From: Bacteroidota bacterium
GTDB taxonomy: Bacteria; Bacteroidota; Bacteroidia; Chitinophagales; LD1
Length of the DNA stretch: 32,827 nt
Direction of reading: 5' to 3'
NCBI GenBank assembly: GCA_026391075.1
Contig: JAPLES010000009.1
Span: 1-32,827, forward strand
Shown: one piece after another, positions 1 through 32,827 of the stretch
How positions within the stretch are numbered: position 1 is the first letter of the stretch
Layout: every line of letters starts with the position of its first letter
Notes under the pieces: generated by a model
What the model was told of the DNA's origin: nothing
The model's input: only the letters and a program-made list of their open reading frames with translations
The model's database searches: none
Made by a program: the position numbers and the translations under genes

Positions 1-912
1 CACCGTTTCTGCCATCACATTTTCACTATCTAGGGTTGGGTTTATTTCAGTAAACTCTAAAGCACAAACACGCTCGTTTTGTACCAGCTCCAAAATAATG
101 TCAGCGGCTTCGCGCTCGTTGATGCCGCCTTTCACAGGCGTGCCGGTGCCGCGCGAAATGCTCGGGTCGAGGCAATCTACATCAAACGAAATATAAATTT
201 TATCGCAGTGCGAAAGGTGTTTCATTGCTTCACGACAAATTTTGGTAACGCCCGTTTTTCTAATTTCGGAGGTAGTAAAATTTTTAACCTTATGCTTTTT
301 CAGCAAGTATCCTTCCTGCTCTTCAAAATCGCGAAGGGTCATAAAAAGCAAATCGCGGTATTCTAGTTTCGGAGTTAAATCACCTACATTTTTTAGTCTT
401 TCCCACAGTTCAATCGTTTCATAATCTAAATCGTTCACCTTGTTTTCAATATTGTCTTCGGCAAGCGCGGTGGCCAAAGTCATACCGTGAAAATTCCCCG
501 AGGGCGAAGTATAAGGGGAGTGAAGATCGGCATGTGCATCTATCCAAATAACACCTAGCCGAGAATCGGGATACGCCATTTTAATTCCGGCAATGGTGCC
601 GCCTGCATTGGAGTGGTCGCCCGAAAGCACAATAGGAAATTTTCCATCCTTCAACGAATCGCGCAAAGCTGCTCCTATTCGTTCATACATTTTAAGCACA
701 CTTCTTATGCGCTTAGCGTAGCGGCTTTCAATCATACCATATAAAGAGGCGTTGTCATCGGGTATATTGATGCTTCGGTGTGTTTTAAAAAAATTGCTTC
801 GAAAATCGAGAGCAGCAATTTTAATTGCATCTACACCTAAACTTGCACCGCGGGTTCCAGCACCCACTTCGCTTTTAATTTCAATCAGTCGTATTTGTCT
901 TCCTTTTTTCAT
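1..912 (-). CDS. rocF: Arginase (ureohydrolase family), C-terminus cut by window edge
   Basis: Arginase hydrolyses L-arginine to ornithine and urea in the cytoplasm, using a two-manganese centre. Translating the minus strand from the ATG at 912 gives 304 codons open to base 1, so only a short C-terminal tail is missing. The metal-binding motifs appear in family order: GDHS, then DAHADLH followed by a TSPSGNFHGM segment typical of arginase rather than agmatinase, then SFDVDCLDPS with GTGTPV just after. An in-frame stop lies upstream of the ATG, which supports this start although TTG and ATT codons sit between. The gene is divergent from glycerol kinase across a 180-bp spacer. Formimidoylglutamase is a possible alternative within the superfamily, but the GNFHGM and GTGTPV segments favour arginase. 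Confidence 0.9.
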   Translation of the reverse strand, partial: MKKGRQIRLIEIKSEVGAGTRGASLGVDAIKIAALDFRSNFFKTHRSINIPDDNASLYGMIESRYAKRIRSVLKMYERIGAALRDSLKDGKFPIVLSGDHSNAGGTIAGIKMAYPDSRLGVIWIDAHADLHSPYTSPSGNFHGMTLATALAEDNIENKVNDLDYETIELWERLKNVGDLTPKLEYRDLLFMTLRDFEEQEGYLLKKHKVKNFTTSEIRKTGVTKICREAMKHLSHCDKIYISFDVDCLDPSISRGTGTPVKGGINEREAADIILELVQNERVCALEFTEINPTLDSENVMAETV

Positions 913-1062
913 AAAAATGCTTTTCAATAGGCGGTTAATTCCAAGCCGCGTTCAAATGAACGCCAACAACCCGAAAATAAAGTGGGGTGAAGAAGGCTTT
1001 GGCCTAAAATGTTTATAAAAAAGATACACCGAATTGTGTTCTTTCTATATTTAAGTCGCTAA

Positions 1063-2595
<1,533 letters not shown>

Positions 2596-2616
2596 ATAGC
2601 AATAGCTTGTGAAATA

Positions 2617-2664
2617 GAAACAAACCCCAAAAGAAAATCTTGTTTTTTGGGGTTTGTTTCTTTA
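2617..2664 (+). terminator. Rho-independent terminator after glpK
   Basis: A perfect 16-bp inverted repeat (arms 2617-2632 and 2645-2660, each with the core AAACCCC/GGGGTTT) has a 12-nt loop and is followed by a T-rich tail. It starts 21 bp after the glpK stop and isolates glpK from tatC. Confidence 0.88.
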
Positions 2665-2700
2665 TTGTTTCCTGCTTCTGGTTATAGCTACTACTCGCTG

Positions 2701-2728
2701 TTGCTCTTCGCCATTTCTTCTACATTCG
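2701..2728 (+). promoter_or_regulatory. Bacteroidota-type promoter for tatC
   Basis: A TTG at 2701-2703 and TACATTCG at 2721-2728 are separated by 17 bp. This resembles the Bacteroidota consensus (TTTG, 17-23 bp, TAnnTTTG) with one change in the -7 box. The box ends only 4 bp before the tatC ATG, so transcription would begin at or next to the start codon. Confidence 0.55.
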
Positions 2729-2732
2729 CGCC

Positions 2733-3581
2733 ATGTTAGGCAAAAAAAATCCTGCTAATCCTGAAGCAGAAATGGGTTTCTTTGATCACCTCGAGGCCTT
2801 GCGTTGGCATTTGATTCGTTCGGTAATTGCAGTAGTGGTTTGTGCTTCATTCGTAGGTGTTTTTTACGATTTTGTTTTTGATAAAATCATTCTGGGCATT
2901 TGCTCTAAAGATTTTCCTACGTATCGTTTGCTTTGCTACATCACGCGTACTTATCATATAGGCGATGGTATTTGTATTGATAAAGACATTCCGCTCGAGT
3001 TGCAAAACCTTGCCATGTTCGGGCAAATTACGTTGCTGTTTCAATACTCGCTCATCATTGGTTTTGTGTTAGCGTTTCCATATATCATTTTTGAGTTGTG
3101 GCGTTTTGTGGCTCCGGCATTAGGCGAAAAGCAACAGAAAAAAACATCGCTCATTATTCTCGCGTGTTCGTTTTTCTTTTTTGTTGGAGTGGTGTTTTGC
3201 TACTTCATCATTATTCCTTTCTCTGTAAATTTTGCGGTCAACTTTACTATCAGCAGCAAAATCAAAAACAACTTTACCATTGATAACTACATTGATTTTT
3301 TCACGGTGATGTTGCTTGCTATTGGTGCCGTATTCGAATTGCCAATGGTTGTTTATTTTCTTTCACGTTTTGGAATACTAGGCGCCAAAGCCATGCGCAG
3401 TGCGCGCAGATATGCGATTGTAATTATTTTAATAGTAGCTGGAGTTATTACTCCATCCCCTGATGTATTCACACAATGTTTAGTGGCGGTGCCTATTTAC
3501 ATTTTGTATGAGCTCAGTATTTTTATAGCTGCGCGAAATGATAAACGGAGAATGAAAGAAGAGCAAAATGCTTCCGTGTAA
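2733..3581 (+). CDS. tatC: Sec-independent protein translocase subunit TatC
   Basis: Inner-membrane core of the twin-arginine translocase, which binds Tat signal peptides and exports folded proteins. It has 282 residues with about six hydrophobic membrane segments. Family signatures: the cytoplasmic N-terminal motif FFDHLEALRWHLIRS, the FELWRFVAPAL segment preceding an acidic-lysine stretch (GEKQQKK) between membrane helices, and the ITPSPDVFTQ motif near the fifth helix. There is an insertion in the first periplasmic loop (about residues 55-90, containing three cysteines) compared with short TatC proteins; such loops are common in Bacteroidota (family knowledge). No tatA/tatB gene is adjacent. 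An HNH-type gene follows after 11 bp and could be co-transcribed. Confidence 0.95.
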   Translation: MLGKKNPANPEAEMGFFDHLEALRWHLIRSVIAVVVCASFVGVFYDFVFDKIILGICSKDFPTYRLLCYITRTYHIGDGICIDKDIPLELQNLAMFGQITLLFQYSLIIGFVLAFPYIIFELWRFVAPALGEKQQKKTSLIILACSFFFFVGVVFCYFIIIPFSVNFAVNFTISSKIKNNFTIDNYIDFFTVMLLAIGAVFELPMVVYFLSRFGILGAKAMRSARRYAIVIILIVAGVITPSPDVFTQCLVAVPIYILYELSIFIAARNDKRRMKEEQNASV

Positions 3582-3592
3582 AACAAAATAGC

Positions 3593-4165
3593 ATGACAAC
3601 TTTAAAGGCATATGAAGAGTGGAAACAGATTGAGTCACTCACCCAAATGACTCTTCGGAAAAACTATGCGGTGACAAATTTCGGAAGACTAATTTCTTAC
3701 AAAGAAAAAATTGAGGATGGAATGGAGGTGGGCAAATCAATGATTGAAGGCTATCGAGTAATGACGCTTAAACCTTTTAAAGGCAAAAAGAATTTGACTT
3801 TGCTTGTTCACAAATTAGTTGCCGAATATTTTTTGCCGGCAAAAACAGAAGAACAACTTTGGGTGATTCATAAAGACCACAATAAAATCAATAACAAACC
3901 TTCTAATTTAAAATGGGTAACTAAAGCTGAATGGTGGGCGCATTGGAAAAAATCGGAAGCTGTACAAGAAAATATTAAGAAGTTGATTGCTCCTAAACAA
4001 CAAGGAAAAAAACTTGATTCAACCGATGTAATTCGAATAAAAAAAATGCTCTTCAACCCGAACAGAAAAACCAGATATACCATTATTGCGAAGCAATTCA
4101 ACGTTTCGGTGATGCAGTTGTACCGAATTAAATCGGGCGAAAACTGGAGCCACGTGAAAGTGTGA
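3593..4165 (+). CDS. NUMOD4/HNH endonuclease-like protein with C-terminal HTH
   Basis: A 190-residue protein with three segments. Residues about 8-55 fit a NUMOD4-like DNA-binding module (EEWK, then YAVTNFGRLISY). Residues about 65-115 resemble an HNH_3-type nuclease core: VHKLVAEYF, then HKDHNKINNKPSNLKWVT, where the first histidine, the asparagine pair and the final NLKWVT match the usual layout. Residues about 140-188 look like a helix-turn-helix (STDVIRIKK, then IAKQFNVSVMQLYRIKSG). HNH/NUMOD proteins are best known as homing endonucleases, but this one is free-standing: there is no intron or disrupted gene around it, and it follows tatC by 11 bp on the same strand. Its function is unknown; a domesticated DNA-binding or nicking role is inference. 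It is convergent with the next gene. Confidence 0.75.
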   Translation: MTTLKAYEEWKQIESLTQMTLRKNYAVTNFGRLISYKEKIEDGMEVGKSMIEGYRVMTLKPFKGKKNLTLLVHKLVAEYFLPAKTEEQLWVIHKDHNKINNKPSNLKWVTKAEWWAHWKKSEAVQENIKKLIAPKQQGKKLDSTDVIRIKKMLFNPNRKTRYTIIAKQFNVSVMQLYRIKSGENWSHVKV

Positions 4166-4193
4166 AAAACAGGCTTTAGGATTGCCTATCACC

Positions 4194-5348
4194 TTATTTC
4201 TTTTTCTCCATTTCCATCTTCAACCACTCTAAATAATCGCCATACAAAAAGAAAGGAATGTTGTATTGGTCTTTACTCAATTCTAAATAAGTTTGGTGCA
4301 AGGCTTTCATATTATCTTTCATTTTTTGAATAGTACCGCTACTTTTTACAAAGCGAAGTAGTGCCCGCTCGGGGGCATAAAGCTTTTCCTGTTTCAATAA
4401 ACTCTTATAAATTGAATCGGCAGTAGAAGTAACAAGACTGTGATTATTTAATTTGTAATAACAGAGCAGAAATAAAAAGCGGTAACTAATTAAGAATGGT
4501 GTGCGCATTATTTTTTCCTGCGGCTGAATTTGCAGCAAGTAATCCAACGCTTTATTCGGTTCGTTGTTTAAGTAATATAACCGCGCACCGGCATAAGGTA
4601 TTTCGTATGATTGTAATGCATCACTCCATTGGTTTTTTTCTTCGGGGTGCATACAAATTTCAAAATGCTCAATGCCTTCAGCATATTTTGATTCGCGTAT
4701 GTAGTAAGCAAGTTCGAGTGTAATTAATTGGGCTTTTGCGCGCTCGTGAATGCTTATTAAGGGAACATTTTGTTTGATTTCATCGGTATGTTTTTTTATT
4801 TCTTGCAACTCATGCCAACTTATTTTGGGTTGACGAAGCATGCTCCATAATAAAGAACTGATTAAAGCCATTTCGCCAATAGCTCCATTTCTTCCGCTTA
4901 CTTTTGTACGAAAATGTTGTAGGTGGATTCGAATTTTTTGGTTGGCTTGGGGAACATTGAGCACAATCATTAAGCCGCCTAGCAAGGAGTAATAAATTTT
5001 CAAGGTACGATTGTAAATACTTTCTACTGGCACGTGCACCCTTTCGTCATTCCAAATTTCTTCGTATAGTTTAGCTTGGGCAGGTGTTCGTGGCTCTCCT
5101 ATTTTTTTAACCAATTCAAAATAACGGAAAAGCAAAAACAGATAATCAATATTTTGACGGTTCATGTCAGCCGCTTTCAATCGTTGTTCGAAAAATTTTA
5201 GTCTAAAATCATAATCGTTGTTTACAGGTGCGTAGTTTATGGTAAGCACTTCCTGCAACTCATGCGCGCGAAGCAAAGCTGCAATAGACGAGTTATCCTC
5301 TAACTCGGGAATAATTTTTTGCAAAAATTTATGCGCGCTTTCAAACAA
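4194..5348 (-). CDS. Helical-repeat (TPR-like) protein, probably 5'-truncated
   Basis: No catalytic motif is recognised. The product is almost entirely predicted helix, with TPR-like spacing in segments such as YIRESKYAEGIEHFEIC and YLNNEPNKALDYLLQI, and resembles a family of long Bacteroidota helical-repeat proteins of unknown role (recollection, not searched). The start is problematic. The frame stays open to the right through the divergent gene at 5378, and there is no ATG for the first ~80 codons; only TTG or GTG codons are available. The TTG at 5348 is used here because the one at 5402 lies inside the neighbouring gene. Members I recall carry an additional N-terminal region, so this copy may have lost its 5' end. 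It ends 28 bp from the convergent HNH gene. Confidence 0.6.
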   Translation of the reverse strand: MFESAHKFLQKIIPELEDNSSIAALLRAHELQEVLTINYAPVNNDYDFRLKFFEQRLKAADMNRQNIDYLFLLFRYFELVKKIGEPRTPAQAKLYEEIWNDERVHVPVESIYNRTLKIYYSLLGGLMIVLNVPQANQKIRIHLQHFRTKVSGRNGAIGEMALISSLLWSMLRQPKISWHELQEIKKHTDEIKQNVPLISIHERAKAQLITLELAYYIRESKYAEGIEHFEICMHPEEKNQWSDALQSYEIPYAGARLYYLNNEPNKALDYLLQIQPQEKIMRTPFLISYRFLFLLCYYKLNNHSLVTSTADSIYKSLLKQEKLYAPERALLRFVKSSGTIQKMKDNMKALHQTYLELSKDQYNIPFFLYGDYLEWLKMEMEKKK

Positions 5349-5377
5349 TTTTTTTTGTAAAAGCAAAAAATAAAAAG

Positions 5378-5776
5378 ATGGCAAAACAAAACACAGGCAC
5401 AAAAGAAAACCCTTGGAATTTGAAAACAGCTCCCGGCACTTCTGAATACACGATGTATCGCGAAGAAGAAATTCTTGTTTGTAAAGTAGGCAGCACCACC
5501 TTGCATTATCAATGGCGTTGTGTAGATGATTTACACGCTATGCTCAAAAAACATGGCGATTGGCTAGAGCTTGGCGCAGCCGATGAACAAAAACCCGCGA
5601 AAGAAAATACAGTAGAAGCCTGGGGACGCTCCGAAAAAAATCCGGTGAAAGGTTGGTATGGTTTAAAGAAAGGTTTTCGCGGAAGATTCGGTATGTATTT
5701 GCCACCACTATTGGAAGAACTTGGTTTGGTTGAGTTAGAACACAATCCCAAAAACAACAGAGTTAAAGCAAAATAA
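5378..5776 (+). CDS. Conserved small protein of unknown function (DUF6855-like)
   Basis: A 132-residue soluble protein with no signal peptide or membrane segment. It has a compact, conserved look: KENPWNLKTAPGTSEYTMY at the N-terminus, then VGSTTLHYQWRCVDDLHAML, HGDWLELGAADEQKP, VEAWGRS, GWYGLKKGFRGRFGMYLPP and a final EHNPKNNRVKAK. This pattern matches small proteins in many bacterial phyla that I believe are grouped as DUF6855; the family name is from memory. No reaction is known. Start at the ATG giving MAKQNTGTKENP. The gene is head-to-head with the helical-repeat gene with no room for a shared promoter, and a repeat-rich spacer follows. Confidence 0.75.
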   Translation: MAKQNTGTKENPWNLKTAPGTSEYTMYREEEILVCKVGSTTLHYQWRCVDDLHAMLKKHGDWLELGAADEQKPAKENTVEAWGRSEKNPVKGWYGLKKGFRGRFGMYLPPLLEELGLVELEHNPKNNRVKAK

Positions 5777-5784
5777 ATTAAATG

Positions 5785-5801
5785 AAATCTAAACAGCTTC
5801 T
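5785..5801. repeat. Solo copy of the MITE-like terminal repeat
   Basis: A 17-bp exact match to the right end of the element at 12375-12540 (AAATCTAAACAGCTTCT; compare 12524-12540). No second end is visible here, so this is a remnant or a chance solo end. It sits 8 bp after the stop of the small conserved gene. Confidence 0.5.
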
Positions 5802-5817
5802 AAAGGCGCAATCCTGA

Positions 5818-5933
5818 GTAGTGACGCACTTTGATTTATTTATCACAAAATGTCACGCTGCGCTTGTCGAAGCGTTTTCCCTTTTATCCTTCGACAAGCT
5901 CAGGATGACATAAGCCTTAAATTCAGTCACTAC
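5818..5933. repeat. Intergenic REP-like palindrome with nested outer arms
   Basis: The inner inverted repeat pairs 5851-5872 with 5889-5910 at 19 of 22 positions; its core is CTTGTCGAAG / CTTCGACAAG. An outer 8-bp pair, GTAGTGAC (5818-5825) and GTCACTAC (5926-5933), frames it. The inner arms match the palindrome inside asnB (10301-10349), so the two are copies of one dispersed family. Such GACAAGCTCAGG-type palindromes are known as dispersed repeats in environmental bacterial genomes. The spacer 5777-5997 has nothing else that I recognise. Confidence 0.75.
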
Positions 5934-5997
5934 CAATCCGTGGCATACTTTTTTTAATGTTAAACTTTTTTTATTTTTCCTGATAAAATCAAGTCGT

Positions 5998-8196
5998 ATG
6001 AAAAAAGCATACTCACCTCTACTTTTAATGTTCTCCCTTCTGCTGTCCTTTCAAGCCGCTTTTGCAGGCGGATATGATGAGTATTATAAAAAGAAAATGG
6101 AAACTCCGAATGGAGACCCCCTATCAACCAGTCGTGGATTTTATTGGGCGAATACAAACAGTTATGAGCATATTGTATCTACTTCAAAAGGAGTTTGGTT
6201 AGAAGACGTATATCAGCCGGGCAAATTCACCCTAATCTTTGATGTTGGCAAAGATGCAACGATTGTTTCTGTTACTGAGAAATTGAGCTCCTATGGCAGA
6301 AAAGGAAGAACAGCATCGGCTATAGTAATAACGCTAAGTGATAATACGGTGGTGATTATAGACAGTAATGGTGACGAAGAAGAAATTACTGCTTCGGCTC
6401 TTACGCTGCTTTATGCCAACACCGGTGAAATGATTAAAGATATGGCGGGCGATGATATGTACGCTATTACGGGAAACTATTGCTACATAAGCAGCGACAG
6501 TGCGCACACCTGGCTGCTTGATACCGCTGGGCTTACTAATTTATATTTCTACAATCTTTCTTTCGATAGTTTGCAGCGTGTTTATCTTTCCACCAATTTT
6601 GGGTTGTACACACAAGACCTCGGCTCCATGCAATGGGTTAAGAATACTGCTCTCACAGGTACCAGTTGTTCTTTTGTTTATGTGGACCGGTTTCAAAATA
6701 TATGGGCTAAAACCAATACCGGATTTTATGTGAGTACAGACAGAGGGCTTTCCTTTTTACCTGCACCTGCAGGAATTACCGGCTCTGTAGTTTCTATGGC
6801 AGATGATATTTATGGTAATGTTTATGTTATTTCAACTAATGTACTTTATAAATCAGTAGGAGGAATTCAAACTTTTATGGCGACCGATGGAAATATTGTT
6901 TCGCAAATTAACGAAACAGTAGCCTTCCAGACTTTCAATAAAGTTTCTGCTGATTCATTTGTTTTTGTTGCCACTAAATATGGCTCCTTTACCAGTTACG
7001 ACCAAGGAACCACCTGGACTTATGGAGGAGTACCATCACGTATCAATTACGGCATAGCTAAAACTTCTTCAGGCAGATTATTAGTGAGTAATAATGTAGG
7101 AGTTCATTCCCGCGAAGCCAACGACACGGTTTGGTCTAAACGTTTTCCGGCTTCAGGTTTCGAAACGGCAGCAAAAATTTTTAAGGATAACAGCGGAAAC
7201 CTTTACACTACTTCGCAAAGCAATAAGCTCATTTGGAAAAGCACCGATGGAGGCACTACCTGGAATTTAGATACGGCTTCTTATGCCAATACAAACGGAA
7301 ACGTTTATAGTTTTTACACCGACCCGTTAGGCAATCAACATGCGTATGTGTTGGCTTCACCACCCTTGGTATACACCAAAAACGGTGGAGGCAGTTGGAC
7401 AATAGATACCGTTGGATTTACCGCTGCAAATTTTTCAACCGCAACTGCATGGGGAACTGATAATAACGGCAACTTGTATCTCGCAACACCTTCGGTGTAT
7501 TTACAAAAACGACCAATTGGCGGTGGCGCTTGGGTAACAGATACTGCGGGCTTGTTGAATCAGGCAACCATTTACGATTTAGCGGTGGACGGTAACGGCA
7601 CGCTTTGGGCAGGCACCTATATTGGCGCATTCAAGCGTGTTTGTGGTGTGTGGCAGCAACTTACTTATCCCGTAGGTACACAAATTGGTGTTACGAATTC
7701 GTGCTTTGTAGTAAGTGTTGACGGTGCCGGTGCAGTTTGGACACAGTGGAGTTACTTTAATACCCTAGGCCATGCTATTGGTTCGGGTGTTTATTTTACG
7801 CTCGATAGCGGCACTAACTGGACAAGCATGAGTTTCGATAGTATTACTTTCCGGCAACTATATTCTGTGGGAGATACTACGTATGCCATTAGTTATGCCG
7901 ATGGGTTGTTTCGGTTTACACGCGATGGCGGCACTGTTTCTGTACACGAAATAAAAGATGCGACTGCAAGCATTTTGCTTTATCCAAATCCTGCGCAAAA
8001 CAAATTGACGGTTGAATTGAGTGAAACAGTTTCAGAAATTTCTGTGCTTGATGTAAGCGGAAGAAAATTGAAAACCATCACCGGAAATTTTTCGGGCAAA
8101 ACAGAAATAGATATTTCTTCGCTGCCAAAAGGAAATTATTTATTGCTGCTGCGCGAAACACAGAACATGAAAACAGTAAAATTTGTGAAGCAGTAG
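5998..8196 (+). CDS. Type IX-secreted Asp-box beta-propeller protein
   Basis: A 732-residue secreted protein. Residues 1-23 are a Sec signal peptide ending ...AAFA. The body contains repeated Asp-box/BNR-type motifs (S/T-x-D-x-G-x-T-W): STDRGLSF, SYDQGTTW, STDGGTTW, TKNGGGSW and TLDSGTNW. These are typical of sialidase-like or photosystem-assembly-like beta-propellers. The last ~75 residues (from LYPNPAQNKLTVEL through GRKL to a KTVKFVKQ end) are a type A sorting domain of the kind read by the type IX secretion system, which moves cargo through the outer membrane and anchors or releases it. No sialidase catalytic residues can be assigned, so it may be a binding or structural surface protein. 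The start at the ATG gives a clean MKK signal peptide. Confidence 0.88.
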   Translation: MKKAYSPLLLMFSLLLSFQAAFAGGYDEYYKKKMETPNGDPLSTSRGFYWANTNSYEHIVSTSKGVWLEDVYQPGKFTLIFDVGKDATIVSVTEKLSSYGRKGRTASAIVITLSDNTVVIIDSNGDEEEITASALTLLYANTGEMIKDMAGDDMYAITGNYCYISSDSAHTWLLDTAGLTNLYFYNLSFDSLQRVYLSTNFGLYTQDLGSMQWVKNTALTGTSCSFVYVDRFQNIWAKTNTGFYVSTDRGLSFLPAPAGITGSVVSMADDIYGNVYVISTNVLYKSVGGIQTFMATDGNIVSQINETVAFQTFNKVSADSFVFVATKYGSFTSYDQGTTWTYGGVPSRINYGIAKTSSGRLLVSNNVGVHSREANDTVWSKRFPASGFETAAKIFKDNSGNLYTTSQSNKLIWKSTDGGTTWNLDTASYANTNGNVYSFYTDPLGNQHAYVLASPPLVYTKNGGGSWTIDTVGFTAANFSTATAWGTDNNGNLYLATPSVYLQKRPIGGGAWVTDTAGLLNQATIYDLAVDGNGTLWAGTYIGAFKRVCGVWQQLTYPVGTQIGVTNSCFVVSVDGAGAVWTQWSYFNTLGHAIGSGVYFTLDSGTNWTSMSFDSITFRQLYSVGDTTYAISYADGLFRFTRDGGTVSVHEIKDATASILLYPNPAQNKLTVELSETVSEISVLDVSGRKLKTITGNFSGKTEIDISSLPKGNYLLLLRETQNMKTVKFVKQ

Positions 8197-8228
8197 GCTG
8201 ATAAAAAATCGTTCAACAAAAACACTCC

Positions 8229-8657
8229 ATGAAAATTGCACTCGGTGGCGACCATGCCGGCTTCGAATACAAAAAAGAAATCATTGCCTTTCTTCAAGCA
8301 AAGAATGTGGAGACAAAAGATTTCGGACCTTTCAATTTAGATAGCGTTGACTATCCCGATTTTGTTCATCCCGTTGCAAGCGGAGTGGAGAAGGGTGAAT
8401 TCGATTTAGGCATTCTTATTTGCGGAAGTGCTAACGGTGTGGCAATGACAGCAAACAAACATCAAAACATTCGCGCAGGAATTGCCTGGGGCGCAGAACT
8501 GGCTAAACTTACACGCCAACATAACAACGCAAACATTCTTTGTTTACCTGCACGTTTTATTTCGCTCGATGTGGCGAAGGAATGTGTTACTGCATTTATT
8601 GAAACGGCTTTTGAAGGCGGAAGACATCAGAACCGCGTAGATAAAATTGCCTGCTGA
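8229..8657 (+). CDS. rpiB: Ribose-5-phosphate isomerase B
   Basis: Interconverts ribose 5-phosphate and ribulose 5-phosphate in the pentose phosphate pathway. It has 142 residues, the typical RpiB/LacAB size. Motifs: GGDHAGFEYK at residues 6-15 (Asp8 and His9 bind substrate in the family), DYPDF at 41-45, the catalytic cysteine at 65 in ILICGSANGVAMTANK, and a downstream LARFIS-like segment (LPARFISLD). It starts 32 bp after the propeller gene and lies 44 bp upstream of asnB. A LacA/LacB-type isomerase is the only serious alternative, and the isolated single copy favours RpiB. Confidence 0.95.
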   Translation: MKIALGGDHAGFEYKKEIIAFLQAKNVETKDFGPFNLDSVDYPDFVHPVASGVEKGEFDLGILICGSANGVAMTANKHQNIRAGIAWGAELAKLTRQHNNANILCLPARFISLDVAKECVTAFIETAFEGGRHQNRVDKIAC

Positions 8658-8688
8658 TAAATCGGCAATAAGCATTTTCTCAAATTGC

Positions 8689-8696
8689 TACATTCG
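8689..8696 (+). promoter_or_regulatory. -7 promoter box close to asnB start
   Basis: TACATTCG, identical to the box before tatC, ends 5 bp before the asnB ATG. I see no good upstream TTG at the expected distance, so this is less certain than the tatC promoter. Because the asnB start is fixed by the catalytic Cys2, a transcript from this box would be nearly leaderless. Confidence 0.4.
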
Positions 8697-8701
8697 CCCC
8701 A

Positions 8702-10651
8702 ATGTGCGGCATAGCAGGATTTATTGATTTCAACAAGAACGGAAACTTAGAGTTGCTCAAAAAAATGAGTGACACCATTCTGCATCGCGGACCCGATGAC
8801 AGCGGTCACGAATTGTTCAACACCGCGCAAGCGCAAATCGGTTTGGGTTTCAGACGGCTTTCTATCATTGAGCTTTCTGCGCTTGGTCACCAGCCCATGC
8901 AGTTTGAAGAAGCGGGGCTCACCATCATTTTCAACGGAGAGATTTACAATTTTCAGGAACTGCGAAAAGAGTTGGAACAAAACGGATACAACTTCAAATC
9001 ACATTCCGATACCGAAGTAATTTTGAAAAGCTACGCGCACTGGGGAACCAAATGTGTGGAGCGTTTCATAGGCATGTTTGCCATTGCGCTTTACGATTCA
9101 AAAAATTCGAAAGTGATTTTGTTTCGCGACCGCGCAGGAGTTAAACCTCTTTTCTTTTATCATGAAAACAATTTGCTGCTGTTTGGTTCTGAGTTGAAAA
9201 TTTTTCATGCGCATCCGCAATTCAAAAAGCAAATCAACTACAGCGCGCTCTCGCTTTATTTTCAGCGCGGCTATATTTCGGCACCGCATACTATTTTCGA
9301 AAACACCTTCAAGCTTTTGCCCGGACATTTTCTAGAGATTGATTTAAACACAAAGAAAGTTGCCGCGCAAAAATATTGGGATGTAACCGATTGTTACAAT
9401 CAACCCAAGCTCGATATTTCGTTTGCCGAAGCCAAACAGGAAACAGAAAAATTATTGCTCTCGGCTTTTCAGTATCGCATGATTGCCGATGTGCCCGTGG
9501 GTGTTTTTTTAAGTGGCGGTTACGATTCAACAGCGGTAACGGCACTGTTGCAAAAGCACTCTTCGCAAAAAATAAAAACCTTCACCATTGGTTTCGAAGA
9601 CCCGAAATATAATGAAGCGCATCATGCCAAAACAGTTGCCAATTACCTCGGCACCGAACACCTCGAGCACATTTGCACTTACAAAGATGCGCTCGACATA
9701 GTGGAGCAACTGCCGCACATTTACGATGAACCTTTTGGCGATACTTCAGCAATTCCCACCACCTTAGTCAGCCGCATGGCAAGCGAAAAAGTTACCGTGG
9801 CGCTTTCTGCCGATGGTGGCGATGAAATTTTTGCGGGCTATCCTAAATATTTCAATGCCGTTGACCGTATCAATCAAATCAATCGCATTCCTGCATTTGC
9901 ACAAAGCGTTTTTGCAAAACTGATTCCTGCATCTGTTCAGCACGATACTTCGGTGCAAAACAAATGGAGCAAACTGAAAGATTATTTTGAAAACACCGAT
10001 GATGTAGCGCGTTTCGACATCATCAGTCAGTCCATGACTTTTTACGAAACACAATGTTTGTTCAATAAAGAAATTTCAAAACTCATCACTCCGTTTGACG
10101 AAGGTTCGTTTTTGAATTCTACCAACGATATGCTTTCAAAATTTCAGGCAACCGAATACAAAGCCTATATGGTGGATGATATTTTGCAAAAGGTTGACCG
10201 CGCTACCATGAGCGTTTCGCTCGAGGGCAGAGAGCCGTTCTTAGACCAGCGCATTATTGAGTTTGTGGCGAAGTTGCCGAGTCACTTTAAATATACAGGC
10301 TGTCACCCTGAGCCTGTCGAAGGGATGCTTCGACAAGCTCAGCATGACAAGCAGGGAAAAGGCATTGCAAAATATTTACTTAAACAAATTGTGCACGATT
10401 ATGTTCCGCGCGAAATAATGGAACGCCCCAAAATGGGTTTTGGTGTGCCGCTCGAAACCTGGCTGCGCAAAGAACTCAAAGATTTATTTGTAAGCGTGCT
10501 GAACGAAGACAATCTGCGCGCGCAAAATATTTTTAATGTAGACCGCGTAATAACCATGCGCGACAAATATTTGCGTGGTGAGCAAGTTGAGTTCGGAAGA
10601 TTAAGCTACCTGTTTTTATTTCAGTTGTGGTATGCAAAGTGGATGAAGTAG
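8702..10651 (+). CDS. asnB: Asparagine synthase (glutamine-hydrolysing)
   Basis: Makes asparagine from aspartate with glutamine nitrogen and ATP. The N-terminal glutaminase domain (to about residue 215) begins MCGIAGF, with Cys2 as nucleophile, which fixes the start. RGPDDSG, FNGEIYNF and SDTEVIL follow in order. The synthetase domain carries the PP-loop FLSGGYDST near residue 270, SADGGDEIFAGYP, and a VDRATMSVSLEGREPFLD segment. At codons 534-550 the reading frame runs through a REP-like palindrome, adding CHPEPVEGMLRQAQHDK between FKYTG and QGKGIAKYLLKQI, where relatives have a short loop. The frame is kept, giving 649 residues; conserved KYLLKQIVHDYVP and RPKMGFGVP blocks follow, so the enzyme may still work. 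It is convergent with the protease gene, 10 bp away. Confidence 0.95.
   Translation: MCGIAGFIDFNKNGNLELLKKMSDTILHRGPDDSGHELFNTAQAQIGLGFRRLSIIELSALGHQPMQFEEAGLTIIFNGEIYNFQELRKELEQNGYNFKSHSDTEVILKSYAHWGTKCVERFIGMFAIALYDSKNSKVILFRDRAGVKPLFFYHENNLLLFGSELKIFHAHPQFKKQINYSALSLYFQRGYISAPHTIFENTFKLLPGHFLEIDLNTKKVAAQKYWDVTDCYNQPKLDISFAEAKQETEKLLLSAFQYRMIADVPVGVFLSGGYDSTAVTALLQKHSSQKIKTFTIGFEDPKYNEAHHAKTVANYLGTEHLEHICTYKDALDIVEQLPHIYDEPFGDTSAIPTTLVSRMASEKVTVALSADGGDEIFAGYPKYFNAVDRINQINRIPAFAQSVFAKLIPASVQHDTSVQNKWSKLKDYFENTDDVARFDIISQSMTFYETQCLFNKEISKLITPFDEGSFLNSTNDMLSKFQATEYKAYMVDDILQKVDRATMSVSLEGREPFLDQRIIEFVAKLPSHFKYTGCHPEPVEGMLRQAQHDKQGKGIAKYLLKQIVHDYVPREIMERPKMGFGVPLETWLRKELKDLFVSVLNEDNLRAQNIFNVDRVITMRDKYLRGEQVEFGRLSYLFLFQLWYAKWMK
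10301..10349. repeat. REP-like palindrome inserted in frame in asnB
   Basis: Arms 10301-10322 and 10328-10349 pair at 19 of 22 positions around a 5-nt loop. Both arms match the intergenic palindrome at 5851-5910. The element is translated as CHPEPVEGMLRQAQHDK, a peptide signature typical of these repeats when they fall in a reading frame. Confidence 0.88.
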
Positions 10652-10661
10652 AATACAAAAA

Positions 10662-12290
10662 CTATTTCTTTATCGCCTTCGCTTTCTTTACTGCCTTCTC
10701 CGCATTCACTCTTCCGTAGCCATAAAATTTGCTGTGTCCGTTTTTATACTTGCCGTTTTTCAAATCAATTTTATCGGCAGTATCGCGCAAAATATTTTTA
10801 ACCTGTTTGAAGGTTAAATCGGAATTGACCGAAAGCATTAACGCAATTACCCCTGCAACTCCCGGGCAGGCACTCGATGTGCCGCCAAAAGAGTCATCGT
10901 AGTTTCCATTGCCACCCCTGCTTGCACCTTTTTTTCCTGTGCGGTCTGTTGTCCAAATTCCTTTGGTGAGCGGTTTAGGATGACTTTCTGCTTTTGTTCT
11001 TCTGCGCCAGTCAAAATCATTGCTGGGGAAACAAACCCAAACGCAATTTCCGTAATCGCTGTAAACACTTCTGCTGCCTCTATCATTACAAGCCGCTACA
11101 GCAATTACGTTTTCATAAGAAATATAACCGTCAATATCGCAGTTTTCATTTCCGTTTCCCGCTGCAAAAGTGATGATGCACCCTTTGCCGTTTCTGCCGT
11201 TTTTAACGGCATTATCAATTGCCAGTTTCGTACCTGGAGACAATTCAGACTTTTGTTGGTGCAAAGCATCACTGTCCGTCCACCACTCGCCATCTGTAGG
11301 TCCCCAACTGCACGAGATAATATCGGCTCCGTTTTTAACGGCATGGTGAATAGCTTCCGCTTCGGTAATAGAGCCAAGCCCCGAAGCACAGCGAATAGGA
11401 ATCAACTTTGCCTTAGGTGCAACACCCGATGCCTGAAACTTGCCCGCAGCAGTTGCCACACCTGCGCAACAGGTTCCGTGGCTTTCACCACTAAGTTTCG
11501 GATTACCATCCGCAATTTTTCGTGTAGCATCATAAGGTGCCACCACTTTTCCGGGCACATTAAATTCTTCGTGTACGGTATCAACTCCGTCATCAATAAC
11601 TGCTATAGTTACCCCTTCCCCTTCTGTAATGGTATGTGCGGCTTCTACATTGGCGTGCGCGTCAACATCAATTTTGCCAATGGTGGTTTTTTTCAAATGC
11701 CACTGATTCGGGTGAATTAGCTTCATTCCCTTTTTACGAATCAATTCAGGTTGACACAATTCTACCTGCGGAAGTTTTAAAAGTTCCTGTGCTATTTTGA
11801 AAACATCCCAACCCGTGCCGGCTTTGGCACAAACAAAATAGGAGTTGGTAGCAAACTCAAGTTTGCGTTTTACAGTCAAGTCCTTTTTCTCGATAATAGA
11901 ATTGCAATCCTTTTCACTTACATTATCTTTAAATTTCAGGAAAAAATTTTCAGTGTAAAGAACAGGTTCTTTACTTTTTTCATCTATTAAAACCCTACCG
12001 GCAAATCGTATGTTTTTTTCTTTCTTGAATGCTTCGCGTGTTTTGTCGCGCTGAACAGATGTTCCGTTCTTGTTCGTCTTCTTGGGTTTCAACACGGTAA
12101 CATTTGATTCACCAAAATGTTCATGTACTTCAAATTGTTTGTGCAATAGCTTTCCCTCTTTGCTTTGAATTGCTTTCGATAGCGATAGGTCGTCAATAGT
12201 GCGCACGGCAACCAGATTGTTGCTTTCTATCAAAGTTGTTTTCGCACTATTTTTCTTTCCTGTTTGGTAGGTGAATTTTTCGGTTTTCAT
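10662..12290 (-). CDS. Subtilisin-like serine protease (S8) without signal peptide
   Basis: A 542-residue S8 peptidase. The triad is visible: Asp233 in AVIDDGVD, His271 in SHGTCCAGV and Ser472 in FGGTSSACPG, with oxyanion Asn379 in ITFAAGNGNEN. Residues about 100-185 resemble an inhibitor-like prodomain (NFFLKFKDNVSEKDCNSII onwards). The N-terminus MKTEKFTYQTGKKN is polar with no signal peptide, no sorting domain is present at the C-terminus, and the catalytic domain contains many cysteines, so it may be intracellular or exported by another route. Residues 1-95 are lysine-rich and I cannot assign them. The start ATG is well placed, the next methionine being far downstream. It is convergent with asnB and divergent from purF. 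Confidence 0.9.
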   Translation of the reverse strand: MKTEKFTYQTGKKNSAKTTLIESNNLVAVRTIDDLSLSKAIQSKEGKLLHKQFEVHEHFGESNVTVLKPKKTNKNGTSVQRDKTREAFKKEKNIRFAGRVLIDEKSKEPVLYTENFFLKFKDNVSEKDCNSIIEKKDLTVKRKLEFATNSYFVCAKAGTGWDVFKIAQELLKLPQVELCQPELIRKKGMKLIHPNQWHLKKTTIGKIDVDAHANVEAAHTITEGEGVTIAVIDDGVDTVHEEFNVPGKVVAPYDATRKIADGNPKLSGESHGTCCAGVATAAGKFQASGVAPKAKLIPIRCASGLGSITEAEAIHHAVKNGADIISCSWGPTDGEWWTDSDALHQQKSELSPGTKLAIDNAVKNGRNGKGCIITFAAGNGNENCDIDGYISYENVIAVAACNDRGSRSVYSDYGNCVWVCFPSNDFDWRRRTKAESHPKPLTKGIWTTDRTGKKGASRGGNGNYDDSFGGTSSACPGVAGVIALMLSVNSDLTFKQVKNILRDTADKIDLKNGKYKNGHSKFYGYGRVNAEKAVKKAKAIKK

Positions 12291-12374
12291 AAAATTAATT
12301 TGCAGCTAAACTAAAGGATAAAGTTGTTGGTTGCTATTTTTTTGATGGGCAAAAATCGATTATCTCTTCTTCTA

Positions 12375-12540
12375 AGAAGTTGTTTAGATTTGTATGGATA
12401 AGAATATTTATGAGCTATTTTCGAGCGAAACAAGGAAGGTTTTTGAAGCCATAATGGAATATTTCTGGCAAGAAAACCTGACGAAGTTGCAGCCGAAAAG
12501 AGCCATAAAGAAATTATTCAGATAAATCTAAACAGCTTCT
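12375..12540. mobile_element. MITE-like element with 27-bp terminal inverted repeats
   Basis: The ends 12375-12401 and 12514-12540 are inverted repeats matching at 23 of 27 positions, with an identical TGTTTAGATTT core. The whole unit is 166 bp. No obvious target-site duplication is visible. The right end alone recurs at 5785-5801. Between the ends lies one small open frame (12394-12525) whose start and stop both fall inside the repeats. This fits a non-autonomous element or an internally deleted insertion sequence; I do not recognise the parent family. It fills most of the 279-bp spacer between the protease and purF. Confidence 0.65.
12394..12525 (+). CDS. Small ORF inside the MITE-like element
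   Basis: A 43-codon frame, starting MDKNIYELFSS and ending KRAIKKLFR, runs from an ATG in the left terminal repeat to a TAA in the right one. It is lysine-rich and likely helical. It may be a remnant of a transposase with a deleted middle, or a chance frame. No ribosome-binding evidence and no recognised family. Confidence 0.3.
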   Translation: MDKNIYELFSSETRKVFEAIMEYFWQENLTKLQPKRAIKKLFR

Positions 12541-12553
12541 ACCATCTAAAATT

Positions 12554-12561
12554 TATATTTG
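12554..12561 (+). promoter_or_regulatory. -7 promoter box for purF
   Basis: TATATTTG matches the Bacteroidota consensus TAnnTTTG exactly and ends 8 bp before the purF ATG. The position where a -33 TTTG would be expected falls at the right terminal repeat of the MITE-like element and shows no TTG, so the element may have replaced that part of the promoter. Confidence 0.5.
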
Positions 12562-12569
12562 CGCTCCCT

Positions 12570-14468
12570 ATGAGCGATTCAATCAAACACGAGTGCGGCA
12601 TTGCACTTATCCGCCTGCTCAAACCCATCGAATATTATGTAGAAAAATATCATACCGTGGCGTATGGCCTCAACAAACTTTATTTGTTGATGGAAAAGCA
12701 ACACAACCGCGGGCAGGATGGCGCGGGAGCCGCAGTTATTAAACTTGACCCGCACCCGGGCAGCCATTTTATCAATCGCGTTCGCAGTATCGACCAGCAA
12801 CCTATTGTTGATGTGTTCAGTCAAATATTTGCCACCTTTCCCAAAGACCGAAAGCCGATTGACAACCCCGCTGCCGAAGCCGATTGGTTTAAGCGAAACA
12901 GTCCTTTCATTGGTGAGTTATTACTTGGGCATTTGCGTTACGGCACTTACGGTAGAAACACCGATAGTTATTGCCACCCTTTCATTCGCGAGAATAACTG
13001 GATGACACGCAACCTTGTTTTAGCAGGTAACTTCAACATGACAAATGTGGATGACCAGTTCGATATGCTCATTGCCCTTGGTCAACACCCGCGGGAGCGC
13101 AGCGATACCATTACCGTAATGGAAAAAATAGGCCACTTTCTCGATGCTGAAGTGCAACACATTTTCGATAAGTATAAAGACCGTCACTATTCCAATAAAG
13201 AGATTACTGATTTTATCATCAACGAAATAAGCGTGCGAAGAATTCTTTCGCGAAGCGCTAAAGATTTTGATGGCGGTTATGCTATGGCGGGCATGTTTGG
13301 TCATGGTGATGCCTTTGTGCTCCGCGACCCCAATGGAATTCGCCCTGCTTATTATTACTACGATGAGGAAGTGGTGGTGGTAGCTTCTGAGCGACCGGCT
13401 ATTCAAACTACGTTCAACGTTCCGTTCGAAAAAATTCACGAAGTGCAACCTGGTCATGCCTTGGTGGTGAAAAAAGATGGACGTGTAAAACACGATTTGA
13501 TTCGCGACCCCCAAGAGAAAAAATCGTGCAGTTTCGAGCGTATTTATTTCAGTCGAGGAACGGATAAAGAAATTTACAGCGAGCGCAAAAAATTAGGCGA
13601 GTTACTTTCTCCGGCTATTCTAAAAGCCATCAATCACGATTTTGAGAACACAGTTTTCTCCTTTATTCCAAACACTGCCGAAGTTGCTTTTTACGGCTTA
13701 ATGGAAGGTATGGAAGAATATCTGAAAGAACACAAACTCAAAACCATTTCAAGCGATAAGCACATTACAATTCAGGCAATGAACAAAGTGCTGTCGCTTC
13801 ATCCGCGCATTGAAAAAATAGCGGTTAAGGATGTAAAGGCAAGAACTTTTATTACCGATGATACCTCGCGCGATGAAATGGTAAGCCACGTTTATGATAT
13901 AACCTATGGCTCAATCAATGGAAATACCGATACGCTTGTAGTGATGGACGATTCCATTGTTCGAGGCACAACTTTGCAAAAAAGTATTCTTTCTATTCTT
14001 GACCGCTTGAACCCCAAAAAAATCATCGTTGTTTCATCAGCGCCACAAATTCGCTATCCCGATTGCTATGGAATTGATATGAGTCGTATGTATGACTTCA
14101 TTGCTTTCCGAGCTTTAATAGGTTTACTCAAAGACCGAAACCTCAACGCCAAATTGGACGAGGTTTATGAAAAATGCAGGGAGGATAAAAACAAACCTAC
14201 AGCCGAAGTAAAAAACCACGTGAAGGAATTATACGACCTGTTTACGGCAGAAGAAATTTCTCAAAAAATTTCAGAAATAGTTCGTCCTAATCACATTTTT
14301 GCCGATGTAGAAATCATCTACCAAACCATTGAAGATTTGCATCGGGCATGTCCTAACAATTTAGGCGATTGGTATTTTACCGGAAACTACCCCACCCCTG
14401 GCGGTAACAAAGTAGCCAACAAAGCATTCATGAATTATATGGAAGGGCGAATCGAACGCGCGTATTGA
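12570..14468 (+). CDS. purF: Amidophosphoribosyltransferase (long form)
   Basis: Catalyses the first committed step of purine synthesis, making phosphoribosylamine from PRPP and glutamine. The glutaminase nucleophile is Cys9 in HECGIAL, so an eight-residue propeptide would have to be cleaved, as known for the Bacillus enzyme. KQHNRGQDGAG, GHLRYGTYG, RDPNGIRPAYYYY and an SERPAI segment follow. The PRPP loop VVMDDSIVRGTT is at about 457-468, then SSAPQIRYPDCYGIDM, as in PurF. At 632 residues it is well over 100 longer than the classic enzyme, with extra sequence between the two domains (about 310-440) and at the C-terminus. A closely related but distinct paralogue of PurF cannot be excluded. 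The start is fixed by the short distance to Cys9. Confidence 0.9.
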   Translation: MSDSIKHECGIALIRLLKPIEYYVEKYHTVAYGLNKLYLLMEKQHNRGQDGAGAAVIKLDPHPGSHFINRVRSIDQQPIVDVFSQIFATFPKDRKPIDNPAAEADWFKRNSPFIGELLLGHLRYGTYGRNTDSYCHPFIRENNWMTRNLVLAGNFNMTNVDDQFDMLIALGQHPRERSDTITVMEKIGHFLDAEVQHIFDKYKDRHYSNKEITDFIINEISVRRILSRSAKDFDGGYAMAGMFGHGDAFVLRDPNGIRPAYYYYDEEVVVVASERPAIQTTFNVPFEKIHEVQPGHALVVKKDGRVKHDLIRDPQEKKSCSFERIYFSRGTDKEIYSERKKLGELLSPAILKAINHDFENTVFSFIPNTAEVAFYGLMEGMEEYLKEHKLKTISSDKHITIQAMNKVLSLHPRIEKIAVKDVKARTFITDDTSRDEMVSHVYDITYGSINGNTDTLVVMDDSIVRGTTLQKSILSILDRLNPKKIIVVSSAPQIRYPDCYGIDMSRMYDFIAFRALIGLLKDRNLNAKLDEVYEKCREDKNKPTAEVKNHVKELYDLFTAEEISQKISEIVRPNHIFADVEIIYQTIEDLHRACPNNLGDWYFTGNYPTPGGNKVANKAFMNYMEGRIERAY

Positions 14469-14648
14469 TTCTTGTGTTATTGAAAACCTAATAACAACCT
14501 GAATTTTTGTGGTGGATTTTTTCTGACCTTATACTACATTCGGTTTTTTCTATTATTTTGGCGGCTAAGTATTACATGTCTGTTGATAACTCATCATCGG
14601 AATTGGATGTTTTTTTATTTTATGTTAAGCGAATTAAACTAGTTGACT

Positions 14649-16769
14649 ATGAGGATATTTACTACCCTGTTATTGGTGCTGATGTTACTGGCGGGAGTGT
14701 CTGTGGCTAATGCACAACAAAATACGAAGTCGAAATCTGATAAATCGTCTAAATTGAAGAGCAGTACTTCTACCTCTAAGGACTCAAAAAAAACTGCCAA
14801 TACTAAACCAGCTGTTACTAAAAAGGATACGAAGGCAAAAGCAAAGGATTCGAAAAAATCAACTGCTGAAAAAAAGTCAAATACCGCTGCTTCTGATACC
14901 ACGAAGCAAATAAAGGACGCGCAGAACCAAACACAATTCATGAAACCAGACATGGCTTCAAAGAACTTCAACTTCTATCGTAGAAGAGAAATTTCAACTC
15001 CTTTGCAGCCTCGTTACGATTTAGACTCGGCCGTATATCAACAAGGCAAGAAAAAACAAAAACAACAGCAAGCTTACATCAGTAATCAATATTATTTTCC
15101 TGCAAAGCCGAGAGATGCATGGGAACTTGGAATAAATTTTGGTTCGGCATTTGTAAGTGGCGATGTTAAGCCTTATTACATGGGCAAGGGAATTATTCAA
15201 AATGTAGGATTTGGGTTTACTATTCGTAAAGCACTCAGCTACATGTTTTCGTTGCGCTTAGGGTACAATTATTTCTGTACTACGGGAAGAAACTGGGAAC
15301 CTGATGCGAATCTTAAATTCAACTCCGCTTTGCATGGTTACTACGACAAGCGTGTGAACTACTGGGATAATCCAAATTTAGTTGCCAGCAAAACCAAGGA
15401 TACGCTTAACATGAACAAGTTCTTTTTTTATAACTACAGAACATATATGCATGAGGCTCACCTTGCAGTAGTTATGAATTTTGGAAATGCCAGTTTTCAC
15501 AAAGAAAGAAATTATGTAAACGCATATGTACTTGCCGGAGTAAGTGCCATGATGTTTACAACCTATACTGATGCTCTTAATGCAAATGGAGACGTATATG
15601 ATTTTTCAGAAGCTGCTGCGCTTTATTATAAACCACAAGCCTCCGGGGTTAATTCCCGTATTAAAAGCGATAGAAAAGAAGCCCTTAAGATTTTGGACAA
15701 CCTTTATGATGGTAAATACGAGTCGTTTGCTGAAAAAGAAAATAACACGTTGGGTATTAAAAACTGGCAGTTTGTTCCATCATTTACGGCAGGTCTTGGT
15801 CTTCAGTTTCACCTTTCAAAATGGGTTACTCTTGGATTGGAAGAGCGGGTGCTGATTACAGGAAGTGATTTGCTAGACGGTTACAGATGGCAGCAGGATG
15901 AGCACCCAGGAATGACCAGAGATAATGACAACCTGTCTTATACATCTATCAATATCAATATTCACTTAGGAGGAAAGAAGAGTACAGAACCTATGTTTTG
16001 GTTAAATCCTAATGTTCATACGTATAAGAAGTTGGGAGACATGAATCCAAAAGCAATTGCCGATGACATTTTGAAAGATGATGACGGTGATGGTGTAATC
16101 AATGCTTTAGATAAAGAACCTGCTACTAAGAAAGGTTGCCCTGTTGATACACATGGTGTGGCTCTTGACAGCGACCATGATGGCATTATAGATTGTGATG
16201 ACAAGGAGCCATATTCTCCTCCGGGATTCCCAATTGATTCAAATGGTGTTGCCATTATTCCACCAAACCCTTGTTGCGATACAGCAGGTATTGGCGAAGG
16301 AATCCCAGGCGGACCTAATGGTCTTGGTGGTAACAAAGGACGAAAAGGAAATAGTGGTTACGATTGCGCGAAGATTGAATTGCCTTCCACTATTTTTGAT
16401 GATGATAAGTATTATCTCGATCCTCAATACTATGGTAACCTCCATCAAATTGCAGAGAGAATGCAAATGTGCCCAGATATGAAATTGGTGGTGACAGGAT
16501 ATGATGAGTCGCGAAACGATCAGAAATACAATGAACAATTGGCTTGGAATCGAGCGAATGCCGCGGTAGATTATCTGGTGGAGAAGTATGGAATATCGCG
16601 AGATAGGTTCATAGTGAAATACCAAGGCGGTAAGAAAGCAGCAACAGGTTCTGCGTTTGAAAAGAAAATGAAGAACAAAGTGGAGTTCCGTTACGCGAAT
16701 GATGGAGAAGGTGGGGACAGTAATCCTCCGGCTCCGCATCCGGGATTAAAAGCGGGCTCAAATAAGTAA
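14649..16769 (+). CDS. OmpA-family outer-membrane protein with TSP3-like repeats
   Basis: A 706-residue envelope protein from the ATG at 14649; a TTG two codons upstream is less likely. The signal peptide MRIFTTLLLVLMLLAG...ANA is followed by a Lys/Ser/Thr-rich low-complexity segment to about residue 90. The middle resembles an outer-membrane barrel (DAWELGINFGSAFVSGDV and alternating aromatic strands). Calcium-type aspartate repeats, DDDGDGVINALDKEP and DSDHDGIIDCDDKEP, lie at about 476-525. The C-terminal OmpA domain (from about 572) has ELAWNRANAAVDYLVEKYGI and the KNKVEF end, and should bind peptidoglycan. This barrel, TSP3 and OmpA order is common in Bacteroidota. The last ~25 residues are Gly/Pro-rich. 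It is likely monocistronic, with a terminator directly after. The spacer 14469-14648 shows no clear promoter. Confidence 0.88.
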   Translation: MRIFTTLLLVLMLLAGVSVANAQQNTKSKSDKSSKLKSSTSTSKDSKKTANTKPAVTKKDTKAKAKDSKKSTAEKKSNTAASDTTKQIKDAQNQTQFMKPDMASKNFNFYRRREISTPLQPRYDLDSAVYQQGKKKQKQQQAYISNQYYFPAKPRDAWELGINFGSAFVSGDVKPYYMGKGIIQNVGFGFTIRKALSYMFSLRLGYNYFCTTGRNWEPDANLKFNSALHGYYDKRVNYWDNPNLVASKTKDTLNMNKFFFYNYRTYMHEAHLAVVMNFGNASFHKERNYVNAYVLAGVSAMMFTTYTDALNANGDVYDFSEAAALYYKPQASGVNSRIKSDRKEALKILDNLYDGKYESFAEKENNTLGIKNWQFVPSFTAGLGLQFHLSKWVTLGLEERVLITGSDLLDGYRWQQDEHPGMTRDNDNLSYTSININIHLGGKKSTEPMFWLNPNVHTYKKLGDMNPKAIADDILKDDDGDGVINALDKEPATKKGCPVDTHGVALDSDHDGIIDCDDKEPYSPPGFPIDSNGVAIIPPNPCCDTAGIGEGIPGGPNGLGGNKGRKGNSGYDCAKIELPSTIFDDDKYYLDPQYYGNLHQIAERMQMCPDMKLVVTGYDESRNDQKYNEQLAWNRANAAVDYLVEKYGISRDRFIVKYQGGKKAATGSAFEKKMKNKVEFRYANDGEGGDSNPPAPHPGLKAGSNK

Positions 16770-16780
16770 GACTCGTTTAC

Positions 16781-16825
16781 ACAAAAGCAAAACGCCAATC
16801 AAATTGATTGGCGTTTTGCTTTTGT
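16781..16825. terminator. Bidirectional terminator between OmpA gene and pdxH
   Basis: A perfect 22-bp inverted repeat (16781-16802 and 16804-16825) with the core AAAACGCCAATC / GATTGGCGTTTT. The A-rich left flank and T-rich right flank let it end transcripts from both convergent genes. Confidence 0.88.
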
Positions 16826-16836
16826 ATGAATTCAAA

Positions 16837-17475
16837 TTATGGAGCAAGTCGTTTTATTTTCCATGCACCATTTTCAAGTTCATAAACTATGCGGTCGTGT
16901 AGGCGGCTGGCGCGACCTTGCCAGAATTCGAAGTAGTCTGTTTTAAGAATATAGCCACCCCAATTTTCAGGACGATTAGTTTCACCTGATTCTTTTAGCG
17001 CTTCTAATTTGTCTTCGAGAAATTCTCTTGATGGAATTTCTTCACTCTGCTCTGAAACGATTGCACTTAACTTGCTTTCGAAAGGGCGTGTTGCAAAATA
17101 TTTTTCTGAAAGATGCACTCCAATTTTTTCAATGATTCCTTCTAAGCGAACTTGTCTTTCTAATTTGTCCCAAAAGAAAAGCAGCGCTGCTGAATTGTTT
17201 TCTGAAATTTCTTTGCCTTTGCGACTGTGATAGTTGGTATAGAAGATAAAGCCTTCTTCGCTAAATGCTTTGAGCAAAACAATGCGCGATGACGGTTTGC
17301 CTTCTTTAGTAGCGGTAGAAAGTGTCATGGCATTGGGCTCGAGGATGCCGTCATTAGTGGCATCTTCTAACCACCAACCGAATTGCTCATAAGGATTGGG
17401 AGAAATTTTTTTCTCGGTCAACTCGTGTTTGGTGTAGTTGCGCCTGTTATCGTGTAAGTCTTTGGAAGATGACAT
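16837..17475 (-). CDS. pdxH: Pyridoxamine 5'-phosphate oxidase
   Basis: An FMN enzyme that oxidises pyridoxine or pyridoxamine 5'-phosphate to the cofactor pyridoxal 5'-phosphate. The product has 212 residues from the ATG at 17475, the usual size; a TTG at 17496 would add only seven residues. Family motifs: PYEQFGWWLEDA, AMTLSTATKEGKPSSRIVLLK (FMN site), FYTNYHSRKGKEI, LFFWDKLERQVRLEG, SEQSEEIPSRE, and a C-terminal FWQGRASRLHDR with the RLHDR substrate-binding arginine and histidine. It is convergent with the OmpA gene through a shared terminator and separated from the upstream lipoprotein gene by another. Confidence 0.96.
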   Translation of the reverse strand: MSSSKDLHDNRRNYTKHELTEKKISPNPYEQFGWWLEDATNDGILEPNAMTLSTATKEGKPSSRIVLLKAFSEEGFIFYTNYHSRKGKEISENNSAALLFFWDKLERQVRLEGIIEKIGVHLSEKYFATRPFESKLSAIVSEQSEEIPSREFLEDKLEALKESGETNRPENWGGYILKTDYFEFWQGRASRLHDRIVYELENGAWKIKRLAP

Positions 17476-17509
17476 GGTAGAATTTTTCTGCGACAAAATT
17501 ATTTAAATA

Positions 17510-17546
17510 AAAAACCTTCTGGCTTGATTTTGCTCAGAAGGTTTTT
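17510..17546 (-). terminator. Terminator after the lipoprotein gene
   Basis: Inverted repeat AAAAACCTTCTG (17510-17521) and CAGAAGGTTTTT (17535-17546) with a 13-nt loop. Read on the minus strand it is followed by a T-rich stretch. It lies 21 bp after the lipoprotein stop and upstream of pdxH. Confidence 0.8.
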
Positions 17547-17567
17547 CTATTGGTTAAGTTGTAGTTT

Positions 17568-18044
17568 CTATCTCACATCAATTCTAAACTCTTTCGAGAA
17601 AGAAACTTTACCCGCAGGATAGTTTTGCCCTGTCTTGAAAACGGATGAACCTGCTTCGAAAAAAATTCTGAAGCGGATAACATCAAAAGGACGAAGCGTA
17701 TCGGGACTTGTGTAAGTGCCTGTGTAAGTGTATCTGTTTACGCGGGGGTCGAGACCATCCAATTTTTCAAAAAATAAAGTGTCGGGGTAAGTAGCAACAT
17801 AGCCCGTTGTTTGTAACGAATCAATATCATACTTACCGAGGATGTAATTGATAGGTCGGTCAGTTGTGAATTTGATTTCGATGGGCAGTTGGTCGCCTGC
17901 AAATAAACGCGTGATAGCAGTATCGGGTTTTACCAATGAAATTGGTTCAAGAGGTGCGCTTTCTTCAGTCTTTTTGCAACCGTTAAATAGCGTAATGCTG
18001 AGTGCACCCATAAGAACCGAGAGAAACAAAATTCTATTCTTCAT
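17568..18044 (-). CDS. Small lipoprotein of unknown function
   Basis: A 158-residue predicted lipoprotein. Residues 1-22 are a signal peptide (MKNRILFLSVLMGALS...) and Cys23, in FNGCKKTEE, is the likely lipidation site. The mature part alternates short hydrophobic and charged stretches (PIEIKFTTDRPINYILGKYDIDSL, then a tyrosine/threonine-rich YTYTGTYTSPDTL), suggesting a compact beta-sandwich. I do not recognise the family. It is flanked by ALDH upstream on the same strand (52-bp gap) and a terminator downstream, so it may be read with ALDH or alone. Confidence 0.75.
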   Translation of the reverse strand: MKNRILFLSVLMGALSITLFNGCKKTEESAPLEPISLVKPDTAITRLFAGDQLPIEIKFTTDRPINYILGKYDIDSLQTTGYVATYPDTLFFEKLDGLDPRVNRYTYTGTYTSPDTLRPFDVIRFRIFFEAGSSVFKTGQNYPAGKVSFSKEFRIDVR

Positions 18045-18096
18045 TTTTTAGTTTGTATTTGTATTAAAGACCCGTTTAGATGGTGAAGGGTTGGTT

Positions 18097-19551
18097 CTAC
18101 ATGTATTTAATCATGAAATCAGTTACCGTCTTTGCCAGTTTACCATAAGGTTGCCACAACGGAGTTACTACGCTTCCACTATGCAATGCTTTCAATACCG
18201 CGCGCTCGTTGCTGAATTCTTTAAACCCATAATGCCCGAATGATTTTCCGATGCCTGAATTATTTACTCCGCCAAACGGAAGGTTGGGTTGAGAAATATG
18301 AACGAGGTTATCGTTAATGCAAGTTCCTCCAGCAGTTGTATTGTTCAACCAAAAATCTTGTTTGCTTCCTTTTGCAGAGAAGATATAAAGTGCCAACGGC
18401 TTTTCTTTTCCGTTGATGATATTCAACACTTCGCTCTCTTCTTTGTAAGCAATTACAGGAAGAATAGGTCCGAAAATTTCTTCTTCCATAACTTTAGAAT
18501 CAAGTGCTACATTGGTCAAAATAGTAGGAGCGAAAAAATTATCTGTTTCGTCCGACTGTCCGCCTGTTTCAATTTTGGCCCCTTTGTTTACCGCATCTTC
18601 CAACAATCTTTTGATACGATTGAAGTGTCGGTTGTTGATGATGTGGCTGATGTCTTTGCTTTTCTGCGCATCTTCACCAAAAACTTTTTTGATGTTAGCT
18701 ACCAATTTTGAAACGAATTCATCCTTCTTGCTTTCGTGAATCAAAATATAATCAGGAGCAATACAGGTTTGCCCGCAGTTGATGAGTTTGCCCCAGGTAA
18801 TTTTTTTAACTGCTGCATCAATGTTTGCACTTTCATCAATTATCACAGGTGATTTACCTCCGAGTTCCAATGTAACCGAAGTAAGATGGTCAGCGGCTGC
18901 ATGCATTACTACTTTACCAACTGCAGGTGAGCCTGTGAAATGAATATGATCGAATTTAAGTTTGAGCAATTCGGTTGAAACCGTATGGTCGCCTTCTATA
19001 ACAGCCACTTCGTTTTCCGCAAAAACTTTTCCGAGAACTTCTTTTACAATAGCAGAAGTATGCGGAGTAAATTCAGACGGCTTGATGATAGCTGTACAAC
19101 CTGCCGCAATAGCTGCTACTAAATGTTGCGCGGGCATTTGAAAAGGATAATTCCAGGGAGTAAGAAACAAGACAGTTCCTTTTGGCTCCGAAACAATTTT
19201 TGAAGATGAGCCAATAAACATCAATGGCGTATCTACTTCATGCGGAGCCATCCAGTCGTCAAGATTTGCAATAGCATGACGACATTCAGATACCGTATTG
19301 TAGATTTCGGCATAACTGGTTTCTACTTTTGGCTTTTGCAAATCGGCATAAACAGCATCCTCAATTTTAGAGCGCATTTCTGTAACCACCGCTACCAATT
19401 TTTTTAATTTGGCTTTGCGCTCTTTGGCGGTAGAATTCTTTACGTTCTGTGCTTTTTTTTTCTGTGCATCGTAAATCCTGAAAATTTCTCCAAGCTTGGT
19501 GTTTGGACTGATGGGTATATTTTTTACCGCTGGTGCTGTAGCTGTTTCCAT
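18097..19551 (-). CDS. Aldehyde dehydrogenase (class 3-like)
   Basis: Oxidises an aldehyde to the acid with NAD(P). It has 484 residues. Motifs in order: LTPWNYPFQMP (cofactor-binding region), AIIKPSEFTPHTS, HIHFTGSPAVGK, the catalytic-base glutamate in VTLELGGKSP (about 227), and the nucleophilic cysteine in NCGQTCIAPDY (about 261). EEIFGPILPV and PFGGVNNSGIGKSFGHYGF complete the pattern. The ending with a hydrophobic KTVTDFMIKYM tail and the overall layout resemble class 3 / fatty-aldehyde enzymes, some of which sit on membranes. The exact substrate cannot be told. It is divergent from the ethanolamine-type permease across 121 bp. Confidence 0.92.
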   Translation of the reverse strand: METATAPAVKNIPISPNTKLGEIFRIYDAQKKKAQNVKNSTAKERKAKLKKLVAVVTEMRSKIEDAVYADLQKPKVETSYAEIYNTVSECRHAIANLDDWMAPHEVDTPLMFIGSSSKIVSEPKGTVLFLTPWNYPFQMPAQHLVAAIAAGCTAIIKPSEFTPHTSAIVKEVLGKVFAENEVAVIEGDHTVSTELLKLKFDHIHFTGSPAVGKVVMHAAADHLTSVTLELGGKSPVIIDESANIDAAVKKITWGKLINCGQTCIAPDYILIHESKKDEFVSKLVANIKKVFGEDAQKSKDISHIINNRHFNRIKRLLEDAVNKGAKIETGGQSDETDNFFAPTILTNVALDSKVMEEEIFGPILPVIAYKEESEVLNIINGKEKPLALYIFSAKGSKQDFWLNNTTAGGTCINDNLVHISQPNLPFGGVNNSGIGKSFGHYGFKEFSNERAVLKALHSGSVVTPLWQPYGKLAKTVTDFMIKYM

Positions 19552-19672
19552 AATTATTTCTTTAAGGATGCTAAAAATAGAAATTATTTCTGCTTGCTAA
19601 AGGACGAATTTCTGCGGAATGAATTGCACAATTAACGCGAATTAAACTTCATTTGGTTTTTGAAACAATACG

Positions 19673-20992
19673 ATGGAACAAACTAACAGCGGACATTTAC
19701 AAAAAACACTTACCCCTATTATGTTGTGGGGGCTCGGTGTGGGCTATGTAATTTCAGGAATGTATTTCGGCTGGAATATTGGCCTCGACAAAGGCGGAAC
19801 GGTGGGTTTGGGAATTGCTACTGTTTTTATTCTCATTATGTATATCACCTTTTCGCTTTCTTATTCTGAGTTGGCGTGCGCCATTCCGAAAGCGGGCGGT
19901 GCGTTTGATTATGCGGGCAGAGCATTTGGTAGAGACATTGGTTTTATAGCAGGAATGGCGCAGTGGATAGAGTTTGTTTTTGCTCCGCCTGCTATTGCGC
20001 TGGGTATTGGCGCTTATTTTCATTTGCTGTTTCCCACTATTGATGCTATGATTTTTGCCATCGTGGCGTATTTCATTTTCACAGGCATCAATATTCTTGG
20101 CGTAAAAATTTCCGCCACCTTCGAACTTATCATCACCATCATTGCCGTTGGCGAATTGAGTTTGTTTGCCGCGCTTACGCTTCCGCATTTTCAAATTCAG
20201 AATTTACAAACGAATCCTTTCCCTCACGGCATTTCCGGAATTTTTGCCGCCATACCATTTGCCATTTGGTTTTTCCTGGGTATGGAAGGTTTAGCTAACG
20301 TGGCAGAAGAAACAATTAATCCGCAACAGAACATCACGAAAGGTTTTATGTATTCCATGATTACACTTGGCATTCTTGCTGCTATGACTTTTTTCGCTGC
20401 TGTTGGAGTTGGCGGCTGGGAAAAAGTTGTTTATGACAGCGCAGGAAATGTTTCCGATTCGCCATTGCCGATGGCGCTGGGGCAAATTACCGGCAATAGC
20501 GGTATCATGTATCATATGCTGGTGAGTGTAGGTCTGTTTGGTTTTGTTGCTTCGTTCAATGGCTTATTGCTTGCTGCAGGAAGAGTGACGTATGAATTTG
20601 GAAAAGTGGGACAGTTCCCTCGAGTGCTTGGGAAAATTCATCCACGGTTTCACACACCGCATTGGGCTTTAGTATCAAATATGGTTCTTGGCATCATTGC
20701 GCTTTTTACGGGAAGAACTGGCGACATCATTACCATTTCTGTTTTCGGGGCTATTTGTCTTTACATTTTTTCTTGCTTGTCTATTATACGCTTACGCAAA
20801 ACAGAACCTGATATGCCGCGACCTTTTCATGTTCCATTTTATCCAGTGCTGCCGCTCATTGCGTTAACCATTGCTTCGGTAGCGTTGGTAGCTATGACGT
20901 ATTATAACTTTCAGCTTGCGCTCATTTATTTTGCAGTGATTGGTGTGGCGTTTGTACTTTACAAATTGTTTCACTCCACAGATAAAATTTAG
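19673..20992 (+). CDS. APC-family permease, ethanolamine permease type
   Basis: A 439-residue inner-membrane transporter with about 12 hydrophobic segments, amino acid-polyamine-organocation superfamily. The N-terminal LWGLGVGYVISGMYFGWN, the GGAFDYAGRAFG block and MEGLANVAEETINPQ resemble the ethanolamine permease subgroup closely (family knowledge). No ethanolamine ammonia-lyase (eutBC) genes are present in the window, so the substrate is not confirmed by context; a general amino acid is possible. The start ATG is followed by a short polar leader (MEQTNSGHLQKTL). nadE starts 14 bp after the stop, which suggests one transcript. A weak TTCATTTG box lies about 20 bp before the start. Confidence 0.85.
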   Translation: MEQTNSGHLQKTLTPIMLWGLGVGYVISGMYFGWNIGLDKGGTVGLGIATVFILIMYITFSLSYSELACAIPKAGGAFDYAGRAFGRDIGFIAGMAQWIEFVFAPPAIALGIGAYFHLLFPTIDAMIFAIVAYFIFTGINILGVKISATFELIITIIAVGELSLFAALTLPHFQIQNLQTNPFPHGISGIFAAIPFAIWFFLGMEGLANVAEETINPQQNITKGFMYSMITLGILAAMTFFAAVGVGGWEKVVYDSAGNVSDSPLPMALGQITGNSGIMYHMLVSVGLFGFVASFNGLLLAAGRVTYEFGKVGQFPRVLGKIHPRFHTPHWALVSNMVLGIIALFTGRTGDIITISVFGAICLYIFSCLSIIRLRKTEPDMPRPFHVPFYPVLPLIALTIASVALVAMTYYNFQLALIYFAVIGVAFVLYKLFHSTDKI

Positions 20993-21006
20993 CTCTCTTT
21001 GCCTCA

Positions 21007-22647
21007 ATGAAAATTTGTCTTGCCCAATTAAATTATCATGTAGGAAATTTTTCTTCCAACACGCAGAAAATAATTGCCGCTATAAAAACTGCAGAAGAAC
21101 AAAATGCTGACCTTATTGTGTTCAGCGAACTTTGTATCAGCGGTTATCCTGCCCGCGATTTTTTGGAGTTTGACGATTTTATTTCGCAGTGCAATGATGC
21201 CTTGAATGAAATTGCAAAGCATACTTCTAAGGTGGCAGTGTTGGTTGGTTCTCCACGTAAAAATCCAATTAAAGAAGGAAAGGATTTGTTCAACTCTGCT
21301 TTTTTCATTCACGAAGACGAAGTGAAAAACATCACCGATAAAACATTGTTGCCTACTTACGATGTGTTTGATGAGTACAGATATTTTGAGCCCAACAAAA
21401 AATTTGAAGTTGTTCATTTCAAGGGAAAGAAATTAGCCGTTACTATTTGCGAAGACATCTGGAATTGTGGTGATGAAAATCCTTTATATCCAACAACACC
21501 GCTTGATGAATTAACCAAACAATCTCCTGACATTATCATCAATCTTTCTGCTTCGCCATTCAGTTATGTTCAGCATGAAGAACGATTGAAAGTGATTCGC
21601 GCAAATGTTGCGCGTTATAAAATTCCGATGGTGTATGTGAACCAGGTTGGCGCGCAAACCGAATTGATTTTTGATGGTGGAAGCTTAGCGGTGAGTGAAC
21701 AAGGCAAGATCAACAAGCAGCTTCCTTTTTTTAAAGAGAGTATTGATTTCATCAGCATTGAAGATTTAAAATTGAATACTGAAAAGGCAAAACCACAAAT
21801 CTTCAATCTTCAATCTTCAATCTTAGGTGCCCTCACCCTCGGCATTGGCGATTATTTTTCAAAGCTTGGTTTCAAAAAAGCAATTCTTGGTTTAAGCGGT
21901 GGAATTGATTCGGCTCTTGTGTTGTATTTGGCAGCAGAAGCATTAGGGAAAGAAAATGTTTTGTCACTTCTTCTGCCTTCTGGTTTTTCGAGCGACCACT
22001 CGTTAGCTGATGCCAAGCAACTTTGTGAAAACCTAGGCACGAAATACGAAACCATTCCGATTGAAAATAATTTTCAGTCGTTCGTTGAAACGCTTGAGCC
22101 GCACTTTAAAAACCTTCCTTTCAATGTGGCGGAAGAAAATCTGCAAGCGCGTGTGCGTGGAGTTTTGCTGATGGCGTTCAGCAATAAATTTGGTTACATA
22201 CTTTTGAATACAACCAACAAAAGTGAAGCCGCTGTGGGTTACGGAACTTTATATGGCGATATGTGTGGTGGACTTTCAGTGCTTGGTGATGTTTACAAAA
22301 CGCAGGTGTATGAGTTGGCAAACTACATTAATCGCAATAGTGAAATCATTCCGCAAAACATAATTTCAAAACCTCCATCAGCAGAACTTCGTCCCAACCA
22401 AAAGGATTCGGATTCGCTTCCTGAATACGATGTGCTCGACAAAATTCTTTTTCAATACATTGAAAAACGGCAAGGTCCAAAAGAGTTAATGGCTATGGGT
22501 TTTGAAAAACAACTGGTTGAGCTGGTACTAAAAATGGTTAATGGTAGCGAGTGGAAACGCTTTCAGGCACCACCCATTTTGCGTGTTTCTCCTAAAGCAT
22601 TTGGCATGGGGAGAAGGATGAATATAGAGGGAAAGTACCTCAGCTAA
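21007..22647 (+). CDS. nadE: NAD+ synthase, glutamine-hydrolysing
   Basis: Last step of NAD synthesis: amidates deamido-NAD with glutamine-derived ammonia and ATP. The N-terminal nitrilase-type glutaminase domain has Glu41 (FSELCISGYP), Lys112 (TDKTLLPTYDVFDEYRYF) and Cys148 (TICEDIWNCG), the full triad. The synthetase domain from about residue 275 has the PP-loop LGLSGGIDSALV (about 294-305), NTTNKSEAAVGYGTLYGD, and GGLSVLGDVYKTQVY. It has 546 residues. The linker between the domains (codons 265-273, IFNLQSSIL) is encoded by a heptamer repeat and looks about seven residues longer than relatives I recall. It is probably transcribed with the permease gene upstream. Confidence 0.96.
   Translation: MKICLAQLNYHVGNFSSNTQKIIAAIKTAEEQNADLIVFSELCISGYPARDFLEFDDFISQCNDALNEIAKHTSKVAVLVGSPRKNPIKEGKDLFNSAFFIHEDEVKNITDKTLLPTYDVFDEYRYFEPNKKFEVVHFKGKKLAVTICEDIWNCGDENPLYPTTPLDELTKQSPDIIINLSASPFSYVQHEERLKVIRANVARYKIPMVYVNQVGAQTELIFDGGSLAVSEQGKINKQLPFFKESIDFISIEDLKLNTEKAKPQIFNLQSSILGALTLGIGDYFSKLGFKKAILGLSGGIDSALVLYLAAEALGKENVLSLLLPSGFSSDHSLADAKQLCENLGTKYETIPIENNFQSFVETLEPHFKNLPFNVAEENLQARVRGVLLMAFSNKFGYILLNTTNKSEAAVGYGTLYGDMCGGLSVLGDVYKTQVYELANYINRNSEIIPQNIISKPPSAELRPNQKDSDSLPEYDVLDKILFQYIEKRQGPKELMAMGFEKQLVELVLKMVNGSEWKRFQAPPILRVSPKAFGMGRRMNIEGKYLS
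21799..21824. repeat. Heptamer tandem repeat inside nadE
   Basis: ATCTTCA is repeated 3.7 times with no mismatch, in the linker region of nadE. Three heptamers equal 21 bases, i.e. seven codons, so this copy number keeps the frame. Confidence 0.8.
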
Positions 22648-22686
22648 AATACGGAACCTGCCGAAAAGCACTTTGCTCACAATAAT

Positions 22687-22694
22687 TACATTTG
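22687..22694 (+). promoter_or_regulatory. -7 promoter box for the barrel protein gene
   Basis: TACATTTG is an exact match to TAnnTTTG, 31 bp before the ATG at 22726. A TTTG at 22672-22675 is only 11 bp upstream, too close for the usual -33 spacing. Confidence 0.5.
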
Positions 22695-22725
22695 CCGCTC
22701 GTTTTAAAGGCCTTAAAAAATTATC

Positions 22726-23508
22726 ATGAAGAAAATATTGTTCTTGATTTCTCTGTTTATATCGTTTGCCGCTTTTACTAGTGCACAGGATTCTGTCAAA
22801 GTAGTTAAGAAGAATGATCTTACGCTCGAGCAACAAGTTAAAAAAGTTGAACAGCAAAAGAAGGCAGCGGATGTACAGAAACGATTCACCAAATTTTCCA
22901 AAGACCGTTTTGCAGTTGACTTTATTTTTAGCAATTGGATTTACAATAAGAACGATTCTAGAATTGTGGGCGGTGACTTGAAACCCAAATGGTATTCGCG
23001 CGGTGTAAACATTTATTTCTCTTGGGATTTCAGAATTAAAAACTCGCGTTTTAGTTTTGCTCCCGGCATTGGTTATAGCTGCTCTAATATTTACAGCCGT
23101 CACGAAATGATCGAAGATTCAGCAGGAATTCATTTTACAGCTTTGGCTAATCCAACCGATTATAAAGTGAATAAAATCACCTTGCAATATCTCGATATAC
23201 CTGTAGAGTTTCGTATTAAAACCAATCCCGACAAATTAGATAACTGCTGGAAATTTGCCATCGGTTTTAAGGCAGGTGTTAGGTTAGATGCACACACTAA
23301 AACCAAAACCAAAATAAATAACGTAACTAAAGTTGATGTTGAAAGAAGATTCCCCGACTTCGCTCAGTTTCGTTTCGGACCAATGATTCGCATTGGTTAC
23401 TCAAGTTTTAATCTTACCGCTTACTATGGCGTGTTGAATGTATTCAAGAAAGACAGAGGCCCTAAGGCAAACGAATTTGCGGTAGGTATTTCATTCAACG
23501 GTTTGTAA
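22726..23508 (+). CDS. Outer-membrane beta-barrel protein (porin-family)
   Basis: A 260-residue protein with a signal peptide MKKILFLISLFISFAAFTSA (about 1-20) and a short charged helix (LEQQVKKVEQQKKAADVQKR, residues about 39-58) before a barrel domain. The barrel part alternates strands rich in aromatics (FAVDFIFSNWIYN, VNIYFSWDFRI, FAPGIGYSCSNIYSR, LQYLDIPVEFRI, FAIGFKAGVRL) and ends in FAVGISFNGL. It fits the outer-membrane beta-barrel domain common in Bacteroidota (PorT-like/OMP_b-brl_2). No enzymatic role is evident. It is convergent with the giant OmpA gene, 17 bp away, without a visible terminator. Start ATG chosen because it begins the signal peptide. Confidence 0.85.
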   Translation: MKKILFLISLFISFAAFTSAQDSVKVVKKNDLTLEQQVKKVEQQKKAADVQKRFTKFSKDRFAVDFIFSNWIYNKNDSRIVGGDLKPKWYSRGVNIYFSWDFRIKNSRFSFAPGIGYSCSNIYSRHEMIEDSAGIHFTALANPTDYKVNKITLQYLDIPVEFRIKTNPDKLDNCWKFAIGFKAGVRLDAHTKTKTKINNVTKVDVERRFPDFAQFRFGPMIRIGYSSFNLTAYYGVLNVFKKDRGPKANEFAVGISFNGL

Positions 23509-23525
23509 TCAAATTTTTTTTGAGC

Positions 23526-25544
23526 TTAGTTAGGCTTAGCTAATTGGAAGGCAACTGTTCGGTTTTGTTTCTGCAAATTTTCGGGGCAGTTTTGATTTAC
23601 ACAACCGTTGCGGCTATTGTTGCTGCCAAAGTAGAACGAGTTTATTTTGTCTATAGAAATCCCATTATCAATTAAGTAGCGAAGCACGGCATCTGACCGT
23701 TTAAGGGAAACCTGTTTCCCGTTGGTTTCATCAGCCGATGCAATAGAATAAATGCGGATGTTCAAATCAGGATGCTGTAACATTTCAATCACCGCTTTTT
23801 TCAACTCCACTTTCATTTCAGGAGTCAAATCATAACTGTTTTTTTCGAAACCCACTGCCGGTAATTCAGCCGAAATAATATTGTCTGTTATTGTCTCTTT
23901 GATGTTTACAGAGTTTTCTAAAGCTGGATTGCTAGGCGCTTGCAGATTGGTAGAAGCAACCGGTTCCGCCTTTTTTTGCACTTCGGTAATTTTTGCCTTT
24001 GCTTCCTCTTCTGCTTTTAAACGCGCGGATTCTTCCTTGTTTTTTCCTTCTGCCTCTGCACGAGCCTGCTCTTCCTCTTTCAATTTTGTTTTGTTGGCTT
24101 CTGCTGCTTTCCGTTTTGCTTCTTCTGCTTCTGCTTTTTGTTTTGCAGCAGCAATTTCCCTTTCTACTTTTTCGCGTTCGCCAGCAATTTTAGCCAAAGA
24201 ATCTTCCATTGCTTTTTGGGTGCGCAATCTTTCTTCTTCTTCTAATCTTTTGGTGGCTTCATTTTCGGTTGAGGTTTTTAGATACGCTTCTTCTTTCGCT
24301 TTTTGTTCAGCCGCCAATTTTGCTGCTACTTGTTTTCTTTCTTTTTCTGCTTGCACACGTGCCACAGAATCTTCGATAGCTTTCTTTTTAGTAGCCTCCA
24401 ACACTTGTGCTTGTTGTTGCAACAATGCGTTCATGTGCACAATAGAATCGGCAAGTAATTTTCTCTCCGCTAACTGCTTTTCCCTTTTAATCGAATCCTC
24501 AACTGCTTTGCGAACTGCTTCCTGTTTTAATTTTTCAATAGCAACTTCTTTGGCATTTTGCTCTTGTTCAGCTTTTAATTTGGCCGCTGTTTCCAAAGTC
24601 GATTTTTGTTGCGCAAGTGCTTCTGCTTTTACATGTGCCACCGAATCTGCTGCAAATTTTGCACGAGCGGTAACTACTAATTTGTTCAACGAATCTTCCA
24701 AATGTTTTCTTTCCGTTGTTTCTTTTGCAGCTTGTGTTTGTGCTGTTTTCACTTGAGCAATTGAATCCAGAACTCGTTTTGCTCTTTCTGCTGATAAAGA
24801 TTTCTTGATAGAATCCTGTGCATGTTTTTGTGCAAAAATTTCTCTTGCTTTAGTAACACTATCCTGAACAAATAAAGACCTAGCAACTTTCTTCAACGAG
24901 TCTTCCGAAGTTTTCTTTGCAACCAGTTCCTTTGTTTTGCGCTGTTGTTCTGCTTTTACTTGTGTGATGGAATCAGCAACATGTTCAGCGCGAATGGCGG
25001 CTTGCATTTTATTCAAAGAATCTTCAACTGCTCTTTTAGCCGCTTGTTCTTTTGCTATACGAATTTGCTCCGCCTTAACCTGTGCAACTGAATCGGCAAC
25101 AAATTTCGTTCTTACTAGTGCTTCCACTTTTTTTACTGAATCTTCAACCGCTTTTCGCACAGCTGTTTCCTTGGCAATACGAACTTGTTCAGCCTTAGCC
25201 TGAATTATAGAATCTGCTACAAATTTTTTACGCGCTTCAATTTTAGATGGAGAAAGTGTTCCACCCCAAGCAGCTAATGCAGAGTCTAAAAGGTCAATAG
25301 AATTTAAGTGGGTGTTTTTTGCTTTTGCCGTGTCAATGGAATCATTATGTACTTTGATTCTTACCTGTGCCTTTGCATTCGTAATCGAATCGCTTACAAA
25401 TTTAATTCGGGCAAGCATGCTTGCTTTTTTCACAGAATCATTAACAGCTTTTTTAGCAGCAAGTTCTTTTGCTAAGCGCTGTTGCTCTGTTTTAACTTGT
25501 GTAATTGAATCCAGAATTAGTTTTGCTTTTTCTGCGGCCAACAC
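23526..25544 (-). CDS. Giant OmpA-type stalk protein, C-terminal part after frameshift
   Basis: This frame carries the rest of the coiled-coil stalk and a C-terminal OmpA-like peptidoglycan-binding domain (last ~125 residues: LPAVGFEKNSYDLTPEM, then SLKRSDAVLRYLIDNGISIDKI, with a cysteine pair NGCVNQNCPEN). It lacks a signal peptide. The listed start is a TTG inside a repeat unit; the frame is in fact open further right to about 25742, where it meets the N-terminal part in another frame. Joining the two with one added base gives a single protein of 1387 residues. The stalk is rich in Ala, Lys and Glu with the recurring motif DS(I/V/L)xxxK, and includes long low-complexity stretches of KAEEEAK type. 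Confidence 0.8.
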   Translation of the reverse strand: MLAAEKAKLILDSITQVKTEQQRLAKELAAKKAVNDSVKKASMLARIKFVSDSITNAKAQVRIKVHNDSIDTAKAKNTHLNSIDLLDSALAAWGGTLSPSKIEARKKFVADSIIQAKAEQVRIAKETAVRKAVEDSVKKVEALVRTKFVADSVAQVKAEQIRIAKEQAAKRAVEDSLNKMQAAIRAEHVADSITQVKAEQQRKTKELVAKKTSEDSLKKVARSLFVQDSVTKAREIFAQKHAQDSIKKSLSAERAKRVLDSIAQVKTAQTQAAKETTERKHLEDSLNKLVVTARAKFAADSVAHVKAEALAQQKSTLETAAKLKAEQEQNAKEVAIEKLKQEAVRKAVEDSIKREKQLAERKLLADSIVHMNALLQQQAQVLEATKKKAIEDSVARVQAEKERKQVAAKLAAEQKAKEEAYLKTSTENEATKRLEEEERLRTQKAMEDSLAKIAGEREKVEREIAAAKQKAEAEEAKRKAAEANKTKLKEEEQARAEAEGKNKEESARLKAEEEAKAKITEVQKKAEPVASTNLQAPSNPALENSVNIKETITDNIISAELPAVGFEKNSYDLTPEMKVELKKAVIEMLQHPDLNIRIYSIASADETNGKQVSLKRSDAVLRYLIDNGISIDKINSFYFGSNNSRNGCVNQNCPENLQKQNRTVAFQLAKPN

Positions 25545-25550
25545 TTTTTT

Positions 25551-26170
25551 GATAGAATCCTGCTCCTGCTTATTCGCAAAAATTTCTTTTGCTTTTGTTA
25601 AGCTGTCTTGAACAAAGATTGCCCGTGCAACTTTCCTTAGTGAATCTTCCGTAGCTTTCTTAGCAGCAAGTTCTTTTGCTCTGCGCTGTTGCTCTGCTTT
25701 AACTTGTGTAATTGAATCCTGAATTAGTTTTGCTTTTTCTGCGCTAACACTTTTTTGATAGAATCCTGCTCCTGCTTCTTCGCAAAAATTTCTTTTGCTT
25801 TTGTTAAGCTGTCTTGAACAAAGATTACTCGTGCCACTTTCCTTAGTGAATCTTCCGTAGCTTTCTTAGCAGCAAGTTCTTTTGCTTTACGCTGTTGATC
25901 TGCTTTTACCTGGGTGATTGAATCCTGAATTAGTTTTGCTTTTTCTGCAGCTAACGCTTTTTTGATAGAATCCTGCTCCTGCTTCTTCGCAAAAATTTCT
26001 TTTGCTTTTGTTAAGCTGTCTTGAACAAAGATTGAACGTGCAACTTTCCTCAACGAATCTTCTGTAGTTTTTTTAGCAACAAGTTCTTTTGCTTTACGCT
26101 GTTGATCTGCTTTTACCTGGGTGATTGAATCCTGAATTAGTTTTGCTTTTTCTGCGGCTAAAACTTTCTT
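25551..26170. repeat. 207-bp tandem repeat array in the OmpA stalk
   Basis: The landmark GATAGAATCC recurs at 25551, 25757 and 25964, and in diverged form (GATTGAATCT) at 26171. The spacings are 206, 207 and 207 bp. Each unit encodes 69 residues (DSIKK..., DSITQVKA, DSLRKVAR, FVQDSLTKAK, EIFAKKQEQ). The three units are nearly identical, and a more diverged unit appears near 24807. The 206-bp unit contains the frameshift. Confidence 0.88.
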
Positions 26171-27688
26171 GATTGAATCTTGTTCAAACTTTTTAGCCAG
26201 AGCTTCTTTTGCTCGCTTGGCTGAGTCCAAAACAAAAACCGCGTGCACCGCTTTCTTGATAGAATCCTCCACCGTTTTTTTCCATGCAATTTCCTTGGCA
26301 GCATTTTCCCGCTCTGTTTTGGCTTTACTAACCGAATCCTGAATAGATTTTAAATGTGTCGCCAATGCCACACGCTTCAATGAATCTTCAACCTGTTTTT
26401 TTGCAGCAGCTTCTTTGAGCGCTAATTCTCTTTCGGCTTTAGCCTTCGTCATAGCCTGTTGTTTCAAATTTTCAGCTGCTATGGAATCATCTTTGCGCTT
26501 TTGATTTTGCGTAGCAGAAGCCATCAATATTCTTTCACTCTCATCTTTTACTTTCATTAATGAATCTTCATACGCTTGTTGTTTTGTTGCAAAATCCTCT
26601 GCAATTTTTTTCGATTGTTCTTCATCTTTCTGCTTCTTTATTTGTGCTTCAATTTGTAATGATTTTGTTTCTGCCTCAACTTGTAATTTTTTAATTTCTT
26701 CCTGATGTTTTGTAACACTTTCTGAAGGTGCCTTTTTAACCGGCTCGTCTTTTATTACTACCACTTCTAAATTCGGGTCTTGCTTTTCTTTCTTTTTGTT
26801 CCCTCCTGTAGAAATAGAAGTTCCGCCACCACCGCCTTTCTTTCGGTCTTCTTCTTTTTTCTTCATCTCCTCCAACTGTTTCTTGGTTTCTTCCAACTCA
26901 CGTTGAAGTTTTGCTACAGTCTCATCGCTTTCCTTTTTCTTTTTTTCTTCAACTACAAACGGCTGTTTCACTTCCGATAAAGAATTGGTGGGAGTTGCTT
27001 TTGTATCGTTTGATGCTGCAATTGTTTTTTGAAGTGCCGTAGGATATTTTTCCTTAAACGAAACAGGGTCAACATACTGAACGGGGTCGAGATAAATATC
27101 GAGTTTATAATCGAGCGGCTGATTAAAACCAATGGTGGACACATAAAAACTTGTGTCCTTAAATTGATTGTAAATTCCTATTGACCGTTTGTCAATAGAC
27201 ACTTTGTAATTGGTTTCGTATTCGAGTTTGAAATTGTAAAGTCCATCAATGCCTGTAATAATGCGGTCTTCTTTTTTAGTCATTACATTTTTTAAAACCA
27301 CTGCTGCCTCTTTAATCGGAAAATTTTCTTCGCGACTTTTCAGCATTCCCATCAATCGCATACCATCTTTCTTCAAACGTACACTGATGTATTCGGGAAA
27401 AGGTTTCCCTGCCTTATCGGTTTTTATAGTAAACGTTGTATCGGTAAAACCTGAGTACGAAATTTTTACAGTGTAGGTTTGGTTTTTGTTAACGTTGAAT
27501 TTATAGCCACCATCAAAATATGTTTTGTAGGTGCCAAATGGTTTTTCGTCTTCAGTAACTTCAACTTTGGCTTGAAAAATAGGGGAGGAGAGGCTATCGG
27601 TTTTTTTAACCACGCCATAAAAACTTTGCGCACTCAATTGAGCGCAAACGAAAACCAAAGCCGATAAAAAAATCAGTTTCCCTTTCAC
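25724..27688 (-). CDS. Giant OmpA-type stalk protein, N-terminal part before frameshift
   Basis: A signal peptide MKGKLIFLSALVFVCAQLSA (1-20) is followed by two beta-sandwich modules like carboxypeptidase-regulatory/CNA-B domains (about 22-105 and 108-200; GGYKFNVNKNQTYTVKISYSGF and GIDGLYNFKLEYETNYKVSI). A charged coiled coil then starts near 240, interrupted by a glycine linker (GGGGGTSISTGG, about 285-296). The rest is a repetitive helical stalk. The frame ends at a premature stop (KKVLAQKKQN) when one base is lost at about 25741-25744. It begins 24 bp after uvrA on the same strand and is probably in its operon. With the C-terminal part it would tether the outer membrane to peptidoglycan across a long stalk. 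This could be a true pseudogene, a phase state or a sequencing error in the repeat. Confidence 0.85.
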   Translation of the reverse strand: MKGKLIFLSALVFVCAQLSAQSFYGVVKKTDSLSSPIFQAKVEVTEDEKPFGTYKTYFDGGYKFNVNKNQTYTVKISYSGFTDTTFTIKTDKAGKPFPEYISVRLKKDGMRLMGMLKSREENFPIKEAAVVLKNVMTKKEDRIITGIDGLYNFKLEYETNYKVSIDKRSIGIYNQFKDTSFYVSTIGFNQPLDYKLDIYLDPVQYVDPVSFKEKYPTALQKTIAASNDTKATPTNSLSEVKQPFVVEEKKKKESDETVAKLQRELEETKKQLEEMKKKEEDRKKGGGGGTSISTGGNKKKEKQDPNLEVVVIKDEPVKKAPSESVTKHQEEIKKLQVEAETKSLQIEAQIKKQKDEEQSKKIAEDFATKQQAYEDSLMKVKDESERILMASATQNQKRKDDSIAAENLKQQAMTKAKAERELALKEAAAKKQVEDSLKRVALATHLKSIQDSVSKAKTERENAAKEIAWKKTVEDSIKKAVHAVFVLDSAKRAKEALAKKFEQDSIKKVLAAEKAKLIQDSITQVKADQQRKAKELVAKKTTEDSLRKVARSIFVQDSLTKAKEIFAKKQEQDSIKKALAAEKAKLIQDSITQVKADQQRKAKELAAKKATEDSLRKVARVIFVQDSLTKAKEIFAKKQEQDSIKKVLAQKKQN

Positions 27689-27712
27689 TGGTGGTGGTTT
27701 GATAACTGAAAG

Positions 27713-30514
27713 TTAATTGGATTCTCGGTTCAACTTTTCCTTCAGGTAATATGCAGTATACGAAGATTTTTCAGAAAGGATACCCTCGGGCTCGCCTTGG
27801 TAAACTAGATTACCGCCTTCGTCACCGCCTTCGGGACCCAAATCTATTAACCAGTCGGCACATTTTATTACATCCATATTGTGTTCAATTACAATTACTG
27901 AATGTCCCGCTTCTATCAATTGATTGAAACTTGAAATCAGTTTGTTAATGTCGTGAAAATGCAAGCCGGTTGTTGGTTCATCAAAAATAAACAGGATTGG
28001 ATTTGGCGCTTCGCCCTTACTTAAAAACGAAGCAAGCTTCACACGCTGTGCTTCTCCACCGCTTAAAGTTGAACTCGACTGACCGAGTTTTACGTAGCCC
28101 AAACCAACTTTTTGCAAAGGCAAAAGTTTGGTAGTAATTGCTTCATCACCTGCAAAAAACCCGAGTGATTCATCCACACTCAATTCAAGAACTTCATAAA
28201 TATTTTTTCCCTTGAACTGAACTTCCAAAACTTCTTCTTTGAATTTTTTCCCGTTGCAGGTTTCACATTTCAAATGCACATCGGCAAGAAACTGCATCTC
28301 TACTACTACCTCGCCTTCTCCTTTGCAGGTTTCGCATCTGCCGCCTTCTACGTTGAACGAAAAGTCTTTTGGCAGGTAACCACGAATTTTCGACAACTGC
28401 ATGCGCGCATACAATTCGCGAATGCCATCATAGGCTTTTACATACGTTACAGGATTGGAACGCGAGCTTCTGCCTAACGGATTTTGGTCAATCATTTCTA
28501 CCGAAGTAATTCTTCGCATATCGCCTTTCATTTCGCGAAACGTTCCAGGTTTTTCTCCGGCTCCATCAAACATGCGCATCATGGCGGGGTAAAGAATTTT
28601 CTTGACCAAAGTTGTTTTGCCTGAACCACTAACACCACTCACAACTGTTAGTGTGCCTAACGGAAATTTCACGTCCACATTTTTGAGATTGTGTTGCGAT
28701 GCGCCTATAATTTCAATCCAGTTCGATGGCTTTCTTCTTTTGCGGCTATAAGGAATTTCCAAAACACCATTTAAATATTTTGCTGTAAGCGTTTTCGATT
28801 TCAACAATTCTTTGGTGCCACCGTTGAACATTACTTCACCGCCAAAAATTCCTGCTTCAGGTCCCATATCAACTATATGGTCACTGGCTTTCATAATATC
28901 TTCATCGTGCTCCACAATCACTACTGTATTTCCTAAATCGCGAAGATTTTTCAAAACTTTTATCAAACGTTCAGTATCACGCTGATGTAGACCAATACTT
29001 GGTTCATCTAAAATATAAAGCGAAGAAGTAAGATTACTTCCAATAGAGCGCGTAAGATTGATGCGTTGAGTTTCGCCACCGGAAAGTGAATTCGACAAAC
29101 GATTGAGTGACAAATAACCCAAGCCCACATCCATCATCGTTTGCAAACGAGAATTTACTTCGAGCAAAATTCGCTTGCCAATTTCTGCTTCTGCCTGCGA
29201 CAGTTTTATGTTTATGAAAAAGGAATGAAGTTCTTTGATAGGCAGTAACATCAATTCAGAAATATGCTTGCCCTGAATTTTTACATTCTGCGAATCTTTG
29301 CGAATGCGCGAGCCTTTGCAATCGGGACAAGTTGTTTTTCCACGAAACCGCGAAAGCATTACACGATATTGAATTTTGTAACTCTGCTCTTCAATGTGTT
29401 TGAAAAAATCGTGTAACCCACGAAAATATTTGTTGCCGTCCCACAACAACTGCTTATCCTTTTCATCCAAATCTTTATACGCGCGGTGAATCGGAAAATC
29501 AAACATCACTCCTTTCTTAATCAGCGGCTCTGCCCATTCACTCATTTTCTCTCCTTTCCATGGCGCCACCACACCTTCATAAACCGAAAGTTCTTTATCG
29601 GGGAAAATTAAATCTTCATCCAAACCCATTACCGTTCCAAAGCCTTCACAGGTTTTGCAGGCACCATAAGGATTATTGAAATTGAAGAAGTGCGGATTCG
29701 GCTCTTCGAAAGTAATTCCATCTGCTTCAAACTTGTTCGAAAACATTTTCGATTTGCCATCTCCGTATTCAATCACACAATTGCCATGCCCTTCGCTAAA
29801 AGAAGTTTGAACCGAATCAGCCGCACGAGATTTTAAATCTTCATCGTTGTGTTTCACCACTAATCTGTCCACCAATACTTTTATGGAAGTTTGCTTCTTC
29901 TTTAACGCATCTTTGTTTTCGAGTAACTCTTCAATCTTCGCTACTTCTTCACCAAATTTTATTCTGGTAAATCCTTTTTGCAAAAGTAATTTCAAATCAT
30001 CGGCAACATTTTTCTCCACTTTGTTTTCAAAATAGATGAACACTTTTTCGCCTTCATTCAACTTGAAAATAAAATCTACCACATCCATTACTTCATTCTT
30101 GGTCACCAGTTCACCTGTTTTGGGCGAATAGGTTTTCCCAATCCGCGCGAACAAAAGCCGCAGGTAATCGTATAGTTCTGTAAGCGAACCAACCGTGGAG
30201 CGCGTTGTTCTTGTAGATACTTTTTGTTCGATTGAAATAGCAGGACACAATCCTTTGATATAATCTACATCGGGTTTGTCCATGCGGGTGAGAAACTGGC
30301 GAGCATAAGAAGAAAGCGATTCAACGTATCTTCTTTGACCTTCGGCAAATAAAGTATCAATGGTGAGTGACGATTTGCCCGAGCCGGAAACACCGGTAAT
30401 AACAATGAATTTGTTCTTGGGAAGTTCAACATCAACGTTCTTCAAATTGTGAACGCGGGCGCCTTTGATAAAGATTTTTTTTTCGCTCGTCAAAAATTTA
30501 TTTGGAGATTTCAA
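27713..30514 (-). CDS. uvrA: Excinuclease ABC subunit A
   Basis: DNA-damage recognition ATPase of nucleotide excision repair. It has 933 residues with two ABC modules: Walker A GVSGSGKSSL (about 41) and GVSGSGKTTL (about 632), signatures LSGGETQRINL and LSGGEAQRVKL, and Walker B LYILDEPSIGLH and LFIFDEPTTGLH. VESLSSYARQFL and GRSSRSNPVTY are typical. The zinc module in the second half is complete (CETCKGEGE, CETCNGKKF). The first module has only the second pair (CKTCEGFG), the usual first CxxC being replaced by FEADGI. There is no ATG near the N-terminus: an in-frame stop lies four codons above the TTG at 30514, and a second TTG is at 30493, so the start must be non-ATG. A minus-strand promoter lies about 80 bp upstream. 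Confidence 0.97.
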   Translation of the reverse strand: MKSPNKFLTSEKKIFIKGARVHNLKNVDVELPKNKFIVITGVSGSGKSSLTIDTLFAEGQRRYVESLSSYARQFLTRMDKPDVDYIKGLCPAISIEQKVSTRTTRSTVGSLTELYDYLRLLFARIGKTYSPKTGELVTKNEVMDVVDFIFKLNEGEKVFIYFENKVEKNVADDLKLLLQKGFTRIKFGEEVAKIEELLENKDALKKKQTSIKVLVDRLVVKHNDEDLKSRAADSVQTSFSEGHGNCVIEYGDGKSKMFSNKFEADGITFEEPNPHFFNFNNPYGACKTCEGFGTVMGLDEDLIFPDKELSVYEGVVAPWKGEKMSEWAEPLIKKGVMFDFPIHRAYKDLDEKDKQLLWDGNKYFRGLHDFFKHIEEQSYKIQYRVMLSRFRGKTTCPDCKGSRIRKDSQNVKIQGKHISELMLLPIKELHSFFINIKLSQAEAEIGKRILLEVNSRLQTMMDVGLGYLSLNRLSNSLSGGETQRINLTRSIGSNLTSSLYILDEPSIGLHQRDTERLIKVLKNLRDLGNTVVIVEHDEDIMKASDHIVDMGPEAGIFGGEVMFNGGTKELLKSKTLTAKYLNGVLEIPYSRKRRKPSNWIEIIGASQHNLKNVDVKFPLGTLTVVSGVSGSGKTTLVKKILYPAMMRMFDGAGEKPGTFREMKGDMRRITSVEMIDQNPLGRSSRSNPVTYVKAYDGIRELYARMQLSKIRGYLPKDFSFNVEGGRCETCKGEGEVVVEMQFLADVHLKCETCNGKKFKEEVLEVQFKGKNIYEVLELSVDESLGFFAGDEAITTKLLPLQKVGLGYVKLGQSSSTLSGGEAQRVKLASFLSKGEAPNPILFIFDEPTTGLHFHDINKLISSFNQLIEAGHSVIVIEHNMDVIKCADWLIDLGPEGGDEGGNLVYQGEPEGILSEKSSYTAYYLKEKLNRESN

Positions 30515-30596
30515 ATTGGTATTTTATATTCGGTTTACAATAATCAAAAAACAAGCTCTATAGCAATCTATTTCTACTTCACTATTTCTAAGATTC

Positions 30597-30626
30597 GCAA
30601 AGGTAATTTTTAGGGCTTTTTATTCA
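30597..30626 (-). promoter_or_regulatory. Bacteroidota-type promoter for uvrA
   Basis: On the minus strand, TTG (30624-30626) and TACCTTTG (30597-30604) are 19 bp apart, a full match to the TTTG/TAnnTTTG pattern apart from the first T. It would give a leader of about 80 nt before the TTG start of uvrA. Confidence 0.6.
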
Positions 30627-30881
30627 ATTAAAATTTAGATATCGATCCTTCCTCTACTCTCGGTTAAATTTGTTTTTGTGTGTTTGGTATAATGCCACGT
30701 GCACACAACTTCCTTTAACTGCCTATTAGTTTTAATTTTTTTGTAACCACGATTTTTAGTAGTCCAGATTTCAATGAACCCAAGTCGACACCTTTGGTTA
30801 TAAAATCTGAATTCTTAAATCTTAAATCTACTTCGCCTATCTAACATCTCTACGTTTTTATTCACTCTAAAACGTAACACC
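30627..30881. other. Spacer between uvrA promoter and sigma-factor gene
   Basis: No gene is seen. It holds a plus-strand TAAATTTG (30665-30672) that fits the -7 consensus but lies about 210 bp before the sigma gene and lacks a -33 box, a 7-bp inverted repeat TTGTGTG/CACACAA (30676-30682, 30702-30708), and a degenerate heptamer run of AATCTTA type (30811-30831). Confidence 0.4.
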
Positions 30882-31469
30882 ATGCGCACTCAAATCATGA
30901 GCGATCAGGAACTGGTTGACCAGTACCTTGCAGGCAACGAGCTTGCCCTTGAACGATTAATTATTCGTCACAAGGACAAAATTTACACATCCATTTACTT
31001 AATGGTAAAGGATAACTATCTCGCTGAAGACATTTTTCAGGAGACATTTATCAAAGCCATTGATTATTTGCGGAGAGGAAAATATACCGAAGAGGGAAAG
31101 TTTGCCCCTTGGGTAGCACGTATTGCGTACAACTTATGCATTGACCATTTCCGTAAGTTGAAACGCACACCGGGAATTGTTACCAGCGAAGGCGATGATA
31201 TTTTCAAATACATGAAGTTTGAAGAAACTTCACACGAGGAGCATGTTCATTTGGAAAAATTTGAAACCAAATTGAAGGATTTGATTGAGCAATTGCCCGA
31301 AGATCAAAAGGAAGTAGTCATACTGCGTCACTTTTTCAATTTCAGTTTCAAGGAAGTTTCGGAATACACGAAATCTCCTTTGAATACTTGCTTGGGAAGA
31401 ATGCGGTATGCGCTCAATAACATCCGCAGAATGATGGAAGAACAGAACGTGGTTCTTCGCCAGTTATAA
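30882..31469 (+). CDS. ECF-type RNA polymerase sigma factor
   Basis: A 195-residue sigma-70 family factor. Region 2 spans about residues 25-95 (HKDKIYTSIYLMVKDNYLAEDIFQETFIKA, then GKFAPWVARIAYNLCIDHFRK, the -10 recognition helix). Region 4 is at about 135-185 (IEQLPEDQKEVVILRHFFNFSFKEVSEYT, then LGRMRYALNNIRRMM, an HTH). It lacks regions 1 and 3, so it is of ECF architecture. Two ATGs are possible, 30882 and 30897; the first gives MRTQIMSDQELV, which fits the relatives I recall. A terminator follows, then a 78-residue gene that may be functionally linked. No classical transmembrane anti-sigma factor is adjacent. It is divergent from uvrA across 367 bp. Confidence 0.93.
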   Translation: MRTQIMSDQELVDQYLAGNELALERLIIRHKDKIYTSIYLMVKDNYLAEDIFQETFIKAIDYLRRGKYTEEGKFAPWVARIAYNLCIDHFRKLKRTPGIVTSEGDDIFKYMKFEETSHEEHVHLEKFETKLKDLIEQLPEDQKEVVILRHFFNFSFKEVSEYTKSPLNTCLGRMRYALNNIRRMMEEQNVVLRQL

Positions 31470-31502
31470 AATACGATTGTCAAACTTGTTGTTTGTCGTT
31501 TT

Positions 31503-31531
31503 AATCCGCTCCACGATGGGGTGGATTTTTT
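31503..31531 (+). terminator. Terminator after the sigma-factor gene
   Basis: A hairpin of AATCCGCTCC (31503-31512) and GGGGTGGATT (31518-31527), including two G-U pairs, with loop ACGAT and a run of Ts. It may be leaky, allowing some read-through to the 78-residue gene. Confidence 0.7.
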
Positions 31532-31622
31532 ATTTCTTAAGCATCAAAAAAATATTTCTGCATTCACACAATAATATTTTGGCACTGCGTTTTATATCTA
31601 CAAAAACAAAATCAAACCCAAT

Positions 31623-31859
31623 ATGGAACAAACTTCTACACTCGACCTCTTAGTATTACACGCTTATGGCGAAACTAATCTGGAACAAAGAGAATTCCTC
31701 GCAAACGAATTGAGCGAGAATGAAACTCTTCAAGAAGAATTAATGGAACTGGTAGATACTCAGCACCAGCTCAATTCTATGATAAAGAGCCCGAGCCAAA
31801 CTTCGGTGCGTATTATTATGGAGCATAGCTACAAAACGGAACAGCTACAGGAAATTTAA
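31623..31859 (+). CDS. Small acidic protein following the sigma factor
   Basis: A 78-residue acidic, helical protein without signal peptide, membrane segment or cysteine/histidine zinc site. Its layout (LLVLHAYGETNLEQREFLANELSENETLQEELMEL) resembles the N-terminal helical part of anti-sigma domains, where a short peptide counts residues around a helix bundle, but it lacks the H-x3-C-x2-C zinc motif and any membrane anchor. The name anti-sigma-like is inference from position. Start ATG at 31623, with an AT-rich upstream region and a terminator between it and the sigma gene. Confidence 0.75.
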   Translation: MEQTSTLDLLVLHAYGETNLEQREFLANELSENETLQEELMELVDTQHQLNSMIKSPSQTSVRIIMEHSYKTEQLQEI

Positions 31860-31957
31860 TTTTCAGCAGCGCAGAATGTCTTTCTCGCAATTTTGAACGG
31901 TTTGGGTTTATTACGCGTACTTTTTATTTTTAGTTTTATAAGAACTAAAACATACGC

Positions 31958-32827
31958 ATGCAAAAATTTACGCGCTTTCGTTTCCTATTCGCAGTCCTCC
32001 TATTTTCATCCTTACTTTTTATCGACTCGTGCGATAAGAAATGTGACGACAACCTTCCACCTACCGGCCCAGGTGAACCCGAAATAAATAAGTGTACAAA
32101 ACTTCATCCTATCGTATTCATACATGGATTTCTAGCTTCGGGAGATACCTGGGCTAATCAAGTAATGCGATTTACCTCTAACGGTTACTGCGAAAATTTG
32201 CTCTACGCTTACGATTGGAATAGTGTAGGAGGTGGAACAGACCAAGCTGCTCTCGATGCTTTTATTGATACAGTGCTTGCGCGAACAGGCGCAAAACAAG
32301 TTGACTTGGTTGGGCATTCTGCCGGTGGCGGTTATGGGTATAGCTATTGTTCAGATACCACTCGTGCCAAAAAAGTTGCGCACTATGTGCATGTAGCAAG
32401 CTCTTCACAAACTTCGGCTGCAGGTTCAAATGATGAAGTTCCTACTATGAATATTTCATCGGCAGGCGATGCGGTTGCGGGGGTAACTACCATTACAGGA
32501 GCTAGCAATATTGAACTAATCAACAAAGATCATTATCAAGTGGCCACCAGCGAAGAAACATTTGTGGAGCTCTATAAGTTTTTCAATAATGGAGAGGCTC
32601 CTTTCACTTCTGCTATCAAACTTCAAAGAGATATTACAGTTTCAGGCAAAGCATTAACGCTAGGAGAAAACGCACCGCATAACGGGGCAACCATTCATAT
32701 TTATGAAGTGAATCCTGACAATGGTTCTCGATTAAATGCCTCACCCGATTTTACATTAACCGCAGATGCTAAGGGAATGTGGGGACCACAAAAAGTTAAG
32801 ACCAATACGAAGTATGAGTTTGAAGTC
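31958..32827 (+). CDS. Lipase-like alpha/beta hydrolase lipoprotein, cut by window edge
   Basis: The frame from the ATG at 31958 runs 290 codons with no stop to the end of the window. Residues 1-24 are a signal peptide and Cys25 (FIDSCDKKCDD) is the likely lipid anchor. The alpha/beta hydrolase fold follows: PIVFIHGFLASG (HGF oxyanion loop at 56-58) and the nucleophile Ser121 in LVGHSAGGGYG. The acid is not identified with confidence; NKDHYQV near 190 supplies a plausible histidine. From about residue 220 a second, beta-rich module begins (IKLQRDITVSGKALTLGENAP), resembling an Ig-like or C2-like extension. Likely a secreted or surface esterase/lipase of unknown substrate. The missing C-terminus may be long. 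Confidence 0.85.
   Translation, partial: MQKFTRFRFLFAVLLFSSLLFIDSCDKKCDDNLPPTGPGEPEINKCTKLHPIVFIHGFLASGDTWANQVMRFTSNGYCENLLYAYDWNSVGGGTDQAALDAFIDTVLARTGAKQVDLVGHSAGGGYGYSYCSDTTRAKKVAHYVHVASSSQTSAAGSNDEVPTMNISSAGDAVAGVTTITGASNIELINKDHYQVATSEETFVELYKFFNNGEAPFTSAIKLQRDITVSGKALTLGENAPHNGATIHIYEVNPDNGSRLNASPDFTLTADAKGMWGPQKVKTNTKYEFEV

Follow-up and report, generated by a model that had tools for sequence, protein, structure and literature searches.

Palindromic repeats read in frame inside genes have already been published, both as REPs (PMC3733652) and as the RPEs of Rickettsia (PMC3767692). The available text of the first study describes intragenic REPs of the GTAG/CGTC super-families that lie in frame within ORFs and encode 20-30 residues, places such REPs also in Bacteroidetes, reports different REPs near the same recB site in two Xanthomonas species and, in its Table 1, lists CGTC repeats without an associated transposase gene (PMC3733652). 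RPEs within Rickettsia genes had been known already before the second study. The insertions of RPE-4, -6 and -7 were located in solvent-exposed parts of proteins and, as far as the available text goes, the choice between insertion hotspots and a common origin was discussed and left unsettled (PMC3767692).

The repeat family described here resembles these systems in part. Like the GTAG/CGTC REPs, as portrayed in the accessible text, it carries a TGTC/CGTC tag, forms inverted dimers and is mostly intergenic with some copies in frame; it differs from the CGTC REPs in having two G/A mismatches in the stem and no CCA tail (PMC3733652). With RPE-4, -6 and -7 it shares palindromes bearing an ATGAC motif that preserve the frame of ORFs, a likeness of behaviour and of the ATGAC end; in the portion of that report at hand, however, RPE insertions occupy the same sites in all Rickettsia orthologues aligned, whereas here sister species keep empty sites (PMC3767692). 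The REPINs of Pseudomonas are likewise inverted REP doublets predicted to fold as one hairpin, but the accessible part of their description presents them as extragenic and tied to RAYT genes, while some doublets here are intragenic and no cognate RAYT was found (PMC3116915). What is newer here is the set of recent insertions with known empty sites, a GH3 loop that holds two REP families in two species, and a cluster of substitutions in asnB. In the text of the open-licence literature, no mention was found of the exact core and peptide strings, and the same literature gave no account of in-frame REP insertion in Flavobacter.

A REP doublet within an asparagine synthase gene

The window, that is the whole stretch of 32,827 nt that was analysed, belongs to a draft genome of 3.6 Mb in 91 contigs (source genome, G000). 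The following features are central to the analysis:

8702..10651, + strand: asnB-type gene (asparagine synthase, glutamine-hydrolysing) that bears the insert; 649 aa; PF00733, GATase_7, TIGR01536
10298..10357, + strand: 20-codon insert relative to two sister species, codons 533-552, from the alignment with G015 and G004
10301..10349, + strand: REP doublet, two REP units in inverted order with stem triplets ACC and ATG and a TGTC tag at each outer end, from the fold and the comparison of units
10268..10297, + strand: the 30 nt that immediately precede the insert, holding 12 substitutions unique to the source genome (mean 1.2 per 30 nt)
5851..5910, no strand assigned: second REP doublet of the same family, intergenic, with arms that match the asnB palindrome

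From its sequence, the product of the ORF at 8702-10651 is a predicted class-II asparagine synthase. It contains PF00733 (E 1.1e-90) and GATase_7, passes the cut-off of TIGR01536 (asn_synth_AEB; 460.7 bits, cut-off 267.1) and keeps the invariant alignment columns C2, S271-G273, D275 and S276, which correspond to Cys2 and the SGGxDS motif. The highest raw score was obtained with TIGR03108 (528.9 bits), under the cut-off of 816.9, and the E. coli-type AsnB model NF006949 also scores below its cut-off (271.9, cut-off 499); the exact substrate therefore remains predicted. The AlphaFold model has a mean pLDDT of 87.4 and matches 7ylz (Z 35.0, rmsd 2.7, 543 residues aligned) and E. coli AsnB 1ct9 (Z 31.8, rmsd 3.0, 478 aligned).

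The palindrome at 10301-10349 is translated as CHPEPVEGMLRQAQHD, and the asnB frame continues beyond it. The original prediction, which had proposed that the frame was kept with a gain of about 17-20 residues, can be made precise: orthologues in G015 (96% protein identity) and G004 (95%), both of the same genus, are without exactly 20 codons at this site. The 60-nt insert thus comprises the 49-nt palindrome and 11 nt split over both sides. Alignment with relatives had been suggested as a check of its uniqueness, and the insert is absent from the site in all 23 aligned homologues (G015, G004 and 21 others), none of which carries the peptide. An ancient AsnB loop is consequently ruled out as its source. 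In phmmer alignments that are weak and local in this part, human ASNS shows a gap precisely at the insert and the alignment of E. coli AsnB ends just ahead of it.

As the prediction had stated, the palindrome is a dispersed repeat. The core CTGAGCNTGTCGAAG, with at most one mismatch, has 57 + 64 = 121 matches in the 3.6-Mb genome, and the reversed pattern has 0 + 0. As single-stranded DNA the asnB 49-mer reaches -17.1 kcal/mol, the whole doublet folding as one hairpin (z -6.3), and none of 200 shuffles was equally stable. These counts and this fold rule out a chance palindrome. Neither of the two outcomes named as refuting the original prediction was observed, since the peptide is missing from the aligned homologues and the palindrome abounds elsewhere in the genome. 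The arms of the asnB palindrome do match those of the intergenic copy at 5851-5910 (91-92%), and the interval around that copy has no counterpart in the corresponding stretch of G015. Elsewhere in the window, the 166-nt stretch at 12375-12540 is enclosed by a 27-nt inverted repeat with 85% complementarity; part of the arm of that repeat recurs at about 5785-5802, shortly before the intergenic REP at 5851.

Taken as a whole, these data make it very probable that a REPIN-like element entered asnB after the split from the two sisters, as a frame-keeping insertion tolerated in a loop. The proposed course of events is that a copy of the doublet, presumably moving as a unit, entered the gene once the species had separated from its two closest relatives and landed in a predicted loop of the synthetase domain, flanked in the model by the helices 527-530 and 558-565.

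The enzyme and the sequence flanking the insert

In the predicted structure, pLDDT falls below 50 only at residues 535-552, a drop that is partly trivial because the insert is found in no aligned homologue. AsnB would most likely retain its activity, the added loop being disordered. The gene, which the original prediction held to have survived the insertion, gives no sign of decay at the sequence level: its frame is open and the enzyme blocks that follow the insert are intact, with K557, P569, R575, K577, F580 and P583 among the invariant columns kept. Its dN/dS is 0.051 and 0.061 in the comparisons that include the source genome and 0.042 between G015 and G004; these values average the time before and after the insertion, such that a very recent loss of function would leave no trace.

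Could the insert nonetheless have inactivated asnB, leaving an early pseudogene that is open by chance while a paralogue supplies the function? The AsnB query has seven matches in its own genome, itself included, the end of the insert lies 25 residues short of the invariant K577, which we take to be the catalytic lysine of the family, and the lineage-specific amino-acid changes are 15 in the source genome compared with 9 in G015 and 14 in G004. Against these points stand the full-length open frame, a dN/dS of 0.05-0.06 that is near the value of the sister pair, and the retention of the invariant columns, and we consider inactivation improbable. The same seven matches leave the earlier description of asnB as an essential gene unsupported, since the loss of this copy might be tolerated.

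A second question concerns the way in which the insert arrived. The 12 substitutions in the 30 nt at its 5' side are mostly synonymous; the maxima in the sisters are 5, and none of 5000 shuffles reached 12. As REP sequence accounts for only 49 nt of the insert's 60 and substitutions cluster so densely on the 5' side, this was not a clean insertion. Such a cluster of source-specific, mostly synonymous changes is what recombination with a diverged, REP-bearing homologue could leave if it brought in the REP together with its flank. This flank version was sought in 29 other AsnB loci and was found in none of them, the best match being 32/42 nt, and we regard such an origin as rather unlikely.

The flanks of in-frame doublets in two other genes, mnmG and a GH3 glycosidase, present a mixed picture. 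In mnmG of G004, the flanks contain 7 and 13 specific changes per 10 codons (about 1.4 expected), but the same flanks in the insert-free G000 also contain 5 and 3 (2.0 expected), the alignment of this loop being uncertain. The flanks of the GH3 insert in G000 show 1 and 6 changes within 10 codons (1.3 expected) and, when the range is widened to 15 codons, 2 and 13 (2.0 expected). The counts differ among asnB, mnmG and GH3, and the effect on substitutions is therefore not uniform. The clusters may be a footprint of insertion, a footprint of recombination, or plain variability of the loops.

Structure, distribution and candidate movers of the family

The units were characterized from 67 elements (115 units) of the source genome, read from fetched stretches and from the window: 45 inverted pairs in one order, 8 in the other order, 13 single units and 1 direct pair. 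A unit of about 25 nt consists of TGTC, a stem triplet, the core and, usually, a complementary triplet. The TGTC tag, one of the forms (CGTC, TGTC or CCTC) that the CGTC super-family bears outside its stem, is present in 111/115 units. Complementarity at the three stem pairs holds in 109, 110 and 97 of the 115 even though their letters vary, which amounts to strong covariation. Single units fold no more stably than shuffles, and the hairpin of the unit accordingly rests on covariation, not on energy. By its form, the palindrome is a REP doublet, or REPIN.

Within a pair, the units seldom match. In 51/53 pairs of the source genome, the asnB pair included, they carry different stem triplets, the commonest pairings being ATG+ACC (20 pairs) and ATC+ACG (15 pairs). 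Under random re-pairing, pairs with identical triplets number 10.1 on average, and two or fewer occurred in only 10 of 10,000 shuffles. Compared with the CGTC stem, which spans 8-9 bp, has A-T pairs at its first and second positions and closes on a loop of 4-5 nt, the first base here is A in 111/115 units and the second is T in 61/115, with G/A mismatches inside and a weak fold of the unit. After the stem, the first position is mixed (T46 A29 C25 G15), as are the next two, so that there is no CCA tail, and membership in the CGTC super-family is therefore not claimed.

The family is abundant in 3/27 genomes of the genus and family. Exact cores number 100 in the source genome, 72 in G015 and 105 in G004; among the other 24 genomes, 20 have no core and 4 have 1 to 4. 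In a sample of the phylum, at least one exact core was found in 103/395 genomes and 69/171 genera, about a dozen of the single matches being possibly due to chance by our own estimate, and the reversed control occurred in one genome (G315). Several of these genomes hold tens of copies, with a maximum of 204 in G427. A longer pattern matched at least 114 stretches in named genomes, about 8 matches being expected by chance overall (an estimate); among the 80 matches listed, 57 have Bacteroidota titles and 23 come from other groups. Given this scattered spread, the family is old or was transferred, and it was amplified in three sister species of the genus.

The mover was sought among two types of transposase genes. 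Three RAYT-like genes are present in the source genome, L033 (85.8 bits, cut-off 80; the only one to pass), L032 (75.9) and L034 (65.0). Each is adjoined by its own distinct hairpins, of other kinds than the REP studied here, and none of the three is put forward as the mover. Among 30 RAYT loci from 19 genomes, one has the core of the family, about 1.4 kb from the gene. Among the Y1 matches, the strongest (L031) was set aside as IS200-like. When 249 loci were scanned with six Y1 proteins, 3 matches were obtained; Y1-like genes lie 379 nt (L240) and 218 nt (L252) from a core, with the IS200-like L176 as the best query, and 754 nt (L169). No transposase flanked by the family was thus found in the source genome or among the RAYT loci of the 19 genomes.

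With simple ORF calling, 58 of the 67 elements lie between ORFs, 7 lie inside ORFs and 2 were left unclassed. REPs in general favour unidirectional and convergent over divergent gene pairs; the intergenic elements here are found between unidirectional (34), convergent (16) and divergent (8) neighbors, a small shift from the background of ORF pairs in the same stretches (168, 55 and 51). A sister element occupies the same site for at least 24 of the 67, the sisters having been read in part.

In-frame copies in other genes

The original prediction had asked for a genome-wide count of copies and for the share that falls in frame in genes. Five of the 7 elements inside ORFs are either at the edge of the ORF or in an ORF that is short, and well inside long genes there are 2/67 elements in the source genome (asnB and GH3), 2/33 in G015 (both in GH3) and 1/61 in G004 (mnmG). 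These five of 161 elements in three genomes are all frame-preserving pairs. ORFs with an element near the N-terminus only (L110, L112 and others) were set aside, a later start codon being likely, and a MutT-like ORF of G015 (L322, 208 aa; 49.2 bits, below the cut-off of 97.9), which reads through a doublet close to the C-terminus, was left out of the internal cases. The in-frame copies are the following, the last two from more distant genomes:

L343 338-2299, G004, - strand: mnmG with an in-frame REP doublet that is missing in both sister species
L328 1589-1651 and 2324-2386, G015: GH3 glycosidase with in-frame doublets in two loops
L107 2974-3030, G000: GH3 glycosidase with an in-frame doublet
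L196 4466-7318, Ulvibacter MAG, - strand: metH (methionine synthase) with a REP in frame
L222 131-1870, Proteobacteria MAG, - strand: recN (RecN) with a REP in frame

The TGA within CTGAGC hits only one frame per strand, which leaves four of the six frames through the doublet open. Inserts divisible by three would thereby lengthen a protein by about 20 residues that it tolerates, and insertions of any other kind into genes would presumably be purged. It is also conceivable that the asnB insert was kept as useful, the peptide or an RNA hairpin tuning the enzyme or the mRNA. The doublet does fold strongly as DNA, and the available text of PMC3733652 proposes that REPs act in mRNA. The elements nevertheless occur in proteins that have no relation to one another, and their frame, order and spacing differ from case to case, a pattern that fits tolerance better than function, and we consider retention for a benefit very improbable.

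A better example in a core gene than asnB is mnmG of G004, which has a single match in its genome and scores 820.9 bits with TIGR00136. It has 654 codons, against 635 in the orthologues of G000 and G015, in a loop that varies among the species aligned.

The GH3 gene has two loops of this kind. In an alignment of ten orthologues, two kinds of doublet occupy loop 1, one of CTGAGC type in G015 and one of a different, TGTC-type REP in G017 (L302), whereas the loop is empty in eight (G000, G004, G010, G016, G001, G011, G006 and G014). The REP core of G017 loop 1 has 16 copies in that genome and 0 to 2 in the nine other genomes searched. Trees of the sequence around loop 1 do not join G015 and G017, with modest support (0.74-0.87). 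G015 is placed differently in different parts of the gene, which makes recombination likely. Independent insertion into loop 1 is favoured by this sequence comparison, but not proven. Loop 2 has doublets in G000 and G015, in opposite order. Another dispersed palindromic repeat, CACCTCCGCCAGCGGAGG, is in frame in the GH3 gene of G000 (L107), G015 and G001; it is present in 8/10 genomes of the genus searched, with loci L107, L097 and L111 in G000.

Beyond the genus, 108 element clusters were recognized among the 80 named loci listed, and 10 of them lie inside 9 ORFs of 150 aa or more that leave 40 aa on either side of the element. Of the 8 such ORFs tested, 2 (metH of L196 and recN of L222) belong to known families that span the element, 4 have no Pfam family and 2 have a family match that does not span it.

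We tentatively propose, at less than even confidence, that in-frame REP doublets land repeatedly in particular variable loops of enzymes and that insertion may leave a burst of substitutions nearby, as next to the asnB insert. If the loops are such hotspots, the choice between hotspot and common origin raised for the RPEs would be testable here, since the empty sites are known. More generally, recent in-frame insertions with empty sites in sister species offer a direct test of the gain of protein segments, of tolerant sites and of any mutagenic effect of insertion. For annotation, environmental proteins with strings such as LRQAQHD, VTLSLSKG or CHPEPVEG may owe them to the translation of REPs rather than to motif conservation. 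Repeats of another sort are present in the window at 23526-27688 (- strand), where two adjacent ORFs have in common long tandem repeats, with spacings of about 207 and 120 nt, which code for charged segments.
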